DNA of 64,000 nt from a virus: the IMG/VR virus record IMGVR_UViG_3300045996_003734, positions 1-64,000 of that record, one strand, 5' to 3'. The notes beneath the pieces were generated by a model that searched no databases, was not told the DNA's origin, and saw only the letters and a list, made by a program, of their open reading frames with translations. Every line of letters starts with the position of its first letter. The first letter of the stretch is position 1. The position numbers and the translations under genes are program-made. Shown here piece by piece: positions 1-64,000 of the stretch.

Positions 1-1122
1 GTCGATGCAGTCGGCGCCGGTGTGGTGGATGTACAGGTGGGAGAGGTCCACGCGCTTCTTGTCGCCGCCCTGCAGCCCCAGGCCGTAGCCGTAGCAGTTC
101 TTGATCTCGACGCGGTGGATGCGCAGGCCGTCGCAACCGCCCGTCCCCGTCCGCAGCCCGTGGACCGACGAAGTGTTGCCGGAGCCCGGGTTCACGAGCT
201 GGCTGTTGCCGTCGAGGGTGAGGTCGCTGATCTCGATCTCGGTCGCGCCGTCGATGTTGAATAGGTTGGCGTTCGCGCCGTTCGCCGCGCGGATGATGGT
301 CTTTCCCCGACCTGCGCCGCGGAGCGTGACGTTGGCCAGCCCGGTCAGGGAGAGGCACACGTCATCGATCGCTGACTCGTTCACTAGGTACGCGGCGCCG
401 AGCCCGTCGGGCACGTACACGAGGCCCGCGCCTGCAGTGTTCGCGGCTGCGAGCGCAGCCTGCAGCGCCACCCGGTTGGCGGCCGCGAGCGCAGCCGGCG
501 AGGCCCCAAAGGCGGAGAGCTTCACGTTGAAGTAGGCGAACAGGTCGCGCACCGCGATGCCGCCGTCCTTCAGTTCCTTGCCGCTCGCGCTCTGGAAGAC
601 CGGCACGCGGTCGACCACCGCCGAGGCCGGGCCGAGCACGTCGCCGCCGCCCGGAGGCACCACGTCCACGTCGTCGTTCTGGTTGTCCGCCCAGCCGCCT
701 GCCGAGTACTGCGTGCCCTCGGTCGCGATGATCTTGCGGCGGCCGAGGGCGCTCCGGACGCAGACCAACCGCTCGAACTGGAAGTCCGGGCTGGGCCGGT
801 CGTTCCGATCGAGGCCTCCGTTGACCAGGCAGCGCACCACCCACGAGGCCGCGCCGGTAGCGGGAACGTTGAGCGTGACCGCCGTCGCCGGCGTCGCCGC
901 GTCCACCTTCTGGCCCGTGGTCGCGCCGACCAGCGAGAGGAGAGCCGCGCCCTTGCTGGCCCTCGGCGACTTGTCGTCGCTGGCGCTGCACACCTCGTAG
1001 GTCACCCGGCGCACGACGCCCGTCAGCGCCTCGAGCTGCAGGACGAGCGACGCGCCGCTCACCGTGTCGTAGCCACGTGCCGAGCTCGGGCTACCTTGGA
1101 TGGTGAAACGGGCGAGGTTCAC
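1..1122 (-). CDS. Tailspike / right-handed beta-helix protein, N-terminal part (runs off window)
   Basis: The frame is open from a GTG at 1122 to the window edge, giving 374 codons of a longer protein. It begins MNLARFTIQGSPSSARGYD and closely matches the first 374 residues of the complete spike at 60760-63270, with only scattered substitutions such as VTYEVCSAS for VTYEVYSAS. The N-terminal ~130 residues probably attach to the virion, and the start of the beta-helix (NVTLRGAGRGKTIIR type) is included. By family knowledge such spikes bind or cleave surface polysaccharide. It lies downstream of the large terminase on the same strand, separated by two small genes absent from the other copy. No clear Shine-Dalgarno precedes the GTG, so the start rests on conservation with the right copy. 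Confidence 0.8.
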   Translation of the reverse strand, partial: MNLARFTIQGSPSSARGYDTVSGASLVLQLEALTGVVRRVTYEVCSASDDKSPRASKGAALLSLVGATTGQKVDAATPATAVTLNVPATGAASWVVRCLVNGGLDRNDRPSPDFQFERLVCVRSALGRRKIIATEGTQYSAGGWADNQNDDVDVVPPGGGDVLGPASAVVDRVPVFQSASGKELKDGGIAVRDLFAYFNVKLSAFGASPAALAAANRVALQAALAAANTAGAGLVYVPDGLGAAYLVNESAIDDVCLSLTGLANVTLRGAGRGKTIIRAANGANANLFNIDGATEIEISDLTLDGNSQLVNPGSGNTSSVHGLRTGTGGCDGLRIHRVEIKNCYGYGLGLQGGDKKRVDLSHLYIHHTGADCID

Positions 1123-1140
1123 GGGCTCGGTATGCGAGCG
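1..1140. repeat. Left copy of diverged duplication (spike N-terminal region)
   Basis: This stretch aligns without gaps to 62149-63288. The first 120 bases are identical; further in, the copies differ at scattered positions, mostly third codon positions (for example about 7 of 60 in 121-180). Homology stops abruptly just upstream of the spike start, after the shared TATGCGAGC at about 1139, where this copy continues with a 0.67-kb segment that the right copy lacks. Confidence 0.95.
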
Positions 1141-1163
1141 CCCGCGTCACCTGACCCACCTCG

Positions 1164-1424
1164 CTACCCGGAGCTCTTGGAGCGACTTTGCCCAAGGAGG
1201 AATCCGAGACCAGTGCCAATGACCGGCAGAATCGTCGATGCCTCGTCCTCGCGCCAGATAAGAGCTGCGACGTAGGCCAGGCAGAGAGCGATGAGCACGC
1301 CTCCTCCAAACCACGTTCGCAAGAGCGCGTTGCGTGCTTTTCCACTTTCGCGGATGAGGTTCGGCGTGGGCCGCGTCGGCTGGGCGCCTCCCGACTGGAG
1401 CTTCACCTCGGGATCGGTTCCCAT
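1164..1424 (-). CDS. Small two-helix membrane protein, unknown function
   Basis: This 86-residue protein starts at an ATG sharing one base with the TGA of the upstream gene (TGATG junction), so the two are translationally coupled. It has a polar N-terminal half, a hydrophobic segment at about residues 38-57 (containing GGVLIALCLAYVAALIW) and a second at about 64-79 (ILPVIGTGLGFLLG), then a basic tail. The gene is missing between terminase and spike in the right-hand copy, so it is part of an acquired or lost two-gene segment. A role at the envelope, for example superinfection exclusion or a holin-like activity, is possible but is only a guess from topology and position. Confidence 0.6.
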   Translation of the reverse strand: MGTDPEVKLQSGGAQPTRPTPNLIRESGKARNALLRTWFGGGVLIALCLAYVAALIWREDEASTILPVIGTGLGFLLGQSRSKSSG

Positions 1425-1774
1425 CAGAACTTCCGCAATACGTAGAGGTTGAAGATGTTCACGACGCCGATCCGATGCACTGCGACCTGGACGCAGAGCG
1501 TAGCCCCGGCGACCGAGCCGAATTCTCCCGGCTCCTGCAGCGCTACCCCCAGAGGACCGATGCCACCGCTGACGGTGATGACCAGCACGCCTCCTTGCGC
1601 AACCCACGCGATGTTGTGCGGGAGGTCGGCCCCGGATCGCACCCTCAGCTCGAAGTTCACTGAGTGGCCAAGCGTATTGATCGTGACGCGAGCAGCACCT
1701 GGCTCGTCGGGCACCATCACGGACACGTGCTCGAGCTGTTGATACGTACCTGAGTTGAAGGTGACCTGAATCAC
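1424..1774 (-). CDS. Hypothetical beta-rich small protein
   Basis: This 116-residue protein uses a GTG start at 1774, about 35 bases after the large terminase stop. The sequence (IQVTFNSGTYQQLEHVSV..., FELRVRSG..., GGVLVITVSGGIGPLGVAL) is rich in alternating hydrophobic residues and glycine, suggesting a beta-sandwich or virion decoration-like fold. It has no signal peptide and I recognise no family. It is coupled to the membrane-protein gene behind it, and both are absent from the paralogous terminase-spike junction at 63.3 kb. Confidence 0.55.
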   Translation of the reverse strand: MIQVTFNSGTYQQLEHVSVMVPDEPGAARVTINTLGHSVNFELRVRSGADLPHNIAWVAQGGVLVITVSGGIGPLGVALQEPGEFGSVAGATLCVQVAVHRIGVVNIFNLYVLRKF

Positions 1775-1809
1775 GGCCGCGCAACGTACGACTTGCGCGG
1801 TTCCGACGT

Positions 1810-2501
1810 CTAGTACCCGCCTGTCGCGGCCGCTTTCCTGCCGCCCCGCGCCGGCACCTTGGGCTTGCTCGCCGGCTGCTTGTCGGCAAAATCCCAGTTG
1901 TGCACGGTCGAGTCCACCTGGTCGTCCTCGGCGCCGTCGATGCCGGTGAAGCGCTCGTGCTCCTTCACGTAGTCGCCGATCCACTTGCCCTCGTCCCAGC
2001 ACTCCAGCTCGCGTAGTAGTTTCTGCAGCGCGACGGAGTCCAGGCTCGGGTCGTGGTCGAGCGGGACCTGCAGGCGACCTTGGCCCCACGCCGCGGCGCA
2101 AGGCTGCGCGGCGCTGAACTTGTCGACGGTGCGCGGCACCTCGATGAGCCGGAGCCTGGGGTGGAGCCGGCGGAGGTTCTGGGCAACGCTCTGCCCCTGC
2201 CCGCCCTGGGTCTCGACAACGATGGGCACGCCCGGCCAGCTCGCTTGGAGGCACGCCAGTACGCGCACGACGTCGGGCGTCTCGAGCTGCATCCGGTAGC
2301 AGCGCAGCACCTGGCCGTAGAGCATGCCGGTCAGCAGGACGCCCTCGGGGCTCTCCCACGGAGCGCGCCAGTAGCAGCAGATGGTGATGGCGGTGTGGTC
2401 GGCGCTCGTCTTGGCCGTACCCGCGGCATCCACCGCGATGACGATTTGCCGCCCTTGCCGGATCGCCTGCCCCATGTACCGGCGCGGCTCGCCGAAGACG
2501 C
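1810..2501. repeat. Left copy of diverged duplication (terminase C-terminal region)
   Basis: This stretch is collinear with 63309-64000 at the right edge, where the window stops. The protein level is nearly identical, with substitutions such as ATGGY/GVATGGY at the C-terminus and RRLHPRLRLIEVP versus RRLNPKLRLVEVP. The homology presumably continues beyond the right edge. Confidence 0.93.
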
Positions 2502-3354
2502 TGCCGCCCTTGGGGCGCGGCCGCTGCATGTACTGCGACCACCAGTTGTACTCCCCCACCACCGCGCGGATTTGGAGCAGCGCCTTCAGGTCGTAGCGCG
2601 CAGCCCACAGCGGTTGCCCGTGCTCGTCGATGGCCGGCAGCGACACGAGCTCGAACGGAGGCATGTTCTCCGGGTCCTGCTCGCAGAGCTTCATGATGCG
2701 CGCGATGAGGTCGTCGTCGTTCCACCGCTGGTGAAAGGCGATGACCGAGGCGCCTGGCTCGCGGCGGGTGAACTGGTCGCCGATGAACGACTGCCAGACG
2801 GCTTCGCGAACGGTCTCGCTCTCGGCCTCCCCGCGGTTCTTGAACGCGTCGTCGTTGAGCAGCAGGTCGAGGCCCTTGGACACCAGGCCGCCGTCTCGGC
2901 CCACGGCGACGAAGCCGCCGCCGGCGGCGGTCTGCCAGTGCCGCACGCTCGCGCTCGGGTCCCACTTCTTACCCGGCCCCGAGCGCTGGAAGTCCACGCC
3001 GGCGTCGACCGCCCGCTGCCGCGCGATGCGGCTCTGGTCGTCGGCGACGTCTTGGCTGTAGGTGGCGTAGACGACGCGCTTGGTGGGGTTGTACTTCAGA
3101 AACCGCGCTGCGCCGTGGAAGACGATCTCCGACTTGCCGTGGCGCGGCGGCGCCTCCACGCAGCCGTACACCTCCTCGCCTTGCTGGATTCGGTCGAAGA
3201 GGTCGCACATGCGCGAGAGCGCGATCGGAGCCGTGTAGCGCGGCGACGCCCACGGGATGAACTCCAGCAGCTCGGTGCGGCCGCGAATCTCCTGGGTCCG
3301 GCGCCGCGCTAGCGCCCGCTGGTAGGCCTCACTTTTTTGCTGCTGGGGGTCCAA
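1810..3354 (-). CDS. terL: Phage terminase large subunit (DNA-packaging ATPase/nuclease)
   Basis: This 514-residue packaging motor subunit would dock on the portal, hydrolyse ATP to translocate DNA into the prohead and cut the concatemer. The N-terminal ATPase domain shows a Walker A-like VEAPPRHGKSE at residues 66-76 and a Walker B-like region in GLDLLLNDDAFKNRGEAES. The C-terminal RNase H-fold nuclease is marked by VIAVDAAGTAKTSADHTAI, containing the first catalytic aspartate. Length is normal for the family. The start overlaps the end of the small-subunit gene by 26 bases. The C-terminal third is duplicated at 63309-64000 in a second, diverged terminase gene. Confidence 0.95.
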   Translation of the reverse strand: MDPQQQKSEAYQRALARRRTQEIRGRTELLEFIPWASPRYTAPIALSRMCDLFDRIQQGEEVYGCVEAPPRHGKSEIVFHGAARFLKYNPTKRVVYATYSQDVADDQSRIARQRAVDAGVDFQRSGPGKKWDPSASVRHWQTAAGGGFVAVGRDGGLVSKGLDLLLNDDAFKNRGEAESETVREAVWQSFIGDQFTRREPGASVIAFHQRWNDDDLIARIMKLCEQDPENMPPFELVSLPAIDEHGQPLWAARYDLKALLQIRAVVGEYNWWSQYMQRPRPKGGSVFGEPRRYMGQAIRQGRQIVIAVDAAGTAKTSADHTAITICCYWRAPWESPEGVLLTGMLYGQVLRCYRMQLETPDVVRVLACLQASWPGVPIVVETQGGQGQSVAQNLRRLHPRLRLIEVPRTVDKFSAAQPCAAAWGQGRLQVPLDHDPSLDSVALQKLLRELECWDEGKWIGDYVKEHERFTGIDGAEDDQVDSTVHNWDFADKQPASKPKVPARGGRKAAATGGY

Positions 3355-3946
3355 AGCGCTCGGGTTTCGTGCCCGTCTCGCCGAAGCGTTCCACCTCTTC
3401 CGGTGTCCAACCCTCGAAGGGGTCCGGCGGCTTCACCACGATGTTCTGGCGCAGCTCGCCCATGTGCTCGAGCAGGGTGCGCGCCGCCGGCACGCGGTCG
3501 CCTTCGTTCTCTTGGAGCACCTGCAGGAGACGAAGCCGCGCGATGGCCACCAGCTTCTCCCTCTGCCCGGTCGTGTAGTCGACCAGGCGCGAGGCCTCGG
3601 CGGAGTAGTGCTGGACGGTCTTGACGCTCATGGTCCAGGCCGGCGAGCTCCACCGCTTCGCCAGCACCTTCGCCATGCTGGCCCGCCACTCTCCGGAGGC
3701 CATCAGCTGCGCGATTTCGAAGATGCGGCCGCGCTTGATCTCCTGCGGCGTGAGCATCGGCGCGGTGGGGTCGGTCGGGACGTCCGCTGCCGAGAGCGGC
3801 GGGAGCTCGTCGGGGTCCTGCTCCGGCTCGCGCTCGGCCTTTGGTGGGCGCTTGGCACCCTTTGGCTTCGGCTTCTTCGCCGCCTTGCGCTTGGACGATG
3901 GAGCAACGGATCCATTCGGCGCCGTATCTGAGGGTCCAGCTGTCAC
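3329..3946 (-). CDS. terS: Phage terminase small subunit (probable)
   Basis: This 205-residue protein lies immediately upstream of and overlaps the large terminase, the standard place for the DNA-recognition subunit. Residues 1-60 are a Lys/Pro/Glu-rich disordered tail (KRKAAKKPKPKGAKRPPK). The rest is helical, with a likely DNA-binding segment around LTPQEIKRGRIFEIAQLMASGEW and WTMSVKTVQHYSAEASRLV, followed by an oligomerisation-like helical region. Identification rests on position and architecture; I do not see a diagnostic motif. It is the first gene of the late operon of the left phage copy. Confidence 0.7.
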   Translation of the reverse strand: MTAGPSDTAPNGSVAPSSKRKAAKKPKPKGAKRPPKAEREPEQDPDELPPLSAADVPTDPTAPMLTPQEIKRGRIFEIAQLMASGEWRASMAKVLAKRWSSPAWTMSVKTVQHYSAEASRLVDYTTGQREKLVAIARLRLLQVLQENEGDRVPAARTLLEHMGELRQNIVVKPPDPFEGWTPEEVERFGETGTKPERFGPPAAKK

Positions 3947-3999
3947 GCCCCGCAGCTCCCGCTTGACGGCGCGACGGAGGCGCTCTCTCCTGGACGTTT

Positions 4000-4416
4000 A
4001 TGACCAGAGCGGTTTGTACAATCTTGGTACTTCTTACAGTCGGGTGCAGCTCCGACGACGACGCGCAGGCGTGCGCCCTCGAGCACCGGGACGGCACTTA
4101 CCTGCTGCAAATGACCGAGAGCTCTGGGACTTGCGGCCCCGTCCCCGACGGCGTCACCCGACAGAACCCCACGCTCAACTCGATCGGCAACGGGTGTGCT
4201 CTGGATGCCGACGACGACCTGAGCGCCGACAAATGTTCCCTCTCTCGTTCGGCCACCTGCCCCACCGACGACGGCGGCACGATCAGCTTGGTTGGGGTCG
4301 TCAAGGAGCAGGACGGCGGAGCGAAGCTTACCGGCCTGCTCACGGTGACCTTGCGAAACGAGGCCGGCAGCGCGGTCTGCATGGGCACCTACGACGCCAC
4401 GTACACGCGGCAGTAG
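4000..4416 (+). CDS. Secreted lipoprotein moron
   Basis: This 138-residue protein begins MTRAVCTILVLLTVGCSS, a lipoprotein signal peptide with the lipidated cysteine at about residue 16. The mature part is Cys-rich (about seven further cysteines) and acidic, consistent with disulfides outside the cytoplasm. It lies on the plus strand between the minus-strand small terminase and replication genes, the signature of a moron: an independently expressed lysogenic-conversion gene. A strong GC hairpin follows. The ATG at 4000 is chosen because it gives a complete signal peptide; the Shine-Dalgarno is weak. Function unknown; myxobacterial genomes are rich in such small lipoproteins. Confidence 0.7.
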   Translation: MTRAVCTILVLLTVGCSSDDDAQACALEHRDGTYLLQMTESSGTCGPVPDGVTRQNPTLNSIGNGCALDADDDLSADKCSLSRSATCPTDDGGTISLVGVVKEQDGGAKLTGLLTVTLRNEAGSAVCMGTYDATYTRQ

Positions 4417-4419
4417 CCT

Positions 4420-4439
4420 CGCGCGCGCGCCGCGCGCGT
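4420..4439. terminator. GC palindrome, candidate bidirectional terminator
   Basis: An alternating CG run with a central GCC forms a perfect 7-bp stem (CGCGCGC-GCC-GCGCGCG) immediately after the lipoprotein stop codon and just ahead of the 3' end of the convergent operon gene at 4461. It has no T-run, so termination is an inference from position and stem strength. Confidence 0.45.
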
Positions 4440-4460
4440 GACCTGGGGGGTATTGGGTGT

Positions 4461-4709
4461 TCAACCGACGCTCCGTTTCCGGTAGTGGTTCTCGGGCTTG
4501 CAGAGGTGGAACAGCGAGCAATGTGGGCATGTGTAAGGCGTGAGCTTGTTGCGGCCCTGCCCGCGCATGACGCGCGCGGCGTGCTTGGCGGCGGCCCGGC
4601 TCGCGTAGGTGCGCTTGTCCATGCAGCCGCGAGCCTCGAAGCTGGAGACGCCTCGGGCCTCCATGTCGAGCCGGCGCTGGGCCGCGCGCGCCGTGGGCAG
4701 CTGAGCCAC
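4461..4709 (-). CDS. Small zinc-finger-like protein
   Basis: About 82 residues from a GTG at 4709 that overlaps the TAG of the upstream gene (TAGTG); an ATG at 4742 is the alternative start. The C-terminus has a CPHCSLFHLC pattern preceded by a basic helix (KRTYASRAAAKHAARVMRGQGRNKLTPYT). This arrangement is common in small phage proteins that bind nucleic acid. It is the last gene of the leftward early operon before the lipoprotein moron. Function unknown. Confidence 0.6.
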   Translation of the reverse strand: MAQLPTARAAQRRLDMEARGVSSFEARGCMDKRTYASRAAAKHAARVMRGQGRNKLTPYTCPHCSLFHLCKPENHYRKRSVG

Positions 4710-5035
4710 TAGCTTCGCCCCGGGAGCTGCTTCGAAGGGCATGAGCTGGTGCAGAGACCCACGCCGTGCGGGCACTCCGGACGCCGCTCCGCAGTGGTCT
4801 CGACGGGGTCGTCCGAACGCCAGCAGTGGACCACCAGCGACGCCACGCCGGGCTTTTCCTGCACCGCGGACGCCGCCTGGTGGTAGCGGCCCGGTGGCAG
4901 CAGCTTGTGCTTGGTCAGGTAGTCGGAGATGGCTTGGCCGTACTGCTCCGAGGTGAGCGAAACCGTGTGGTCAGGCGGCCCAAGCACAGCGTCGGCGGCG
5001 CTGGCGAAAGCCATGAATGGGTCCCGGCCCCACAT
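4709..5035 (-). CDS. Hypothetical protein
   Basis: This 108-residue protein has an ATG at 5035 overlapping the previous TGA (TGATG). The central part (SLTSEQYGQAISDYLTKHKLLPPGRYHQAASAVQEKPGVASLVVHCW) looks like a compact alpha/beta fold. The C-terminus carries CPHGVGLCTSSC, a possible metal site. No family recognised. It belongs to the replication operon by its coupled start. Confidence 0.55.
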   Translation of the reverse strand: MWGRDPFMAFASAADAVLGPPDHTVSLTSEQYGQAISDYLTKHKLLPPGRYHQAASAVQEKPGVASLVVHCWRSDDPVETTAERRPECPHGVGLCTSSCPSKQLPGRS

Positions 5036-5838
5036 CAGCCCGTCGCTCCCAGCTCCAGCTGCTTTTCGTCGGTCCGGAGCGCCCGCGCCTCGATGATTTC
5101 GCCGGTGTCGAGCCGTGTGACCTCGACCACCCCGAGCTTGTAGTTCGTCTTCTGCTCACACTCCACGGCTCGCTCCTCGATGGCCTGGCCGGAGGCGACC
5201 ACCAGCCGGATGAACTCTTTCTGGCATTCCGCAATTTGGGCGCGCTTTTCGCGGAGCAGGTTCTTCAGCTCGCTCTCCAGCCGTTCGCGCTCGAGCAGCT
5301 TGCCGGCGGCGGCCTGGGCTGCCTTATGGGACTGTTCCGGCGTGAGGGCGCAGGGCAGCGTGCGTTCGATTCGGATCTTCTTGATGGCTTGCTTGGTCAC
5401 GGCGTCGCTCCTCGCCCAGCAAAGGGCCTCGTAGGTCAGCAGCCCGGCGTCCTCGGCGGCGGCCAGGGTTTGGATGGTGAAGTTGCGGGACCAGCCGAGG
5501 CGCTTGCTGGCGATGGTCAGCAGCTCGTCTGGTGAGCTGCACTCGATGACGGCGGCGAGCTGCGCGGCGCGGGGTCCCCAGCAGGGGTCCGAGCAGGCCT
5601 CCCTGCCCTTCGTGGGAGCGCGGGGCTCGGTGGTGAAGTCCTCGTCCGGAGCGTGGTGGCGGAGCCAGTGCAGCGTCGCGCGGAGCTCGTCCTCGGTGGC
5701 TGCCGGGAACTGGCGGCGGAGCGAGCCGAAAAGGTAGGCCTGGCTCTTCGTGCGCTTCGCCACCTCTCGGACGGTGCCGCCGATGTTCCGGGCCGCCTTC
5801 GTGCAGACGTCGAGCGCGAAGTCTCGGATGCTCGCCAT
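5035..5838 (-). CDS. Hypothetical early protein with HTH-like N-terminus and coiled coil
   Basis: This 267-residue protein starts directly after the stop of the upstream gene. Residues ~1-65 resemble a winged or tetrahelical HTH (VREVAKRTKSQAYLFGSLRRQFP, then EDELRATLHWLRHH). A second HTH-like stretch is SKRLGWSRNFTIQTLAAAEDAGLLTYE. Residues ~185-230 form a charged coiled coil (LERERLESELKNLLREKRAQIAECQKEF), and the end (VTRLDTGEIIEARAL) is a short beta region. It lies in the replication operon, so a DNA-binding or regulatory role is likely but unproven. Confidence 0.6.
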   Translation of the reverse strand: MASIRDFALDVCTKAARNIGGTVREVAKRTKSQAYLFGSLRRQFPAATEDELRATLHWLRHHAPDEDFTTEPRAPTKGREACSDPCWGPRAAQLAAVIECSSPDELLTIASKRLGWSRNFTIQTLAAAEDAGLLTYEALCWARSDAVTKQAIKKIRIERTLPCALTPEQSHKAAQAAAGKLLERERLESELKNLLREKRAQIAECQKEFIRLVVASGQAIEERAVECEQKTNYKLGVVEVTRLDTGEIIEARALRTDEKQLELGATG

Positions 5839-6189
5839 TCAGCGCTTCCGCCCCCGCTTGAGCAGGCCCGCGCGCGCCAGCGCTTCGCGAAGCCCGACCT
5901 GCATGTAGTAGTCCCGCTTGCCGTCCGGCCCCGCCGGGAAGCGGGCGGCGATGTCCTGCCCGGCCTTGCCGTACACCTTGTTGTCGGCGCCGTCGCAGAT
6001 CTCCTTGAGCAGCTGCGCCTCCTGCTGGCGCTTGTGGTGGTCGAGGCGCTCCGCCTCCGCGCGCGCGGCCGCCTGCTGCTCGGGCGAGCTGTAGATGGCC
6101 GAGATGCTCGCCGACAGCTCCTCGCCGAACAGCGCTCGGAACTCCGGGTCCTCGGCCGTGATGAGCCGGGGCGCGTGGCGGAAGGCCAT
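5839..6189 (-). CDS. Hypothetical early protein
   Basis: About 116 residues from an ATG at 6189 (MAFRHAPRLITAED) that shares one base with the TGA of the upstream helicase-loader-like gene. An upstream in-frame start at 6243 is less likely. It is helical and charged, with a basic C-terminus (LARAGLLKRGRKR). The position between replication genes suggests an accessory role. No family recognised. Confidence 0.55.
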   Translation of the reverse strand: MAFRHAPRLITAEDPEFRALFGEELSASISAIYSSPEQQAAARAEAERLDHHKRQQEAQLLKEICDGADNKVYGKAGQDIAARFPAGPDGKRDYYMQVGLREALARAGLLKRGRKR

Positions 6190-6566
6190 CAAGAGGCCTC
6201 CGGCGGCGGTGCTTCGGGCGATTTCGCGGGCGGTTTTTGCCACTCCGGCTTTGCCAGGAAGTCCGTGATCTCCGCGTGGAGCTCGCGCGGCCCCATGATT
6301 TTGCCGGAGTACTTCGGGCCCAGGTAGCGGCCGTGCGGCTCGGTCTCCGGCCGGGGGCGCTGCGCCTCGTAGGCCGTCACCACCTCGGCGATGGTCGGGA
6401 AGAACTTGCTGGTCCGGACGATGCCCGCCACGGCCTGCTGCGCCTGCTCGTGGTCGAGCTCGAGCAGGAAGTTTTCGTACATCACCACCGTGCCGTCGGG
6501 GACGCGAGCGTTCGGGTAGCAGGCCATCAGGATGGCCACGAGCTGGGCGACTTGAGCTTTGGTCAC
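6189..6566 (-). CDS. Replicative helicase loader/inhibitor-like protein
   Basis: About 125 residues from a GTG at 6566 in a GTGA overlap with the upstream replication gene. The pattern LVAILMACYPNARVPDGTVVMYENFLLELDHEQAQQAVAGIVRTSKFFPTIAEVV resembles the helical 'loader and inhibitor of G40P' type protein of many phages, which escorts a DnaB-like helicase. The central SKFFPTIAE stretch is the most typical element. The C-terminal 35 residues are Pro-rich. The neighbouring winged-helix replication protein supports the assignment. No helicase gene itself is visible here, so it would act on the host DnaB. Confidence 0.65.
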   Translation of the reverse strand: MTKAQVAQLVAILMACYPNARVPDGTVVMYENFLLELDHEQAQQAVAGIVRTSKFFPTIAEVVTAYEAQRPRPETEPHGRYLGPKYSGKIMGPRELHAEITDFLAKPEWQKPPAKSPEAPPPEAS

Positions 6567-7570
6567 GAGGTCAGGGCCTTTCGTTCGGGTTGCTGCTCGG
6601 CTTCTCGGAGGGCGGTGGCGCGCGCCAGCTGGCGACCGAGACCGTCGGCGGCACGCGCCCCGGCGCCGTCGGGGCGCGTGGGAATCACCGGCGCCACCGT
6701 GAGCAGGCGCGCGAAGCGGTCGACCTGCGCAGCGTCGCGCAGCACCGTGGTCAGCGTCTGGAGCTGCGGGTTGCGCAGCAGGTGCTCGTCGAGCCCCGCC
6801 CCGCGGATGGCCTGCTCGAGCTCGTCGGTCGTGCGGCCGTCCGCCCACTGCCGGAACATCGCCGCCATGCGCGGGTCCCCCGAGCCGCGCACCGGCTGGC
6901 GCTTTCCGCCGAAGACTTCGGCCAACGTGTCCACGAGCCGGACGGTCTCCGGCCAGGCCTGCGGGTTCGGGTCGGTGAGCGCAGCGAGCTGCGGATCGCG
7001 CAGCCAGCTCTCGGCGCGGGCTTTCAAGTCGGTCGGCAGCTGGCTCGTGCGCGCGCTAGGTCCTGGTCCGATCCCTTCCTGGTCGTTGGTCGTAGGTCGT
7101 AGGTCAGGCGCGAGACTCTCCGGAATCGCTCCGGATGTCGTCGCGAGGGGTTCGCGAGGCTTTCCGGAATCTGTCGGATTCTCGAGCTTTGCTGGCGAGA
7201 ACAGGTCCGCGGGCGGTTTGGGCACAAGCGGCTTGCCGGGTTTGTCGACGCGCTGGTGCCGCGCCCAGTTCCGGATCGCGAAGTACCGCTGGCCACCCAC
7301 GGACCAGGTCCCGATGAAACCGAGGTCGAGAAGCTCGCGAAAGGCTCGCGAGGCTTTCGCGAGCACCTCCGGAGCCTTCGCGCCGTCGTCGCGCTCGAGC
7401 GCGTACCGCCAGACGGAAGCGGCGATGGTGGCGATGCTGGCTCGCCCGTTGCCGTAGTCGTCGGCCAGCAGGATGAGCCCGACCGACAGCACGCGCGCCT
7501 CGTCGCTGGCGGCGGCGAGCAGCTCGTCCTCGAGCCACTCGGGTTTCACCGTCCTGATACGTCCACTCAA
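6563..7570 (-). CDS. Phage replication-initiation protein (winged-helix N-terminus)
   Basis: This 335-residue protein uses a TTG start at 7570, overlapping the TGA of the upstream nuclease gene (TTGA). The start SGRIRTVKPEWLEDELLAAASDEARVLSVGLILLADDYGNGR is the typical N-terminus of phage replication proteins of the MARIRTIKPEFW type (DnaD/DUF1376-like winged helix). A Pro/Ser-rich linker spans about residues 125-185. The C-terminal domain (ADGRTTDELEQAIRGAGLDEHLLRNPQLQTLTTVLRD) is helical, as in helicase-recruiting proteins. Together with the next gene it probably opens the phage origin and recruits host helicase. Confidence 0.72.
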   Translation of the reverse strand: MSGRIRTVKPEWLEDELLAAASDEARVLSVGLILLADDYGNGRASIATIAASVWRYALERDDGAKAPEVLAKASRAFRELLDLGFIGTWSVGGQRYFAIRNWARHQRVDKPGKPLVPKPPADLFSPAKLENPTDSGKPREPLATTSGAIPESLAPDLRPTTNDQEGIGPGPSARTSQLPTDLKARAESWLRDPQLAALTDPNPQAWPETVRLVDTLAEVFGGKRQPVRGSGDPRMAAMFRQWADGRTTDELEQAIRGAGLDEHLLRNPQLQTLTTVLRDAAQVDRFARLLTVAPVIPTRPDGAGARAADGLGRQLARATALREAEQQPERKALTS

Positions 7571-7962
7571 GTCCAAGCCTCCACGGCCGCAAGGGCCTCC
7601 CGAACCGACCGCACGACCGCGTAACGAACACCGTGACGCTTGGCCTTCGCTTGCCAGAGCTTCTGGCTCGGACGCTGCTTGCCCTCTTCCGTCTTCACCT
7701 CGAGGCCGCAGAGCGAGCCGGCGAACCAGTCGCCATCGGGCAGCCGCCCCGCCCCGACGACACGCACCGGCAGCACCACCAAGATGTCCGGCGTGCCGGC
7801 AGGCGCCCCCTTGATCACACGCCGTCGCGTGCGCACGGTGGCCTTGATGACCTGCGTCCCGCTGTTCGCGCGCCAAGCCCAGAAGCCGCGGAGCGTGAGC
7901 GCCTTGACGATGGCCGTGACGCGCGGCGACTCCTTGCTCCGCCGGCGACGACGCTTAAGCAC
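7567..7962 (-). CDS. VRR-NUC-type endonuclease
   Basis: This 131-residue protein uses a GTG at 7962, overlapping the previous stop. It shows a PD-(D/E)xK core: AGTPDILVVLP with Asp59, then GLEVKTEEGKQ with Glu88 and Lys90, then helix LWQAKAKRHGVRYAVVRSV. This matches stand-alone phage VRR-NUC nucleases, structure-specific enzymes acting on replication or recombination intermediates. A very basic N-terminus (LKRRRRRSKE) would help DNA contact. It is embedded in the replication operon, upstream of the initiator. Confidence 0.8.
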   Translation of the reverse strand: MLKRRRRRSKESPRVTAIVKALTLRGFWAWRANSGTQVIKATVRTRRRVIKGAPAGTPDILVVLPVRVVGAGRLPDGDWFAGSLCGLEVKTEEGKQRPSQKLWQAKAKRHGVRYAVVRSVREALAAVEAWT

Positions 7963-8233
7963 CGGCCACCTGCCTTCGGGCCGTCTTGGCCTGGTAGGTC
8001 GGGCGGCGCTCGAGCGCGTCACGCAGCGCTTTGCAGGTCTCGGCGCGCTTGTAGATCGTCAGGAAGCTGATCTGCAGGGCGCGCGCGGCTCCCGTGATCG
8101 TCCCCTCCGCCAGCACCGCGGCGGCCATCTCCTCGCTGGTGATGCCGCGAGCCTTGTACTGGTACGGGGGACGGCACTCCGGGCAGGCCGCGACCGAACG
8201 GAGGAAGCCGTGCGCGCAGCGCTGCTCAGCCAT
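7955..8233 (-). CDS. Small HTH protein with Cys-rich N-terminus
   Basis: This 92-residue protein has an N-terminal CAHG...CPEC pair (possible zinc site). It is followed by a clear helix-turn-helix of phage small-terminase or recombinase type (EEMAAAVLAEGTITGAARALQISFLTIYKRAETCKALRDAL). It overlaps both neighbours by about 8 bases. A transcriptional or DNA-recognition role in the early region is likely; the target is unknown. Confidence 0.6.
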   Translation of the reverse strand: MAEQRCAHGFLRSVAACPECRPPYQYKARGITSEEMAAAVLAEGTITGAARALQISFLTIYKRAETCKALRDALERRPTYQAKTARRQVAGA

Positions 8234-8420
8234 GGGTCACCTGCTTCCGCGGACGGCCCACGGGGCGACCGGTGGGGACGTACGCCTGGCGCCTGAGGTC
8301 CCGCTCGCGCCGCTCCGTCTCCCGGCCTACGAGGGTAACGCTGCCTAGCGGCTGCGGCGGCGCGACAGGCCCGGTGCCGAGGCAGTCCAGGCAGTCGCAG
8401 CAGAGAGGGTGCTCAGCCAC
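8226..8420 (-). CDS. Tiny Cys-rich protein with AT-hook-like motif
   Basis: 64 residues from a GTG at 8420. The N-terminus has CCDCLDC and the C-terminus has GRPVGRPRK, resembling an AT-hook. It overlaps the neighbouring small genes at both ends. It is probably a nucleic-acid-binding accessory factor; no family recognised. Confidence 0.5.
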   Translation of the reverse strand: MAEHPLCCDCLDCLGTGPVAPPQPLGSVTLVGRETERRERDLRRQAYVPTGRPVGRPRKQVTHG

Positions 8421-8592
8421 GGCTGGCCTCCTGCGCTTCGGCGCGCGCCTGCGCGGCCTTGCCCTTGGCGTAGCGCTCCGCCTGGCACGCCTCGCAGAGC
8501 CCGAGCACGGCGTGGATGCCGTCGAGCATGTCCGTGCACTTCTTTGAGCAGCGCTCGCAGAGGTAGGTGACCGTGGACGGGCGATTAGCCAC
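8413..8592 (-). CDS. Tiny zinc-ribbon protein
   Basis: 59 residues from a GTG at 8592 that overlaps the TAA of the upstream gene by 8 bases. It shows two CxxC pairs (YLCERCSKKC and GLCEACQ) about 20 residues apart, a treble-clef or zinc-ribbon pattern, followed by an Ala/Arg-rich helix. It fits exactly between its neighbours with 8-base overlaps at both ends, strong evidence that it is expressed. Confidence 0.6.
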   Translation of the reverse strand: MANRPSTVTYLCERCSKKCTDMLDGIHAVLGLCEACQAERYAKGKAAQARAEAQEASRG

Positions 8593-8791
8593 GCCGCCTC
8601 CGAGCTGCCGCGAGGGTCGCGACGGAGAGGACGGAGAGCAAACTGACGTCCGCGCCGCTGCTCACCGAGACGGGCGCCGGACCGGTCACGCCAGCAAAGC
8701 GCGAAGGGGTCTCGTAGAACGCTCCGCGCTGCGGGAAGCGGAAGCCGCCGGGGTTGTAGCCCCGAGGCGCAGGCGCTTTGCGCTTACCCAC
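8585..8791 (-). CDS. Hypothetical small protein
   Basis: 68 residues from a GTG at 8791 (GKRKAPAPRGYNPGGFRFPQRGAFYETP), with a Gly/Phe/Arg-rich first half and an Ser/Ala/Val-rich second half. It overlaps the neighbouring genes by 8 bases on each side. No recognisable domain; called on operon structure only. Confidence 0.4.
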   Translation of the reverse strand: MGKRKAPAPRGYNPGGFRFPQRGAFYETPSRFAGVTGPAPVSVSSGADVSLLSVLSVATLAAARRRRG

Positions 8792-9143
8792 CGCGCACCT
8801 CCGAGGTCAGCTCCCGGGCGAGCCGGAGCACGTCGGTCGCGCGCTTGTCCCCGCGGTCCATGGCGGCGAGCTCCCTGCCGATCAGGTCGAGGCGGGCGCG
8901 GAGCTCGGCGGCGCAGAGGGGGGCGGGCGCGGCGCCCCTAGCGTCGCCCGACAGCTCTTGGAGGTCCGTCCCCAGCTCGTGGGCCTGGTCGGCGGACATC
9001 TCGACCTCGGTCCCGTCCACCACCATGACGACCGAGTCGCCCTGGACCTGGAGGACAACGGCGAGACCCTGGCGGGCCGGCGGGACGACAGCGAGGCTCG
9101 GCATCCGGCGCCGCGGCCGGAACGGAATGACGTCCGCACTCAT
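8784..9143 (-). CDS. Hypothetical protein downstream of integrase
   Basis: This 119-residue protein has an ATG at 9143 overlapping the integrase TGA (ATGA), so it is co-translated with the integrase. It has a basic N-terminus (IPFRPRRRM), a beta-rich centre (GLAVVLQVQGDSVVMVVDGTEVEMSADQAHELGTDLQEL) and a helical C-terminus. No family recognised. Coupling to the integrase suggests, without proving, a recombination accessory or simply an early-operon gene. Confidence 0.5.
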   Translation of the reverse strand: MSADVIPFRPRRRMPSLAVVPPARQGLAVVLQVQGDSVVMVVDGTEVEMSADQAHELGTDLQELSGDARGAAPAPLCAAELRARLDLIGRELAAMDRGDKRATDVLRLARELTSEVRGG

Positions 9144-10531
9144 GACGCCTCCGAGCGCGCGCGGCGCGTGATAGCCGTGACCGCTACCTCGCGCGGTGGT
9201 GCCGCGCCGAGGTGCTCACGAAGCGCTACGTCAAAGGCTTCCGATTCTGTACGCGCGTCCAACGCTGCATCGGACTCCAGAATCCCCGGGGATAATGGGG
9301 GTTCCGAGTCATCGCTAGACTCGTCCCCTTTCCCGGAATCGCCTGAGCTTTCCTCAGTTACGCGTGGTTCGAGTCCTTGAGTCGGAGCCCAGTTACTCGC
9401 AGATTTCGAAGACGCGTGCAACGCCGCGTCTAACGGTTGGACGGGGGTCGCTGCTGGTACCGGCAGGCACAGGACCACCGCGCAGAACTCCGACCAGTCG
9501 CGCGTCGTGTAGACGTCGATGATCTCCTGCTTCGGGTTGTGCGTGATCAGCTCCACGATGCGACGGTCCGCGCCGCCGCGCTGGGTGAGCGTGATGAACG
9601 TGTGCCGGGTGCTGTGCACCGAGCGGTTGTCGACGCCGGCCGCCTTGCAGGACCGCAGCCACATCTTGTAGGCGCTCGATCGCGTCATCGGCGAACCGTC
9701 TGCCACGGGGACGATGGCGTCGTCGGGACCGGGCTGGCGCAGGAAGTGGAGCGACCAGCGGGCGCGCCAAGCCCTCAGGACCTCGGCGAGGAATGGGTGG
9801 ACAGGCGCGACACGCGGGCGCTCGGTCTTGAGCACGGAGTCGACGTACTGCCGGACCACGTTCATGGCGCCGAGCGGCTTGGGGAGCAGGTCGTAGTCGC
9901 CCCAACGAAGCCCGCAGACCTCCCCGAGCCGGAGGCCCAGGAAGAATGCGAGGGCGTTCCAAACCCGCTCGCGCTCGCCCACCACCTCGCTGACCAGCAA
10001 CTCGAACTCGGCCGGCGTGTAGGGGGCGCGCTTCTTCCCAGATCGCTTGAGCACGCCGCGCGGGACGACGTACGGGCTTGCTGCCACGACCTCCTCGATC
10101 GCCGCGTCGCGGAACATCACCCGCACCAGCGCCATCAGGTTGGTGATGGTTTTGGGGGCCAGGGTGCCTTGGGCCTTGAGCTCCGCGATGAGCTTGAGGA
10201 CGTGCTTCGGTCGGACATCCGACATCGGCAGGTTCGCGAACCAGGACCGCGAGAGCACGTGGCCGCGCATCGCGACGCGGTCGAGGTCTGCCGCTCGGTT
10301 GGTGCGACCTGCTAGCCAGAGCGCCGCGTAGGCGGCCACGCTGGACTCGCCGGTCATCTCACCCGGGCGGAAGGTCCCGTCCTTCACCTCGCGCTTGCGC
10401 TGGCGGTCGAGCGCCTCGGCCTCGCGCTTGTTCGGGCCGACCAGCTCCCAGTGCGGCTTGCCGCCCGGCCACGACGTGAGCACCCCATACATGACCTTCC
10501 CACCCTTGCGCTTACGCGGCACGACCGCCAT
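9140..10531 (-). CDS. int: Tyrosine-recombinase integrase
   Basis: This 463-residue integrase would catalyse phage insertion and excision at attP/attB. The order is: an N-terminal arm-binding region (~1-60), a core-binding SAM-like domain (~65-160), then a catalytic domain. The catalytic domain shows Arg201 in FLGLRLGEVCGLRW, the H306-S-T-R309 box, His331 in LITHNPK and nucleophile Tyr341 in IDVYTTRDW. Residues ~350-463 form an unusual Ser/Glu/Asp-rich C-terminal extension without predicted catalytic parts; most relatives end soon after the tyrosine. The gene starts inside the small HTH gene upstream, so both are one transcript. The attachment site is expected within about 1 kb upstream or downstream; a tRNA-Trp 3' end faces it at 11312. 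Confidence 0.92.
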   Translation of the reverse strand: MAVVPRKRKGGKVMYGVLTSWPGGKPHWELVGPNKREAEALDRQRKREVKDGTFRPGEMTGESSVAAYAALWLAGRTNRAADLDRVAMRGHVLSRSWFANLPMSDVRPKHVLKLIAELKAQGTLAPKTITNLMALVRVMFRDAAIEEVVAASPYVVPRGVLKRSGKKRAPYTPAEFELLVSEVVGERERVWNALAFFLGLRLGEVCGLRWGDYDLLPKPLGAMNVVRQYVDSVLKTERPRVAPVHPFLAEVLRAWRARWSLHFLRQPGPDDAIVPVADGSPMTRSSAYKMWLRSCKAAGVDNRSVHSTRHTFITLTQRGGADRRIVELITHNPKQEIIDVYTTRDWSEFCAVVLCLPVPAATPVQPLDAALHASSKSASNWAPTQGLEPRVTEESSGDSGKGDESSDDSEPPLSPGILESDAALDARTESEAFDVALREHLGAAPPREVAVTAITRRARSEAS

Positions 10532-10703
10532 GACCGACCTCCTTCTGCTTTGAGAGCCACGCTTCCACGTCCACGCGCGAGAACCGCCAGAAGCGGCCGA
10601 CTCTCACCGCCGGCAAGCCTTGCCGCTTCACCGCTGCCACCACGCTCGGCTTGCTGACGCGCAGCAGCTTCGCCACCTCGGCGGCGGTGAGGTAGTCGTT
10701 CAC
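10512..10703 (-). CDS. Excisionase-family HTH protein (MerR/HTH_17 type)
   Basis: 63 residues from a GTG at 10703 in a GTGA overlap. The sequence YLTAAEVAKLLRVSKPSVVAAVKRQGLPAVRVGRFWRFSRVDVEAWL is a textbook excisionase-family winged helix: an HTH, then the R-x-W-R-F wing and the DVEAWL helix. It directly precedes and overlaps the integrase gene, so it is probably the recombination directionality factor or an integrase-associated regulator. Confidence 0.75.
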   Translation of the reverse strand: MNDYLTAAEVAKLLRVSKPSVVAAVKRQGLPAVRVGRFWRFSRVDVEAWLSKQKEVGHGGRAA

Positions 10704-10918
10704 GACGCTTCCCTCCAGCTGTGCCCGCACGCGCAGGTGACGACGGCCAGGCCGCCCACGGAGCGGGTGCTCGTGATGCGCGCGTGCTCGCAGGTGAGGA
10801 ACGGGCCGCGCAGCTTGAACGGCTTGCGCCTCGGCCGGGCCGCAAGGCCGAGCTGGGCGTCTAGGCGCCGCTCCACTTCGGCATGGTCGATGAAGTCCAA
10901 GGGCGCAACGTCTCTCAC
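10700..10918 (-). CDS. Small Cys/His protein, unknown
   Basis: 72 residues from a GTG at 10918 (GTGA overlap). It has a helical first half (LDFIDHAEVERRLDAQLGLAARPRRKPF) and a CEH...CACGH C-terminus that could bind one zinc ion. It is located between tiny early genes upstream of the integrase. Function unknown. Confidence 0.5.
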   Translation of the reverse strand: MRDVAPLDFIDHAEVERRLDAQLGLAARPRRKPFKLRGPFLTCEHARITSTRSVGGLAVVTCACGHSWREAS

Positions 10919-11073
10919 GAGGTAGCCTCCTGCTCTGAGCGCTCGAGCCGTTCCTTGGCTTCGCGCTGGTAGTTCGCCATCGCCTGGTCGAGGTGGATGC
11001 GCCCGCTCTTGGTCCAGTAAGCCCAGAGCTCGCGGCACACCGCCACCCGTTGCTCGTCCGTAGGAGGCGTCAT
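10915..11073 (-). CDS. Tiny hypothetical early protein
   Basis: 52 residues from an ATG at 11073, preceded by AGGAGG four to five bases upstream (a strong but tightly spaced ribosome site). It is predicted all-helical (DEQRVAVCRELWAYWTKSGRIHLDQAMANYQREAKERLERS). It overlaps the next gene by 4 bases. No family recognised. Confidence 0.5.
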   Translation of the reverse strand: MTPPTDEQRVAVCRELWAYWTKSGRIHLDQAMANYQREAKERLERSEQEATS

Positions 11074-11897
11074 GCAGCCTCCTGCAACGCGGCCCCGGAC
11101 AGTTCGGCCGCGCTGCAGCATGCGCAGCCCCAAGCCGCCTCGCAGCACGAGTTTATGTGGGCGTGTTCAGTACACGGGCGCAGCGGGGCAGGTTGCGGCG
11201 CGCAGCGAAATGCCACTCGCGTGGGCAAAAAAAAGGGCGGCGGCGGCGCTGTTTCATGACCGATCCCGGGCGTCGCAGGTTCTCCCTGCGCACCATGGCG
11301 ATGCTGCCGAGCGCGGCCGGCAGGGCTCGAACCTGCACCTCCCTGATTTGGAATCAGGTGCTCTGCCACTAGAGCTTCGTCCGCAAGACGTCCCGTGGTT
11401 GCAGCCGGGACCACGCTGCTCGCGGCGCCACCCGCGACTTGCTGGCTTGGTATTCCTAGGCGCGCGGGGGCCAGTTCCAGTGGCCCGGCTTCGGCTCGGC
11501 GCTGTACGGCACCGACTGGTTGAAGAACTGCCCCGTCGGGTTGAGGATGCAGAGGCCGACGCTGCCCGCTTCCCCGTTCACCTGCGTCACCACCGCAGCC
11601 CTCGGCGCCGGAAGGTACTCGCCGCCGGGCGTCCCGAAGCTTTGGTAGTGCACGATCCGTCCCACGCTCGGTTTCTGTTCCATTGGTTTCTCCGTTCAGC
11701 TCGAGCACGCACAGCGCCTCGAGAGCAGTCATGCGCGCGCGACCCAGCTCGAGGTCGCGCAGGGTGCGCACGCCGATGCAGAGCTCGTGGGCGGCGCGCT
11801 CCTGCGTCCAGCCGCGCGCGACCCGAGCGCGCCTGAGGCGACCGGCAGCCAACCGCCTCGCGTAAACCGCCAGGGTGACGAGCTTGGGGCTAGACAT
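11070..11897 (-). CDS. XRE-type HTH regulator with unresolved 3' end
   Basis: Only the first ~75 codons from the ATG at 11897 are convincing: RRARVARGWTQERAAHELCIGVRTLRDLELGRARMTALEALCVLEL is a clear XRE/Cro helix-turn-helix. The frame then stays open to 11070, passing in a different frame through the well-supported small gene at 11456-11683 and through the tRNA-Trp. The natural stop therefore seems to be missing. Either the gene was fused to foreign sequence by recombination, or a sequencing or natural frameshift moved the stop. Expected length for such a regulator is 70-110 residues. It is coupled to the DnaA-like gene upstream by an 8-base overlap. Confidence 0.45.
   Translation of the reverse strand: MSSPKLVTLAVYARRLAAGRLRRARVARGWTQERAAHELCIGVRTLRDLELGRARMTALEALCVLELNGETNGTETERGTDRALPKLRDARRRVPSGAEGCGGDAGERGSGQRRPLHPQPDGAVLQPVGAVQRRAEAGPLELAPARLGIPSQQVAGGAASSVVPAATTGRLADEALVAEHLIPNQGGAGSSPAGRARQHRHGAQGEPATPGIGHETAPPPPFFLPTRVAFRCAPQPAPLRPCTEHAHINSCCEAAWGCACCSAAELSGAALQEAA
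11312..11384 (-). tRNA. tRNA-Trp (anticodon CCA)
   Basis: The minus strand folds as a 73-nt cloverleaf. The acceptor is GCGGACG with CGGCCGC (six of seven pairs; A5 faces G). The D-arm is GCTC/GAGC with a GG-containing loop, the anticodon stem CCTGA/TCAGG has loop TTCCAAA (anticodon CCA, Trp), the variable loop is 5 nt, and the T-arm is GCAGG-TTCGAGC-CCTGC. The discriminator is G, usual for Trp; CCA is not encoded. Position 8 is A instead of the near-universal T, so it may be slightly degraded. The rest of the 11074-11455 stretch shows no convincing gene. The 3' end points at the integrase, so it is a candidate attachment site. Confidence 0.85.
11456..11683 (-). CDS. Hypothetical small beta-rich protein
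   Basis: 75 residues from an ATG at 11683 (EQKPSVGRIVHYQSFGTPGGEYLPAPRAAVVTQVNGEAGSVGLCILNPTGQFFNQSVPYS). The SVGRIVHY...AAVVT beginning is typical of a small SH3-like barrel protein found in many phages and prophages, often with the -TGQFFNQ- middle. It overlaps in another frame the open frame that continues from the XRE gene upstream. Function unknown. Confidence 0.6.
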   Translation of the reverse strand: MEQKPSVGRIVHYQSFGTPGGEYLPAPRAAVVTQVNGEAGSVGLCILNPTGQFFNQSVPYSAEPKPGHWNWPPRA

Positions 11898-12207
11898 GGT
11901 CACCCTGAAGCAAGCGCTCGCGGACCTGCTCCAAAGCTGCTCCGAATCGCTCGTCCTCGAGCCGTGCCCGAGCAGCGCGCAGCATGGCGGTAGCCGCCCC
12001 AGCCGTCCGACCGAGAGCGACCGCCACCTCGGCGTCGCTCATGAGCGTGTGGTCGTGGAGCAGGACCGCGGCGACGTGGCGGGCGAACCCGAGGCTCCGG
12101 GCGATGCGGGGGCCCCGGAGATCGACTACGGCAACCCCGAAATGCTCGGCCACCCGCTCGATGATGATGGGTGCGGGGAGCAGGCGGAGGGCCGGAGCGG
12201 CGCCCAT
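11890..12207 (-). CDS. Stand-alone DnaA domain IV-like DNA-binding protein
   Basis: 105 residues. The stretch ERVAEHFGVAVVDLRGPRIARSLGFARHVAAVLLHDHTLMSDAEVAVALGRTAGAATAMLRAARARL follows the plan of the C-terminal DnaA domain: a first helix, a basic loop, a long helix, then the HTH with a GR-x-(D/A)-H/A recognition loop. There is no AAA+ ATPase part. Such isolated domains could bind DnaA boxes at the phage or host origin, directing or blocking initiation. The D-H-S motif of true DnaA is replaced by T-A-G-A-A-T, so box recognition may have changed. It sits in the early operon next to HTH regulators. Confidence 0.65.
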   Translation of the reverse strand: MGAAPALRLLPAPIIIERVAEHFGVAVVDLRGPRIARSLGFARHVAAVLLHDHTLMSDAEVAVALGRTAGAATAMLRAARARLEDERFGAALEQVRERLLQGDHV

Positions 12208-12444
12208 TCAGCCCTCCCCGCGGTTGCTGAAGCCCTTGAAGGTCGACGGCTTGACCGTCACGTGCTCGACCAGCTGCTGCTCGAGCACGCGCGCGCCGCG
12301 CTGTCGGGCAGCAAACGCCGTCCGGGCGAAGACCAGTGCGAAGCGATGCTCGCCAGCGACCTCGGTCTCGACGAGCCAAGAGACGGCCATGGCGGGCGGG
12401 GCCTCGACGTCCGGACGAGGTTGAGCCTGGTTCGTGTGCGGCAT
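12208..12444 (-). CDS. Hypothetical early protein
   Basis: 78 residues, ATG at 12444 directly abutting the stop of the upstream gene. The central segment (MAVSWLVETEVAGEHRFALVFARTAFAARQRGARVLEQQLVEHVTVKPSTFKG) is a plausible small alpha/beta domain. No family recognised. Confidence 0.5.
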   Translation of the reverse strand: MPHTNQAQPRPDVEAPPAMAVSWLVETEVAGEHRFALVFARTAFAARQRGARVLEQQLVEHVTVKPSTFKGFSNRGEG

Positions 12445-12720
12445 CTACGCCGCCTCCTTCAGGTCGCAGACGCGCAGGTAGCGGATGAATTCGCGCCGCA
12501 AACGTCCGCTGCGCAGCACCGCGCGCAGGTTGATCGGCGCGCGCTCGGCCAGCCAGTCGCGGATGGTTCGCTCGCTTACGTGGCACCAGCGTGCAGCAGC
12601 GGCCTGCGTGCCACCGGCCTTCTCGATGGCGTAGCGGAGAGCACCGGCAGAATGCTGCCGGACTTGTTGCTCGGACCAGGTTACGGCCCGGAGCGGGACG
12701 ACCGTACGCTTGCCAGCCAT
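12445..12720 (-). CDS. Small HTH DNA-binding protein (CII/Cro-like)
   Basis: 91 residues. ALRYAIEKAGGTQAAAARWCHVSERTIRDWLAERAPINLRAVLRSGRLRREFIRYLRVC is a helix-turn-helix with the recognition helix in SERTIRDWL, resembling small Cro or CII-type early regulators. It is the second gene of the leftward operon, 4 bases after the Cro-like gene at 12725-12964, the position where phages often keep a CII-like activator. Confidence 0.6.
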   Translation of the reverse strand: MAGKRTVVPLRAVTWSEQQVRQHSAGALRYAIEKAGGTQAAAARWCHVSERTIRDWLAERAPINLRAVLRSGRLRREFIRYLRVCDLKEAA

Positions 12721-12724
12721 GTTT

Positions 12725-12964
12725 CTACGCAGCCCCCTTGTCCGGCTTGGACTCAGGAAGCGCTGGCTCCATCCACCACGCTGGGTCGATGGGCAGCTCC
12801 GGGTCGTCCTTCAGCCTCTGACTTGTGTCCGTGTTCGGCAGCGAGCCACCCCGCGCCAGGCGCGAAAGCCGCGGCTGAGACACGCCCGTGCGCTTTGCGT
12901 GCAGCTTCTGAACGCCCCGCGTCCGGTAGGCTTCGGCCAAAAACTGCGAGGCGCGCGAATGCAT
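12725..12964 (-). CDS. Cro-like HTH regulator, first gene of leftward early operon
   Basis: 79 residues from the ATG at 12964; an upstream in-frame ATG at 12991 lies ahead of the predicted promoter -10 and is rejected. QFLAEAYRTRGVQKLHAKRTGVSQPRLSRLARGGSLPN is a helix-turn-helix, and the C-terminus is Pro/Glu-rich. With the predicted promoter at 12975-13002 the transcript would begin about four bases before the ATG, so translation would be essentially leaderless, as known for lambda cI from PRM. It is divergent from the putative repressor at 13023, forming the immunity switch. Confidence 0.62.
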   Translation of the reverse strand: MHSRASQFLAEAYRTRGVQKLHAKRTGVSQPRLSRLARGGSLPNTDTSQRLKDDPELPIDPAWWMEPALPESKPDKGAA

Positions 12965-12966
12965 CA
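12955..12966 (-). promoter_or_regulatory. Operator-like site O1
   Basis: Reads TGATGCATTCGC on the minus strand. It is related to two other sites (GCATACATTCGT and GCATCTATTCGC) by a shared nnATnnATTCG(C/T) core. It overlaps the predicted transcription start and the start codon of the Cro-like gene, so a bound regulator would block it. Confidence 0.45.
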
Positions 12967-12968
12967 CC

Positions 12969-12996
12969 TTCGCAAGTATTCTCTCGCGCATACATT
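12969..12996 (+). promoter_or_regulatory. Predicted promoter of the repressor gene
   Basis: TTCGCA (12969-12974), a 16-base spacer and TACATT (12991-12996) form a weaker sigma-70-like promoter that faces and overlaps the leftward promoter. The same protein could therefore control both. It would start transcripts near 13003. Confidence 0.35.
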
Positions 12997-13002
12997 CGTC
13001 AA
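12975..13002 (-). promoter_or_regulatory. Predicted promoter of leftward early operon
   Basis: On the minus strand, TTGACG (-35, 13002-12997) and AATACT (-10, 12980-12975) are separated by 16 bases. Five of six and four of six bases match the sigma-70 consensus, the best in the switch region. The operator-like site at 12988-12999 overlaps the -35 box and spacer. Confidence 0.5.
12988..12999 (+). promoter_or_regulatory. Operator-like site O2
   Basis: GCATACATTCGT, a second copy of the 12-bp motif, inside the overlapping divergent promoters (over the -35/spacer of the leftward one and the -10 of the rightward one). Confidence 0.45.
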
Positions 13003-13022
13003 GGAAAAAACGTCCGCGTTGC

Positions 13023-13682
13023 TTGAGCGCGCAGAACTGCGGACTATCCAAGCCCGTGCCCGCCTACCCCAAACCGCTCTCAGCGAAGCCGCCCAAGACG
13101 CGGCCGCCGGGCTTCTCCGAGGGGGCTTGGGCGTTCCCCGCGCGCCTCGCCGACCTGGCGAACAAGCGGGGCTGGTACGCGAAGGACCTCGTCCGTATCG
13201 CTGGCGTAAATCAGGGCACGGTATCGAAGTGGTTATCTTACAAGGTCGAGCAGCCCGACGCAGCAAAGGTGCGCCGCATCGAGCTGGAGGCGAAGGTGCC
13301 CGTTGGAACTTTGCTCCAAGAGCCGGGCGACGGAATAGTCACCCCCAGGGATGTTGTTCTTACGCAACTGGAGGATTGGGCGGGCCGAGTGGGGCTCAAC
13401 CAATCGGTGGTGGCCACCTTGAACGACGACAAGCTTGGGGCAGCGATGAATCAGTTCTCTCCTGAAGTACGCGGAGCGATCTTGGGCCTGGTGCACCTGC
13501 ACCGCGTCCCCCTCCCGCGGGCGATTGACATCGCCAAGAGCGTGGTCAAAGCCGCGCCGCGGTTCCCGAAGAACCGTGAGCCGAACGAGCTGTACTGGTA
13601 CTCGCAGATGGTTCCGCAGGTCGGCACCAAAAAAGAGAGCGGCGAGTTCCCGTCGTCCGGGCACATAAAAATCGTGGAGTGA
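13023..13682 (+). CDS. Putative lysogeny repressor (XRE-type HTH)
   Basis: About 219 residues from TTG at 13023, or about 208 from GTG at 13056; neither start has a strong ribosome site. Residues ~40-85 form an XRE helix-turn-helix (PARLADLANKRGWYAKDLVRIAGVNQGTVSKWLSYKVEQPDAAKVRRIELEA). The C-terminal half is helical and has no visible S24/LexA serine-lysine protease motif, so SOS self-cleavage is not expected. The divergent Cro-like gene, the operator-like repeats and the following terminator-like hairpin support a CI-type repressor role; alternatively it is an activator of the rightward operon. Confidence 0.65.
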   Translation: MSAQNCGLSKPVPAYPKPLSAKPPKTRPPGFSEGAWAFPARLADLANKRGWYAKDLVRIAGVNQGTVSKWLSYKVEQPDAAKVRRIELEAKVPVGTLLQEPGDGIVTPRDVVLTQLEDWAGRVGLNQSVVATLNDDKLGAAMNQFSPEVRGAILGLVHLHRVPLPRAIDIAKSVVKAAPRFPKNREPNELYWYSQMVPQVGTKKESGEFPSSGHIKIVE

Positions 13683-13691
13683 CGCGGACCT

Positions 13692-13729
13692 AGCGACCCG
13701 CGACGTGGCCTCGGTCACCGCGGGTCGCT
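13692..13729 (+). terminator. Hairpin downstream of the repressor gene
   Basis: A perfect 11-bp inverted repeat, AGCGACCCGCG (13692-13702) and CGCGGGTCGCT (13719-13729), encloses 16 bases and begins 10 bases after the repressor stop codon. There is no U-tract, but the position suits a terminator insulating the repressor from the rightward operon. Confidence 0.55.
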
Positions 13730-13750
13730 TGCGCCAGCTCATTTATTCCC

Positions 13751-13779
13751 TTGCGCATCTATTCGCTGGGGCATATATC
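13751..13779 (+). promoter_or_regulatory. Predicted promoter of rightward early operon
   Basis: TTGCGC (13751-13756), 17 bases, TATATC (13774-13779). The match is moderate, but the site lies in the locally AT-rich part of the 210-base gap between repressor and operon. Its spacer carries a copy of the switch operator motif, as expected for a repressed early promoter. The first gene has AGGAG about 10 bases before its GTG at 13894. The gap 13683-13893 otherwise holds only the hairpin. Confidence 0.42.
13755..13766 (+). promoter_or_regulatory. Operator-like site O3
   Basis: GCATCTATTCGC, a third copy of the 12-bp motif found twice at the divergent switch about 780 bases upstream. It is placed between the -35 and -10 boxes of the predicted rightward promoter. 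Confidence 0.45.
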
Positions 13780-13893
13780 CAATGGGTCCCCGGCTGAAGG
13801 GGACGCCGCAGCGGTGCCCCGGCCCACCCCCGACCCGGGGCGCTGCTTCGGCTTCCCACTTCAGCCGAGGACGCAACCAGGAGCTGCAAATCC

Positions 13894-14121
13894 GTGACCA
13901 TCAACCTGCACAACTGCCGAATCCTCCTCGCGCTCACGCCCGAGCAGTTCGAGAGGTTCATTGAGGCCTCTCGTGACGGCGCCGCCATCGTGACCACGGC
14001 GGAGCCCGTCCCGCCGAACGACCCGCCGTCGAGCACCTTCCCCGCTGCTCCGGCCGCAACCGCCGAGAGCCCCGACACCTCCGTCCGCAACGTTGTCCCC
14101 CTCCGTCGGGTGGCAGCGTGA
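13894..14121 (+). CDS. Hypothetical early protein
   Basis: 75 residues from GTG at 13894 with AGGAG 10 bases upstream, first gene of the rightward early operon. It starts with TINLHNCRILLALTPEQFERFIEASRDGAA, a short alpha/beta start, and ends with a Pro/Ala-rich tail. It overlaps the next gene by GTGA. No family recognised. Confidence 0.55.
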   Translation: MTINLHNCRILLALTPEQFERFIEASRDGAAIVTTAEPVPPNDPPSSTFPAAPAATAESPDTSVRNVVPLRRVAA

Positions 14122-14396
14122 GCACCCGCTACTCGCAGGTGGCCGCGCGCCCGGTGCCCGTGAAGCCCGAGCCCGAAGCCTCTCCGAAAGAGGCGATCAT
14201 TAAGCTGCTCGACGCGGAGACGCTGGTGACCGAGGCCATCGAGAACCTCGTCCGCAGCCCCGAAAACCTCGAATGCCGGGATGGGGCGGACTCGCTCCTC
14301 GGCGACGCGATGCGACGAATCGCGCAGGCTCGTGCCGTCCTTCACGAGCTGCGCCGCGCCGCGAGCGGGCAGCCCACGATCGCGAGCGTCGGCTGA
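14118..14396 (+). CDS. Hypothetical helical early protein
   Basis: 92 residues from a GTG in a GTGA overlap. Mostly helical (KEAIIKLLDAETLVTEAIENLVRSPENL..., LLGDAMRRIAQARAVLHELRRAA). It shares one base with the following ATG (TGATG). Function unknown. Confidence 0.5.
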   Translation: MSTRYSQVAARPVPVKPEPEASPKEAIIKLLDAETLVTEAIENLVRSPENLECRDGADSLLGDAMRRIAQARAVLHELRRAASGQPTIASVG

Positions 14397-14707
14397 TGGC
14401 CGGCCGGTGCAACTGCTGCGCGCGACCCGTCTCGATCACGGAGGCGAGCCGCTTCCGAACGGTCGTGTACCGCGACCCGCGCTCGGATGCGCCGTACCTG
14501 TATCTCGCGATGTTCGAGTGCCTTTGCCAGAACACGCTCGCCGTTGTGCTGTGGGAGGACGAGGCGACCGCTCTCGAGTCGCACGAGGCAGACGTGGCCG
14601 AAGCCGCCCGCGTCGCCGCCTATGAAAGAGACGAGGCGCCGTACGACCGCGCCGTCACTCGCGGCTTCTTTTCGCTGACTCACGAGCTCGCCAGTCGCGG
14701 GCTGTAG
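14396..14707 (+). CDS. Hypothetical protein with CNCC motif
   Basis: 103 residues from the ATG at 14396. It begins MAGRCNCCARPVS, a possible metal site with Cys residues in FECLCQNTLAVVLWEDEATALE; the C-terminal half is helical and acidic. It is in the rightward operon just ahead of the recombination genes. No family recognised. Confidence 0.5.
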   Translation: MAGRCNCCARPVSITEASRFRTVVYRDPRSDAPYLYLAMFECLCQNTLAVVLWEDEATALESHEADVAEAARVAAYERDEAPYDRAVTRGFFSLTHELASRGL

Positions 14708-14737
14708 GGCGCGCCGCGCCCAGAAGGTTGGGGACTC

Positions 14738-15877
14738 ATGCAATCCACTCTTTTGATTCCTGTTGGGCGCGCGAAGGGCGAGCCGATCGCTACGTGCTCG
14801 CTCGAGAACCTGGACTGGACCATCAACTTCATCGCGAAGAAGCTGCGGGAGGAGCCTACCGGCAGGTTTGCAGCCGAAAACCGGCGCTGGCTTGACGAGG
14901 CGCAGCGCATCTTCTCGGAGCGGAGTGAGGGTGTGGTGGTTGAGGGCCCGACGGCTGGTGCCGCGCCTGCGCCGGCGGCGCGCGCCGCGGCACCGCAGCC
15001 CCTCGTCTCGCCGAGCCAAGCGCTCGCCAGAGTGCCCGTCGGCGTGATTCGTGACGCGGCATCCGTCTCGCAGACTCTGATTCAGGCGGCCGAGCTCGGT
15101 CACCTCGTCTCGCCTGCGCCGGCCGCCGGCAACCTTCCCGAGGGCTGCTCGATCTTGGTGTCCGCCATCATGATCGACCAAAAGCGCGAGACCTATCCGG
15201 TCGGCGGGGACGATGACGACCGCGGTACCGGAGAGCGCGGGCTCAGCAAGGTGGCACTCGACAAGCTCGCCGGCGCGCTCGCGGTCGACTGGGACGACCA
15301 GCGCTCTCGAAGGCTCGATGATGGGTCGCACCCGCACTACTGCCGCTACAAGGCGGTCGGTCGCGTCCGAAACTTCGATGGTTCGTGGCGCACGATTCAG
15401 GGCGAGAAGGAGCTGGACCTCCGAAAAGGTTCGGCCGTCGTCGAAGTCATCGAGACTCAGGCGCTGCGCAAGCAACGGCGCGACGGCGGCGCGAACCAGA
15501 TCGCGCAGAAGCGTCAGCACATCCAGAGCCTGTGCGAGACCGAGGCGCGCCTCCGTGCCATCCGCACGCTCGGGCTCCGCACGGCCTACAACGCGGAAGA
15601 GCTCGCGAAGCCGTTCATCGTGGCGCAGCTCGTGTTCGACGGACGAAGCGAGGACCCGGAGGCGCGCGCCTACTTCCGCGAGCGCATCGCCGACAGCTTC
15701 ATGGGGGCGACCAAGTCGCTCTACGGAGGCGCCACGCCGGCTCCGCAGCTGGTGGAGAGCAAGGGCGACGCGCCGCCCCCGCTGAGCGCGTACGGCGAAG
15801 CGGAGGACGACGACGGGCCGCCCAACTATGGCTTTGCCGAACAGCCCAAGCGCACGGGGACGGGAGGGCCGTACTGA
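14738..15877 (+). CDS. Putative recombination-associated protein upstream of SbcCD-like pair
   Basis: 379 residues. An N-terminal domain (~1-65: LDWTINFIAKKLREEPTGRFAAENRRWLDEAQRIF) is followed by an Ala/Pro linker. Then comes a domain with HYCRYKAVGRVRNFDGSWRTIQGEKELDLRKGS, a short coiled stretch, and ETEARLRAIRTLGLRTAYNAEELAKPFIVAQLVFDG. The C-terminal plan resembles phage single-strand-annealing or recombination-mediator proteins, and the gene is coupled (TGATG) to the SbcD-like nuclease, so an annealing or DNA-end-processing function is likely. I do not recognise a named family with certainty. Confidence 0.55.
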   Translation: MQSTLLIPVGRAKGEPIATCSLENLDWTINFIAKKLREEPTGRFAAENRRWLDEAQRIFSERSEGVVVEGPTAGAAPAPAARAAAPQPLVSPSQALARVPVGVIRDAASVSQTLIQAAELGHLVSPAPAAGNLPEGCSILVSAIMIDQKRETYPVGGDDDDRGTGERGLSKVALDKLAGALAVDWDDQRSRRLDDGSHPHYCRYKAVGRVRNFDGSWRTIQGEKELDLRKGSAVVEVIETQALRKQRRDGGANQIAQKRQHIQSLCETEARLRAIRTLGLRTAYNAEELAKPFIVAQLVFDGRSEDPEARAYFRERIADSFMGATKSLYGGATPAPQLVESKGDAPPPLSAYGEAEDDDGPPNYGFAEQPKRTGTGGPY

Positions 15878-17049
15878 TGCGCCTCCTCGCCTCCGGAGAC
15901 AACCACTTCGCCGAGCACCAGCGGTTCGACGAATGTCTCAAGGTGCACGCCTGGATGGTCGAGCAGGCGCGCGAGGTGAAGGCCGACGTCTTCTTGGACA
16001 GCGGCGACGTCTTCGACGCTGCGAGCACTCCGCGCGAGCGACAGGCCGTCGCTGAGTGGATCGTGGCGATGGCCGAGGTTTGCCCGGTGGTGTTTGCCAA
16101 AGGCAACCACGATCGCCCCCTCGACGTTGCGCTCATGCGCCGCCTGTCGACTAAGCACCCGGTCATCGTCGAGGAGGGCGCGCGCGTGCATCACGTCGCC
16201 GGCGCCGCGATTGCGGTGATGGCGTGGCCCGAGCGGACGCACCTGCTCGCTGCGCTGGGAAGCGCGGCGGCCGCGGACATCGGCATGCGAGAAGCACTGC
16301 AGAGTGTGCTGCGGGGGCTCGGCCAGCAGCTGGGGCAGCACGACGGCCCGCGCCTCCTGCTCGGTCACTTCATGGTGGACGGCTCCATCTCGAGCACCGG
16401 GCAACCGCTGCTCGGCATGCCGATCAACGTGGGCCTCGCCGACCTGGCTCTGGCGCGCGCTCACCTGACGGTCATGGGGCACATCCACATGGCCCAGCGG
16501 TTCGAGCTGCCGGACGCGGGCCCTGCCTTCTACACGGGCTCACCGTTCCGCACCGACTTCGGTCAGCTCGAGGACAAGAGCGTCCTGTACGCCGAGTTCG
16601 AAGGATCCGAGGTCGTCGACCTGATGGCCCTCGCCACACCCGCTCGCGGCATGGTGCACGTGGACGCGCGATGGACTGATACCGCGTTCTACACGGAGGC
16701 CTTCGGTGGCCAGCAGCCGGCGCTAAACCCTGTCGCCCATGCGCTCACGCGGGGCGCCGAGGTGCGGTTCCGCTACGAGGTTGCGGCCGAACAGCGGGAT
16801 GCAGCCAAGGCTGCGCTATCGGCGTACGAGCAGACGCTGCGCAGTCTCGGCGCGCACAGCGTGAAGGTCGAAGAGGTCGTGATCGCGGAGCGCCGCGCGC
16901 GCGCTCCGGAAGTCGCACGAGCGACGAGCGTGCAAGACAAGCTCTCTGCGCACTGGGCATCGATCGGCTTCGAGCCAGGCGATGAGCTGCGGGACGCGCT
17001 GTATTCGAAGGCTGCTGGGGTCGAAGAGGAGGTCCGGAATGCGTCTTGA
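15877..17049 (+). CDS. SbcD/Mre11-like nuclease (calcineurin-type phosphoesterase)
   Basis: 390 residues. The five metallophosphoesterase motifs are visible: GDNH (7-10), SGDVFD (42-47), GNHD (76-79), GHF around 165 and GHIH near 201. Two metal ions would be bound at these Asp/His residues. The C-terminal part (AAEQRDAAKAALSAYEQTLRSLGAH...) matches the capping region that contacts the ATPase partner. It works with the next gene as the nuclease subunit of an SbcCD/gp47-gp46 complex that trims DNA ends and opens hairpins during phage recombination and replication. The ORFs overlap by 11 bases. Confidence 0.88.
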   Translation: MRLLASGDNHFAEHQRFDECLKVHAWMVEQAREVKADVFLDSGDVFDAASTPRERQAVAEWIVAMAEVCPVVFAKGNHDRPLDVALMRRLSTKHPVIVEEGARVHHVAGAAIAVMAWPERTHLLAALGSAAAADIGMREALQSVLRGLGQQLGQHDGPRLLLGHFMVDGSISSTGQPLLGMPINVGLADLALARAHLTVMGHIHMAQRFELPDAGPAFYTGSPFRTDFGQLEDKSVLYAEFEGSEVVDLMALATPARGMVHVDARWTDTAFYTEAFGGQQPALNPVAHALTRGAEVRFRYEVAAEQRDAAKAALSAYEQTLRSLGAHSVKVEEVVIAERRARAPEVARATSVQDKLSAHWASIGFEPGDELRDALYSKAAGVEEEVRNAS

Positions 17050-19483
17050 AAAAGCGGTTTGGCACAACATGGGTCCGCACTCGGACTACGAGCTGGACCT
17101 GACGGCGCTGCCGGATGGCGCGCGCCTGGTGGCGCTCACCGGGCCGAACGGTCGCGGCAAGAGCTTCAGCCTCGAGGCGGCGGTGGCGGGCGCCTGCTAC
17201 CGCACCATGCCCACGCAGGGGACGCTGGCGAAGCGCGCGACAGCCACGGACAGCTGGCAGGAGTCGACGCTCTGCCACGGCGGCCATCGGTACCGCATCA
17301 AGCACCTCGTGAACGGCGGCACAGGCAAGGGCGAGACCCTCTGCCTGGTGGACGACGGCTCCGGCACGTTCGTGCCCGCCTACGGTGGCGGGACCGGCTT
17401 CAAGACGTTCGACGGCTGGGCGGCCCGACAGCTCCCCGATCCGGACGTGCTCTTCGCGAGCGTCTTTGCCGCGCAGCAGCAGGAGGGGTTCATCGCCATG
17501 ACCAGCGGCGAGCGCATCGCCGTCGTCCTGAGGGTGCTCGGCGTGGCGCGCTACGAGCGCATGGCCGAAGCGTTCCGAAAGCGGCGCGCCGCGGCCGCCG
17601 ACAAGCTGGCCGAGCTCGGGCGCCGCATCACCGACATTCGGGGCGGCAGCAAGCCCGTGGCGCTCTGCGAGGCGGAGCTGGAGGCGGCCATCGGCGCGGT
17701 CGCAATGCTGCAGGAGCTGGCAACGGCAGCCGAGCAAGCGCTCGCGGCAGGCAAGGAGAGCGAGGCACATGTCCGCATCGTGGCCACGCAACGGGACGCC
17801 GCGGTGCGGGAGCTCGCTGGCCTGCAGGAGCAGCTCGAGCAGGTGCAGCAGAAGCGCGCACCCGTGGCCGAGCGCGTGAGGAACAACCGCGCCGTGCAGG
17901 CCGAAGGCGACGCGATCCGTGCCGCCGAGGTCCGCGCTGCGGCGCTCCGCGGCGAGCTGGCCGAGCTCGAGCCGCAGGCGGTGGCCGCCAAGGCCGCCGT
18001 CGACGTCGTGCTGGCGCCTTGGGCGGACGTCATGACTCGGCTTGCGACCGAGCAGGAACGCCTCCGTCGTGCGGAAGCGCGGCTCCGCGATGCCGACGCA
18101 GTGCAGGCGGCGAAGACGGAGGTGGCCGCCCTGCGCGACGCCGTGCAAGAAGCGGAGGCCGAAGTAAGCCGCGCGGCCGCCAAGCTCGAGGAGCTGCAGG
18201 CGACCCATCTAGCTGGCGCGGAGGAGCGCATCGGGCAGCTGCGTGGGGGGCTCGACTCGATTCGAGAGGCAGCGTCGGCCAACGTGAACGTGGAAGCGGG
18301 CGACCTCGCGGCGATGGCCGCCGAGAGTCTCGAGGACGACGACACCGCGGTGGCGATGGCGCGCGAGCTGCCGGCCCTCCAGCGCACGGCGCGGGAGCGG
18401 CTCACGGCCGCCAAGACCCGCCACGCCGACGCAATGCGCCAGCTGGCAGAGGCGGAACGGCTCGCTGCGCGAGGCCCCGAAGTGGACGCGGCCGAGGGCG
18501 AGAAGCGCGAGGCCGACGCGGAGCTGCTGCGCCTGCGCGCCGGACACGCCGGGGCGGACGCTGAGGCCCAAGCGACGGCAAAGGCGCACGTCGCGCTGGC
18601 GCTGAAGGCGGACACCGCGCGCGCCGAGCTCGCGACGCTCAAGCCCCTGCTCGACCGCGCCACGCCCCTCGCCAACGCCGAGACCCGGCTGGCGGAGCTG
18701 GAGCCGCAGCTAGCGGCGTTCGACGCGGACGCCTCCCGGCTGGAAGCCGCCATCGCGGCGCTGCCGCCGCTGCCAGCGGTGCCCGAACGCCCGGACCTGA
18801 ACCGCCTCGAGGACGCTGCCGACCGCGCACACAACGCGCTCAGCGCCGGCCAGCAGGGTGTCACCCGCGCGGAGCACGCTCTCGAGCAGGCGCGCGCTGT
18901 CGACGCCAAGGTGGCGGGCCTCGAGGTGGAAGCGGCCACCGCGCAGGCCGAGCTCGAGCACTGGTCACGGCTCGCGCTCGACTTCGGCCGTGACGGCATC
19001 CAAAGCGCGGAGGTCGACAGCGCCGGCCCCGAGCTGACCGAGCTCATCAACGACTTGCTCCGGACCTGCCATGGCCCCCGCTTCACCGTCTCGGTCGAGA
19101 CGCAGCGGCTCAACGCCGACGGCAAGAAGACGATCGAGGAGTGCAACATCCGCGTCATCGACACCGTCGCCGGAACGGACAAGGAGGTGCGCGAGCACAG
19201 CGGCGGGGAGCGCGTCATCCTCGGCGAAGCCATCAGCCTCGCGCTCACGATGCTGGCTTGTCGGCGCGCCGGCTGGGAGCGCCCTACCCTCATCCGCGAC
19301 GAGAGCGCCGCCGCGCTCGACCCCGGCAACGCCCGCGCGTGGGTCGCCATGATGCGCCGCGCCGTCGAGCTCACCGGCGCCGACCGCCTGCTCTTCGTGA
19401 GCCACAGCCCCGAGGTCATCGAAATGGCCGACCACCGCATCGAAGTGGGCGCGCCGAGCGCGACGGAAGCGAGGGCAGCGTGA
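17039..19483 (+). CDS. SbcC/Rad50-like ATPase
   Basis: 814 residues from the ATG at 17039. The ATPase head has Walker A GPNGRGKS (35-42), ABC signature HSGGERVILGEA near 719, Walker B TLIRDESAAALDP near 750 and the H-loop VSHSPEV near 786. The middle ~500 residues are Ala/Glu/Arg-rich coiled coil. No CxxC zinc hook is present; the turn seems to be the Pro-rich ALPPLPAVPERPDLNRL around 575 or another break. That and the short length set it apart from cellular SbcC and closer to phage gp46-like forms. It partners the SbcD-like protein. Confidence 0.87.
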   Translation: MRLEKAVWHNMGPHSDYELDLTALPDGARLVALTGPNGRGKSFSLEAAVAGACYRTMPTQGTLAKRATATDSWQESTLCHGGHRYRIKHLVNGGTGKGETLCLVDDGSGTFVPAYGGGTGFKTFDGWAARQLPDPDVLFASVFAAQQQEGFIAMTSGERIAVVLRVLGVARYERMAEAFRKRRAAAADKLAELGRRITDIRGGSKPVALCEAELEAAIGAVAMLQELATAAEQALAAGKESEAHVRIVATQRDAAVRELAGLQEQLEQVQQKRAPVAERVRNNRAVQAEGDAIRAAEVRAAALRGELAELEPQAVAAKAAVDVVLAPWADVMTRLATEQERLRRAEARLRDADAVQAAKTEVAALRDAVQEAEAEVSRAAAKLEELQATHLAGAEERIGQLRGGLDSIREAASANVNVEAGDLAAMAAESLEDDDTAVAMARELPALQRTARERLTAAKTRHADAMRQLAEAERLAARGPEVDAAEGEKREADAELLRLRAGHAGADAEAQATAKAHVALALKADTARAELATLKPLLDRATPLANAETRLAELEPQLAAFDADASRLEAAIAALPPLPAVPERPDLNRLEDAADRAHNALSAGQQGVTRAEHALEQARAVDAKVAGLEVEAATAQAELEHWSRLALDFGRDGIQSAEVDSAGPELTELINDLLRTCHGPRFTVSVETQRLNADGKKTIEECNIRVIDTVAGTDKEVREHSGGERVILGEAISLALTMLACRRAGWERPTLIRDESAAALDPGNARAWVAMMRRAVELTGADRLLFVSHSPEVIEMADHRIEVGAPSATEARAA

Positions 19484-19818
19484 TGGGCGCGCGCAGCCTC
19501 CCGGACCCCGTGACGCGCGTGCCATTCGGGCAGGAATCGCGGAGCAAAGAGGAGTTCGGGCTTTTGCCAGGGCAGCTCGAGGTGGTGGTGGCACTCGTTG
19601 CCGCCGACTTCACGCAGGTCGGGCCGACGTCCGTGCAGGAGTTCGACCGCCTCGTGGACTGCGACCCTCACTCCTACATGGCCGCGCTCGAACGCGGCGG
19701 CTGGGTTGAGGTCGCGGGCACGCTGCCGCGCACCACCAGCAAGCTCTACCGCTCCACCGCGCGGGCTCGTCGCCTGCTCTGCCTCGAGAGCTGGTCGCTG
19801 CTCAAGGAGATCGCGTGA
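19483..19818 (+). CDS. Hypothetical protein, possible winged helix
   Basis: 111 residues from an ATG sharing one base with the SbcC stop. The part SVQEFDRLVDCDPHSYMAALERGGWVEVAGTLPRTTSKLYRSTARARRLLCLESW looks like a winged HTH with a beta-wing. Coupled to the SbcCD pair, so perhaps a regulator or loader. Not a recognised family. Confidence 0.5.
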   Translation: MGARSLPDPVTRVPFGQESRSKEEFGLLPGQLEVVVALVAADFTQVGPTSVQEFDRLVDCDPHSYMAALERGGWVEVAGTLPRTTSKLYRSTARARRLLCLESWSLLKEIA

Positions 19819-20078
19819 ACCGTCCCACGCTCGACCGTCTCGCCGAGCTGGAGACGCTCGCTCCCGAGGAGGACTGCCCGGCAGACGCCCGCTTCTCCGT
19901 TCCGGCGTCGGACCTGCGAGACCTGCTGGCGCTCATTCCGATCGTGCTGGCGGCGGAGGCGCTCCGGAACTCGCTCGACGCAGACGAGCAGGAGGACCTG
20001 TCCGAGAAAGTTTGCGAAGCATTCGAGGCGTACGACCAAGTTCGCCCCGAGGAGTGGCAGCTGCACCATGGCCGGTGA
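19815..20078 (+). CDS. Hypothetical acidic early protein
   Basis: 87 residues from a GTG in a GTGA overlap. Strongly acidic and helical (LAELETLAPEEDCPADARFSVPASDLRDLLALIPIVLAAEALRNSLDADEQEDLSEKVCEAFEAYDQ). It overlaps the HNH-type gene by 11 bases. Function unknown; acidity may hint at a DNA mimic, but that is speculative. Confidence 0.5.
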   Translation: MNRPTLDRLAELETLAPEEDCPADARFSVPASDLRDLLALIPIVLAAEALRNSLDADEQEDLSEKVCEAFEAYDQVRPEEWQLHHGR

Positions 20079-20568
20079 GGACCCCCGCTACTGCGCCTGG
20101 CTCCGTAAGCAGCCCTGCGCGAAGTGCCTCGCGACGTACGGCATCGAGGTGCATCACCCCCTTTGGGCGACCACCTACAGCCCGGAGGAAGCGCGGCCAG
20201 CTAAGGCGATTCCCGGCGCAAGGAAGGGCAAGGGCCAGCGCTGCCACGACCACTTCGGGCTGCCGCTCTGCCTCAAGTGCCACGTGCCAGGCATCCACAA
20301 CGGCGGCGGTCACTTCGCCGGCACCGCCGTGGAAGAGCGCGAGGCGTGGGAGCGCGAGCAGATTCCGGTGCACCGGCAGCGCTACGCCATGCAGGCGCCG
20401 GAGCCAGCCACGCCGCCGGCACGCGCCAAGCGTTCAATCGCGCCGAGCTCGTGGACGGTGGGCGCGGTGCTCGACCTGCTCCGCAAGGAAGCGCGGCACC
20501 GACCTGCCGACGTAGCTGCAGCTCTTACCGAGGTCGCGGACCTCGTCGAACACGGGAAGGACTTCTGA
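20068..20568 (+). CDS. HNH/Ref-like nuclease candidate
   Basis: 166 residues. YCAWLRKQPCAKCLATYGIEVHHPLW, followed by GKGQRCHDHFGLPLCLKCHVPGIHNGG, has the CxxC...HH...CxxCH layout of HNH-fold proteins related to the RecA-dependent nuclease Ref. In that family the enzyme nicks DNA within RecA filaments. The C-terminal 45 residues (WTVGAVLDLLRKEARHRPADVAAALTEVADLVE) are a separate helical piece. Context with SbcCD-like genes supports a recombination role. Confidence 0.65.
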   Translation: MAGEDPRYCAWLRKQPCAKCLATYGIEVHHPLWATTYSPEEARPAKAIPGARKGKGQRCHDHFGLPLCLKCHVPGIHNGGGHFAGTAVEEREAWEREQIPVHRQRYAMQAPEPATPPARAKRSIAPSSWTVGAVLDLLRKEARHRPADVAAALTEVADLVEHGKDF

Positions 20569-21164
20569 TGCCTAGGCTCTTCAATCGGTTCATCGCCAAC
20601 TTGCTGCCGAAACTGAAGTGGCGCCACTTCGGCGTCGGCGCGCTCCAGGCCTACCTACACGAGGGCGAGCATGCCGAGCAGCGCCTCCATATCTGGCACC
20701 ACGGACTGATTCGGCCGGGAATTCTCGGGCACGGCGACTGCCACGACCACCGCTTTTCCTTCGTTTCCGAGGTGCTCTGCGGCGCCATCGACAACGAGGA
20801 GTGGTTCGTCGAGGAGCACCCCAAAGGCGACTACGACCTCTACGAGGTGGAGAACGCTCGAGCGGCACACGCAAGGCTCGGCAGCCATGACGGTGACGCC
20901 GTTGCGGTCGCCCGCTGTTACGCAGGCCCGCTGCAGCGGACGCTCGTAGTCGACGGCAAGAGCTACGAATTCGCCCGCGGCTCGTTCCACCGTTCAAGCT
21001 GCATCGGCCTCACGGTCACGCTGGTCACCAAGTTCGACCAACGCTCCGACGTCCGGGCGCGCATCCTCTGCCCGCACGGCAAGCCGCTCGTGCACGCCTT
21101 CGGAGGCCCAGAGCCTGACGTTCAGACCGTGCTTCGTGACGCCCAGGAGGCGCTCTGCCGATGA
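20568..21164 (+). CDS. Cupin-like hypothetical protein
   Basis: 198 residues from an ATG overlapping the previous TGA. LIRPGILGHGDCHDHRFSFVSEVLCGAIDNEEWFVEE, followed later by YEFARGSFHRSSCIGLTVTLVTKFD, resembles a cupin or jelly-roll with a His cluster (GHGDCHDH) and a late His. This would be a metal-binding site of dioxygenase or small-molecule-binding type. No named family; an enzyme modifying a nucleotide or protein in the early phase is possible. Confidence 0.5.
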   Translation: MPRLFNRFIANLLPKLKWRHFGVGALQAYLHEGEHAEQRLHIWHHGLIRPGILGHGDCHDHRFSFVSEVLCGAIDNEEWFVEEHPKGDYDLYEVENARAAHARLGSHDGDAVAVARCYAGPLQRTLVVDGKSYEFARGSFHRSSCIGLTVTLVTKFDQRSDVRARILCPHGKPLVHAFGGPEPDVQTVLRDAQEALCR

Positions 21165-21343
21165 AGCGCACCTATCCCCGCTGGGCCTGCACCCACGCTC
21201 GCTTCGCTTGGGAGGGCTCTCCGTACGAGGCTTGCCCGGGCTGCCGGAACCAGGTCCGCCGCTTCTTCCGCCACTGGTCGGCTTTCACCTTGGCCACGGT
21301 GCTCGCGCTGCTGGTGGTGTGCGCCGCGGCAGGTGCCCGGTGA
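21161..21343 (+). CDS. Tiny membrane protein with Cys motif
   Basis: 60 residues with ATGA overlap at its start. The N-terminal half carries WACTHARF...ACPGCRNQVRR (one potential zinc site), and the C-terminal half is a single hydrophobic helix (WSAFTLATVLALLVVCAAAG). It is coupled to the next gene by GTGA. Function unknown. Confidence 0.5.
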   Translation: MKRTYPRWACTHARFAWEGSPYEACPGCRNQVRRFFRHWSAFTLATVLALLVVCAAAGAR

Positions 21344-22047
21344 GCAGCCTTCTCGACAAGATCCGGAAGCTGCTCGCGCTGAGCAAGAGTGCCAACGCGA
21401 ACGAAGCGGCCGCCGCTGCAGCTGCGGCCCAGCGGCTCATGACGGAGCACCAGATCGCCGAGGCGGAGGTCGACGACGGCGAGCTGCACGAACACGCCAC
21501 GCTTTCGGACGACCCTCTCGACACGTTCGGCAAGCGGTCCGTGGTTTGGAAAGAAGTGCTGAGCTCGCAGCTTTGCCTGCTGCATGGCTGCAAGGTCTGG
21601 CGAGAAAGCCTGTACGACGGCCCCACCGTGACCCGGCGTCTGCGCATCGTCGGGCGAGCGAGCGACGTAGGCAACGTGCGTTACCTGTACGCCTGGCTAA
21701 CCAGCGAAGTCGAGCGTCTCGTCCAGAGCAACGGCAAGGGTCGCGGGCAGCGCTACGCGTACAGCTACCGGGTCGGCGCCGTGAACGGGTGCATCGCAGC
21801 CATGTGGGCGGCTCACCGCGAGGTGCGCGCCGCGGCGACTGGTGCCGCCCTGGTTAAGGTCGACTCTCGACGCGCAGAGTCTGAAGCGGAGGCGAAGCGC
21901 GCTGTGGGGCACATCAAACCGGCACGACCGGCGTCCTTCACTCGTGACCCAGACGCTTACCAGCGCGGGGAAGCTGCCGGCCGGAGCCTGCACACCGGCG
22001 CGAAGCTCGGTGCCGCGGGCGCGCGCCTGCTGGGGAGCCGCTCGTGA
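21340..22047 (+). CDS. DUF2786-type protein
   Basis: 235 residues from a GTG in a GTGA overlap. The start SSLLDKIRKLLALSKSANANEAAAAAAAAQRLMTEHQI is the hallmark of the DUF2786 family, found in many phages and mobile elements with unknown biochemistry. The second half (DVGNVRYLYAWLTSEVERLVQ..., YRVGAVNGCIAAMWAAHREVRAAATGAALV) is the family's usual helical extension. It lies in the early rightward operon. Confidence 0.75.
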   Translation: MSSLLDKIRKLLALSKSANANEAAAAAAAAQRLMTEHQIAEAEVDDGELHEHATLSDDPLDTFGKRSVVWKEVLSSQLCLLHGCKVWRESLYDGPTVTRRLRIVGRASDVGNVRYLYAWLTSEVERLVQSNGKGRGQRYAYSYRVGAVNGCIAAMWAAHREVRAAATGAALVKVDSRRAESEAEAKRAVGHIKPARPASFTRDPDAYQRGEAAGRSLHTGAKLGAAGARLLGSRS

Positions 22048-22238
22048 ACGCCGTCGGCAAGGTCCACGAGCTCGACGCCAGCGGGCTCTACGACCCGCAC
22101 CACCGCCACCCGGGGCTAGTGGTCGTCACCATCACCTGCACTCACGAGCAGGCCGAAGCGTGGGGACTCCTTTGGGGCCACCACGTGCAGGCCCTCCCCT
22201 TCATCCCACCTGCCGAGCCGAGCTCGGAGAAGCGCTGA
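22044..22238 (+). CDS. Hypothetical small protein
   Basis: 64 residues from a GTG (GTGA overlap). Compact alpha/beta sequence HPGLVVVTITCTHEQAEAWGLLWGHHVQALPFIP. Unknown function; supported by coupling on both sides. Confidence 0.5.
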   Translation: MNAVGKVHELDASGLYDPHHRHPGLVVVTITCTHEQAEAWGLLWGHHVQALPFIPPAEPSSEKR

Positions 22239-22240
22239 CC

Positions 22241-22465
22241 ATGCCCGAAGAAACCGAGACCGACGAGACGAGAGGAACGACCGTGATGCACAAGGAATCT
22301 GGAGCCGTCGCCACGTTCGAGAACAAGACGGACGCCGACGCAGCCGGCTACACCGTGCCGCTCTCGCAGGACCAGTACGACATGGCCCTGCACATGAACC
22401 GCAAGCAGCGGCGCGCGTGGGCGGGCCAGCAGCGCGGCGCGAAGAAGAAGCCGGTGGGGGCATGA
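22241..22465 (+). CDS. Hypothetical small protein with MNRKQRRA motif
   Basis: 74 residues from the ATG at 22241. The acidic N-terminus (PEETETDETRGTT) precedes MHKESGAVATFENKTDADAAGYTVPLSQDQYDMALHMNRKQRRAWAGQQRGAKKK. The MNRKQRRA signature recurs in many unrelated small phage proteins. It overlaps the ParB-like gene by ATGA. Confidence 0.55.
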   Translation: MPEETETDETRGTTVMHKESGAVATFENKTDADAAGYTVPLSQDQYDMALHMNRKQRRAWAGQQRGAKKKPVGA

Positions 22466-24258
22466 CCGCAGCGCTCGCCGTCTCCGAGACCGTCGTCGAC
22501 TACCCGCTGGCGGACATCCTCGACCCGACGATCCGCAACTACCGCACCAACTTCCGGGGCATCGAGGAGCTGGAAGCCAGCGTCCGGGAGTCGGGCATCC
22601 GAGTCCCGCTCGTGCTGCGCCCCTCCCCCGCGGAGCCCGGCAAGCACGAGCTCGCCATCGGTGCCCGCCGTCGCGAGGCCGCCCGTCGCGCCGGGCTCGA
22701 GACCGTGCCCGTCATCGTCCGCGAGCTCTCCGACGAGGACGTGCACACGGAGCGCGCCATCGAGAACCTGCAGCGGGTCGACCCGGACCCCGTCGACGAG
22801 GCGGAGGCGTTCCAGCGCATGACCGGGCTCGGCTGGTCGGTGGCGCAGGTCGCCGCGAAGATCGGCAAGCCGCCGCGCTACGTGCTCGAGCGGCTCCAGC
22901 TCTGCAACCTCTGCGCGGAGGGCCGCGAGGCGCTCGAGCGAGGGACGCTGCTCGTCGGCGCGGCCATCGAGGTCGCGAAGCTCACGGGCGCGCTTCAGCT
23001 CGACGCGCTCTCCGAGATTGATGGGAGCATGGCGTGGCGCGGCGGGCTGGCGACGGCCGCCGACGCGCGCGAGGCCATCTCCAACCGCGTTATGCTCCGC
23101 CTTGCTGAGGCGCCATTCAAGCTGGACGACGCGACGCTGGTGCCCGCGGCAGGCGCTTGCACGACCTGCAAGAAGCGCACGGGCAGCCAAGCAGAGCTGT
23201 TCGCGGAGTTCGAGGCCGACCGCTGCACTGACGGGGCGTGCCACAAGAGCAAGCTCGACGCGCTCTGGCAGCTGCGCACGAAGCAGGCCAAGACCGACGG
23301 CGTCGAGGTGCTCAGCAAGAAGGCCGCCGCTGAGGCGCTCCGCTCAGCGCGCGCGAGCTACGGCACCGGCGCCTACGTGAGGCTCGACGAGAAGGTGCAC
23401 CTGGGCTCAAGCAAGCCCAAGTCGCTCAAGTCGGCATTCGGCAAGGAGCTGCCGCCCGTCACCCTTGCCCGCGACGAGGAGAGCGGGGCGCCCGTGGAGC
23501 TCGTGCCGCGCAAGGCCGTGGAGGCGTTGCTGAAGGCACACGGACCGAAGACCGGCGGGAGCGATTCACCCAAGGCGGACGCGAAAGCCAAAGCCGAGCG
23601 CGAAGCCGAGCGCATCAAGGCGGAGGTGAACCGCCGGGCGATGACCGCCATCGTGGAGGCCGCAGACGCCGCCAGCCGCAAGGGCAAGCCGTCCCGCTCG
23701 TTGCTGCGCCTGGCCATCCGCGGCGCGCTCGACTCCGTCTGGACGGACGTCACCAAGAAGGTAGCCGACCGCCGGGGCCTGCCCCTCACTGACGAGACGC
23801 AGGGCACGACCAAAAAGGGGGCGAAGCGGCAGCTTGAGCGCCTCACGCCGGCCGCGCGAATCGAGCGGCTCCTGGAGAGTCTCGACGAGGGAGGACTCTT
23901 CGCGCTGCTGCTCGAGCTCGCGATGGGGCGCTCCGTGCCCGGCAAGTGGAGCGAGGGCTCCGACTGCTACGCCGAGCTTTGTACGGAGCTGGGCGTAAAC
24001 CCGAAGGGCATTGAGGTCGTCGTGAAGGCGGAGCGCAAAGAGAAGGCCACGGGCAACAAGGCCACGAAGGCCCCAGCTCGCCCAGAGCACCCCGCAACCG
24101 GGCAGGTGGTCCACTTCATCGACCCCACCGGCCTCAGCAAGACCGGCGTGGCGTGCGGCGGCAAGGTCGGGGACGGCAAGGGCATCGTCACCGACGACGC
24201 AGCGAAGGTCACCTGCAAGAGTTGCCGGCGGACGGCTGGGCTCGGCGCGCTTGGATAG
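22462..24258 (+). CDS. ParB/RepB-like DNA-binding protein with Cys clusters
   Basis: 598 residues from the ATG at 22462 in an ATGA overlap. The N-terminal ParB domain is clear: YPLADILDPTIRNYR, LEASVRESGIRVPLVLRP, then HELAIGARRREAARRAGLETVPVIVREL, and a second motif ERAIENLQRVDPDPVDEAEAFQRM. An HTH follows (WSVAQVAAKIGKPPRYVLERLQLC), then CTTCKKRT...CTDGACHKSKL, a likely zinc site, and a long Lys/Ala-rich C-terminus ending CKSCRRTAGLG. No ParA-like partner is present, so it is more likely a regulator or nuclease-type phage ParB than a plasmid partition protein. Last gene of the rightward operon. Confidence 0.78.
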   Translation: MTAALAVSETVVDYPLADILDPTIRNYRTNFRGIEELEASVRESGIRVPLVLRPSPAEPGKHELAIGARRREAARRAGLETVPVIVRELSDEDVHTERAIENLQRVDPDPVDEAEAFQRMTGLGWSVAQVAAKIGKPPRYVLERLQLCNLCAEGREALERGTLLVGAAIEVAKLTGALQLDALSEIDGSMAWRGGLATAADAREAISNRVMLRLAEAPFKLDDATLVPAAGACTTCKKRTGSQAELFAEFEADRCTDGACHKSKLDALWQLRTKQAKTDGVEVLSKKAAAEALRSARASYGTGAYVRLDEKVHLGSSKPKSLKSAFGKELPPVTLARDEESGAPVELVPRKAVEALLKAHGPKTGGSDSPKADAKAKAEREAERIKAEVNRRAMTAIVEAADAASRKGKPSRSLLRLAIRGALDSVWTDVTKKVADRRGLPLTDETQGTTKKGAKRQLERLTPAARIERLLESLDEGGLFALLLELAMGRSVPGKWSEGSDCYAELCTELGVNPKGIEVVVKAERKEKATGNKATKAPARPEHPATGQVVHFIDPTGLSKTGVACGGKVGDGKGIVTDDAAKVTCKSCRRTAGLGALG

Positions 24259-24264
24259 AAGTCT

Positions 24265-24966
24265 TCACCAGGTGTCCAGCGGCTCGAGCTCGACCCCGCC
24301 CCGCTTCGCCGACGCGCCCATGTCAGCGCGGAGCGCCTGGAACTGGTGACGTTGTCGCACTCGCGCGAATCGCGACCGAAACATCTTGAACTCAGAATCG
24401 CTCACCGCGAAGGCAAGGACTTCAAGGTCCCGGTGAAACACGCGCCAAATGTGCAAGGATTCGGCCTTCATTGCCAATTCGGTAGTCGTTATGACCGTGA
24501 GAATGGCGGAGCTCGCTATCGTGAACCACATGAGCGCACGGACGTTGTTGATCAGCCAGCGACCGGCCTTCTCCTCAAGCGGCGGCCGACTAGCGCGAAG
24601 TCGCTTACCTGGCTCTCCGAACGCACCGATCGCTCCCCGGGGGCGGATAGCTCGGAACGCTCGCGCGCACGCGAACCCCATCAAGATCGTGTAGAGGATC
24701 CAGAAGATCATCAGCAACTCGAGGCTGGCAATACCGGTCGGATCGAGCGTCGCTTTGGCGTACACCGAATCGCGAACAGCGGACGAGCCTAGGGTGAGCA
24801 TCGAGAGGCACCCCTTACCAAAAGCCGATAGGCCCGGCTTAAATAGGAAGTCGTAGAGCGCTGACCCGAGGAGTCCTAGGACGATGGCCCCGAAGAGCCC
24901 CCTGAAGCTCGTCCTCCAGGCATCGGTCCCCGGCTCCGCCTTTCCCGCCTCACCGTCGTCCAACAT
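24265..24966 (-). CDS. Multi-spanning membrane protein, unknown
   Basis: 233 residues, convergent with the ParB-like gene (6-base gap). Three hydrophobic segments are visible: GLFGAIVLGLLGSALYDFLF (~24-43), LLMIFWILYTILMGFACARAF (~84-104) and ALMWFTIASSAILTVITTTE (~145-164). A cytoplasmic-type basic C-terminus of ~60 residues follows. Base composition is visibly less GC-rich than the flanking phage genes, suggesting a recently acquired moron. Possible roles are superinfection exclusion or abortive infection, on context only. Confidence 0.6.
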   Translation of the reverse strand: MLDDGEAGKAEPGTDAWRTSFRGLFGAIVLGLLGSALYDFLFKPGLSAFGKGCLSMLTLGSSAVRDSVYAKATLDPTGIASLELLMIFWILYTILMGFACARAFRAIRPRGAIGAFGEPGKRLRASRPPLEEKAGRWLINNVRALMWFTIASSAILTVITTTELAMKAESLHIWRVFHRDLEVLAFAVSDSEFKMFRSRFARVRQRHQFQALRADMGASAKRGGVELEPLDTW

Positions 24967-25060
24967 GGGCGACGGACTCTACTGCACCGTACCAAAGGTG
25001 CGTAAGGCCCATCCGCGCCCCTGCACAGATGGGGGCGTTTGCGGGCCGGGCGCTCGAGAG

Positions 25061-25471
25061 TCACCTACTTGCCCTGGCCGCCTTCGTCGGCCCTGCGCTC
25101 TGGTCGACGGTGTCGAACGCAGAGATAACAAGCCCCTTCACCGGCACGTATGCGTCCAGCATGTAGGCGAGCTTCCGCGTGGCGACCTCCGCCAGCTCCC
25201 ACGCCTCGTTAAGCTGCCGGCTGTGCTCCTTCGCGCCGCGGGCCATGCGAAGCGCGCTCTGCAGGTCCTTGCCGATCGCCACGAGTTCGGGGAGGCGCTT
25301 GTCGCCGGTCACGCCGTGGCCCTTCCAGCTGCGGTACAGCAAGCGAGCGATCCCGATCAGGTCGCGGACGGTCTGGGTGGGAAACGGGCGCGGCACGGAC
25401 CATGGAACGATCCTGCCGGCGCTCGCGGCGTCAATCGATTCCACTAAACCCGCGAAACCGCAGGCGTACAC
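25061..25471 (-). CDS. Hypothetical helical protein
   Basis: Up to 136 residues; the GTG at 25471 leaves only ten bases to the divergent gene, so an internal GTG at 25396 (PRPFPTQTVRDLIGIARLLYRSW) may be the true start. Mostly helical (LPELVAIGKDLQSALRMARGAKEHSRQLNEAWELAEVATRKLAYMLDAY). No recognised domain. It lies in the accessory segment between early and late regions. Confidence 0.45.
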   Translation of the reverse strand: MYACGFAGLVESIDAASAGRIVPWSVPRPFPTQTVRDLIGIARLLYRSWKGHGVTGDKRLPELVAIGKDLQSALRMARGAKEHSRQLNEAWELAEVATRKLAYMLDAYVPVKGLVISAFDTVDQSAGPTKAARASR

Positions 25472-25481
25472 GAGCTACCTG

Positions 25482-25751
25482 ATGCTGCGCCGAGAGCGAT
25501 GCGGTACGGGTGGAACCTTGCCACCCTCGTACCGACCACCTCCGCGCTTCGCAGTCCACGAGGTTTGGCGCGTCGAGCGCGTCTTCCAGGACGGTCACCG
25601 GGAGCTCGTCACGCTAGCTGGCGAGCCCTGGGAGGGGCCGGAGGCGAAAGCTCGCGAGCGAGCGCGGCTAATGCAGCTGGAAGAGCCCGAAGTACGTTTT
25701 GAGGTGCTCTCGGTCATTAAGGGGCAACCGGGCCAGCCTCCGTCCGAGTAG
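25482..25751 (+). CDS. Hypothetical small protein
   Basis: 89 residues from the ATG at 25482. The part FAVHEVWRVERVFQDGHRELVTLAGEPWEGPEAKARERARLMQLEEPEVRFEVLSVIKG looks like a real small alpha/beta domain with Glu/Arg-rich helices. It is divergent from the minus-strand gene next to it. No family recognised. Confidence 0.4.
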   Translation: MLRRERCGTGGTLPPSYRPPPRFAVHEVWRVERVFQDGHRELVTLAGEPWEGPEAKARERARLMQLEEPEVRFEVLSVIKGQPGQPPSE

Positions 25752-25757
25752 GGGGAG

Positions 25758-25811
25758 CCAGCCCGCTGCAGGCTCACACCCGACCGTCTTTCCTTGATGG
25801 CGGCGGGCTGG
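25758..25811. repeat. Inverted repeat after the 25482-25751 gene
   Basis: CCAGCCCGC (25758-25766) and GCGGGCTGG (25803-25811), a perfect 9-bp inverted repeat around 36 bases containing a CTTTCC stretch, starting 6 bases after the stop codon. It could form a terminator-like structure. The region 25752-26032 is comparatively AT-rich and otherwise holds only the promoter and palindrome listed next. Confidence 0.4.
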
Positions 25812-25929
25812 CATCTTCGCCGCGTGGCGTTAGTACCCCTGTGCGCTCTTTAGGCATACCTAATATCAACCACTTAGACGTGCCCGGCTTCAGAAACGGA
25901 AGATGAAGCCGTTCAACTGTGCCACGACC

Positions 25930-25957
25930 TTGACCTGCAGCCAGCTGGTCCAATACT
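25930..25957 (+). promoter_or_regulatory. Predicted promoter of the PemK toxin operon
   Basis: TTGACC (25930-25935), 16 bases, AATACT (25952-25957): five of six and four of six consensus matches, about 75 bases upstream of the first ATG at 26033. A perfect palindrome lies directly downstream, over the expected +9 to +25 region. Confidence 0.48.
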
Positions 25958-25972
25958 CTCGTGAATCACGGG

Positions 25973-25988
25973 CCACGGAGGTCCGTGG
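25973..25988. promoter_or_regulatory. Palindrome, candidate operator of the toxin operon
   Basis: CCACGGA-GG-TCCGTGG, a 7-bp perfect inverted repeat with a 2-bp centre, just downstream of the predicted promoter and upstream of the ribosome site TAGGAGC. Toxin-antitoxin operons are commonly autoregulated through such sites. Confidence 0.5.
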
Positions 25989-26032
25989 GGCTGGCGTGGT
26001 TGCCAGGCTAAGTTTTTAGGAGCAAGACTCAG

Positions 26033-26800
26033 ATGCCTTCGGTGTGTTCATCGATCGACTCGGTGGCGACGCGCGCCAAGAGGGCGATCGTTGCTCACCA
26101 GTACGAGGCTCCGTTTTCGGCGGAGTCCTTTGAGTTCACCGTGCTGGCCGAGCGCAACGCTCGACGGAAGAAACCCCTAAGTTTCCTCCCGAAGGCGCCG
26201 CGCCGACGTACGCCGCCGATTCAGTTGCCCGCGGCCAACGCGTCGCAGCCTGCCGTGTCGGCCATCATCTCCTCCGTCCGCACATCGCTCGTGCTTCCGG
26301 CTCTGCGAGCGGAGACCGTCGAGCAGTTCTACGACATCGTAAGTGGACACTTCGCCGAGTTCGTGAACGCCATGGAGGCGATCAAGACCGTCCGTCGAGC
26401 CACGGGTGACGAGCCGAGGTCTGACTACTCCTTCATGGACAAGTATGTCGGCCGCATCGGCAAACTGTTCGGCGAAGACGCTGAAGAAGAATTGCGATTC
26501 GATCTCGCCACAATGAAGCGCGCGAGCGCTCTCGTTCGTGCGCTCGCCCCAGGCGAGATGACCTCCGCAGAGTCTGACCTCGCGCGTGACTTTCAAGTGA
26601 ACGTTGCCATGCACACGATCGGCATCGTGTTGCTGATGGACCTGTGCTGCGAAGCTGAGTATTCGAAGGTGGGTTACCAGCAAGCTTTCGAACTCTCGCG
26701 GGGCTGCGCGCTGCGCGCGTATGCTGCTGTGCGGCAGGCGCACGACCTGCGCTCGCCGCCGCCAGTAGTCGAGATGGGCAGCGGCGACGATATCGAGTGA
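26033..26800 (+). CDS. Unknown 255-residue protein paired with PemK toxin
   Basis: ATG at 26033 with AGGAG ten bases upstream. Residues ~1-75 are basic and Pro-rich (FLPKAPRRRTPPIQLP). From ~85 on the protein is helical (AETVEQFYDIVSGHFAEFVNAMEAIKTVRRATGDEPRSDYSFMDKYVGRIGKLFGEDAEEELRFDLATMKRASALVRALAP) with hydrophobic helices near NVAMHTIGIVLLMDLCCEAEYSKVGYQQAFELSRG. It has no recognisable DNA-binding antitoxin fold. It precedes the toxin gene by 27 bases, so it is either an atypical antitoxin or a cargo gene sharing the promoter. Confidence 0.6.
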   Translation: MPSVCSSIDSVATRAKRAIVAHQYEAPFSAESFEFTVLAERNARRKKPLSFLPKAPRRRTPPIQLPAANASQPAVSAIISSVRTSLVLPALRAETVEQFYDIVSGHFAEFVNAMEAIKTVRRATGDEPRSDYSFMDKYVGRIGKLFGEDAEEELRFDLATMKRASALVRALAPGEMTSAESDLARDFQVNVAMHTIGIVLLMDLCCEAEYSKVGYQQAFELSRGCALRAYAAVRQAHDLRSPPPVVEMGSGDDIE

Positions 26801-26827
26801 GTTTCTTCTTCGTCGGGGGTACGACAC

Positions 26828-27313
26828 TTGGTCACGCCTGCTCCGTCCGCACAGCCTCAACCTCAACTTGAGCGCCGCCCCAACAGTAACGGCTACGAGC
26901 TCATCGTCGGCATAGAGCGGGGGATGGTATTTTGGGGCGAGGTGCTTGAGCGTGAGCACCGGGACGCCGAGCAGTACCACGACAGCTCCAATCCGTGTCC
27001 CTGGGTGGTCGTGTCTGCAGACATCCTTCACCGTCGACTGCCGCTGGTCGTCGCCGTGCCTCTCACCAGCAAGCTGCACAAGGACAACGACCCTGTCTTT
27101 CGCCGCTACCGCATTCGCGTGCTCTCGGCAGATGTTCAGCGCTACACGCTCCAGCCGGGGGAGCGCGGCCTCAACGGCGATTCCCTCGCCCTGACCGAGC
27201 AAGTCCGGTCCATGGCTCATGCCCGCTTACTGGGTAACCCCATCGCTTACTTGGACGGTCGGATCCTGGGGGCGCTGGAAGCCGGCGCGAAAGAAGTACT
27301 GGCGTTCAAGTGA
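26828..27313 (+). CDS. PemK/MazF-family toxin (endoribonuclease)
   Basis: 161 residues from TTG at 26828 with GGGGGT seven bases upstream; the next in-frame ATG would cut into the first beta strand. Typical family elements are RGMVFWGEVLE (strand 1), NPCPWVVVSADILHRRLPLVVAVPLTSKL, then LQPGERGLNGDSLALTEQVRSMAHARLLG, matching the conserved S-xxxx-EQ-x-R-(S/T) region. In the family these toxins cleave RNA. An N-terminal Pro/Gln-rich extension of ~25 residues is unusual. No small MazE-like antitoxin is visible on either side. Confidence 0.8.
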   Translation: MVTPAPSAQPQPQLERRPNSNGYELIVGIERGMVFWGEVLEREHRDAEQYHDSSNPCPWVVVSADILHRRLPLVVAVPLTSKLHKDNDPVFRRYRIRVLSADVQRYTLQPGERGLNGDSLALTEQVRSMAHARLLGNPIAYLDGRILGALEAGAKEVLAFK

Positions 27314-27347
27314 GAAAACCCGCGGCAGCGCGGAAGTGGAACGTAAC

Positions 27348-27557
27348 TCAGTCCCGCGAGGGGTGAGCAAACTCGAACGCAACCGACTCCACGATGACGC
27401 GGCCGTTCAGGGGACAGGCGTACCAGGCCTCCACCAACCTGGCCAAGCGCTTCCGGTCGAGGGGGCAGAGCTCACCGTGGATCTGAGCGATGACGACCGC
27501 CGTGGGGTCCGTGGTGGCGGCGTACGGGTTGGTCGGCTCGTCATCGACATCGACCAT
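27348..27557 (-). CDS. Small hypothetical protein at the end of the late operon
   Basis: 69 residues, ATG sharing a base with the stop of the fibre gene upstream. It contains NPYAATTDPTAVVIAQIHGELCPLDRKRLARLVEAWYACPLNGRVIVESVAFEF, a compact alpha/beta sequence. It is the last gene of the late operon and converges on the toxin gene across a 34-base gap. No family recognised; position suggests a fibre-associated or post-fibre accessory. Confidence 0.5.
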   Translation of the reverse strand: MVDVDDEPTNPYAATTDPTAVVIAQIHGELCPLDRKRLARLVEAWYACPLNGRVIVESVAFEFAHPSRD

Positions 27558-29479
27558 CAGAGAACCTCGCTGCGCGCGAGCACGTCCCCCAGGACGACGC
27601 TCTCCACGGTCACCGAGACCGTGGAGCCGAGACCGCGCGACCAGCTTGGCGCGTGCGTCGTCGTCGCGCTCCGGCTGAGTCCCAAGAGCCTCCGGAGGAG
27701 CAGCGACTGAAGCTGCACCGCGGCCACCTGCCGGGCGAGCAGTCGCCCCACGGAGCTCCCCTGCCCGACGGTCGCCAATCGCTCGAGCCCGACCCGCAGC
27801 GCCCGCGCGGGCGCGTGGGCGAGGCTCGTCGCCAGGTTCACGTACTGCCCCTGGCTGTGCCCCTCCGTGCCTGCTTGAGCGACGCTGGTGGCGCGCGACC
27901 GACTTAGAACCCGCCCGACCGTCAGGAGTGGCGCGGCGACGACAGACAACACCCGAGACGCGCGGCGCGCCACCGCTCCGGTCTCGGCGAGCGCCACGGT
28001 GCGCGCCACCAGGGCGGCCCTCGTTCGCGCCGCGGTGTGGGTGAGGCCGGCGGCAAGCCCCCGCGTGTACGAGCGCCCTGCGGCGACGCTGGGGACGGCG
28101 GTGACGCTGGCAGCGAGTGGCGGACGACTGACCGAGCGCGAGCGGCCCGGCACCTGCACCAGCCCCGTGGCCAGCGCCTTAGCCATGGCTCGGCCGAGGC
28201 TCACGGTTTGGGCGACGGAAGCGCTCAGCGTCATCGCCTGGGACCCGCCGCCCGCCGGAATGGTCTGGCGGTCCGCCTGCCCAGCTTGGCTGGTGGCAAG
28301 TGCCAGGGTGCGCATCGCCGCCCGAGCCCGTGACAGCACGGGCACGGTGACTACGCTCAGCGTCCGCGAGAGAGCTCGGAGACGCGAGCTCGTTTGAACC
28401 TGCGCGGTGGCGCGCCGCAGCCCGACCTGCCGCGCCCGCGCCGCTGTCTGCGTGTGCGTCGCGCTGAGAGACCTGCCGTACGACTGCCCCCTCGCGAGGC
28501 TGGCAGCTGTCGCCAGGGCACCCGCCACGGCGCGAGCCAACGCCCTCGCCCGCGTCGGACTCTGCGCGGCCGCTGCTGCTCGGGTGACACGTACTCCGCG
28601 CTGCCGCGTTGCGGTGTGTGCCTGGCTAGCAGACAGCCCCACCGCCAAGCCGCTCCTCACGGGCGCGCTGCCGGTGCTGTGGAGCACGATCGCGGAGAGC
28701 CGGCGGAGCACGGACCGTGCGCGGGTCAATCCTTGCGTCGCGGTCGCGCTCAAGCTGCGCAGCGTCACGCGCTGGCGAGCCACCGAGGGCGACTGCGCGT
28801 GCGTCGCCGTGAGCTCCATCAGCGTTGGGCCGCCACCGGCCGGCGGCTGCAGCACGACCAGAATCGCGCCGTGCATGTCGGTGATGCCCGTAGTGGCGAA
28901 GCCGATGCTCGTGCCCGTGTTCTGCGCGGCCGTTGACGTATAGGAGCCTGCCTCCGCGCCGTCTTGAGCGCTAGGCGCCCATTGCCGCGTCCAGCCGCTG
29001 GGCAGCACCCCTGGCCAAATGCCGAACAGCCAGGAACCCGCGAACACCACGCCGAGCGAGCCGTCGCGGGCGACGGTTGCACCGGGCACCGTGATGCCAG
29101 TGCCCGCGTTAGTAGCGGAGGTCACGCCTCCGGTCGGTGACGGAGTTGTCGGGTCTACGCCGCGGAACGCGCGAATTTGACCCACGCCAGCAACCGCGGC
29201 GCCGCCGGGTGTAACCGCGTAGCTAGCGGTCGCGTTCTCGGTGGTAGCGTTGGTGACCTTTTTCCGCAACACCGTGAGGCTGAAGATCTGCGCACCGGAG
29301 CTGCCGCCGACCTGTCCCACGTGCGTCCAGCCCGCGCACGTCGCGACCGCCGTCGGATCGTCGAACGCCACGTAGCCCATGTAGAGCCAGTCGTCGACAG
29401 CGAGGCTGACGCCGGCATTGGGGATGACGTCGTTGTACGCCGTGGCGGCTGCACCTGTGCTGTGGAGAGCGACGGCCAT
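27557..29479 (-). CDS. Tail-fibre-like protein with C-terminal Ala/Arg/Ser/Thr repeats
   Basis: 640 residues. Residues ~1-225 form a beta-sandwich-like head (YNDVIPNAGVSLAVDDWLYMGYVAFDD..., GVVFAGSWLFGIWPGVLPSGW..., ITDMHGAILVVLQPPAGG). Residues ~230-630 are degenerate repeats of about 18-22 residues of the type LSATHTQTAARARQVGLRRAT / AQSPTRARALARAVAGALATA. These resemble the SATxTQxAxxxRxV repeats of fibre or surface proteins in other phages. The repeats are unusually Arg-rich. The location after the tail-associated hydrolase suggests a distal tail component binding host or matrix. Confidence 0.6.
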   Translation of the reverse strand: MAVALHSTGAAATAYNDVIPNAGVSLAVDDWLYMGYVAFDDPTAVATCAGWTHVGQVGGSSGAQIFSLTVLRKKVTNATTENATASYAVTPGGAAVAGVGQIRAFRGVDPTTPSPTGGVTSATNAGTGITVPGATVARDGSLGVVFAGSWLFGIWPGVLPSGWTRQWAPSAQDGAEAGSYTSTAAQNTGTSIGFATTGITDMHGAILVVLQPPAGGGPTLMELTATHAQSPSVARQRVTLRSLSATATQGLTRARSVLRRLSAIVLHSTGSAPVRSGLAVGLSASQAHTATRQRGVRVTRAAAAAQSPTRARALARAVAGALATAASLARGQSYGRSLSATHTQTAARARQVGLRRATAQVQTSSRLRALSRTLSVVTVPVLSRARAAMRTLALATSQAGQADRQTIPAGGGSQAMTLSASVAQTVSLGRAMAKALATGLVQVPGRSRSVSRPPLAASVTAVPSVAAGRSYTRGLAAGLTHTAARTRAALVARTVALAETGAVARRASRVLSVVAAPLLTVGRVLSRSRATSVAQAGTEGHSQGQYVNLATSLAHAPARALRVGLERLATVGQGSSVGRLLARQVAAVQLQSLLLRRLLGLSRSATTTHAPSWSRGLGSTVSVTVESVVLGDVLARSEVL

Positions 29480-29482
29480 AGT

Positions 29483-30142
29483 TTAAGGAATCGCGAGGTT
29501 GATTCGACCCGCCACGGCGTCTTTGCCAACGGGGTCGGTGAGGTGGACGCCGCCCGCGTCTAGGTACGGGCCGCCGGGGCCACTAGTCGGCACGTCAGCT
29601 TGGCCGAAACCGGGAATCGCATCGGTGTCCGCAAGGTGCTCCGCGCCCGCGCGAATCGGTCGCCCGGAGCCGCCGTTGCGCAGCAAGTCGTTGTACGCGA
29701 TCCGCTCCGGCCGCTTGTAGGGCGAGCTCAGCGGATCGTTGTACTCGGTCGTGGCGGGCACCGATACGACGCAAACTTCCCAGCCGAGCGCCTGCGCGTT
29801 GGAGATCAACGTCGCCATGCCGTCGACCACGTCCAACGGCGTTGCGCTGGTGTCCTGCAAGTCGCCATGACTAATGGAAATGAACACGACGACGTTGCGT
29901 GCTCCGCCCAAGTAGAACGGCGCATGGCCCTCACCCGGAAACCGTAGGATCGCGCCGTTGCCAGACCCCGCGGTGGTGTGAAGCATGAGCGCCCCGATCG
30001 ACACTTCATTCCAAGCGTCGCCGGGGCGCGCAGCTTCCAACCGCGCCGCGAGGCCCTCACCAATCGAGTCGCCGAAGACGAGACCGTTGATGGGGCCGCC
30101 TGCCATGGGTGGCTCCCACAGCATCTGGTACGTTACGGGCAT
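29483..30142 (-). CDS. SGNH/GDSL-type hydrolase
   Basis: 219 residues. Block I is LVFGDSIGEG with catalytic Ser26, and block V is LDAGGVHLTD with Asp195 and His200, the serine-hydrolase pair. Middle blocks are represented by NVVVFISISHGDLQD. No signal peptide. In tailed phages such enzymes are usually tail-borne esterases that deacetylate surface polysaccharides. Four bases separate it from the fibre gene, supporting a virion or receptor-processing role. Confidence 0.72.
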   Translation of the reverse strand: MPVTYQMLWEPPMAGGPINGLVFGDSIGEGLAARLEAARPGDAWNEVSIGALMLHTTAGSGNGAILRFPGEGHAPFYLGGARNVVVFISISHGDLQDTSATPLDVVDGMATLISNAQALGWEVCVVSVPATTEYNDPLSSPYKRPERIAYNDLLRNGGSGRPIRAGAEHLADTDAIPGFGQADVPTSGPGGPYLDAGGVHLTDPVGKDAVAGRINLAIP

Positions 30143-30181
30143 GCTTTCCTACGTCTCCGAGCAACAGCGGAGAGCGTCGGA

Positions 30182-30835
30182 TCAGGCGAAAGCGACTTTG
30201 ATCGTGAACTGAATCGCGTCGCCGATGAGCAGCGCTAGACCCGTGAAGTCCGACTTGAACCACAAGGTGCCGACCGTCAACGCTGTGAACAGGCCCACGT
30301 TGGTGATGGTCTTGTTGCTCGTCACGACGGTGATCGTGCCGACCACCTGGTAGGTGTCGTTTGTCACGGTGGTGGTGACCTGCGAGCTCGTTCCGTTGGT
30401 CCGAGCCTCTTCCGTGCTCTCCGTGAAGAGAGTCGTGTCGGCCGCGGCCGCGGTGCCCGCGCCCGTGCCCCACGCCACGTATTTGGGTTCCGCCCCCGTT
30501 CCGAGGATGCGCTGCGCCGAGAGCGCTTTCCCGCCGTTGACGATGAGCGTTGCCCCAAGGGCCGCGCCACTGAGCGCCTGGCCGATGGGCAACAGCGCGT
30601 GGTCGTGCCGCTGTACCAGCTCGGCGACCTGCTCAGCCTGGGTCGCCGCGCCGGCCATCAGCACCATCGCCAGCCACGGCAGTACCTTTCGCCCGAGCTT
30701 TCGGAGCTTCAGGCTGAAGCTCTCGTACTTGGCGAGCACCTTCCGCTCGGTGCGGCCGTCAGCCGCGTACGTGATGTCCGCGATGACCTCTGCCGAGGTG
30801 ACCGCCTTCGAGTTCGCGCCGTACGTCCGGATCAT
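30182..30835 (-). CDS. Tail-associated protein with beta-rich C-terminal domain
   Basis: 217 residues. A helical N-terminal part (~40-85, with WLAMVLMAGAATQAEQVAELV) is followed by the domain AEPKYVAWGTGAGTAAAADTTLFTESTEEARTNGTSS...YQVVGTITVVTSNKTITNVGLFTA...LALLIGDAIQFTIKVAF. That domain recurs in many tailed-phage structural proteins. Probably a minor tail or fibre protein. Overlaps the next upstream gene by 4 bases. Confidence 0.6.
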   Translation of the reverse strand: MIRTYGANSKAVTSAEVIADITYAADGRTERKVLAKYESFSLKLRKLGRKVLPWLAMVLMAGAATQAEQVAELVQRHDHALLPIGQALSGAALGATLIVNGGKALSAQRILGTGAEPKYVAWGTGAGTAAAADTTLFTESTEEARTNGTSSQVTTTVTNDTYQVVGTITVVTSNKTITNVGLFTALTVGTLWFKSDFTGLALLIGDAIQFTIKVAFA

Positions 30836-31287
30836 TTGCTCACCTCCACGTCACCGCTCGCCGCTTGCACGGCAGACAACTCCAGCTCCGCGGGCACGAG
30901 GCCCTGCGCCTTGAGGCGGTCCAGCAGGTCGCTCTCGATGTTCGCGCGCTTCAGCGCTTCGCGTGCTTCGCGCTCGCTCGCCGCGCGCTTCTCCTCGACT
31001 ACGGCTCGCACGCTCTCGTGCGGCTCGAGCTCGACGCTGAACTCCGAGACCACGCCGGGCTCGAACGACTCGACAATCTTGCCGCCGCCCTTCTTTTCGA
31101 CCGTGCGTTCCCACGGCTCGAGCGAGCGCACAACGAGGTCGAGCTTCCCGCCTTCCTTGGGGATGACCGCCTCGACCTGGCGTCGCGCGACCTCCACCGC
31201 GTGAGTAGCGTCGATGGCGCTGATCTCGAAATCCTGCTCGGGCAACCCGAGAGCGGCTTCGCCGCGGACCTCCACCTGGAACTTCAT
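30832..31287 (-). CDS. Hypothetical tail-region protein
   Basis: 151 residues. N-terminal MKFQVEVRGEAALGLPEQDFEISAIDATHAVEVARRQVEAVIPK resembles small alpha/beta domains. The C-terminal half is charged coiled coil (ESVRAVVEEKRAASEREAREALKRANIESDLLDRLKAQGLV). Function unknown. Confidence 0.5.
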   Translation of the reverse strand: MKFQVEVRGEAALGLPEQDFEISAIDATHAVEVARRQVEAVIPKEGGKLDLVVRSLEPWERTVEKKGGGKIVESFEPGVVSEFSVELEPHESVRAVVEEKRAASEREAREALKRANIESDLLDRLKAQGLVPAELELSAVQAASGDVEVSK

Positions 31288-31338
31288 AGGCTTTCTTCCT
31301 TCGCAAACCGCCGCCTGCGGCCCGCCTTGGACGCGCGC

Positions 31339-31653
31339 CTATGGGGTCGGGTACTGGACGACGTGGAGCTTGAAGAGCCGGCAGCGTCGTGACCCAGGCT
31401 CGATCCGCGGCTCGATGAGGTAGGCGCCCGGCTGGGCGGTCTCTTCGCCAGCTGAGTCGAACGTGTGCAAGGCCGCCAGCGAGCGCTCGGTTAGGTCCGC
31501 GACCGTGGTCGGCCACGTCGTCGTCGTGCGGTCCGGACGCGTCACGTGCAGCACGACGTCCGTGACGGTGCGCATGTCGAGCCCCGTCGAGCCCGGCGTC
31601 AGGATGAGCCGCAGCGACTCCGGTGCCCGCGCCCCCTGGAGCAGCGTGGTCAT
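31339..31653 (-). CDS. Hypothetical late protein
   Basis: 104 residues, beta-rich (ESLRLILTPGSTGLDMRTVTDVVLHVTRPDRTTTTWPTTVADLTERSLAALHTFDSAGEETAQPGAYLIEPRIE). The pattern recalls BppU-like N-terminal or Ig-like baseplate/fibre modules, where T-DVV-V-RPDG... strands are common. Coupled by ATGA to the membrane protein upstream. Confidence 0.5.
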   Translation of the reverse strand: MTTLLQGARAPESLRLILTPGSTGLDMRTVTDVVLHVTRPDRTTTTWPTTVADLTERSLAALHTFDSAGEETAQPGAYLIEPRIEPGSRRCRLFKLHVVQYPTP

Positions 31654-32114
31654 CGCCTCCCCGGGTTCTCGGCCACGGACTCAGCCGCGACTCGCCCGAC
31701 GCACGCGCCACGCTCGGCGCCGTCGCGGAGCTCACGGCAGATGTCCAGCCTGCGGTCGAACTCGCTGCGCTGGATCACGGTCTGGGTGGGCGGCGGGGCC
31801 GGAGTGGTGATCCGCACCATGAAGCCTGCGAAGCCACCGGAGCCCAACATGCCCAGCAGGACCTTGACCGTCGTGGACGCCGCGAAGGCCTTGGCTTTCT
31901 TGGCGAGCAGCTCGAACTCAGTCAGGCGTTGGTCTAGCCCGAGGACGGCCCCCTCGAGCTTGCCGAGGCGCTCACCGAGCTTTTGCTCGACGGCGATCGC
32001 GACCCGCTCGGCTTGGTGGGCGGCTCGGACGGCGCGCTCGAAGTCGTCCCCTTGGTCTTCGGAAGCCATGGGAAGGCGCTGGCCTGGGATACCGGGAGCG
32101 TTCGGAGGTGCCAT
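31650..32114 (-). CDS. Single-pass membrane protein with coiled coil (lysis cassette)
   Basis: 154 residues. A coiled coil (FERAVRAAHQAERVAIAVEQKLGERLGKLEGAVLGLDQRLTEFELLAKKAKAF) precedes one transmembrane segment (TTVKVLLGMLGSGGFAGFMV) and a C-terminal ~50-residue tail with two Cys. It is next to the endolysin and another membrane gene. It could be an inner-membrane spanin, a holin or an antiholin; topology alone does not decide. Confidence 0.5.
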   Translation of the reverse strand: MAPPNAPGIPGQRLPMASEDQGDDFERAVRAAHQAERVAIAVEQKLGERLGKLEGAVLGLDQRLTEFELLAKKAKAFAASTTVKVLLGMLGSGGFAGFMVRITTPAPPPTQTVIQRSEFDRRLDICRELRDGAERGACVGRVAAESVAENPGRR

Positions 32115-32118
32115 GACG

Positions 32119-32385
32119 TCACTTGGCCGCAGCGGCGATCGCGCAAACGAAGCTCACTAGAGCGGCTGCCACGCCGATCAGGGCCGGCAGCCACCGCTCC
32201 TGACGCATGGTCCGCACTTCCTGCTTCAGGGCTTTGTGTTCCTGGAACATCTGCAGACTGATGTCATGGGAGCGCTCGGCGTAGACCTTCGTCTGTCGGG
32301 CCTCGTCCTCCGTGCGTGTGCACGACGCCAGAATCAGATCGAGGGTGTCTTTTCGGTCGGTCGGCGTCTTGTCGTCATCGCTCAT
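32119..32385 (-). CDS. Tail-anchored small membrane protein, holin-type candidate
   Basis: 88 residues from the ATG at 32385, overlapping the endolysin end by 11 bases. A hydrophilic N-terminus with heptad-like helix (DISLQMFQEHKALKQEVRTMRQE) leads into one C-terminal membrane helix (WLPALIGVAAALVSFVCAIAAAA). This is the architecture of hemolysin-XhlA-like lysis accessory proteins. Adjacent to the endolysin, so part of the lysis cassette. Confidence 0.6.
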   Translation of the reverse strand: MSDDDKTPTDRKDTLDLILASCTRTEDEARQTKVYAERSHDISLQMFQEHKALKQEVRTMRQERWLPALIGVAAALVSFVCAIAAAAK

Positions 32386-33238
32386 TGGCGTAGGGCTCCG
32401 AATCGGGGGCGAGCTCGCTGGGGTCGGTGTCGCTCGCAGCCTGGGACGCGAGACGCGCGTGCTCGCGCAGGTTCGCGCCAGCCATCCCGACAGCGTTCTG
32501 GATGTGCTCCCAGTGGCTCGCCTGGAGGTGCTCCAGCAAGTCCTCCAAACCGTCGTCGCTATCCTTGGACGCAGGCGGAAGCGTGCTGTTGACCACCGGC
32601 TCCACGGCGCCGATGAGCGGCAGCTCGCCAAGCAGGCGGTTCTGGTCGAGCACGGGGGCCTTGGAGTCGTAACCGCCGGGGCCGTTCGGGTCGTACGGCG
32701 CGACGCGGTGCTGCCAGATGGTGGCTTCCTTGCCGCCTGGGGTCGCGGGCTTGGCCGCGCCCGTGTAGTGCGCAACCCAGAGCGGGCGGTCGAGCAGCCA
32801 CGCTGGCTTGCCGAGCATCCCGAACTCGCGCTGCGTGATGTACACGAGCGCATCGCCGTACTCCGCCACCAGCTCGTCGAGGATGTGCTTCACGCCGTCC
32901 TGCCACGCGGGCGAGACGTGAGCGCCCGGTTTGGGCATCGGGTCGGCCTCAACGTCGAGCGCCGGCACGATGTCCCCTGCCCCGATGTTGGCGAGCCGCA
33001 GCTGCTCACGAAAGACGGCGAGCTGGTCAGCGGCGTCCTGGCTTGGGCGGAAGAAGTGGTAGAGGCCGACCTTGAGCCCGACGGCGCGAGCCCGCTTCAC
33101 GTGCTCGGCCGTGACGCGGTCCTTCATCAGGCCGTAGCTGCCGCGAACGATGCAGAAGCTCGAGCTCTGGGCGAAGGTCCCCCACGCGAGCGAGGCCGGG
33201 TGCTGGTGGTGCGACACGTCGACGCCGTAGTTCTTCAC
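32375..33238 (-). CDS. Endolysin, GH25-family muramidase
   Basis: 287 residues. GVDVSHHQ at the start (Asp7), PALDVEAD with Asp95 and Glu97 (the DxE catalytic pair), then ALVYITQREF and PLWVAHYTGAAKP...IWQHRVAPYDPNGPGGYDSKAPVLDQN follow the glycoside hydrolase 25 barrel. It would cleave the NAM-NAG bond of peptidoglycan. Residues ~215-287 are an acidic helical C-terminal tail without a recognised wall-binding domain. No signal peptide, so release needs a holin. It overlaps neighbours at both ends. Confidence 0.9.
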   Translation of the reverse strand: MKNYGVDVSHHQHPASLAWGTFAQSSSFCIVRGSYGLMKDRVTAEHVKRARAVGLKVGLYHFFRPSQDAADQLAVFREQLRLANIGAGDIVPALDVEADPMPKPGAHVSPAWQDGVKHILDELVAEYGDALVYITQREFGMLGKPAWLLDRPLWVAHYTGAAKPATPGGKEATIWQHRVAPYDPNGPGGYDSKAPVLDQNRLLGELPLIGAVEPVVNSTLPPASKDSDDGLEDLLEHLQASHWEHIQNAVGMAGANLREHARLASQAASDTDPSELAPDSEPYANER

Positions 33239-33738
33239 GCCGCGGAGTCCTTCCCGGTGAGCTTCTCGATCTGCCCCGCGAGCCAGCGCTCGAAGGATTT
33301 CGGGTCTCGCCGGCAGCGCTCGAGCGTGGCCTGGACCTCGACCAGCACAGCGAAGCGGACGCCCGAGTGCTCGTGCTGCTTGCGCTCCTGAAGCGCTGCT
33401 CGACGGTCCAGCGGCGCCGGCTCGATGCCCGCCTTACGCACCGTGGCGCGGGCGCTGTAGACCTTCGCGTTGCCGCGGCAGCGCGAGCAGGTCTTGAGCG
33501 CGTCGTCGTCGCGCTCGCCGCCGCACTTGCACCGGCCCTCGCGAGCGTACTGCGCACGGCGCTCGGCCAGCTGGAGGCGGGCGTGGGTGCGCGCCGCCAG
33601 CTGCGAGGCCGCGGCTGCGGTCTTGGCAGCGAAGAAGAACACGCCTCCCTTGGCGTCGCCCTTGCTCGCCACCGGCCTGCAGTCGGTGACCTTGCCCGCG
33701 CCGTCGACGGTGACGCGGAACCAGCTCCTGGTTTTCAT
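33235..33738 (-). CDS. Zinc-ribbon protein in lysis region
   Basis: 167 residues from the ATG at 33738 (TGATG). A helix-rich basic stretch (ASQLAARTHARLQLAERRAQYAREG) is followed by CKCGGERDDDALKTCSRCRG (four-Cys zinc ribbon) and a helical C-terminus. Function unknown; similar small zinc proteins often bind RNA or DNA. Confidence 0.5.
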   Translation of the reverse strand: MKTRSWFRVTVDGAGKVTDCRPVASKGDAKGGVFFFAAKTAAAASQLAARTHARLQLAERRAQYAREGRCKCGGERDDDALKTCSRCRGNAKVYSARATVRKAGIEPAPLDRRAALQERKQHEHSGVRFAVLVEVQATLERCRRDPKSFERWLAGQIEKLTGKDSAA

Positions 33739-33944
33739 CAGACGCCGCTTCCCGGCACCTTGCCGCCGCCCAGATCGGGGCGACGGTAGGCCTGTTTGGA
33801 CGCCGCCATCACGGTCGCCTTCTCGACTGCGGATGCCGGGTCGCGGTGGCTGAGCAGCGCGTTGATGAGCGCCTCCAGCGCGGACTCGCCTACCCTTTTC
33901 GCGAGCTCCACGGTCGCAAGCTCGAGCGGCTCCGGAAGCTTCAC
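33738..33944 (-). CDS. Small hypothetical helical protein
   Basis: 68 residues from GTG at 33944 in a GTGA overlap (an ATG at 33965 is an alternative). Helical (LATVELAKRVGESALEALINALLSHRDPASAVEKATVMAASKQAYR). Unknown; supported by coupling on both sides. Confidence 0.45.
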   Translation of the reverse strand: MKLPEPLELATVELAKRVGESALEALINALLSHRDPASAVEKATVMAASKQAYRRPDLGGGKVPGSGV

Positions 33945-34582
33945 TTGCACCGCTCCTCGACCCAACGATCACACTCCGCGACGATGGCCTTGCAGCCGGG
34001 AGTCGCGTCGCATTTGTCGTCGGGCAGGTTCGGGAACTTCGACTGCCGGCGCGCCGCGCACTTGGTGTTGTGAAGGGCTAGCGGCCCCGTCGCGTAGTCT
34101 TCGGTGGAGCAGGGCTCCGCGTCTGGACGGCAAGCCACCGCGCACAGCGCCGCCAACCCGAACAGCACCAAGCTCAGCATGTGCAGCACCAAGAGCGTCG
34201 GAGGCTTCATCCTGCCGACCTCCCCGCGGTAGGGCACCCAAGGCACGGCCTTCAGCACCTCGTGCGCCAGCGCTGCGAGCGCGCCGAAGACGGCGCCCTT
34301 GATGGTGGCGCTCACGTCGCCGCCCGTGCTGAGCGCGAGCGTCGTCATGCCGAGGAGCGTGCCCGGCAAGGCCTGCCAGAACTTGCTCAGCACCAGCAGA
34401 ACCGGCGCGGCATCGATTACCGGCACCGGCACGACGCTGGCGAACGCCTCCCACGCACGGGGGAAGAGCTTCCGGAACGCATAGACCACCACGAGCACAG
34501 CCAGCACCAGCAGAGCGCGAGGCACCGCCGGGTCGACGTTTACGGACAGCCACGCGACGGCGGCCTTGAGCTGCGAGAGCAT
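33941..34582 (-). CDS. Membrane protein with Cys-rich C-terminus and internal start
   Basis: 213 residues. Hydrophobic segments occur at ~22-38 (RALLVLAVLVVVYAF), ~55-75 and ~130-150. After the last one comes a Cys-rich exterior tail (CRPDAEPCSTEDYATGPL...KCAARRQSKF...CDATPGCKAIVAECDRWVEERC). An in-frame ATG at 34210 has a strong GGGGAGG eight bases upstream. It would give an 89-residue secreted or lipoprotein-like product (MKPPTLLVLHMLSLVLFGLAALCAVAC...), so the locus may produce a full-length membrane protein and a short secreted form. Near the lysis genes, so a spanin- or holin-related role is possible. Confidence 0.5.
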   Translation of the reverse strand: MLSQLKAAVAWLSVNVDPAVPRALLVLAVLVVVYAFRKLFPRAWEAFASVVPVPVIDAAPVLLVLSKFWQALPGTLLGMTTLALSTGGDVSATIKGAVFGALAALAHEVLKAVPWVPYRGEVGRMKPPTLLVLHMLSLVLFGLAALCAVACRPDAEPCSTEDYATGPLALHNTKCAARRQSKFPNLPDDKCDATPGCKAIVAECDRWVEERCK

Positions 34583-34616
34583 GCGCCAGCGTGGCGGCGC
34601 GGCGCCGGCCTGACCC

Positions 34617-34976
34617 CTAGACGGGCTTCGGCGCCTCGAGCATCTCGCCCTCGACGGTGAGGTTGAGCGAGCCCCACCAGCGGTTGTGCGCCACCTCGCG
34701 CAGCGTCACCACGAACGGCCCGCCCTCCTGCGGCGTGAAGATGATCGCGCTCGGCGCTGCCTTCGTGTACTCGCGGCGCACGTAGCTCTGCGCGCTCGGC
34801 CCCTGCACCTCGAGCACGAGCGGCAGCATGACGCCCTCCGGCAGAGCCCGCTTGTAGCTCACGGTGAGCAGCAGCGGTCGACCGGCAGCTACCTTGGCGC
34901 CGAGCTCCACCGCCAAGTCGAAGCGCTTGTCGCGGACGTAGGCCGGCGACAGCTCGTCGATGGTCCGTTCAGCCAT
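34617..34976 (-). CDS. Hypothetical tail-region protein
   Basis: 119 residues, beta-rich with an Ig-like pattern (RPLLLTVSYKRALPEGVMLPLVLEVQGPSAQSYVRREYTKAAPSAIIFTPQEGGPFVVTLREVAHNRWWGSLNLTVEGE). Overlaps the preceding gene by 8 bases. Perhaps a fibre-assembly or decoration factor; no family recognised. Confidence 0.5.
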   Translation of the reverse strand: MAERTIDELSPAYVRDKRFDLAVELGAKVAAGRPLLLTVSYKRALPEGVMLPLVLEVQGPSAQSYVRREYTKAAPSAIIFTPQEGGPFVVTLREVAHNRWWGSLNLTVEGEMLEAPKPV

Positions 34977-35349
34977 TGCCCACGTCCAGCTCGATGTGCT
35001 CGTTTCCGCCGTCGGGGCGGCGGATCCGGATGGTGTGGTGCCCGACGCGGTCGGCAGTAAACGTCACTCGGGACGAGTACCCGAGCGGATGCTCGAGCTT
35101 CGCGGCGGGAGCGTTGGGCGCCTCGGTCACCGCGGCCACGAAGAGTCGACCGCCGAGCGCCGCATCCGCGGGCCCTACCACGCCACCCACCACCGCCTGG
35201 AGCACCACGGGCACTCCGACGGTCGCGACGTAGCGCTTCATGGGGCGCCCCGCGCGCGCGTTCAGGCGGCTGGGCCGCGCCGAGGTGGCGGGGTCCAGCC
35301 AATCGCTAACGATGACGCCGCTGGTCACGCGAACGGTGAAGTCGGCCAC
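34969..35349 (-). CDS. Hypothetical tail-region protein
   Basis: 126 residues, beta-rich (KRYVATVGVPVVLQAVVGGVVGPADAALGGRLFVAAVTEAPN..., RVTFTADRVGHHTIRIRRPDGGNEHIELDVGNG). It has a similar overall style to the next protein, so the two may be related Ig-like domains. It directly abuts the beta-propeller fibre gene. Confidence 0.5.
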   Translation of the reverse strand: MADFTVRVTSGVIVSDWLDPATSARPSRLNARAGRPMKRYVATVGVPVVLQAVVGGVVGPADAALGGRLFVAAVTEAPNAPAAKLEHPLGYSSRVTFTADRVGHHTIRIRRPDGGNEHIELDVGNG

Positions 35350-36465
35350 CTAGAAGCCCGAGCCGATCGTGAGGTAGGTGGAGACGTCGTCTCCGTACAG
35401 CAGCTGCCGACCGTTCGCCGCCAGCATGGCGTCCGCCGAAGCCGGGAAGAATCCCGCAGCGAACTTCCACGACGCGCCCGCGTCCTGGCTGTAGAGCATC
35501 ATGTTCCCGGACACGAAGCTCGAGCTGACGAAGACGTAGACGGTGCGACCGAACGCGACGGCCATCGTGTCCAAGCCCAAGCTGAAGGTGCCGCTGTTCG
35601 GCGGCAGCGTGAAGGCCTGATTGGTCCAAGTGATGCCGTCGGTCGACACCGCCACCGCAACCATTCCCGCACCGCCGCCCTCGCCGATCGCGACGTACTT
35701 CTCGAGCTGCGGAATGTAGACGACGTTGGTCCAGGCCTGCGAGGAGGGGAGCGTCCGCTCGAGCCAGTTGATGCCGTCCACGGAGTGGATGAGCTTGTTC
35801 GTGGTTGCGCTCGAGGTGATCACGATCCCGCCGCTCGAGCCGTTGACCGGGCCGACGGCCATGCTGATGCGCGGGTTGTTGTTCGGGACCGTCCGCGAGG
35901 TGAAGGTGAGCGCGTCCGCTGATGTCTCGACGACGCCGGTACCCTCGTGGCCCGCGACCCAGAGCCCGAGTTGCGCGACCCACTTCAGGCACGCCACGGC
36001 CGTCGTGTTCGTCTGCGAGCTCACCGTGGTGGCCATCGTGGACGTGAAGCACGTGGGGAACCGCACATACTTCTTGTTGCTCGAGGCTCCGGGAAGGCCA
36101 CCGACAAGCCCGACCCCAGCCGTTGGATTGAAGTCGGCTGCGCGTTTCCGCGCTCTGAGCGCGCTGATAGACGCAGTGTTGATGATGGTTAGAGCGCCCG
36201 AGCTACCGAGCAGCACCCGAGCGCGTGGGTTGGCGCCGTTTACGTCGACGGTCACCCACACGTCCGAGACGGAGTTGTAGAACGCCGCGAGTCCCGGCGC
36301 GGCTTGCGGCGGCCCCCAGTTTTTGAACGCCGCGACGTCGGTCCACACGGCGCCGTCCGCGGCTTGCGCCTGCTGCTCGTCCAGCTTGTTCAGGTCGCTG
36401 TGCGTGGGGACCTGGTTGTTCACGACGCCACCCGGCCAAACCAACGAAAACGGCCACTTTGCCAT
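35350..36465 (-). CDS. Tail fibre/receptor protein with Asp-box beta-propeller
   Basis: 371 residues from the ATG at 36465 (TGATG). A short N-terminal attachment part (MAKWPFSLVWPGGVVNNQVPTHSDLNKLDEQQAQAADGAVWTDVAAFKNW) is followed by repeats with Asp-box-like turns: SVDGINWLER, STDGITWTNQ and SQDAGASWKF. These mark a sialidase-like beta-propeller, widely used for carbohydrate binding. Located directly after the gp48-type baseplate gene, the usual place of the main tail fibre. No catalytic residues could be assigned. Confidence 0.65.
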   Translation of the reverse strand: MAKWPFSLVWPGGVVNNQVPTHSDLNKLDEQQAQAADGAVWTDVAAFKNWGPPQAAPGLAAFYNSVSDVWVTVDVNGANPRARVLLGSSGALTIINTASISALRARKRAADFNPTAGVGLVGGLPGASSNKKYVRFPTCFTSTMATTVSSQTNTTAVACLKWVAQLGLWVAGHEGTGVVETSADALTFTSRTVPNNNPRISMAVGPVNGSSGGIVITSSATTNKLIHSVDGINWLERTLPSSQAWTNVVYIPQLEKYVAIGEGGGAGMVAVAVSTDGITWTNQAFTLPPNSGTFSLGLDTMAVAFGRTVYVFVSSSFVSGNMMLYSQDAGASWKFAAGFFPASADAMLAANGRQLLYGDDVSTYLTIGSGF

Positions 36466-37193
36466 CAGCCTACTCCTCCAAATCCAATCGGGGTGACGCC
36501 CACATGCCACCGCCCAGGGGTTGCGTCGGCGCCGCTATCGACGGCGATCGAAAAGTCACTAGTGGTCGGCAGCGCGTCGCGCAGCACGGCTCGCGCGCGT
36601 TCCACGATCGCGAGCTCAGCGCTCGTGAGCGGCCCCGTGTGCCCGACAGCGAAAAGCACGCGCACGACCTGGTCCGACGAGTACGCCGGGCACTGCACGT
36701 GGCCTCGCTCGAGCACGAAGGGCGGCTCCTCGAGATCCGTCGCGAGCGGACCGAACACCCGCCCGTCTTGCACGGTGGCCGCCTGCTCGTGCGGAGACTC
36801 GATGATCGAGAACCGCGGGTCCACAGCGTCCAGGCGCTCTGCGAGGGTGGGCGTGTCGCTCGCAGCGCGCTTCGTCCACGCCTCGGTAACCACCACCCGA
36901 CGCTGCGCCTCGGTGGCGTTCGTCTCCGGGATGATGCCGAGGATGCGCTCGTAATAGGTCAGCAGGTCCGTCGCGAGGTGCGGGAAGGCCTGCAGTAGAG
37001 CGCGCCGGCAGTGGCTCGCTCCTGCAGCCAGCCCCTTCGCCTCGGAGCGCCGCCACAGTCCTTCAATTCCGCGGTCGTTGGGTGCGCTGCCACCCTCCCC
37101 GACCGCTTGGCGCAGCGTCTCGTACGCGCGCTGCGTCGGCGTAGGCCCGCCGCCGACGCGAAACGGCAGCGGGTTGTTGCTGCCCAACGGCAT
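36465..37193 (-). CDS. Baseplate/tail protein, Mu gp48-like position (YmfQ/DUF2313 type)
   Basis: 242 residues from the ATG at 37193, overlapping the previous stop. RRALLQAFPHLATDLLTYYERILGIIPETNATEAQRRVVVTEAWTKRAASDTPTLAERLDAVDPRFSI fits the family in which a fixed helix (LLTYYERILGI, then E-AQRR-V) introduces the domain. C-terminal HVQCPAYSSDQVVRVLFAVG...LTSAELAIVERARAVLRDALP. It links baseplate J to the fibre in Mu-like tails. Confidence 0.6.
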   Translation of the reverse strand: MPLGSNNPLPFRVGGGPTPTQRAYETLRQAVGEGGSAPNDRGIEGLWRRSEAKGLAAGASHCRRALLQAFPHLATDLLTYYERILGIIPETNATEAQRRVVVTEAWTKRAASDTPTLAERLDAVDPRFSIIESPHEQAATVQDGRVFGPLATDLEEPPFVLERGHVQCPAYSSDQVVRVLFAVGHTGPLTSAELAIVERARAVLRDALPTTSDFSIAVDSGADATPGRWHVGVTPIGFGGVG

Positions 37194-37687
37194 CAGAACA
37201 CCTCGAGCCAGAACGGATGGTCGACGCCCGTGCCCGCGGCGTCCCACAAGCGCACGTTGATCAAGAGCGGGTTGCCGGCATCGCGCCACGCGTGCGCCTC
37301 GATGCGCTGCGAGAACGAACTCAGGTCGCGGTGGCAGGTCACCCGCGCCGCGAACAGGACCGTCGCAATGTCGACGCTCTCCTGGTCCTTGTAACTTGCG
37401 GCGAAAGTATAGGTGTACGCGCCGGCGCCGCTGCGCGCGAGCTCAGGGTGAAGCTGCGCGTTCTCGGGGTTCCACGCCTCGGCCTGGTGAGCGATCTGGA
37501 AGGCGCCTCCCGAGTACGTGGCGATCACCGACGAGCGCGGGACGACAAGGTTCATGCCGGAGACGGCCTGGAAGGCCGCCTCGAACTGCCGCGCACCGAT
37601 GTCCGTCTCCGGGTTTTCGACCGGGATGGTGTCCACGAACTTGGGACCGAGCAGGCTGCGGAGGAAGCGTCGCGGGAAGCTGGACAT
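37193..37687 (-). CDS. Baseplate-region protein, unknown
   Basis: 164 residues. ENPETDIGARQFEAAFQAVSGMNLVVPRSSVIATYSGGAFQIAHQAEAWNPENAQLHPELARSGAGAYTYTFAASYKDQE is followed by a beta-rich C-terminus. Sits between baseplate J and the gp48-like gene with single-base overlaps, so almost certainly a virion or assembly protein; family not recognised. Confidence 0.55.
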   Translation of the reverse strand: MSSFPRRFLRSLLGPKFVDTIPVENPETDIGARQFEAAFQAVSGMNLVVPRSSVIATYSGGAFQIAHQAEAWNPENAQLHPELARSGAGAYTYTFAASYKDQESVDIATVLFAARVTCHRDLSSFSQRIEAHAWRDAGNPLLINVRLWDAAGTGVDHPFWLEVF

Positions 37688-39285
37688 CAGATCTCGTAGA
37701 GGCCGACGTGCCCGCAGACGAGCATGTTGGGGCCGAGCATGAGGTTGGTCGGATAGGTCGGGATGGTTTGCGAAATGTCCGCGAGCTCGCCGTCCGCGGA
37801 CGAGCCGCCCAGCGCCTCGATGACCCGCGTGGCGAGCACCGCGCCCGCGCGGAAGGGTTGCTCCTCGACAGCGCCGGGGAAGCGTCCGCCGCGCCCGCCG
37901 CGCACGTCCTCGTCGAGGTCGAACAGCTCGCCCGGACCGAGGCCGTCGAAGTAAGCGGTGATAGCGTTCTGCACGAGCGCGGCGCGCGTGTCCTTCAGCG
38001 CGGGGCTGATGCGCTGCCCGACCTGGACTCCGCCATCAGGCTGGGCCGTCAGCTGAACGCGAAAGACCGAGCCGCCTAGGTCGGTGACGGTGTCGACGCT
38101 AAGCGGAAGGAAGCGGGACTGGTCACGGCTCCACAGCATCATCTGGGGAGCGCTGGCTCCGCTGAGCGCTGCGCCAGGGAGCTGAGCCGGCAGCGTCGCA
38201 TCCGCTGGGCACGAGATCGTGAAGTCCGTGTGGCTCGTCCAACCGACCACGCGCGGCGTAGTCGCGTGGTACGAGGGGAAGGGACGCGCATCAACGAAGC
38301 CCGCCGCGCTGCCCTTCTGCAGGCTCATGCGGAGGGCCACGTCGCAGTACTCGGGGTTCCAGCCGGTGACCACGACGAACGCACGCGAGGGGAAGACCGG
38401 CGAGAGCGGCGGCGTGAGGTAAGCGATCGCCGTCGCGAGCGTGCCGGGGCTAGGCTGACGACCGAGCGGCCCCGCCGTCACCCGCTTCTGGGTGATGCTT
38501 ACCAGCGTCGACCCGGCGTAGAACGCACACGGGTAGACGAAGCCTTCGCTGATTGCGTTCGACGCAGCGCGCGCCCACGCCCGAACGTGGGCGTCGTTGC
38601 CGCCACCAGGTCGGTGGCGAATGATGCCGGCGATGCGCGCAGCTTGTTCGGCGTCCGTCTCGCGGTCCGTTCCGCCGGAAAAGTCCTGAGCGACGGTCGC
38701 TTGCGGCCCCATGTTTGGGTCGCGCGAGATCCAGGTGAGCTGTGCTCCCGCGTTCGGGTTCGTCCCGATGCCCACGCCAACGCACTGCATCGTCACCTGC
38801 AGAACGCCCGTTCCGCCGACGACGCCGCCCGTGATCACCTGGTAGACGTTGCCCGCGCCGTCACGTGCCTTATACGCGCTCGCGTCCCCGAGCGTGGTCG
38901 AGCTGAGCACGATGGTCCCCGGCACTGCAGGCACGTTCACCGGCCCGCTGCCGCCGGTGGCGTCCAGCTTCTTCTCGCCCCAAAGGCGAGCGTGGTAGCC
39001 CTCGAGCCACTTCGTCGAAGCGCGCTCGAGCCGAATCTGGTCTGCTAACCAGAGCGCTTTGCGCTGCTCGCTCTGCCCGTAATCGTCGATGGCTTGCGCG
39101 GCGACGTACCAACGCGAACGCGGCTGCGTTGCTCGCTGGATTTCGTCGAACGTGAAGGGCTGGCCGGTCTCGGGATTGTTGAGAGAACGAAGACCCTCCC
39201 GGAAGTTCGCGAGCACCACGCGGTCGCGAATGTGCCCGACTGGCACGATCGCGAATTCCCGGTCGACGGGCGTACCCAACGGCAT
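37687..39285 (-). CDS. Baseplate wedge protein J (Mu gp47-like)
   Basis: 532 residues. Recognisable from GTNPNAGAQLTWISRDPNMGPQATVAQDFSGGTDRETDAEQAARIAGIIRHRPGGGNDAHVRAWARAASNAISEGFVYP, which is the baseplate J core (a transition segment with alternating 'G-D-ETD-E-R-R' pattern). It forms the wedge ring around the spike. The N-terminal ~120 residues are an extension with several charged helices; the C-terminus is near VEEQPFRAGAVLATRVIEALGG. Gene order gp46-gp47-gp48 is as in Mu. Confidence 0.85.
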   Translation of the reverse strand: MPLGTPVDREFAIVPVGHIRDRVVLANFREGLRSLNNPETGQPFTFDEIQRATQPRSRWYVAAQAIDDYGQSEQRKALWLADQIRLERASTKWLEGYHARLWGEKKLDATGGSGPVNVPAVPGTIVLSSTTLGDASAYKARDGAGNVYQVITGGVVGGTGVLQVTMQCVGVGIGTNPNAGAQLTWISRDPNMGPQATVAQDFSGGTDRETDAEQAARIAGIIRHRPGGGNDAHVRAWARAASNAISEGFVYPCAFYAGSTLVSITQKRVTAGPLGRQPSPGTLATAIAYLTPPLSPVFPSRAFVVVTGWNPEYCDVALRMSLQKGSAAGFVDARPFPSYHATTPRVVGWTSHTDFTISCPADATLPAQLPGAALSGASAPQMMLWSRDQSRFLPLSVDTVTDLGGSVFRVQLTAQPDGGVQVGQRISPALKDTRAALVQNAITAYFDGLGPGELFDLDEDVRGGRGGRFPGAVEEQPFRAGAVLATRVIEALGGSSADGELADISQTIPTYPTNLMLGPNMLVCGHVGLYEI

Positions 39286-39740
39286 CAGCTCACCGCCCTT
39301 CCGAGCAGCTGATTCAACGCCAGCGGCACCATGCGCGCCTGGCTCCGCGCGACGTTGAAGTAGTGCACTTGGATTTCAACGGTGTCGCCCACCTCGACGT
39401 ACTCGACGCGCTCAAGCGAGATCTGCTTCGTGCTCGTCAGGTGGTCGAGCGCGAGGCGGACCTCTTCCCGGAAGAACGACTCGAGCTGCGGAGTGATCAG
39501 CTTGGCGTCTCGGAAGTTGTGCCCCACGTCCTCGACCGCGCTACCGGACGCCTTAACCGTCCGCAGCGCCGTGAAGACGGCGGCGTCGGTCGGGTCGAAC
39601 CCGCGCGCAATCGAGAGCAGCTCGCCAGTCGCAAAGTCGACGGGGTCGGCGAGCATGCCGATCGGCTCGCCGGTGGCCACGAAGTTGACCGGCGTGAAGA
39701 AGACAGCCGGCGTTACGCCTGCTTGCGGAAGGAGCGACAC
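39285..39740 (-). CDS. Baseplate wedge protein, gp46/gp25-like
   Basis: 151 residues. PVDFATGELLSIARGFDPTDAAVFTALRTVKASGSAVEDVGHNFRDAKLITPQLESFFREEVRLALDHLTSTKQISLERVEYVEVGDTVEIQVHYFNVARSQ fits the gp25/gp46 class: a beta-alpha core with an EVR-AL helix and a terminal pair of strands. It starts just after the divergent cargo cassette and is coupled to baseplate J by one base. Confidence 0.72.
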   Translation of the reverse strand: MSLLPQAGVTPAVFFTPVNFVATGEPIGMLADPVDFATGELLSIARGFDPTDAAVFTALRTVKASGSAVEDVGHNFRDAKLITPQLESFFREEVRLALDHLTSTKQISLERVEYVEVGDTVEIQVHYFNVARSQARMVPLALNQLLGRAVS

Positions 39741-39768
39741 CTACGGAAGGTAGGCGCGCTCGCCCCGC

Positions 39769-40479
39769 CTAACCTCCCGAGCGACAGCAACCGTGGTAAC
39801 CCGCCGTCGCGTCTTCCCAACCGAGTTGCGTTGGGCAGCTGTCCAGGCACTCCAGAAACGTCGGCTTGCTCTCGTTCTTGCAGGCCCCCTGGAGGCTCGA
39901 CCCGTAGTCGTACGCCGGGTCGAGATAGCAGGAGTCGTAGCAACACCACGCGCTGGCTGCTCCGTCTGGCAGGACTCCAGGAGCTTTCTGGCAGCCGAAC
40001 GTTGGGGCTGTCGTGCGCGAGGCACACGTAATCAGCTTGTCTCGCGCGGGATTCGAACAGCGGAGATCGGCGGTCCGGTCGTAGTTGCAGTCGTAGCTGA
40101 CCGGCGACTCCGCGGTGCCTCCCGTGCCCCCGGTACCGGCCGCCCCTGCCTTGCCGCCGCCACCGCTCCCAGCTGCGCCGGCTAAACCGCCGTTGCCGCC
40201 GCCGCTCCCGCCGGGCTGTCCGGCTTCACCTCCAGCTCCAGCGCCGCCGCCGCCAACCACCACTTCGCCCGCCGCTCCAGCGTCGCTCGGCGTAGTACCT
40301 TTTCCAGCACTGCCGCCTTCGCTCGGTTCACCCGCGCTCGCCATGCCCGCCGCGGAAGGCGCCTCGACGCCCGTGCCGGCTCCGCTCTCGCCGCCATCTT
40401 GCGGAGTAGGCGTCTTTTCCTCGCCCGAACATGCGATGCCGAGCGCGACAGCGAGCAGAGTCCAGGCGCATTTGCCCAT
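39769..40479 (-). CDS. Cys-rich lipoprotein cargo with Gly/Ala/Ser linker
   Basis: 236 residues from the ATG at 40479, which gives a lipoprotein signal (MGKCAWTLLAVALGIACSGEE). A ~100-residue low-complexity Gly/Ala/Ser/Pro linker (GGSGGGNGGLAGAAGSGGGG type) follows. Then a Cys-rich domain (YDCNYDRTADLRCSNPARDKLITC...CCYDSCYLDPAYDYGSSLQGACKN...CLDSCPTQLG...GCCRSGG) has about twelve cysteines, likely disulfide-bonded. This architecture is typical of myxobacterial outer-membrane lipoproteins. It lies inside the baseplate operon but behind its own divergent control region, so it is lysogenic-conversion cargo rather than a virion protein. Confidence 0.75.
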   Translation of the reverse strand: MGKCAWTLLAVALGIACSGEEKTPTPQDGGESGAGTGVEAPSAAGMASAGEPSEGGSAGKGTTPSDAGAAGEVVVGGGGAGAGGEAGQPGGSGGGNGGLAGAAGSGGGGKAGAAGTGGTGGTAESPVSYDCNYDRTADLRCSNPARDKLITCASRTTAPTFGCQKAPGVLPDGAASAWCCYDSCYLDPAYDYGSSLQGACKNESKPTFLECLDSCPTQLGWEDATAGYHGCCRSGG

Positions 40480-40508
40480 TCGACACACGCTAGCCACGCG
40501 CTCCCATC

Positions 40509-40529
40509 GCGTCAACGGGCGGTTGACGC
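40509..40529. promoter_or_regulatory. Palindromic operator/divergent promoter of cargo cassette
   Basis: GCGTCAAC-N5-GTTGACGC, a perfect 8-bp inverted repeat. It places a TTGACG -35-like box on each strand (40510-40515 leftward, 40523-40528 rightward) in the 80-base gap between two divergent genes. Leftward, TAGCGT 17 bases further on could be a poor -10. One regulator binding here could control both cargo genes together. Confidence 0.5.
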
Positions 40530-40559
40530 TGCCGCCGCTAGGCTTTCTCCTGCCAAGTC

Positions 40560-41126
40560 ATGGCCAAGGGGAAAGGCGGCAGCGTCGGCTGCTTCGGACT
40601 TCTCATCTTCACGCTGCCCTTCTGGTGGGCGTACGACAAGTGTACGGGCGGCGACGAGCGGCGCGCTCAAGAGCAGATCGTGGCAGAGACCCAGCAGGTC
40701 GCTCGCCAAGCAGCTGCCGCCGCCCAGGTGCGCCGAGTCGCGCAGGCGAAGGCCGAGCAGGAAGCTGCCCTAGCCGCTGCAAAGGTCGAGGTGCGCCGCG
40801 GCCAACTCGCCCAGCTTGCGGCCTGGAAGCCCTACCAGCGCTCGCAGGCACTCGCGCAGTGCTTCAAGTCGGAGTGTCCCAACGGCGTTCCGGACGAAGC
40901 GGCGCTGCTCGAGTCGGCCAAGAGCGACGCCGAGCGGAAGCAGCTCAGCGCGATGAAGGGCCAACTCGAAAAGGCCCAGGAGCGCGCCGAGAAGGCGGCC
41001 GCTCGCTCGAGCGCAGCGCTTCGGTGCTGCGACGGGTCCCTCTCGCCGAAGTGCACCTGCGGCAACGCTCGCGGCGGCTGCTGCTCGAAGCACGGTGGCG
41101 TCTGCGGCTGCTCTGCCGACGATTAG
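40560..41126 (+). CDS. Membrane-anchored coiled-coil protein with Cys-rich C-terminus
   Basis: 188 residues on the plus strand within the minus-strand late operon. A hydrophobic segment at ~11-26 ([16 protein letters not shown]) is followed by a long Ala/Gln/Glu/Arg coiled coil (~35-155). The C-terminus has nine Cys ([35 protein letters not shown]). It is divergent from the lipoprotein and convergent (4-base overlap) with the Pro/Leu repeat gene. It resembles a surface or periplasmic stalk; function unknown. Confidence 0.62.
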
Positions 41127-41440
41127 GGGTCGAGCGGACAGAACAGCGCCGGCAACCCCGGCAGCGACGGGAGCGCGGGCAGCGCCAGCCCCGGCAGGCC
41201 GAATCCCGGCAGAGGCAGCGACGGGAGCCCAGGGAGTGCCGGCAGCGACGGCACCCCAGGGAGACTCGGTAGCGCGGGCAGAGCGAGCCCCGGCAAGCCG
41301 AACCCTGGCAGCGGCAGCGACGGGAGCCCCGGGAGCGGCGGCAGCGCTGGCAAGCCCGGCAGCGCCGGGAGCGAGGGTAGCGCCAGCCCCGGCAAGCCGA
41401 ACCCAGGCAGCGGCAGGGGCGGGAACGCGCAGCGGCTCAC
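41123..41440 (-). CDS. Pro/Leu repeat protein next to the baseplate spike
   Basis: 105 residues consisting almost only of Pro, Leu, Gly, Ala and Ser. About three repeats of ~33 residues contain the unit [12 protein letters not shown], with a proline at every third or fourth position ([15 protein letters not shown]). Cys occurs only near the ends (MSRCAF, LFCPLDP). Such a sequence cannot form ordinary helices and suggests a polyproline or repetitive beta rod. It follows the spike gene and the small gp at 41437 in the baseplate region, so a spike tip, needle or tail-tube-plug role is conceivable. Coupled to the upstream gene by ATGA. Confidence 0.6.
41180..41415. repeat. Imperfect tandem DNA repeat, ~100-bp period
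   Basis: Three copies of a unit containing AGCCCCGGCAAGCCGAACC, about 100 bases apart, are separated by GGGAGC/GGCAGC triplet runs. This is the DNA basis of the Pro/Leu repeats. Such repeats are prone to copy-number change. Confidence 0.7.
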
Positions 41441-41763
41441 GACACCGTGCCCGAAGCGCTACCGGTGGCGGTGGTTGCTCCGGTCTGCGCCGCTGCTGTG
41501 CCCGTCGTCGATACCGCGATCCCACTCGCCACCGTGGCCGACACGGACGCGTTGTCCTTGATGTGCGGGATGATCTTTGCGACCGCGCGAGCTAGCACGG
41601 CTAACTGCTCCAGCGCATTCGCCTTCGCTACTGGGTTTGCGTCGAGACTTGAGAGGTCGTTGCCCTCCACCAGCACGTCGAAGACCTCGCCTGCGGCACC
41701 GGTGCTCGTCGTCACGACTCCGGTCAGCGCGTTGATTACGATCGACCCTTCAACCATTGCCAT
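41437..41763 (-). CDS. Small baseplate-region protein
   Basis: 108 residues: [90 protein letters not shown]. This is an alpha/beta piece with a Ser/Thr/Ala-rich tail. Position after the spike suggests a small structural or assembly protein, and related genes of this type accompany phage spikes. No functional motif. Confidence 0.55.
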
Positions 41764-41774
41764 GGCGAGAACTC

Positions 41775-42491
41775 CTAGAGAGGGCTCACGAAAACGCTCG
41801 GGGAAGGCGGGGACGCGGGCCCAGCAAGTAGGGGGATGCCCGTCTCCGCCGAGGCGCCCAGGTAGACGTTGCCCTTCAGCATGATCTTCGGCGCCTGCAA
41901 CGTGAACTCCCCCGGCTTCGCGCGGAGGAAGGTGTCGGCATCGAGCAGCGCGACGAGGCCGTCCTCCTTGGTGAGCGAGAGCTGGTAGCCCTCGCCGTGG
42001 GTGATGCTGATGCTCTCGTTGCCGTCGGTGGGGTCGACGATGATCGCGTGCGCCTTGGTGGGCACGCCATCGACGAACGCGTAGGGCACGTAGAGCGTCA
42101 TGACGCTCTCCTCCGCCGCGTTGTCATCGAAGCTTAGGAAGCCGCCGCCGTAGCTGCTCAGCCCAGTGGTGCCGACCTTAGGAGGGAGGGTCCGCTGCAA
42201 GCGCAGGTCGCGGGCAACCAGCGGAATCAGGCCCCCACCCTTGCGCACGGCGATGCCTTCGGCGCCTACTTGCTTACCGCCAACGTCGGCCGGCGGCCGC
42301 GGGCGCCAGACCACGGGCCCGGTGTACTGCTCCTTGTCGATGAACTTCTCGCCAGGGCCTTCGCCGAGCGGGTCGTCCACGTCGCCGACAGCGCCCTCCC
42401 CGCCCCACAGCACCGCGCTGTGCTCGCCCACGACCGTCGAGCCGATCACTCGCACGAAGCTGAGGGCCCAGTCGCTCAGGTAGGAAACCAT
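41775..42491 (-). CDS. Baseplate spike protein (Mu gp45-like)
   Basis: 238 residues from the ATG at 42491 (TGATG); an ATG at 42503 is less likely. Beta-rich: SLTKEDGLVALLDADTFLRAKPGEFTLQAPKIMLKGNVYLGASAETGIPLL at the C-terminus is the gp45/gpV-like spike pattern (stacked beta strands, 'I-LKG-V-LG'). The N-terminal part includes an OB-like region. The spike punctures the host envelope in contractile tails. Confidence 0.7.
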   Translation of the reverse strand: MVSYLSDWALSFVRVIGSTVVGEHSAVLWGGEGAVGDVDDPLGEGPGEKFIDKEQYTGPVVWRPRPPADVGGKQVGAEGIAVRKGGGLIPLVARDLRLQRTLPPKVGTTGLSSYGGGFLSFDDNAAEESVMTLYVPYAFVDGVPTKAHAIIVDPTDGNESISITHGEGYQLSLTKEDGLVALLDADTFLRAKPGEFTLQAPKIMLKGNVYLGASAETGIPLLAGPASPPSPSVFVSPL

Positions 42492-43630
42492 CAGAGCGCC
42501 CAAATCCCCCGACCGCAGCAGGTCAACGTGGTGGTGTGGGAACGGTCAGCGGAGCCGGCTTGCTTGCACTGGTACACGAGGTAGGCGCCGTTCGCCCCTC
42601 CCGCGATGTCCACGGACACTGCTGCGACGGTGTCGATGCCGTACGCGACGCGCTGCGAGCCGGTCCAGTAACTCAGCCCGTCGGTCTCGAGCACCCACGA
42701 GTCCGAGGCGAGCCGGCGCTTCATGAGCTCCCTTCGCGCTCTCGCCACGGCCTGCGACTGCGTGACGATCGACTCGTCGATGACGATGGCCGTGCGGTCG
42801 AGCACGGGATCCACGCCCGCCAGCACCGGGTCGGAGGCCATGAACTTGATGCGGGCCTTCTGCTGGTCTCGCCCGCCGCCCACGCCGAAAACCCACAGCT
42901 GGGCCGGCACATCCTCGAAGTCCTCGGTCTTCGTCGCCGCGAGGAGGTTGTTGGTGCGCCCGTCAATGCCCCGGTGGGCGGTCATGAAGTAGCTCGCGCT
43001 CTGCTCGTCGTTCGGTGCGCCGATGACGATCCGACCGTCCGGCGCGTCCCACATCATGAGGTGAAAGCGCGAGAGGTGCCGCTCGGCGAACGACCACACG
43101 CTCTCCGGAGGATGCGGCCGCGCCTCTTCTTCCTTCATGGCCGCGAGGTCGAGCGTCGCCGTCCCACCCTTCCCCTTGCCCGTCACGAGGTCGCGCGCCA
43201 GGTCCGTGGCGAAGATGAAGTCGTCGCGCGTGAGGCCCATGCGCGCGAAAGCCGCGAGCACTACCGCCTCGAGTGTGGTGTTGCTCACGCCGATCTTGGA
43301 GTCCACCGCCGTGAACATCGCGTCCGCCAGCTTGGTGCGCACGATGACCTGAACGGTGCCGCCGGCGTCGGCCGAAACAGCCAGGTTCCGCGTGAGCAGC
43401 CGTCCCGTTATCCGCGGCGTGTCGTTCACGCTGATCGCGAATTGCCCGCCGATCGCGAGCGCTTCGCGGATCGCCGACCAGGTCCCGTCGTCGCCGAGCT
43501 CGAAGCGCGCCGCGCTGGGTCCAGTGAGGTCCGTCAGGATCTCGTACTGCGTGGCGCGGTCGACGACGATGCTGAAGCCGCCGCCGCGCACGCTCTCGAT
43601 GAGCACCGTATCTCGGAGGCGTCTGGCCAT
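42491..43630 (-). CDS. Baseplate hub protein (Mu gpP/gp44-like)
   Basis: 379 residues. GGQFAISVNDTPRITGRLLTRNLAVSADAGGTVQVIVRTKLADAMFTAVDSKIGVSNTTLEAVVLAAFARMGLT, then ESVWSFAERHLSRFHLMMWDAPDGRIVIGAPNDEQSASYFM and the repeated-strand end TQSQAVARARRELMKRRLASDSWVLETDGL follow the gpD/gp44 hub fold. Forms the central hub linking tube and spike. Order N-P-gp45 as in Mu. Confidence 0.78.
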   Translation of the reverse strand: MARRLRDTVLIESVRGGGFSIVVDRATQYEILTDLTGPSAARFELGDDGTWSAIREALAIGGQFAISVNDTPRITGRLLTRNLAVSADAGGTVQVIVRTKLADAMFTAVDSKIGVSNTTLEAVVLAAFARMGLTRDDFIFATDLARDLVTGKGKGGTATLDLAAMKEEEARPHPPESVWSFAERHLSRFHLMMWDAPDGRIVIGAPNDEQSASYFMTAHRGIDGRTNNLLAATKTEDFEDVPAQLWVFGVGGGRDQQKARIKFMASDPVLAGVDPVLDRTAIVIDESIVTQSQAVARARRELMKRRLASDSWVLETDGLSYWTGSQRVAYGIDTVAAVSVDIAGGANGAYLVYQCKQAGSADRSHTTTLTCCGRGIWAL

Positions 43631-43632
43631 GG

Positions 43633-44655
43633 CTACTCCGCGAACACCTTCACGCTGGCGCCTTGCTCGATGTACGAGAAGTCCTCGACGTCGCTGTTGA
43701 TCGACATGAGTTCCCGGGCGTTCTGCCCGAGCTCGGTGGCGATCAGCCAGATGGTGGTGCGACGCCGCGCGGTGTAGCCGCGGGTCTTCGGCAAGGACGC
43801 GAGCGCCTCCGCCTCCGCGTTGGCGGCGAGTTCGAGCAGCGCCAGCAGCTTGCCGCGCGCGCTCGCGCCGTCGGGACCGTTCATCTGGTCTCGTCCCTCC
43901 TCGCCCGACGAGAACGCGTCCAACAGGAGCCTGCTCGCGCGCCGGAGCCGCTGCGCCTGCACCGCGATCGACTGGGCGAATTCCTCCGGTTGGCTGATCA
44001 GCCTGGCCAAGCCCGCCGCCAGCTCGACGATGTTCGCGCCTGGGTCGCCGATGCCCCCGAAGTCAGAGAAGCTCCGGAGGCTGTCGGTCGCGGCGGCGCT
44101 CATGCCGTCCTGCTCGAGCGAGAACACCGCTTCCTCAGCGGCGCGCTTCACATTGGCTTTGACGGCCACGGCCTCGAAGGCCTCGCGATCCAGCGCGTCC
44201 TCGTTGTCCTGCTTGAACATGACGCTCAGCGACTCGCCGCCGCGGTTGTCATCCGGTGCCGCGCGGCGCTGCCAGGTGAGCGGCTTCACGCGCAGCCCGC
44301 GCTTCCACGGCAGGTTAAGCGTCGCCGTGCGCCCAGTCTTGAACTGCCGAACGAGCGCCTCGAGCAGGTCCGGCCAAATCTGAATGCCCTGCGTGTCCAG
44401 CTCCGGCTCGCTGACGTCGTTGTTGAAGATGAAGCCGAGCGTGAAGACGTCCGGCATGGCGCCAGTTTCGTCGAGCTTGGCGCCCGGCTGCCAAGGGCGC
44501 ACGCGCTCTACGACGCGCAGCCCTCCGTCCTCGCCGACCTCGCGCAGCGCCAACAGCAGCGCGCTCTCCCCGTCGGCCTTGTACGACGTCGGGCCGAGCA
44601 GGAGCCACGGATCGCCGTCCGTCTCCAGCGCCGTCGTGAGCTTCTCGCGAGCCAT
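43633..44655 (-). CDS. Tail/DNA-circularisation protein (Mu gpN-like position)
   Basis: 340 residues. N-terminal ~200 residues are beta-rich (WLLLGPTSYKADGESALLLALREVGEDGGLRVVERVRPWQPGAKLDET..., GIQIWPDLLEALVRQFKTGRTATLNLPWKRGLRVKPLTWQRR). The rest is helical (AGLARLISQPEEFAQSIAVQAQRLRRASRLLLDAFSSGEEG). This matches the plan and location of Mu gpN between tape measure and gpP. Probably a distal-tail or hub-initiator protein. Confidence 0.6.
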   Translation of the reverse strand: MAREKLTTALETDGDPWLLLGPTSYKADGESALLLALREVGEDGGLRVVERVRPWQPGAKLDETGAMPDVFTLGFIFNNDVSEPELDTQGIQIWPDLLEALVRQFKTGRTATLNLPWKRGLRVKPLTWQRRAAPDDNRGGESLSVMFKQDNEDALDREAFEAVAVKANVKRAAEEAVFSLEQDGMSAAATDSLRSFSDFGGIGDPGANIVELAAGLARLISQPEEFAQSIAVQAQRLRRASRLLLDAFSSGEEGRDQMNGPDGASARGKLLALLELAANAEAEALASLPKTRGYTARRRTTIWLIATELGQNARELMSINSDVEDFSYIEQGASVKVFAE

Positions 44656-44658
44656 TGC

Positions 44659-46668
44659 CTACTTTGGCGTGCTGCCGCTCTGGTTACCCGGCGCGGGCGG
44701 CAGGCCGTTCTTGCCGCCTCCCCCGCCGCCCGGCGGGTGGATCTTGTCCATCGCTTTCGCGAGGCGCTCTGCCGACTGCGCAGCCCGTTCGTGTGCCTGC
44801 GCCACCTTGTCTCCGCCCTTGGCGCCCTTCGACATGGCCACCTCGAGCTCGCGCAGCTCCGCCTCGGCCTTGGCGATGACGTTGGCCTGGACGTCCCCCT
44901 TCACGTCCCCGCCGCTGACCAGCTGGGCAGCGGCACCGAACGTGTCGTCCATAAAGCCGCCGACGCCCTCGCGGTTCTTCTTGGCGGCGTCGATGCGAGC
45001 GCGAAGCGTGTCCGCCTCCTTCGCCATACGCGCCTGGTTGCCGCTCGCCTTCGCGGCAGCAGCCCCGGCGCCGGCCGTGGCGAGGTCGCCCTGGTCCTTG
45101 GCCTTGTCCTCGTAGATGCTGTCGATGGCGGCCTTGCCGAGCTCGTAGGCCACGGCCGCCGCGACCGCGATGCCCGCCGCCGCGCCGAGGCTCTTGCCGG
45201 CGGTGGACCACGCACCGTTCCTAGCGGCTTCCGCGGCGAGGTTCGCGCCGATGCTCTTGCCGAGCGAGATGGCCTTGTCCTTGCCGAGCCCAGCGACGTC
45301 GCCCGCGATCGAGCCCGCCGCCGACATGCCAGCGCCCTTTCCAAGGAAAGCCGCTCCCGCGAGGATCGGATGGTCCGCTGCGAACTCGAGTAAGCTGGTG
45401 AAGCCGTTGGTCAGGCGCGGCAGCAGCTGCGCCAGCTTCTCCATCGAGGCCATCATCTCGGGCTTCGTGAAGGCCGTCTTGAACCGGTTCATGACGTCGG
45501 CCATCACGCGGTCCGGGTCCTTGGCGGCGCGCTTCTTGGCCTCGGCCTCGAGCTGGGCGGCGGTCAGGCTCGTCTTGCCGGCCGCCTCGAGTGCCTGGTG
45601 GAAGGCGTCGAGCGCCGCCGCGGTCTTCTTCTTGGCGGTACCCTCGGTCTCGGCGAACACCTTCTGGTAGGTCTTGCCGAAGTCGCTCACCAGCTTGAGC
45701 GTGTCGCCCTGGAACACCTTCGAGAGCGTCTCTTCCTTGCCGCCAGTCTTGGCCAGGATCTTGTCGAGCGCGTCCTTCCGAGCGCCTCCGCCCTTCTCGG
45801 TGATCTTGATGCCAAGGTCCTTCTCGATGCTCTTCAGCTTGTCGGCGTTGCCGAAGGTCTCCATCAGGCTGGTGACCGCCGTCAGGTTCTTCTTGAAGCT
45901 GCCGGTGACGTTGTCGCCGACGTTCAGCATACCGAGCACCTGCTGAAGGCCGGCCTTTCCCTCGAGGCCCATCTGCTTCGCAGACGCGCCAACGATACCG
46001 AGCTTGGCGCCGAGGTCGTCGATGTTCGCGCCGCCCTTGCTCGAGAGCTCGATGACGGAGGCCAGCGCGTCCTGCATCTCGTTGCCGGCGATGCCGAACT
46101 TCTCGTTGAGGGTTCCAGCGATCGCGGTCAGCGTGTTGACGCTCTTGCCGCTGGCGTTCGCTGCGATGGCGATGGCGTCGAGCGCGTCGGCAGAGAACTG
46201 CGCGTCCCCCGTCTCGTCGTAGAGCGCGGCGTAGGCGCCGGCGAGCTCGTTGACGTCGCGCTTCCAACGCTTCGCCGCGCCCTCCACGTCCTTCTGGACG
46301 TCGGTCCACTCGACCGCCTTGCCTGTGCCCGTGCTGATGGCGAAGGCGAGGTCCTTGTAAATGCCGACCAGCTCGGTGCCGCTCTTGGCGCCGGCGGCCA
46401 CGGAGAGCGCGCCGCCGAGCGTGGCCGCCTGCCCGATGGTGTTCTTCAGCTCCTTGCCGAGGTCCGCAAGCGTGTCCTTGGCCGCGCCGAAGCCCTTCTT
46501 GATCGAGCCTAGTGCCGGGTGGAGCTTCCGCTCGGCCTTCTCGCCGGCCTCGCCCACTCCCTCGATTTCGTGGCCGAGCTCGGCCGCTTTCTTCTCGATC
46601 TCCTTGAGCATCGAGAGGAAGCCGCCGGCGGCGAGCTCGAGCCGGACCTTGGCGTCTTTCTCAGACAT
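44659..46668 (-). CDS. Tail tape measure protein
   Basis: 669 residues, long and helical. Early coiled coil (FLSMLKEIEKKAAELGHEIEGVGEAGEKAERKL) precedes the tape-measure core typical of Mu-like phages (TNELAGAYAALYDETGDAQFSADALDAIAIAANASGKSVNTLTAIAGTLNEKFGIAGNEMQDALASVIELSSKGGANIDDLGAKLGIVG), a hydrophobic patch near 430-520 (ILAGAAFLGKGAGMSAAGSIAG; AAAGIAVAAAVAYELG), and a Gly-rich end. Length would set a short-to-medium contractile tail. Start overlaps the end of the frameshifted chaperone frame (46661), supporting both assignments. Confidence 0.85.
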   Translation of the reverse strand: MSEKDAKVRLELAAGGFLSMLKEIEKKAAELGHEIEGVGEAGEKAERKLHPALGSIKKGFGAAKDTLADLGKELKNTIGQAATLGGALSVAAGAKSGTELVGIYKDLAFAISTGTGKAVEWTDVQKDVEGAAKRWKRDVNELAGAYAALYDETGDAQFSADALDAIAIAANASGKSVNTLTAIAGTLNEKFGIAGNEMQDALASVIELSSKGGANIDDLGAKLGIVGASAKQMGLEGKAGLQQVLGMLNVGDNVTGSFKKNLTAVTSLMETFGNADKLKSIEKDLGIKITEKGGGARKDALDKILAKTGGKEETLSKVFQGDTLKLVSDFGKTYQKVFAETEGTAKKKTAAALDAFHQALEAAGKTSLTAAQLEAEAKKRAAKDPDRVMADVMNRFKTAFTKPEMMASMEKLAQLLPRLTNGFTSLLEFAADHPILAGAAFLGKGAGMSAAGSIAGDVAGLGKDKAISLGKSIGANLAAEAARNGAWSTAGKSLGAAAGIAVAAAVAYELGKAAIDSIYEDKAKDQGDLATAGAGAAAAKASGNQARMAKEADTLRARIDAAKKNREGVGGFMDDTFGAAAQLVSGGDVKGDVQANVIAKAEAELRELEVAMSKGAKGGDKVAQAHERAAQSAERLAKAMDKIHPPGGGGGGKNGLPPAPGNQSGSTPK

Positions 46669-47358
46669 CGTCCTTCCCCAGGTCGTTCAGGATTCTGCGC
46701 CACTCGGGGTCGGCGTTGTCGCCGCGCACGATGGCTGCGAGTTCGTTGAACTTCAGGGTTCCGGCGTCGAGGTCTCGGCAGATTGCAACCAGGACGGCGC
46801 CGTCGGTGAGCGCAAAGCTTCCCGCGCCATACGTATGATGCAGCTGGGCTGCTCGTGCCCAACGATACCGAGTAAAGGGAGGATGCTGCGTCGCTTCGCC
46901 ACCTCGCTCAGCATGCGCCAGAAGGCGTCGTCGGTGGTGACGGGCTCGCGCGGATCGATGAGCGCCTTGTACGCGTTGATGCGCTCCTGAATGTCCTTCA
47001 GGCCGCCCTCGTCCCATGCCGCCAGCTCGGCGTAGTTCATGAGCTGGCCGTGCGGCGCGTCGAAGGTGCGGATGGCTCGAGCGAGCAGGCACACCTGCTC
47101 CATGTCGTCGAACAAGGCCTTGTCGCGGTCGGGGTCTAGCGCCTTTTTCGAGGCGAACCAAAGGCGCGCCTGCGTGCGGGCCTCGACCTCGTCGTCCGGG
47201 ACGGGCACCCAGACGCGCACCTTTTTCTCCTCGACCTTCCCCAGTTCGTTGCGCCGACGGATCTTGTCTTCGAAGAGCAGCCGGCCCGACTCGTGGCGGA
47301 CCAGCTCGAGCTCTTCCCATGATGCACCGCCGAACGCAGGGATCGCAGCGCCCGCCAT
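46661..47358 (-). CDS. Tail assembly chaperone, -1 frameshift fusion
   Basis: Slipping back one base on CCCTTTA joins residue 162 to the downstream frame TRYRWARAAQLHHTYGAGSFALTDGAVLVAICRDLDAGTLKFNELAAIVRGDNADPEWRRILNDLGKDDV, giving about 232 residues. The extended frame ends 8 bases inside the tape-measure gene, as true GT extensions often do. Its content is well-formed protein rather than chance translation. In tailed phages the long form is made at a low ratio and loads the tape measure protein. Confidence 0.75.
46753..47358 (-). CDS. Tail assembly chaperone (frame 0 product)
   Basis: 201 residues encoded between tail tube and tape measure, the classic place for the G/GT-type chaperones. 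Acidic and helical (DNELGKVEEKKVRVWVPVPDDEVEARTQARLWFASKKALDPDRDKALFDDMEQVCLLARAIRTFD). The shared first 162 residues precede a CCCTTTA slippery site at 46873-46879. Continuing in frame 0 gives the end ...SCIIRMAREALRSPTAPSWLQSAETSTPEP. Confidence 0.78.
   Translation of the reverse strand: MAGAAIPAFGGASWEELELVRHESGRLLFEDKIRRRNELGKVEEKKVRVWVPVPDDEVEARTQARLWFASKKALDPDRDKALFDDMEQVCLLARAIRTFDAPHGQLMNYAELAAWDEGGLKDIQERINAYKALIDPREPVTTDDAFWRMLSEVAKRRSILPLLGIVGHEQPSCIIRMAREALRSPTAPSWLQSAETSTPEP
46873..46879 (-). promoter_or_regulatory. -1 ribosomal frameshift slippery heptamer C-CCT-TTA
   Basis: On the minus strand CCCTTTA is in the correct phase (frame-0 codons CCT TTA, codons 161-162) and fits X-XXY-YYZ exactly, with X=C, Y=T, Z=A. 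It lies about 120 bases before the frame-0 stop, inside the chaperone gene. No clear stimulatory structure was worked out. Confidence 0.75.
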
Positions 47359-47744
47359 CAGACGGGGTCGCCCTGCGCCTTACCAACGAGGCTCACGCTG
47401 AACTCGATGGCGTTATCGACGTTGGCGACGATCTGCGGCTTCGTGAACCGACCGGTGCAGGTGAACACCAGGCCCGGCACCTTGAGGCGAAGGTTCTGGA
47501 CCTTGCGCTTGCGGTAGCTCGTCATGTAGTCGCGCTCGAAACCTTCGTTCGAGATCAGCGACTTGAAGCTCACGGTGCAGCTGCGCATGCCGTGGGTCGA
47601 GCCCGCGGGGTTCATGCGCAGCGTCGCGAGGACTTTTTCCCCGTCTTCGAACGCGAACGTCACGTCCGCACAGTCGACGAGGTCGCCGGCGCCGAGAGCG
47701 ACCTGGCCTTTTGGGTAGTCGAGAAAGTCGGAATTATCGGCCAT
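47358..47744 (-). CDS. Tail tube protein (Mu gpM-like)
   Basis: 128 residues. Beta-rich with the tube-protein pattern: QVALGAGDLVDCADVTFAFEDGEKVLATLRMNPAGSTHGMRSCTVSFKSLISNEGFERDYMTSYRKRKVQNLRLKVPGLVFTCTGRFTKPQIVANVDNAIEFSVSLVGK. Sits between sheath and chaperone, as in Mu. It polymerises into the inner tube that delivers DNA. Confidence 0.82.
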   Translation of the reverse strand: MADNSDFLDYPKGQVALGAGDLVDCADVTFAFEDGEKVLATLRMNPAGSTHGMRSCTVSFKSLISNEGFERDYMTSYRKRKVQNLRLKVPGLVFTCTGRFTKPQIVANVDNAIEFSVSLVGKAQGDPV

Positions 47745-47748
47745 TTGC

Positions 47749-49269
47749 TCAGCCCACCTTCGCCACGACTAGGGAAATCTTAGCGAGAATCTTGAACGCT
47801 TTTGCCGGAATGAAGATGTCCAGCTGGTTCTCGTCGGCGCCATCGACCTCGCAAATCAGCGTGCCGTCGTCCACGGTGCTCTGGAACTTCACGCCGTCGA
47901 TGACGCCCTTCGGCACGTGGAAGTTGAGCGTGCGCCGAATCACCCAGGCTTTGGCGTCGCGCTCCTCGATGACTCCCGCGGGGTTGGGGTCGTCGCCTTC
48001 TTTGCGGTTCTTCGCGATCTTTACTTGCCCGTCGGGGCTCATGAACTCCTGCGGGAGGCCGATGCGGAGGTCCTTGCTGTAGTCGTACAGCGCGTCGACC
48101 TCGTTCACGTCGAACACCCGACGGTCCTGGTTGCCGAGCGTGTCGATCGAGTGCGTCGTGACCGAGCGCAGGATAATGGGCGCGCCGCTCGCCGAGTAGC
48201 CGACGATGGACACGCCGTTGTTGAGCGCGTCGATGACCTCGGGATCCGAGGGCTGATCGCCGTTAACGTCAGCGGAGCCGCGGACCCGCTTGAGCGGCTG
48301 AAGAACGCGATTAGCGTTGCTCTCCTTTGCACGCCGACGCATGCGATCGCCGGCCTCTGCGGCCGCGATTTCGCAGGGCAGGGACTCGTCGCTGACGCTA
48401 AGAACGTGCTGGAGGTTAGTGTGGTTGCGCGCGATGGCGCCGGTCTTGGCCTGGGCGATGCTGCCGGTTGAACCGTACACCGCTTGCTGCAGCCGGGAGT
48501 TGAAGCCCGTCACGTTCGCGTCGATGTGCGTCGCCACCCGCGCCGCGTTCGTGGAGCCGCCGGACGCCTGCGCATCGGCGTTGCTCAGGCAAGGGACGAT
48601 GAAGTCGTACTCCTTCGAGAGCGCCGCGAGCGCGGCCGTCATATCGACTTCAACCGTGCCGCCCGTGAGAGTGGCGCCGCTGGGCGTGAGAGTAGCGCCG
48701 GTGCCGGTGAGCTGCTTTACACGCAAGCGAATGTCGTTGCCGGCCGTCCCCTTGCTCCGCGCGAGCAGGTTCATAGCGCCCGCCGTCCCTGCACTGGCAA
48801 CGCAGAAGAGGTCCGTTCCCTTCTGATTGATGCGCGGGAAGTTGTTGTCACGCGCTGCCGTCGCAGCCTCGCCCACGTTCCAGAACACGTCGACCGAGAC
48901 GCCCTGAATCCAAACGCGCCAGGAGCAATTGCTCGTGGGAGTGCCGGCAAAGGTCAACGTGCCGCTCGCGGCGACGCCCGCCGATTCCGTGCAGCACACC
49001 AGGTCCACGAGCGCCTGCGGATGGTTCTCGACGAACGACTGGAACGCGAAGTAGCCGAGGCAGCGCCCAGCCGCGACCTCGACGTCCTCCTTCGAGTAGA
49101 CGGTGCGAGCTTCGTTGACGGGCAGGTCACCACCCGACGTTGCTGGCGGCGAGATGATGACCGCGCGAAGGCCGGCCACGCCGGGGCTTGAGGCGCCGCG
49201 CAAGAGCGCAACGGAGAGCGCGAGGCCGGGCCTCGGATTGCTCGGATCTACGGCGAGCGGGGCGACCAT
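47749..49269 (-). CDS. Tail sheath protein (Mu gpL-like)
   Basis: 506 residues. N-terminal handshake-type start (PGLALSVALLRGASSPGVAGLRAVIISPPATSGGDLPVNEARTVYSKEDVEVAAG). Central insertion domain near LLARSKGTAGNDIRLRVKQLTGTGATLTPSGATLTGGT. Conserved C-terminal half GVSIVGYSASGAPIILRSVTTHSIDTLGNQDRRVFDVNEVDALYDYSKDLRIGLPQEFMSPDGQVKIAKNR. The protein contracts to drive the tube. It marks the phage as a myovirus. Confidence 0.9.
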   Translation of the reverse strand: MVAPLAVDPSNPRPGLALSVALLRGASSPGVAGLRAVIISPPATSGGDLPVNEARTVYSKEDVEVAAGRCLGYFAFQSFVENHPQALVDLVCCTESAGVAASGTLTFAGTPTSNCSWRVWIQGVSVDVFWNVGEAATAARDNNFPRINQKGTDLFCVASAGTAGAMNLLARSKGTAGNDIRLRVKQLTGTGATLTPSGATLTGGTVEVDMTAALAALSKEYDFIVPCLSNADAQASGGSTNAARVATHIDANVTGFNSRLQQAVYGSTGSIAQAKTGAIARNHTNLQHVLSVSDESLPCEIAAAEAGDRMRRRAKESNANRVLQPLKRVRGSADVNGDQPSDPEVIDALNNGVSIVGYSASGAPIILRSVTTHSIDTLGNQDRRVFDVNEVDALYDYSKDLRIGLPQEFMSPDGQVKIAKNRKEGDDPNPAGVIEERDAKAWVIRRTLNFHVPKGVIDGVKFQSTVDDGTLICEVDGADENQLDIFIPAKAFKILAKISLVVAKVG

Positions 49270-49712
49270 TACTTGTTCTTCTTCCTGCCCTCAGGCTTGG
49301 GCTCCGCCTCGGCAGGCGGGGTGATTTCGGGCTCGGGCTCGGGAGCTGGCTCGGGCTCGGGCTCGGGCTCGGGCGCGGGCTCGGGAGCTGGCGCGGGCGG
49401 AGGGAAACGCTCTGCCTCGCGGGCTTCCTCGAGCTGGAGCCACGCCAGCCAGTCCTCGCGGGTGCGCTCGACCAGGTCGCGGTGCTTCAGCGCATTCCGC
49501 AGCTCGCGGTCGTACCGCGCGCAGAAGGCGGCCGTGAGCGGGACGACACACTCGGTGTCCCAAACGATCGCCTCAGCGCCCTCGGCGCGCTCCGCCGCCG
49601 TCGCGACGCGAGCGCCAAAGCTGCTGCCGTTGGCGTCCCAGCGCGACACGAGCCGCCCCTCGACGGACGAGACGTAGCGCGCGAATTCGATGGCGGGAGC
49701 TTCGTCGGGCAT
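49269..49712 (-). CDS. Hypothetical protein with Pro/Glu repeat tail
   Basis: 147 residues. Residues 1-95 form a small helical domain with several charged heptads (LTAAFCARYDRELRNALKHRDLVERTREDWLAWLQLEEAREAER). Residues ~103-135 are a (PEP)n-type low-complexity tail (EPAPEPEPEPEP). It is located between gp37-like and sheath genes. Its partner and function are unknown. Confidence 0.6.
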   Translation of the reverse strand: MPDEAPAIEFARYVSSVEGRLVSRWDANGSSFGARVATAAERAEGAEAIVWDTECVVPLTAAFCARYDRELRNALKHRDLVERTREDWLAWLQLEEAREAERFPPPAPAPEPAPEPEPEPEPAPEPEPEITPPAEAEPKPEGRKKNK

Positions 49713-49740
49713 TGAGCCCGACTGGTCTAAACGCCGGGCC

Positions 49741-50694
49741 CTACGGTGACCCGTTCGGAGGCATCGGGTCGGTCACATCGGGCAGCTTGATGGGCGGCGA
49801 AATCGCCGGCCCCTCTCCGTTGGTCCCGGTGAGGTTCTGCATGCGCGTGCGGAGCCAGTCGTTGTACTCGGTGGTCTGCCGTCGGTGCTGGAGCGTGACG
49901 GTGCAGCCGATACGCACGAGATCGATGTAGCTGGTGGGCGTGACGCCGAACACACGCGCGTCGAGCACCTCGGCGCCAGGCTCGTTTGCGAGCCGCAGAC
50001 CGCGCGCGCTCATGGTGTCGAAGAGCGTCTCGATGACGTCGGTGCGCAGCACGTCGCCTTCCATTTGCCGCTGTGCCTGGGTGTCGAGCCTGCCGGTGAC
50101 GAGGAAGAGCGACCACGTGTGCCGGTAGAGAAACTTGCCGCGGCCGGTGCGCGCGAGACGCGAAACGCCCTGCGCCGCCATCGGGCCGTCGAGCGGGCCG
50201 GTGCTTTCCCAGCAAAGGCAGACGCCAGGGAACTGCGACATTTGCGCGCGCAGGAACTGCTCGAAGGTCCCCTGCTCGAAGCGCTTGTAGGTCACGAGCT
50301 GCTGGATGGCGCCGACGCCCAGCTTGGCGATGCCACCGGTCAGCCCCGCCGGCGACACGCTTTCGAGCTCGATGCCCAGCTGCGGCAGCGACCAGCTGTA
50401 CTGCGTCCCCGGACTGGTGTTGCCGACCGAGCCGCCTTGCAGCGACTCAACCGGCACGAGCACGCCGGTATTTGTGACCGGCCAGTCACCCCGCTCGTTA
50501 GCGGGGTTTTTCGTGACGAACACGGTGGCCTCTTCCAGCAAACCGCCGCGCACGATCGGAACCGCGCACGCGCCAAAGGGCAAGGTGCCGGTCGGGCCGT
50601 CCGACTTCACGAGCAGTTCGCCGGCAGCGACCGTTCCCATCAACGGCGCAAGGGCGGCCTGAATCGCTCGGCCGTTGGCGATGCTGTCACTCAT
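49741..50694 (-). CDS. Tail terminator/gp37-like protein (probable)
   Basis: 317 residues. It begins IANGRAIQAALAPLMGTVAAGELLVKSDGPTGTLPFGACAVPIVRGGLLEEATVFVTKNPA and ends with VFGVTPTSYIDLVRIGCTVTLQHRRQTTEYNDWLRTRMQNLTG. The order gpG-type gene, this gene, sheath corresponds to Mu gp37, a tail-terminator-region protein, though this one is longer than usual. Assigned on position mainly. Confidence 0.55.
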   Translation of the reverse strand: MSDSIANGRAIQAALAPLMGTVAAGELLVKSDGPTGTLPFGACAVPIVRGGLLEEATVFVTKNPANERGDWPVTNTGVLVPVESLQGGSVGNTSPGTQYSWSLPQLGIELESVSPAGLTGGIAKLGVGAIQQLVTYKRFEQGTFEQFLRAQMSQFPGVCLCWESTGPLDGPMAAQGVSRLARTGRGKFLYRHTWSLFLVTGRLDTQAQRQMEGDVLRTDVIETLFDTMSARGLRLANEPGAEVLDARVFGVTPTSYIDLVRIGCTVTLQHRRQTTEYNDWLRTRMQNLTGTNGEGPAISPPIKLPDVTDPMPPNGSP

Positions 50695-50894
50695 GAGGGC
50701 TGGTCGGGATGGTGCCAGGTGCCGGCGGCCTTGGCCCTCGACTCTGGCGCCTCGACCTCGCTCATGCCGCCGCGCCCGTTGCCGACGAGCAGCAGCGTTC
50801 GCCCGTCCGGGCCCGGGTCGCCCAGCGTGCGCGCCTGCAGGTGCCGGCCCTCCTTGTCGACGTAGACGACGCGCAGCGGGTGCTTCCCGCTCAT
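50691..50894 (-). CDS. Small hypothetical head-tail region protein
   Basis: 67 residues from an ATG overlapping the gpG-like stop (ATGA). It begins MSGKHPLRVVYVDKEGRHLQARTLG with a Gly/Asp-rich remainder. Small, basic and beta-like, similar in size to the DUF2635-type genes near Mu sheath genes. Function unknown. Confidence 0.5.
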   Translation of the reverse strand: MSGKHPLRVVYVDKEGRHLQARTLGDPGPDGRTLLLVGNGRGGMSEVEAPESRAKAAGTWHHPDQPS

Positions 50895-51319
50895 GGCGGC
50901 ATCTGCGACAGGATGAGCTCCGCGGCCTCGTCCAAGATCGGACCCTCGAAGGGACCGAGGTTGTAGAAGTCGCGCAGGGGTATCTTTCGCCGGGGCTCGG
51001 GACTCACGTGGTAGACGTCATAGCTAACCAGCGACATGGCTTCTGCAAAGGTGTCGCTCCACGCTGGCGAGACGCTTCCCGCCATCATCCCGGAATCCTG
51101 TAGGATTTTTGCGCCGGCTCCGCTCTTCCGGCGGTTGGCCAGCGTCGAATCTTCGAGCCCCCTCCAGCCGGGACCCTCCGCCTCGAAGACGTCCGCGACG
51201 CCGGCGACGAGCAGCTCGGCGATGACCGGAAGCATGCCCGGCAACGCCTGCGCCTTGGCCTGCAGCGGCCGGAGCACGGTCGAGAGGTTGTGCTCGACCT
51301 TCAGCTCGAAGAACGACAC
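50891..51319 (-). CDS. Virion morphogenesis protein (Mu gpG-like)
   Basis: 142 residues. GPGWRGLEDSTLANRRKSGAGAKILQDSGMMAGSVSPAWSDTFAEAMS is the gpG signature (W-x-L-(2)-T-(3)-R...K-L-x-DSG-L-(2)-S). It follows a helical N-terminus and ends in IPLRDFYNLGPFEGPILDEAAELIL. It acts in tail completion and head-tail joining. Neighbour order DUF1320/gp36 then gpG is as in Mu. Confidence 0.8.
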   Translation of the reverse strand: MSFFELKVEHNLSTVLRPLQAKAQALPGMLPVIAELLVAGVADVFEAEGPGWRGLEDSTLANRRKSGAGAKILQDSGMMAGSVSPAWSDTFAEAMSLVSYDVYHVSPEPRRKIPLRDFYNLGPFEGPILDEAAELILSQMPP

Positions 51320-51793
51320 TCAGTAGCCCCCCGGTCGGGGCCGCCTCGCGTTCGGGGCGAACATGAACTGCGGGCAGTCCGCGCTCGCGATGCGGCCGCG
51401 CACGTTCGGGTTGCGCCCCGCTTTCGCTTCGCCAACCGAGCGGAGCTGCCCTTGCACGATGAGCTCGAGCATCTTCAGCGCGTCGGTGCGGTGCGACGCG
51501 TACGGGGCGCCCTGCCCGCACCACTGCGGCTTGCCCTGCATGCCCTCGTACATGGCGATCGCGCAGAGCTGGCTCTTGACCGCGTCGTCCTCGGCGACGA
51601 GCGCTTCTCGCTGCTCGCGCGCCGGCCAAGCCTTCATGAGCACCGCCTCGCCCAGGCGCGTGGCCACGACGCAGGCGACTGCAAGCCGAGGTCCCGGCTC
51701 GAGTCGCCCAGCGTCTGAGAACACCTGCGCAACGAATTGCGGCGGGTAGCGCTCCTCCAGGTCGAGCTGCGTAATGAGCGCCGGTGCGGGCAC
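51320..51793 (-). CDS. Head-completion protein (Mu gp36/DUF1320-like)
   Basis: 157 residues. ITQLDLEERYPPQFVAQVFSDAGRLEPGPRLAVACVVATRLGEAVLMKAWPAREQREALVAEDDAVKSQLCAIAMYEG is the DUF1320/gp36 pattern (short strand, then a helical bundle with a K/R-x-Q-L-C-x-I-A helix). The tail (RNPNVRGRIASADCPQFMFAPNARRPRPGGY) is extra. It would sit at the neck. Confidence 0.75.
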   Translation of the reverse strand: MPAPALITQLDLEERYPPQFVAQVFSDAGRLEPGPRLAVACVVATRLGEAVLMKAWPAREQREALVAEDDAVKSQLCAIAMYEGMQGKPQWCGQGAPYASHRTDALKMLELIVQGQLRSVGEAKAGRNPNVRGRIASADCPQFMFAPNARRPRPGGY

Positions 51794-51801
51794 CGGTCAC
51801 C

Positions 51802-52419
51802 TCAGGAGTGGAGGAAGCCGCTCTGCTCGAGGTCTGCGAGCGTCTCCTTCGAGACGCGGTACACGACCGCCTGCAGCCCGAGCTCCTGCTGAAGCTCGGC
51901 CACGTCGTCGTCCGACTTGGTGACGATGAGCACGTCGCCGGCCTTCGCGTGGAGGCGGCCGCCCTTGCCGACGCCCGCCACACCCGAGGCGATGGTGACG
52001 CACTCGTTCAGCTGGCGCGCGTTCTCGGGTAGGCCGGCGATGGCCGTGCCGGCATTCTTGGCAGCCGTGGTCGCCGCGGCCAGCGCGGCGGTCAGCTCCC
52101 CGACCTGCTGCTCGAGCGACTTGCGAGCTCCACGCTCGCGGTCGAGCTCGCCCTGCAAGCCGTTGGCGCGAGCCTCCGCCTGCGAGAGCTTCACTGCGAG
52201 CTCGCCCGTCTTTTGCTCGAGCTTGGCCTCCGCCTGCTGGCGGATGCGGGTCTCGTCGTTCGGGGGCGGGGCTACGCTCGCGGCCCCTGCGCCGGTCGCG
52301 GCCCCGCCCTCGGCAGTCGCGCTCTCGCCCTTCGCCGCGCCGGCACCCGGATCGAGGACCTCGGTACCGCCCGCGGCTTGGTTCTTCGCCTTCGACATTT
52401 GCGTCTTTCTCTCGAGCAC
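51802..52419 (-). CDS. Hypothetical coiled-coil head protein
   Basis: 205 residues (an ATG at 52398, giving MSKAKNQ, is an alternative start). The Ala/Gly-rich N-terminus is followed by a long coiled coil (DETRIRQQAEAKLEQKTGELAVKLSQAEARANGLQGELDRERGARKSLEQQVGELTAAL). A C-terminal domain (GKGGRLHAKAGDVLIVTKSDDDVAELQQELGLQAVVYRVSKETLADLEQSG) follows. It lies between capsid and gp36-like genes; perhaps an accessory or internal head protein. Confidence 0.55.
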   Translation of the reverse strand: MLERKTQMSKAKNQAAGGTEVLDPGAGAAKGESATAEGGAATGAGAASVAPPPNDETRIRQQAEAKLEQKTGELAVKLSQAEARANGLQGELDRERGARKSLEQQVGELTAALAAATTAAKNAGTAIAGLPENARQLNECVTIASGVAGVGKGGRLHAKAGDVLIVTKSDDDVAELQQELGLQAVVYRVSKETLADLEQSGFLHS

Positions 52420-52423
52420 CCTC

Positions 52424-53554
52424 TCAGGTGCTGAGCACGTCCTTGATGAGGCCGCCGGCGATGTTCGTCCCGAAGAACGTGGTCTCGCCGAAGCCGGCTT
52501 CGAACATGGTGCCGCCGTTGATGCCGCGGCCCTGCGGGATGTACTCGTTCGTCACGACGCCGGTGCCGCTGCGGCCCTTGGCGCGGAACGTCCAGCTGGT
52601 GGCGGTGCGCTTGCCGTCGCGCGGTAGACCCGGCGCCGGGTTCGACACCAGGACGACGTCGTCGCCGAGGATGTACTGCAGCGCGCCGCCAGCCGCCGGG
52701 ATACGGCGGGCCGGGCAGATGTGAATGGTCGGCATGCCGACGATGTTGAGCTGCTGGTACCCCTGCACGTCCGCAGCCTGGGCGATCTCCGGCTTGGGGC
52801 CGGCGGTGCCCATCGTGGTGTTGATGTACGCGCGCACGTTGTTGTCGGACAGGAACCAGTACGCGACGTCGGGGTTCATGCCGATGTCGGTGATGGGCTG
52901 CGCCGACGCGAGGATGCGGGCGTGGATGTCCGCGCGAGGGTCCTTGGTCGAGCCGTTGTCCCACTTGAAGTTCGTGGTCAGCGACGTGCGGTTGTTGGCG
53001 TTCCAGTTGTTGAGGGTCGTGAGCGCACCGAACACGCGGATCTCGCGCGACAGGTACAGCTTGTTCATGACCATCTCGCCGCTGGCCGCGCGCACGTCGT
53101 AGGCGTCGACCGCCTCGTTCTGCGCGCCCCACGGGATGAACGTCGCCAGACCGTGCTCGAAGGTCTGGTACTGCGTGGTCGCGCTGGCGTGCGCGATCTC
53201 GTTGATGGCGCCTTGCCGGCCCACCTCAGTGGGCACGTACTCGAACATGTTCTCGAGCGCGAAGTCGCGGCGGTTGCCCTTCTCCTTGTCGACCAGCACC
53301 ACCGGGGAAAACAGGTCCGCGCAGTAGGCGAAGGGGCTGTAGCCGCCGAGGTAGGTGTCGAGCTCGCGCGCCTGGTCCCCGACCTCTGCCGGCGTCACGG
53401 CCATGAGCACGCGGGTGCCGGCCGCGCCGACGCCATCCACGTTTTCGGTCAAGGTGAAGAAGCGATGGCCAGGAGGCGCACCGTTCTGATTCGAGAGAGT
53501 GTCGATGGCGAGCGGAAGCCCGTTGAAACTGGGCTGTCGGAGGGCTGCGTTCAT
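52424..53554 (-). CDS. Major capsid protein
   Basis: 376 residues, one of the best-placed genes: after protease/scaffold and decoration, before gp36. It has HK97-type alternation of strands and helices (YQTFEHGLATFIPWGAQNEAVDAYDVRAASGEMVMNKLYLSREIRVFGALTTLNNWN, then IARILASAQPITDIGMNPDVAYWFLSDNNVRAYINTT, then VSNPAPGLPRDGKRTATSWTFRAKGRSGTGVVTNEYIPQGRG), ending ETTFFGTNIAGGLIKDVLST. It forms the icosahedral shell. Confidence 0.85.
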   Translation of the reverse strand: MNAALRQPSFNGLPLAIDTLSNQNGAPPGHRFFTLTENVDGVGAAGTRVLMAVTPAEVGDQARELDTYLGGYSPFAYCADLFSPVVLVDKEKGNRRDFALENMFEYVPTEVGRQGAINEIAHASATTQYQTFEHGLATFIPWGAQNEAVDAYDVRAASGEMVMNKLYLSREIRVFGALTTLNNWNANNRTSLTTNFKWDNGSTKDPRADIHARILASAQPITDIGMNPDVAYWFLSDNNVRAYINTTMGTAGPKPEIAQAADVQGYQQLNIVGMPTIHICPARRIPAAGGALQYILGDDVVLVSNPAPGLPRDGKRTATSWTFRAKGRSGTGVVTNEYIPQGRGINGGTMFEAGFGETTFFGTNIAGGLIKDVLST

Positions 53555-53602
53555 GATGAGGTGCGTTCCTTCAGAGGGTGACGAGCGAGAGAGCGAAGCG
53601 CC

Positions 53603-53989
53603 TCACGGCGCGATGAAGCGGCCCTTCCAGAGCTCGAGCTCGAAGAGCCCGTCAGCGCCGGCACACGCCGACATGGCGCGACCCCAGATCGCACTCGCCG
53701 TGACAGCGGTAGCGAAGCGACCGTCGGTCCCGCATTGAACGAGTGCGTGGAGCGCGATAGCGGCCGAGCCTTTGGCCGTGACCTTGCCCTCGGTTTGCAT
53801 CGAGCGGGTGCCGTTTTGCGGCAGGTCTTCGGTCGTCACGCCGCCAGGCAAGCTGGTGACCGCGGTGGGCAGGATGACTTCGTCCTGACCAACGCCGGGG
53901 ATGACGCCAAGGCCCTTGCCGATGGCTGCGTTTACGTTCTTGGCCGTTCGGAAGTACGAGGGGCTGGTGATTTCTCTCGGAGTCGGCAT
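53603..53989 (-). CDS. Head decoration/fibre protein (DUF2190-like)
   Basis: 128 residues. Ends GKVTAKGSAAIALHALVQCGTDGRFATAVTASAIWGRAMSACAGADGLFELELWKG, the 'x-A-KG-A-V-...-GRA...A-DG-x-x-E-x' pattern of small beta-barrel capsid-decoration proteins. Located between scaffold/protease and capsid, as in many Mu-like head clusters. Confidence 0.7.
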   Translation of the reverse strand: MPTPREITSPSYFRTAKNVNAAIGKGLGVIPGVGQDEVILPTAVTSLPGGVTTEDLPQNGTRSMQTEGKVTAKGSAAIALHALVQCGTDGRFATAVTASAIWGRAMSACAGADGLFELELWKGRFIAP

Positions 53990-54047
53990 GGCTTTCCTCG
54001 GGTCGCTGTCAGTTCAAAATGGGAAGCGGTGGGTGTGGGCGCGGCGC

Positions 54048-54800
54048 TCAGAGCGCCAGCTGGCCCGTGCGGATGAAGCCGCTCGCGGCGCGGACCTGCG
54101 TCTGCAGCGGCAGGTCCTTGAAGCCGGGCGTCTTGTCCTTGTGAAACGCCGCGCACTTCTCGATTTCGTTGCGACCGGGGTAGGCCGCGAACAGCTGAAC
54201 GTGCGCAGGCGGCGCGCCCGGGGCCCCGACGGCAGGAGCCGACGCCGGCGCGGGAGCGGCGGGCACCACGACGCCGTTGAGCAGCTGGACGCCGTTCTGT
54301 CCGGCGACGAGGCTCTGCGAGAGCAGCGCCTTCGCTGCGTCGGGCCTCGGCAGGGGGTACTGCGCGTAGAACGCCGCGAGCTTGGTCTCCCGCTCCTTGG
54401 GGTCGTCCACGTTGCAGGCGAGTCGCGAGGTGAGGAGCAGCGGCTTGAACTTCGCCGCGGTGTCGCCGCTCAGGCCCATCGATGCGGCGATCTGCTCGAC
54501 CTCCACCTCGGCCTCTTTCTTGTCCGCCGCGCCCAAGCGGTCGCGAGCGGCAGTCAAGCCGGCTAGGTACTCGTCGGCCTTCTTGGCCTTCTCGATGGTC
54601 TTGGCCGCGTCGCCGAGCAGCGCGGTCATGTCGTCAGACTCGAAGAGCCCGAGCAGCTGATCGAGCGTGTCGCCCTTGACCTTGGCCTTCTCGGCGGCAG
54701 CGAGCAGCACCGGCTCGGAGTCGCGGCAGTTGAACAGGTCGGCAAGCTTGCCGAGCAGGGCGGTCGCGAGAGCGGGAGCAGGGGCAGCGGGTGCGGTCAT
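54048..54800 (-). CDS. Nested scaffold protein (Mu gpZ-like internal start)
   Basis: An in-frame ATG at 54800 is preceded by GAGG eight bases upstream and would give a 250-residue protein (MTAPAAPAPALATALLGKLADLFN...) identical to the C-terminal half of the protease. In Mu, the scaffold Z is made exactly in this way from gene I. Its helical, acidic composition suits a capsid scaffold. Confidence 0.6.
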   Translation of the reverse strand: MTAPAAPAPALATALLGKLADLFNCRDSEPVLLAAAEKAKVKGDTLDQLLGLFESDDMTALLGDAAKTIEKAKKADEYLAGLTAARDRLGAADKKEAEVEVEQIAASMGLSGDTAAKFKPLLLTSRLACNVDDPKERETKLAAFYAQYPLPRPDAAKALLSQSLVAGQNGVQLLNGVVVPAAPAPASAPAVGAPGAPPAHVQLFAAYPGRNEIEKCAAFHKDKTPGFKDLPLQTQVRAASGFIRTGQLAL

Positions 54801-55676
54801 GGTGTTGTCCTCGGGGGCCGTTGGCGGCGAAGTGCTCGGGTCTGCAACGCCCATGACGAGCTGACCCGCCGTCGTGAGAATTTCGTCCGAGCTCGCGAGC
54901 ACGCGCAGACCGAGCAGGCGGCGCACCGAGTCCACGAGGTAGCCAAAGCCATCGGGGAACGCGGCCGACGTCATGCCGTTCGCGACCGCGTTGCGCAGCG
55001 TCTCGATCTCTACGGCGACCTCCGCCGCGGCGGCGTCTCCCGGCAAGCCGAGCAGATCGCGCAGGCCCACGAGCGCCTCCTCAGCGCTGTCGGCCTTGCC
55101 GTAAACGCTCACGCTGGCGGCGATCGGCGCCATGCCCTTGATGAAAGGGTGATTGGTGAAGGCGATGCTGGTGAGCAGCGCGCCGATCGGCTTGCCCGTT
55201 GCCGCGTCCTTCGCGCTCGGCCACACGGCTACGCTGGTCGACAGGTAGCCGCCCGCGCGAATCTGCTCTCGCGCCTGGTCGCTGAGCAGCGTGAGCGCCC
55301 ACAGCTCGGCGCCGTTCTCGCCCTCGCGCAGCTGCAGCTCCGTCGCCCACGCCGGAGCCGGAGCGCCCGTGGAAGGCAGCGTACCCTCGGTCGGCGCCAT
55401 CTCGCTCGCGTGTTCGTAGTCGTACGGCACAACGCGCTGCGTGCCGACGCCGTCGGGCCCCGGGCTGTACCAGGGGTTCGCGTGGAAGTTCGCGATGATT
55501 TGTTCGAACGACTTCCGCGTGAATTCGACGACGCGGCCGCTCGGGTGGCCCTCCCACTTGCCCTCGCGGGCGACCTGGATCCAGACGGCGCCGTCGTTCG
55601 CGACCTGCTCCGCGCTGAGCTTTACGGGTACGCCGAAGGCGCGGAGATGGAGCTTGGTGTCATTCTTGCGAGCCAC
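54048..55676 (-). CDS. Phage prohead protease/scaffold fusion (Mu gpI-like)
   Basis: 542 residues. The protease domain (~1-200) is recognisable from VVEFTRKSFEQIIANFHANPWYSPGPDGVGTQRVVPYDYEHASEMAPTEGTLPSTGAPAPAWATELQLREGENGAELWALTLLSDQAREQIRAGGYLSTSVAVWPSA...GALLTSIAFTNHPFIKGMAPI, the Mu I protease signature. The C-terminal ~250 residues form an acidic, helical scaffold (LLGKLADLFNCRDSEPVLLAAAEKAKVKGDTLDQLLGLFESDDMTALLGDAAKTIEKAKKADEYLAGL). The scaffold part can also start internally at 54800. It processes prohead proteins during maturation. Confidence 0.85.
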   Translation of the reverse strand: MARKNDTKLHLRAFGVPVKLSAEQVANDGAVWIQVAREGKWEGHPSGRVVEFTRKSFEQIIANFHANPWYSPGPDGVGTQRVVPYDYEHASEMAPTEGTLPSTGAPAPAWATELQLREGENGAELWALTLLSDQAREQIRAGGYLSTSVAVWPSAKDAATGKPIGALLTSIAFTNHPFIKGMAPIAASVSVYGKADSAEEALVGLRDLLGLPGDAAAAEVAVEIETLRNAVANGMTSAAFPDGFGYLVDSVRRLLGLRVLASSDEILTTAGQLVMGVADPSTSPPTAPEDNTMTAPAAPAPALATALLGKLADLFNCRDSEPVLLAAAEKAKVKGDTLDQLLGLFESDDMTALLGDAAKTIEKAKKADEYLAGLTAARDRLGAADKKEAEVEVEQIAASMGLSGDTAAKFKPLLLTSRLACNVDDPKERETKLAAFYAQYPLPRPDAAKALLSQSLVAGQNGVQLLNGVVVPAAPAPASAPAVGAPGAPPAHVQLFAAYPGRNEIEKCAAFHKDKTPGFKDLPLQTQVRAASGFIRTGQLAL

Positions 55677-55711
55677 GCGGGCAGCTTGGCCCGCACGTGG
55701 TCGCCCTGACC

Positions 55712-56026
55712 CTAGCCGCCGACGAGCTCGTCGGGCTGCCCCGCGCGGCGCCGCACGAGCTTGCCGTCCACGATGGTGACGACCTCGTCGCGGTCTTCAC
55801 GCGTCAGCGCGTCGTCCACCGCGGCGTCGTTCTCCTTGCCGGCCTTCGTGCGGATGAGCTCGTTCGCGCGAGCCATCACCTCGGTGGGCTTGGCGACCAG
55901 GCGGAAGAACAGGCGCACGCCGTCGGGCGTGAGGCCTCCGGTGCGCTGGTACTCGGCGAGCTGCCGCGCAGCGGCCTCCACGTCATCGCGTGGAGGCGCG
56001 CCCTTCGGGAGCAGCGGGGCCGTCAT
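55712..56026 (-). CDS. Small head-region protein
   Basis: 104 residues (EAAARQLAEYQRTGGLTPDGVRLFFRLVAKPTEVMARANELIRTKAGKENDAAVDDALTREDRDEVVTIVDGKLVRRRAGQ). It is helical with a short C-terminal strand pair, coupled (ATGA) to the MuF gene. Function unknown; small genes here can help portal or protease assembly. Confidence 0.55.
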   Translation of the reverse strand: MTAPLLPKGAPPRDDVEAAARQLAEYQRTGGLTPDGVRLFFRLVAKPTEVMARANELIRTKAGKENDAAVDDALTREDRDEVVTIVDGKLVRRRAGQPDELVGG

Positions 56027-58782
56027 CCGGCCCCCAGCATTCGCGCCTGAACCTTTGCCAACTCCTTAAGCATTTCTTCCTTCTGCTCGGCCGTCAAGCC
56101 GAGCTCCCGCACCCACTCCGACACACCCTCCGCCCCGCTACCGCTCGAGCGAAGAAGCGCCGCTCTTTCGTGCGCTTTCGCCATCAGCTCCAGCGCCTCC
56201 TCCGAGCCGATGCCCTTCAGCTTTTGGAGCCGGTACCGGATGGCGTTGATCTCTCCGGAGTACGCCATGCCCGCGTCCGAGAGCTTCAGCTTCGGTACCA
56301 GCTGGCGCATCACGCGGCGCGCCGTGAGCTCGGTCCCGATCTCCTCGACCACCACGCTGTGCGGGGTGACGTCGTGGAGGTTGCTGCCCGAGAGGCTGTG
56401 CACCTCCTCGTGCACCATGATGCGCAGGCCGTCGAGCTCCTTCCGGATCTCGGGCGTGAGCGTCTTGATGGGTCCGGAAGAGATGCGCTGCATCGCGCGC
56501 CGCGCGCGGTCGACGACGTCGGGCGAGTAGGTGACCTTGGCCGTGCCTGGCTCGAACATCGCCTCGAAGCCGTGCACCGCCACGTCCTCGCCCGAGACGG
56601 TCATGTCGCCGAGCACCGCGTCGCGCGCCTGCGGCACCGTCTCCCGCACCAGGTCGCGGAGCGCAAGGCGCGCCTCGGCGCCGTTGGCGAGCTGCCCGCT
56701 TGCCGTCCGCTCGAGCGCGGCGTTGAAGCGTCCGGGCAGCGCCGCGCGGCGCTCGGCCGTTGCGGCCTGCTGCATCGCAGCGCGCGCAGCCTCGAGCTTG
56801 CGCTGCGCCTCGGCCTCCGCGGCGGCCTTCGCGAAGTGGTCGGCAACCCGGTCCCGCTTCGCCGCGCTCTTCTTGAAGTACGCCTTGATTTCCTCGTACT
56901 TCGGATCCCCCGGGGCGACGTCGGCAGACATCGGGATGAGCCCGCCGTCCCCGTTCCCTCGCGCTCGCAGGAAGGCCTTGCCGACCTGCTCGCCGTCCAC
57001 CTCGAGCATCGCCAGGTCGCGCACCCGAGGCAGCGCGTCCACCGCCTCGGCGGGGATGTGCGGGAACGCCTTTTTGAACTGGCCCTTGAGGTTCTTGAGC
57101 TGGGTTGGGTTCGTGTCGAAGCCAGCGCGCGCCCAGACGTATTGGCCGTCCCACGCGGCCTCGAGCTTGATCTTTTTGACGCCCAGCTTCTCGTACTGCT
57201 CGAGCTGGTTGACGAGGATCCGGCTGCCGATGCCCGAGCCTTGGTGCTCCTTCGCCACCCGCAGGTAGCCGTGGTGCACCACCATGTCGCCGTTCTTCTC
57301 GAGCTTGTAGTCGCGCTGAACGGTGGCGACGTACTTCCCCTCACGGTCGACGATGCGCGCCTTGAGGTCGATGGCGTTGGACGTCGCGCTGATGCGGAAG
57401 TCGTCTAGCCGGTGCCCGTCGTCGAACGTCGCGGGCGAAACGAGGGCTTGGTACTCCTCGGGTGAGAGCGCCCGGCCAAAGCCCTTCTGGCTGACCGCGT
57501 GCAGGTGCTTCAGCTCGCTCGCCTCGAGCTCGATGGCGGCCGCCGTGAATTGGGCGTGGGTCGCTGGCGCAGCGGCGACCGGCAGCGGCACTGGAGGCAG
57601 CCGGATGGGCGGCGCCGGCGGCGCTGTGGACGGCGTGGGCAGCTCGATTGCGGGCGGCGGCACGGGGCGCGGGGGCGGAGCACGCACCGGCACAGGCGGG
57701 CGCTGCGGTGCCGGCGGCGGGGCGAGCGCGGCGGCCGGCACGCTGATGAGCTGGCTGGTGCCGGACTCGAAGCCGGGGTCCGGCAAGCCTTTGGGGACCG
57801 GGCCCACCTCGATGCCCATGCGCTTGAGCCACGCCAGCGTGCGCGCGATGACGCGGCAGCGGCAGTTGAAGCCGAAAGGCGGGTAGGCCAGCTTCCAGAA
57901 CGGGTGATTCGCCGGGAGCACGATGCCGTGCGCGCGCTTGTGCGTCTCGCGCTGGCGCGCGTCGGTGACGCCTCGGATCTGCCAGTACGGCAGCGCGGCC
58001 AGCACGGCGGGTTGGCTCATCTCGGCGCGCCGCCCGCTCGCCACGGCGCTCATGCTGTTCGTGCGGAAGATGGTCTCGACGTGGCTCGGGTTGTCTGGCG
58101 TCCAGCCCGCCGTCTTCAGGCGCTCCTTGGCGAACTTGCGGAAGTCTCGGAGGTTGGCGCCCTTCGGTGTGCTGCCGGGGGTGCCGGGCCGCCTGCCCTG
58201 CCCGTCGCGCAGCTGGCGGACGAGCTCGGCCTTGGTGGCGTTGAGCAGCTCCTCCTTGGCCATGCCGGCGACGGTGAAGGCCTGCTTCCGCGCACCCTCC
58301 TGCATCGCGCGAAACGCCGCCGGCGGCACGACCTTGCGCTGCTCGAACTGCGCGATCGCGGTCTCGCCCGGGAGGTGCACCAGGCCCGGCCGGCGCCGCA
58401 CCGCGAACGTTGCCGGCGCCAGCTCCACGTCGTGCTCGCGCTCCCACTGCGAGTCGAGCGCACCGAGCATCAAGCCCCGCAGAATGGTCTGCTCTATCTC
58501 CTTCGCGAACGCGCCCACGTCGATGCGCGCGCGCTCGAGCGCGCTTCGAATTTCGAACTCCGTTTCGCTGTCGCCGATAGCCTCGAGGACGGCCTCTCCC
58601 CAGGCGGCCGTGATCCGAGTTGCCGCAGCCACGCCGTCTTCGACGAGCGCCTCCGGAGAACCGTTCGGGCTGTCGGGTTGCTCGGCGCAGCAGACGTGCT
58701 CGCCCAGCAAGTCCTGAGCGTTGAGCGAGGCGTAGAACCGCTCGAGCTCGAGGAGCTCCGCGCGCGCCTGCTCCGCGTTCAT
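56023..58782 (-). CDS. MuF head morphogenesis protein fused to GNAT-like and HExxH metalloprotease-like domains
   Basis: 919 residues, far longer than a bare MuF/gp30 protein. Residues ~60-330 are the MuF domain (VTDARQRETHKRAHGIVLPANHPFWKLAYPPFGFNCRCRVIA, with HPFW near 293 and CRC near 303). A Pro-rich linker follows (~345-400). Residues ~420-560 contain a GNAT-like core with HQGSGIGSRIL (~513-523, matching the acetyl-CoA loop). After a helical, Arg/Ala-rich region comes HEEVH (791-795) with Glu near 814, a zincin-like HExxH...E set in LRIMVHEEVHSLSGSNLHDV...VVVEEIGTELTARRVM. MuF fusions to toxin or enzyme domains are known as phage polymorphic toxins. Here the extra parts may be injected or act in the lysogen. 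Confidence 0.82.
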   Translation of the reverse strand: MNAEQARAELLELERFYASLNAQDLLGEHVCCAEQPDSPNGSPEALVEDGVAAATRITAAWGEAVLEAIGDSETEFEIRSALERARIDVGAFAKEIEQTILRGLMLGALDSQWEREHDVELAPATFAVRRRPGLVHLPGETAIAQFEQRKVVPPAAFRAMQEGARKQAFTVAGMAKEELLNATKAELVRQLRDGQGRRPGTPGSTPKGANLRDFRKFAKERLKTAGWTPDNPSHVETIFRTNSMSAVASGRRAEMSQPAVLAALPYWQIRGVTDARQRETHKRAHGIVLPANHPFWKLAYPPFGFNCRCRVIARTLAWLKRMGIEVGPVPKGLPDPGFESGTSQLISVPAAALAPPPAPQRPPVPVRAPPPRPVPPPAIELPTPSTAPPAPPIRLPPVPLPVAAAPATHAQFTAAAIELEASELKHLHAVSQKGFGRALSPEEYQALVSPATFDDGHRLDDFRISATSNAIDLKARIVDREGKYVATVQRDYKLEKNGDMVVHHGYLRVAKEHQGSGIGSRILVNQLEQYEKLGVKKIKLEAAWDGQYVWARAGFDTNPTQLKNLKGQFKKAFPHIPAEAVDALPRVRDLAMLEVDGEQVGKAFLRARGNGDGGLIPMSADVAPGDPKYEEIKAYFKKSAAKRDRVADHFAKAAAEAEAQRKLEAARAAMQQAATAERRAALPGRFNAALERTASGQLANGAEARLALRDLVRETVPQARDAVLGDMTVSGEDVAVHGFEAMFEPGTAKVTYSPDVVDRARRAMQRISSGPIKTLTPEIRKELDGLRIMVHEEVHSLSGSNLHDVTPHSVVVEEIGTELTARRVMRQLVPKLKLSDAGMAYSGEINAIRYRLQKLKGIGSEEALELMAKAHERAALLRSSGSGAEGVSEWVRELGLTAEQKEEMLKELAKVQARMLGAG

Positions 58783-60383
58783 CGCCCGCCGATGGTCGTG
58801 AGCAGCTTCAGCACGTGCGCGGCGCGAACGAGCTGCAGGGGGTCCCGGTCGGTGAACGTGTCTTGGTCAGGCAGGCCTTGGCCGTCATCGCCAAGGGGCG
58901 ACGCGCCGCCGGCCCCGCTCTGCTGTCCGAATCCACCACCACCGCCGCCGCCGCCGGGCGACCCGAAGCCGCCCGCGGGCTGCGGCGCCTGCTGCACCAC
59001 CAGGTCCTCGGGTTGCGGCTCGGCAAAGCCCACGCGCTCGTACACCTCCGAACGCTTGAGCGGGATGCCCAGGCCGAACACCTTCGCGGTGCGCTCGATC
59101 TCCTGCCCACGCGTCGGCGTCACTTCGTACTTGAGCTCGATGCGGGGCGCGTGATCGAGCGCCTCCGCGCCGAAGTTCAGGACGATGATGTCCGCGCCGA
59201 GCTGCTCGGTGAGCAGGTCGGAGATGTCCCAGCCGTCCGCCGCGTACACGCTAGACTGCTCGTCCTGCCCGACCTCGTCGCCGGCGGAGCCGAGCGCGCC
59301 CGGCTTAGCGTCGTTCGTGCGCGTGGTCCCGGAGACCAGCTTGCTGATCTCGTCGTTGCATTCCGCCGCGACTTCCTTGTGGATGGTGCCGGAGTTGTGG
59401 TCGGGAGTCTCGAGCTGCAGCTTGACGCCGGGCGGCATCACGCCGGTGGCGTTCGCTCCGAGCGCGTCGGCGGAGATGGCCGCCTCGTCCAGCGTCTCCT
59501 GCTGGATCTGACCGTCCTCAGCCCAGACGATGCGCCAAGGCTTGCCGAACACCTCCAGCAGAATCAGGCGTTCTCGCCACGAGAAGCGCTTGAAGAAGCT
59601 GAAGTACATGCCGCGCGGACCGAAGCCCTCGCGCTCTGGGTAGTCGTTGAACTGCTGCGGCGTGAAGCTGATGAACTTGAACGGGATCTGCCGCAGCTCG
59701 AGCCCGCGCCGCTCGAAGGCGCCACCGGCGAAGCTGTCGTCACGCACGCGCAGCTCGCGCTCGGGGCCGAAGCTCAGCCGCCGCGGATGAATCCAGTTCA
59801 GGCTGTCGATGCGCCACTTGACCGTGCTGCCGGCGGGGTTCTCGCGCCAGACCTTCTCGAGCGCGGCGCGCCCGTGGCACTGCGCCCAGTTGAGCCTGCG
59901 CACCTGCTGGCGCCAATTTGGGATCCAGGCGAGCTGCTGGCGGACGACGTCGGCGTAGAGCTTGGCCTTGCTTGGGTCGATGCCGTCGCCGGAGGCCGCG
60001 ATCACGTTGGGCTTGATGCTGGCGAGGGCTCGCACCCGCTTGCCCACCGCCGACGTGAAGTGCGGGTCGATGGCCAGCGTCTCGTACTGGAGGTCGGTGA
60101 GGTCCCGCATGTAACCGAGCTCCGCCGAGCGGACGGCTTGCTCGATGAACTCGGGGGTGAGGGAGCGGCCGTAGTACCGGCGGTTTTGCTCGGTGAGGGG
60201 GAGCTCCCCGCCGAACATCGATTCCTGCAGGTTTTGCCGGGCGACGAACTGATTGCCCGCAGCGTCGAAGCGGAGGCGGATGCCCTGGCGGGCAGCGCGC
60301 TCGATGGCGGCGATGCGCTGGCGTTCCTCGAGCGGGGCTCGCTGGAGGATACCCTGCCGGGTGTGCAACGGCGCCAGCTTCAC
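58779..60383 (-). CDS. Portal protein (Mu gp29/DUF935-like)
   Basis: 534 residues from a GTG at 60383 in a GTGA overlap with the upstream gene. GGELPLTEQNRRYYGRSLTPEFIEQAVRSAELGYMRDLTDLQYETLAIDPHFTSAVGKRVRALASIKP followed by RRLNWAQCHGRAALEKVWRENPAGSTVKWRIDSLNWIHPRRLSFGPERELRVRDDSFAGG is the DUF935 portal pattern. The C-terminus (GGGGGGFGQQSGAGGASPLGDDGQGLPD) is glycine-rich. It forms the dodecameric packaging and exit ring at one vertex. The next gene overlaps by ATGA. Confidence 0.9.
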   Translation of the reverse strand: MKLAPLHTRQGILQRAPLEERQRIAAIERAARQGIRLRFDAAGNQFVARQNLQESMFGGELPLTEQNRRYYGRSLTPEFIEQAVRSAELGYMRDLTDLQYETLAIDPHFTSAVGKRVRALASIKPNVIAASGDGIDPSKAKLYADVVRQQLAWIPNWRQQVRRLNWAQCHGRAALEKVWRENPAGSTVKWRIDSLNWIHPRRLSFGPERELRVRDDSFAGGAFERRGLELRQIPFKFISFTPQQFNDYPEREGFGPRGMYFSFFKRFSWRERLILLEVFGKPWRIVWAEDGQIQQETLDEAAISADALGANATGVMPPGVKLQLETPDHNSGTIHKEVAAECNDEISKLVSGTTRTNDAKPGALGSAGDEVGQDEQSSVYAADGWDISDLLTEQLGADIIVLNFGAEALDHAPRIELKYEVTPTRGQEIERTAKVFGLGIPLKRSEVYERVGFAEPQPEDLVVQQAPQPAGGFGSPGGGGGGGGFGQQSGAGGASPLGDDGQGLPDQDTFTDRDPLQLVRAAHVLKLLTTIGGR

Positions 60384-60721
60384 GAGCCGCGCCTCCACCA
60401 CCGACGCGCAGGCGCCGGCGGCGGCGCGGCCTGCGCCGCTCGCGCCGCCTGCTCGTACTGCGCTCGCGCCCCGAGCTCCGCCGTGCGCAGCTGCGCGAGC
60501 TCGCTCTCGACCTGGGCCGCAAGCACCTCGATGCGTGAACACCACCGCTCAGTCAGCGCCCAAAGGAAGGCCGAGCGAACGGCGCCCAGCGGGCCGCCTG
60601 CCTTCGCTTCCGCCGCCCGCCACGTCGCTGCAGTCCGGCGCAGCTCGCCCACGAGGCGCTCGGCAAGCTCTCGCCTACCGGTTGCCAAGCCAAGGGAATG
60701 AGCCAGCTGGGTCGCGTCCAC
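60380..60721 (-). CDS. Hypothetical protein upstream of portal
   Basis: 113 residues from GTG at 60721 (DATQLAHSLGLATGRRELAERLVGELRRTAATWRAAEAKAGGPLGAVRSAFLWALTERWCSRIEVLAAQVESELAQLRTAELGARAQYEQAARAAQ). Helical with a long coiled coil, then Pro-rich and RRWWRR end. Coupled to the portal; may be an assembly or oligomerisation factor. No family recognised. Confidence 0.5.
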   Translation of the reverse strand: MDATQLAHSLGLATGRRELAERLVGELRRTAATWRAAEAKAGGPLGAVRSAFLWALTERWCSRIEVLAAQVESELAQLRTAELGARAQYEQAARAAQAAPPPAPARRWWRRGS

Positions 60722-60759
60722 GCTGGACGATGTCAGCCCAGGCGCGACCTGGCCCCGCG

Positions 60760-63270
60760 TCAGGAGTCTTCCACGGTCGGGTCGCGCTCGAGCTCGGTCA
60801 CCCGGACGGTGAGATGGGCGTCGGCGCCGAGCGTGTTTGTGACGCTGAGGCGCAGGTTGTTGCCGCTAATCGAGGCGTTAACGGTCAGGTTCACGGAGTC
60901 GCCCGAGGTGAACAAGCTGGACTGCACGGGCGTGCTCGCGGCGCCGCTTCCGGAGCGCTGGGTCTCAACGTGCACGATCTTCGTGCCTCGGTCGCCGGAC
61001 GCATCCTCGGCCAGGACCTTCACGCGGAAGAGGTAGCGGGTGGACGGCAGGAGCGGCACGTCGATGTTGGCCGTGGTGCCGGCGCTCGCCACGTCCACGC
61101 TCGACAGCGAGCCGACCAAGCCGCCGATTCCGTCGTTCTCGATGGCCGCGGCTCCGATCTTGGTGTTCGTGCCGCCGTCGCTGAACGGCGAGCCGTTCCC
61201 CGAGATTCGCGTCTCCGCGATGCGCGTGCCGTCAGCGGAGCCTTCGATCTCGATGCCGTTCTGGGTGTTGCCGGTGACGACGCTGCCGCCGCCGATGAAG
61301 GCTCGGTCTCCGCGGATCTGGATGCCGTCGTCGGTGTTGTCGCGTGCCGTGACGCCGAGGAGGGAGGCGTCGTCGGCGCCGGCCGCAATGAGGAAGCCGT
61401 CGGCGTTGCCGTAGCTCGTGGTGCCGACGACCTTGTTTCGCAGCCCGTTCAGGATGACGCCGCGCGAGCAAGCGGTGAGCGAGCCACCTTGCACGACCGC
61501 GTCCGGCGCGTTCAGGTCGATGCCGCTCGAGAGGCCCGCGGACCCCGTCCCTGTCGCGTCGAAGCCCTTTACCTCGCAGAACACGGCCGTCGGCTCAGTG
61601 GTCAGCCCGGCCACGGCGCAGGCCTCCGCCGTGCAGTCGGTGACCTTCGTGCGGGGCCCGCGGATGCGGAAGCCGGAGCCCACCGCGGTGAAGGCGTTGC
61701 AGTCCGTCAGCCGCGTGAGGTCCGCCTCGCTGTCGACCAGGAAGGCCTCGTCGCCGGTGTCCTCGACGTCGACCCCGATCACCTTGTTGCGCTTACCGTA
61801 GACGGTCACGCCGAGGAGCATGTCCTTCACGTAGCCGCCCTCGACCGTGACGTGGTCGGCCGCGATGTAGACGCCTAGCGAGGTGGCGCCGTCGTTGCCG
61901 CGGCAGTTGAAGTTGCTGAGGTGCGCCCTGTGCCCGCCGAAGCCGACGCCGGGGTCGCCCATCACACCCTCGCGGAAGCGGATGTAGTGCCCGTCGGGCG
62001 GCCCGTCGCTGGTCCAGACGTTCGTCACTTCGCACGGTCCCCGGATGTCCAAGCCGGCTTGCTCGGTCAGCGTCGTGTCGAGGCCCCAATGGCGCAGGTC
62101 GAGGTGCGCCAGGGACATCGAGCCGTTGCCGTTGCCGACGTTTTTCATGTCGATGCAGTCGGCGCCGGTGTGGTGGATGTACAGGTGGGAGAGGTCCACG
62201 CGCTTCTTGTCGCCGCCCTGCAGCCCCAGGCCGTAGCCGTAGCAGTTCTTGATCTCGACGCGGTGGATGCGCAGACCGTCGCAGCCGCCCGTCCCCGTAC
62301 GGAGACCGTGGACGGACGAGGTGTTGCCCGAGCCCGGGTTCACGAGCTGGCTGTTGCCGTCGAGAGTGAGGTCGCTGATCTCGATCTCGGTCGCGCCGTC
62401 GATGTTGAACAGGTTGGCGTTCGCGCCGTTCGCCGCGCGGATGATGGTCTTTCCCCGCCCTGCTCCGCGAAGCGTGACGTTGGCCAACCCGGTTAGCGAG
62501 AGGCACACGTCATCGATCGCGGACTCGTTCACCAGGTACGCGGCGCCGAGCCCGTCGGGCACGTAGACCAGGCCCGCTCCAGCGGTGTTTGCGGCCGCGA
62601 GCGCCGCCTGAAGGGCCACGCGGTTGGCCGCCGCGAGCGCCGCCGGCGACGCTCCGTACGTGCCGAGCTTCACGTTGAAGTAGGCGAATAGGTCGCGCAC
62701 CGCGATGCCGCCGTCCTTCAGCTCCTTGCCGTTGGCGCTCTGGAAGACCGGCACGCGGTCGACCACGGCCGAGGCCGGCCCGAGCACGTCACCACCGCCC
62801 GGAGGCACCACGTCCACGTCGTCGTTCTGGTTGTCAGCCCAGCCGCCCGCCGAGTACTGCGTGCCCTCGGTGGCGATAATCTTGCGGCGGCCGAGCGCGC
62901 TCCGAACGCACACCAGGCGCTCGAACACGAAGTCCGCGCTCGGTCGGTCGTTCCGGTCGAGGCCTCCGTTCACGAGGCAGCGCACCACCCAGGAGGCCGC
63001 ACCGGTGGCGGGAACGTTGAGCGAGACCGCCGTCGCCGGCGTCGCCGCGTCCACCTTCTGCCCCGTGCTCGAGCCGACCAGCGTGAGCAGCGCGGCCCCC
63101 TTGCTGGCCCTCGGCGACTTGTCGTCGCTGGCGCTGTACACCTCGTACGTCACCCGCCGCACTACGCCGGTGAGCGCCTCGAGCTGGAGCACGAGCGACG
63201 CGCCGCTCACCGTGTCGTAGCCACGCGCCGAGCTCGGGCTACCTTGGATGGTGAAACGGGCGAGGTTCAC
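60760..63270 (-). CDS. Tailspike-like right-handed beta-helix protein
   Basis: 836 residues from GTG at 63270, conserved with the left-end copy (1-1122). Residues ~1-130 are a beta-rich virion-binding part (TGAASWVVRCLVNGGLDRNDRPS). A linker follows (~150-220), then a right-handed beta-helix (~230-720) with regular NVTLRGAGRGKTIIRAANGANANLFNIDGATEIEISDLTLDG-type coils resembling pectate-lyase/PbH1 repeats. A C-terminal beta domain is at ~730-836 (TRYLFRVKVLAEDASGDRGTKIVHV). Such spikes bind or degrade polysaccharides. Its place between terminase and portal is unusual, as spikes normally end the tail cluster. Confidence 0.8.
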   Translation of the reverse strand: MNLARFTIQGSPSSARGYDTVSGASLVLQLEALTGVVRRVTYEVYSASDDKSPRASKGAALLTLVGSSTGQKVDAATPATAVSLNVPATGAASWVVRCLVNGGLDRNDRPSADFVFERLVCVRSALGRRKIIATEGTQYSAGGWADNQNDDVDVVPPGGGDVLGPASAVVDRVPVFQSANGKELKDGGIAVRDLFAYFNVKLGTYGASPAALAAANRVALQAALAAANTAGAGLVYVPDGLGAAYLVNESAIDDVCLSLTGLANVTLRGAGRGKTIIRAANGANANLFNIDGATEIEISDLTLDGNSQLVNPGSGNTSSVHGLRTGTGGCDGLRIHRVEIKNCYGYGLGLQGGDKKRVDLSHLYIHHTGADCIDMKNVGNGNGSMSLAHLDLRHWGLDTTLTEQAGLDIRGPCEVTNVWTSDGPPDGHYIRFREGVMGDPGVGFGGHRAHLSNFNCRGNDGATSLGVYIAADHVTVEGGYVKDMLLGVTVYGKRNKVIGVDVEDTGDEAFLVDSEADLTRLTDCNAFTAVGSGFRIRGPRTKVTDCTAEACAVAGLTTEPTAVFCEVKGFDATGTGSAGLSSGIDLNAPDAVVQGGSLTACSRGVILNGLRNKVVGTTSYGNADGFLIAAGADDASLLGVTARDNTDDGIQIRGDRAFIGGGSVVTGNTQNGIEIEGSADGTRIAETRISGNGSPFSDGGTNTKIGAAAIENDGIGGLVGSLSSVDVASAGTTANIDVPLLPSTRYLFRVKVLAEDASGDRGTKIVHVETQRSGSGAASTPVQSSLFTSGDSVNLTVNASISGNNLRLSVTNTLGADAHLTVRVTELERDPTVEDS

Positions 63271-63288
63271 GGGCTCGGTATGCGAGCC
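62149..63288. repeat. Right copy of diverged duplication (spike region)
   Basis: Gap-free counterpart of 1-1140; mostly synonymous differences (compare 121-180 with 62269-62328). The two copies differ in the sequence directly upstream of the spike start: here it is only 20 bases before the terminase stop, whereas the left copy carries two extra genes. Confidence 0.95.
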
Positions 63289-63308
63289 GGGGGCCGCTCT
63301 GACCCTCG

Positions 63309-64000
63309 CTAGTAGCCGCCGGTCGCGACGCCCTTCCGCGCCCCCCGCGCCGGCACCTTGGGCTTGCTCGCCGGCTGCTTGTCCGCGAAGTCCCAGTTGT
63401 GCACGGTCGAGTCCACCTGGTCGTCCTCGGCGCCGTCCACGCCCGTAAACCGCTCGTGCTCCTTGAGGTACGGGCCGATCCACTTGCCCTCATCCCAGCA
63501 CTCGAGTTCGCGTAGCAGTTTCTGCAACGCCACCGAGTCCAGGGTGGGGTCGTGGTCGAGCGGGACCTGGAAGCGCCCTTGCCCCCAAGCGGCAGCGGCG
63601 GCTTGCGCGGCTGAGAACTTGTCGACGGTGCGCGGCACTTCCACGAGCCGGAGCTTCGGATTCAGGCGGCGGAGGTTCTGTGCGACGCTCTGCCCCTGCC
63701 CGCCCTGGGTCTCGATGACGATGGGCACGCCCGGCCAGCTCGCCTGCAGCACCGCCAGCACGCGCACGACGTCCGGCGTCTCGAGCTGCATGCGGTAGCA
63801 GCGCAGCACCTGGCCGTAGAGCATGCCGGTCAGCACCACGCCCTCGGGGCTTTCCCAGGGCGCTCGCCAGTAGCAGCAGATGGTGATGGCTGTGTGGTCG
63901 GCGCTCGTCTTGGCGGTGCCGGCGGCGTCCACGGCGATGACGATTTGCCGGCCCTGCCGGATGGCCTGCCCCATGTAGCGGCGCGGCTCGCCGAAGACCG
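63309..64000. repeat. Right copy of diverged duplication (terminase region)
   Basis: Counterpart of 1810-2501; it runs beyond the window edge. Protein-level changes are few and conservative, so this second terminase is likely functional. Confidence 0.93.
63309..64000 (-). CDS. terL: Second phage terminase large subunit, C-terminal part (runs off window)
   Basis: About 230 codons of C-terminal sequence in an open frame reaching the window edge (upstream residues FGEPRRY precede MGQAIRQGRQIVIAVDAAGTAKTSADHTAITICCYWRAP). It contains the nuclease-domain motif VIAVDAAGTAKTSADHTAI and ends VPARGARKGVATGGY. Closely related to, but distinct from, the left-end gene at 1810-3354. It heads the late operon that extends from here to 27.3 kb. 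Confidence 0.93.
   Translation of the reverse strand, partial: VFGEPRRYMGQAIRQGRQIVIAVDAAGTAKTSADHTAITICCYWRAPWESPEGVVLTGMLYGQVLRCYRMQLETPDVVRVLAVLQASWPGVPIVIETQGGQGQSVAQNLRRLNPKLRLVEVPRTVDKFSAAQAAAAAWGQGRFQVPLDHDPTLDSVALQKLLRELECWDEGKWIGPYLKEHERFTGVDGAEDDQVDSTVHNWDFADKQPASKPKVPARGARKGVATGGY

Follow-up and report, generated by a model that had tools for sequence, protein, structure and literature searches.

Introduction

What do phage head proteins inject together with the genome, and how is the cell that produces them spared? The question is raised by a gene in a 64,000-nucleotide stretch of virus DNA (hereafter the window; positions 1 to 64,000 of the 109-kb IMG/VR record IMGVR_UViG_3300045996_003734), for which an initial annotation made from the letters alone proposed a portal-adjacent MuF capsid protein that unites an acetyltransferase-like and a metalloprotease-like domain. 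MuF polymorphic toxins carry C-terminal enzymes, about 20% of them metallopeptidases, and usually have a small open reading frame (ORF) behind them that is presumed to confer immunity (Jamet et al. 2017, PMC5576092). Polyvalent proteins unite multiple enzymatic domains in one chain associated with the virion, the zincin being the commonest of them (Iyer et al. 2017, PMC5512222).

Organization of the head locus

The ORF list and its translation place a 919-residue product at 56023-58782 on the minus strand, and re-reading the translation bore out the length, strand, QGSGIGS loop, HEEVH motif and following glutamates of the initial annotation. The head operon runs in the order portal, MuF gene, 104-aa ORF, Mu I-type protease and major head gene. 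The ATG start of the MuF gene overlaps the stop codon of the portal gene, and an ATGA overlap joins the 104-aa ORF, present as a single copy in the record, to the end of the MuF gene. The features are as follows:

58779-60545, minus strand: Mu-type portal gene, directly upstream of the MuF gene (PF06074, E 2.1e-48)
56023-58782, minus strand: predicted MuF-GNAT-zincin minor head protein gene, 919 aa (ORF, PF04233, phrog_220, GNAT and zincin HMMs)
57763-58782, minus strand: MuF (Mu gpF-type) head domain, residues 1-340 (PF04233 core 233-312, CRC motif)
57508-57762, minus strand: proline-rich linker, residues 341-425 (sequence)
56848-57507, minus strand: GNAT acetyltransferase-like domain, residues 426-645 (alignments, AlphaFold, Foldseek against the PDB, HMM)
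56638-56847, minus strand: charged helical linker, residues 646-715 (sequence)
56026-56637, minus strand: gluzincin-like domain, residues 716-919 (alignment, AlphaFold, HMM, hhalign to MPTase-PolyVal)
55712-56026, minus strand: small partner ORF, 104 aa, candidate immunity protein or inhibitor (homologous family 3' of MuF-zincin genes)
54048-55676, minus strand: Mu-like prohead protease (I) gene, next downstream (PF10123, E 5.6e-17)
52424-53554, minus strand: major head protein gene (phrog_1005, E 5.8e-21)
9140-10531, minus strand, and record position 70884-71408: two tyrosine recombinase matches

The portal-adjacent MuF assignment proved sound: the protein matches PF04233 above threshold (E 1.2e-11, 45.8 bits against a cut-off of 29.6) and phrog_220 (E 7.6e-45), and its MuF domain is about 30% identical to Mu/D108 gp30. 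The product is a Mu gpF-type minor head protein with a GNAT and a predicted gluzincin cargo domain. Phage Mu gpF (gp30) and Mu-like heads share with the window both the MuF domain and the gene order portal, F, protease, capsid, whereas the window protein has extra C-terminal enzymes and the slot after F, occupied by a neck protein gene in Mu_3F6, holds the small ORF. Between the window and its near-identical sibling contig, the proline-rich linker is the fastest-diverging segment (dS 0.40, dN 0.05), whereas the charged helical linker has zero substitutions.

The GNAT domain

Short motifs are weak evidence for either enzyme, since 20,000 shuffles of the 919-aa protein yielded the acetyltransferase motif A, [QR]xxGx[GA], in 84% of cases and HExxH in 4%; both calls were accepted on homology, as judged by HMMs of relatives, beyond the motifs. 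For the GNAT domain, an HMM of relatives only, from which both the window protein and the almost identical sibling sequence had been excluded, scores the window at E 3.8e-35. QGSGIGS occupies residues 514-520 (57223-57243) and AWDGQYVWARAGF lies in the same domain at 57118-57156. Motif A, QGSGIG in the window, is kept in most relatives of the alignment, and the family has a further signature near strand 5, W-D-G-Q-Y-V-W-x-x-x-G-F or near variants (GGYTWARAGF in plasmid members).

The AlphaFold model (pLDDT 76), predicted from an alignment of viral rows only, comprises helices and four antiparallel strands, with the QGSGIGS loop where a helix begins and then strand 5; model and Foldseek together identify strands 2-4, the P-loop helix and strand 5 of the GNAT fold. 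Against the PDB it gave 23 matches with E<=0.001, nearly all GNATs at a probability of about 1.0 and N-terminal protein acetyltransferases among them, so the GNAT topology anticipated by the initial annotation was recovered. Pfam matches fell below the curated cut-off (PF13508, 24.0 bits against 27, a domain fragment). By fold and family HMM, residues 426-645 are a genuine member of the GNAT superfamily that belongs to no single Pfam family. Relatives were found in L014, L005, L016, L066 and L009/L010 (L numbers denote the loci compared) and in proteins from four plasmid records, while tblastn with the window domain returned zero matches among 50,697 phage records. A protein of Micromonospora plasmid CP108834 (L017:1838-4477), annotated as 2'-5' RNA ligase family and located between phage minor head and capsid genes, has a C-terminal end of the same GNAT family.

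The gluzincin-like domain

HEEVH corresponds to residues 791-795 (56398-56412) and is followed by glutamates 813 and 814, with EEIGTE at 56329-56346. An HMM built without the window scores this domain at E 8.2e-17. H791, E792, H795, E813, E814, T817 and E818 are common to all 15 other members found (a 13-row alignment, then three found later), and in the 13-row alignment they are invariant together with Y841, so that the metalloprotease-like set read from the letters is retained in relatives. The catalytic signature of the family is HExxH, some 17-20 residues, then EExxTE.

The AlphaFold model (pLDDT 75, pTM 0.77) places HEEVH within helix 777-797 and the EEIGTE glutamates on the next helix, 807-828, preceded by a short strand pair. 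An HExxH helix followed by an ExxT/A helix (E814..T817) is, in sequence and model alike, the predicted gluzincin arrangement. The fold expected for this domain was therefore recovered in its helices, but Foldseek gave no significant match in the PDB, where the best-ranked entries were helical noise. In BFVD the top match was an IrrE-like zincin with a probability of 0.94 but an E-value of 0.11, and the list also held SprT-like and M48 proteins, none significant by E-value. Kinship with ImmA/IrrE found no support in profile comparison (hhalign Prob 4). Against MPTase-PolyVal (PF18818), in contrast to at most 0.5 Prob for 30 column-shuffled or reversed control profiles, the family reached Prob 84-90 and E 2e-6 to 7e-6. 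No zincin family of Pfam was matched at threshold and PF18818 gave no match at its curated cut-off. Profile similarity thus points to a relative of MPTase-PolyVal (ArdC-type) below the membership cut-off, in which respect the domain differs from polyvalent-protein zincins.

The C-terminal domain of ArdC is a metalloprotease of the MPTase-PolyVal kind, in which the metal ligands are H201, H205 and E229, with E228 positioning H205 (PMC7213743); these residues correspond to H791, H795, E814 and E813 of the window. ArdC/PF18818 and the window share the HExxH helix, the EE-doublet glutamate helix, ExxT/A and a small strand region before them, whereas the window family is attached to MuF or portal proteins and has a longer C-terminal helical part. 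We regard residues 716-919 as a divergent gluzincin and predicted zinc-dependent protease. That the HExxH domain is instead catalytically dead or a non-protease fold, as the missing PDB match might suggest, seems highly improbable given catalytic residues that are invariant across very divergent members, substitutions with pN/pS below 1 and the profile match to MPTase-PolyVal.

A degenerate motif was needed to find further members: searches of Pfam, PADLOC and PDB sequences gave nothing useful, tblastn with the window, L039 and L031 zincins found no match in 50,697 phage records, and a viral scan with the single sequence found one near-identical contig only. Scanning 2.9 million viral contigs with a DNA pattern for HExxH(S/T) then EExxTE returned nine stretches, namely the sibling contig, a chance match that was discarded (L029) and seven in which a long ORF has the motif close to its C-terminus: a single MuF phage type (L023/L025/L026), two further MuF loci (L027, L028), a portal protein (L021) and L022. 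With a profile scan we found six more, L031, L032 and L036-L039, each of them a PF04233 protein.

Exchange of cargo among MuF proteins

The initial annotation had considered the combination of acetyltransferase and metalloprotease uncommon, and indeed we saw GNAT and zincin together only in the window, its near-identical contig and L066. The 1015-aa protein of L066 (2633-5680) has the order MuF-zincin-GNAT-ART, with zincin and GNAT in the opposite order to the window and an ADP-ribosyltransferase (ART) domain (PF03496, E 1.1e-8). Polyvalent proteins include RimI-like GNATs, one family of which is described as usually lying beside an ART domain (PMC5512222), and the GNAT-ART neighbourhood of L066 resembles it. 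A second, unrelated 69-aa ORF overlaps the end of the L066 gene.

Elsewhere the two enzymes occur apart. No other recognised cargo accompanies the zincin in at least ten further MuF proteins (L025, L028, L031, L032, L036-L039, L071, L072) and in one portal protein (L021), and a GNAT is the sole recognised cargo of the MuF protein of L014; since each stands alone in this way, both look like autonomous effectors. In L021 (7666-9702, minus strand) the zincin is fused to a PF06381 portal protein, and in L022 (881-1747, minus strand) the same family occurs in a phage contig; the small partner ORF is absent from both.

The nearest MuF relative, L004, is 53% identical to the window over 318 residues and has no GNAT, zincin or small ORF; its C-terminus differs from that of the window and has no Pfam or PHROG assignment. 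To the eye this domain (L004:7051-8013) looks kinase-like. L028 and L072, for their part, are 78% identical in MuF but 32% across the zincin region. These two comparisons indicate that the C-terminal cargo is exchangeable, and the combination of a conserved MuF N-terminus and an exchangeable C-terminus is a feature of polymorphic toxins. The set as a whole reveals a shuffling of GNAT, gluzincin and ART cargos among MuF proteins.

A small ORF accompanies the zincin

Inspection of downstream ORFs revealed related proteins of 59-104 aa behind the zincin genes in the window, L025, L028, L031, L032 and L036-L039. Leave-one-out HMMs score them at 1e-8 to 1e-22 (1.6e-11 for the window copy). Substitutions in related pairs give a pN/pS of less than 1, their synonymous sites being almost saturated. 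Between the window and L032 the small proteins share 44-47% identity, whereas the zincins are only about 25-36% identical and the MuF parts not detectably alike. The family has no Pfam counterpart and no convincing PHROG, and tblastn with the L039 copy found no match among 50,697 phage records. Relative to the family, the window copy has an additional C-terminal tail of about 40 residues.

Scanning with a motif of the small ORF itself, the zincin not being part of the query, found three new phages (L066, L071, L072), each with a MuF-zincin gene upstream; in L066 the small ORF sits about 1 kb further downstream. Four other matches (L067-L070) lay in unrelated frames and were discarded. Altogether the small ORF lies beside 12 of 15 zincin loci (12 of 13 MuF-zincin phages) and beside none of 21 loci without a zincin, which include L004 and seven isolate MuF phages (L077-L083), counts that represent non-independent samples, as seven phages fall in one MuF clade and the loci were gathered via the zincin or the small ORF. 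It was not found beside the portal-fused zincin of L021, the zincin of L022 or the divergent MuF-zincin of L027.

Perhaps the small ORF belongs to the head operons of these phages in general, independently of the zincin, and its association with the zincin reflects shared ancestry, given that single clade of seven. We think this unlikely, because the ORF spans five MuF lineages (the window; L031/L032; L025; L066; and the L028/L036-L039/L071/L072 clade), most of which show only weak similarity to one another in BLASTP, or none that it detects. L005, with a MuF akin to that of the main clade, has neither zincin nor small ORF; the same holds for L004, and the seven isolate MuF phages lack the small ORF.

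Alternatively, the zincin could serve capsid maturation by processing head proteins, with the small ORF as a scaffold-like or assembly factor. Such a role would fit a MuF-zincin gene that lies in the head operon with the small ORF overlapping its stop codon. It is nonetheless very unlikely in our view: the operon has its own Mu I-type protease gene, and L004 keeps portal, protease-like and capsid genes without zincin or small ORF, so that head assembly can do without both.

A probable virion-delivered effector and its candidate partner

We lean towards the view that the gene encodes a Mu gpF-type head protein whose GNAT and C-terminal gluzincin are packaged, injected and act on host proteins, with the small protein as the cognate partner of the zincin. 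The protein would be built into the head near the portal and enter the cell together with the phage DNA; there the GNAT may acetylate and the zincin cleave host proteins, a mode of action already suggested for MuF polymorphic toxins and polyvalent proteins. The small protein, putatively an immunity protein or protease inhibitor cognate to the zincin, would shield the producing or lysogenic cell, and perhaps the head proteins, until delivery. Building on the observed domain identities, conservation of catalytic residues, modular C-terminal exchange and the link between small gene and zincin, we infer packaging, injection, activity and targets as well as the role of the small protein, which could instead be structural or chaperone-like. 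The small ORF, which the initial annotation had passed over, is the most informative feature for this effector reading.

Self-cleavage offers another account, in which the zincin would autoprocess the MuF chain before or after injection, for instance at the proline-rich or coiled linker, and so free the GNAT or itself, the small protein timing the cut. Processing has been proposed for polyvalent-protein zincins alongside attack on proteins, with P1 DdrB as a precedent (PMC5512222), and the L066 layout, with the zincin between MuF and the GNAT-ART part, would suit the release of effectors. Yet the window zincin lies C-terminal to the GNAT, and where the zincin comes last and as the sole recognised cargo, as in at least ten MuF proteins, there is no other recognised effector to free. 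Autoprocessing alone therefore fails to account for such proteins, and we consider it rather unlikely as the main explanation. A virion-delivered double effector, whose zincin would have a dedicated inhibitor or immunity protein, is the most economical reading.

The window resembles the MuF polymorphic toxins of Jamet et al. (PMC5576092) in its MuF N-terminus, exchangeable C-terminal cargo and small ORF directly downstream. It differs in having two enzymes per chain, one of them a GNAT, a cargo not mentioned in PMC5576092, and in a partner ORF that forms, unlike in that description, one homologous family across phages. Neither the order MuF-GNAT-zincin nor a dedicated small partner gene is described in the accessible text on polyvalent proteins (PMC5512222). 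In the prophage system Bxa an ART toxin is accompanied by two immunity proteins (PMC11699363); as a prophage toxin with cognate immunity it is a possible analogue of the window's candidate pairing, although delivery domain, enzyme and immunity families are all different.

MuF toxins of this kind are thus already known, and metallopeptidase cargos have been listed before, but we found no defined enzyme-partner pair for such cargos in the open-access literature searched; what appears to be new here is a small partner family that tracks the zincin. Occurring on the heads of many otherwise different viruses, zincin and small gene look like a transferable pair of weapon and safety catch. It is quite possible, if just short of an even chance, that the MuF-zincin and its 60-105 aa neighbour constitute a previously unnamed, horizontally exchanged pair of protease and immunity protein or inhibitor in phage heads, delivered by virions, with some phages stacking GNAT and ART effectors on the same head protein. 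If true, this would define a metallopeptidase toxin-immunity family delivered by virions. Our analysis supplies its catalytic signature, examples from a number of uncultivated phages and a directly testable small partner gene, so that both the cargo injected from the head and the protection of the cell that makes it could be addressed by a small co-expression experiment.

The two integrase-like ORFs in the 109-kb record suggest that the virus may be a temperate phage. Between terminase and portal the window also has a 907-aa beta-helix, tail-spike-like gene (60760-63483, minus strand), and a large tail-like ORF likewise lies upstream of the portal in L004.
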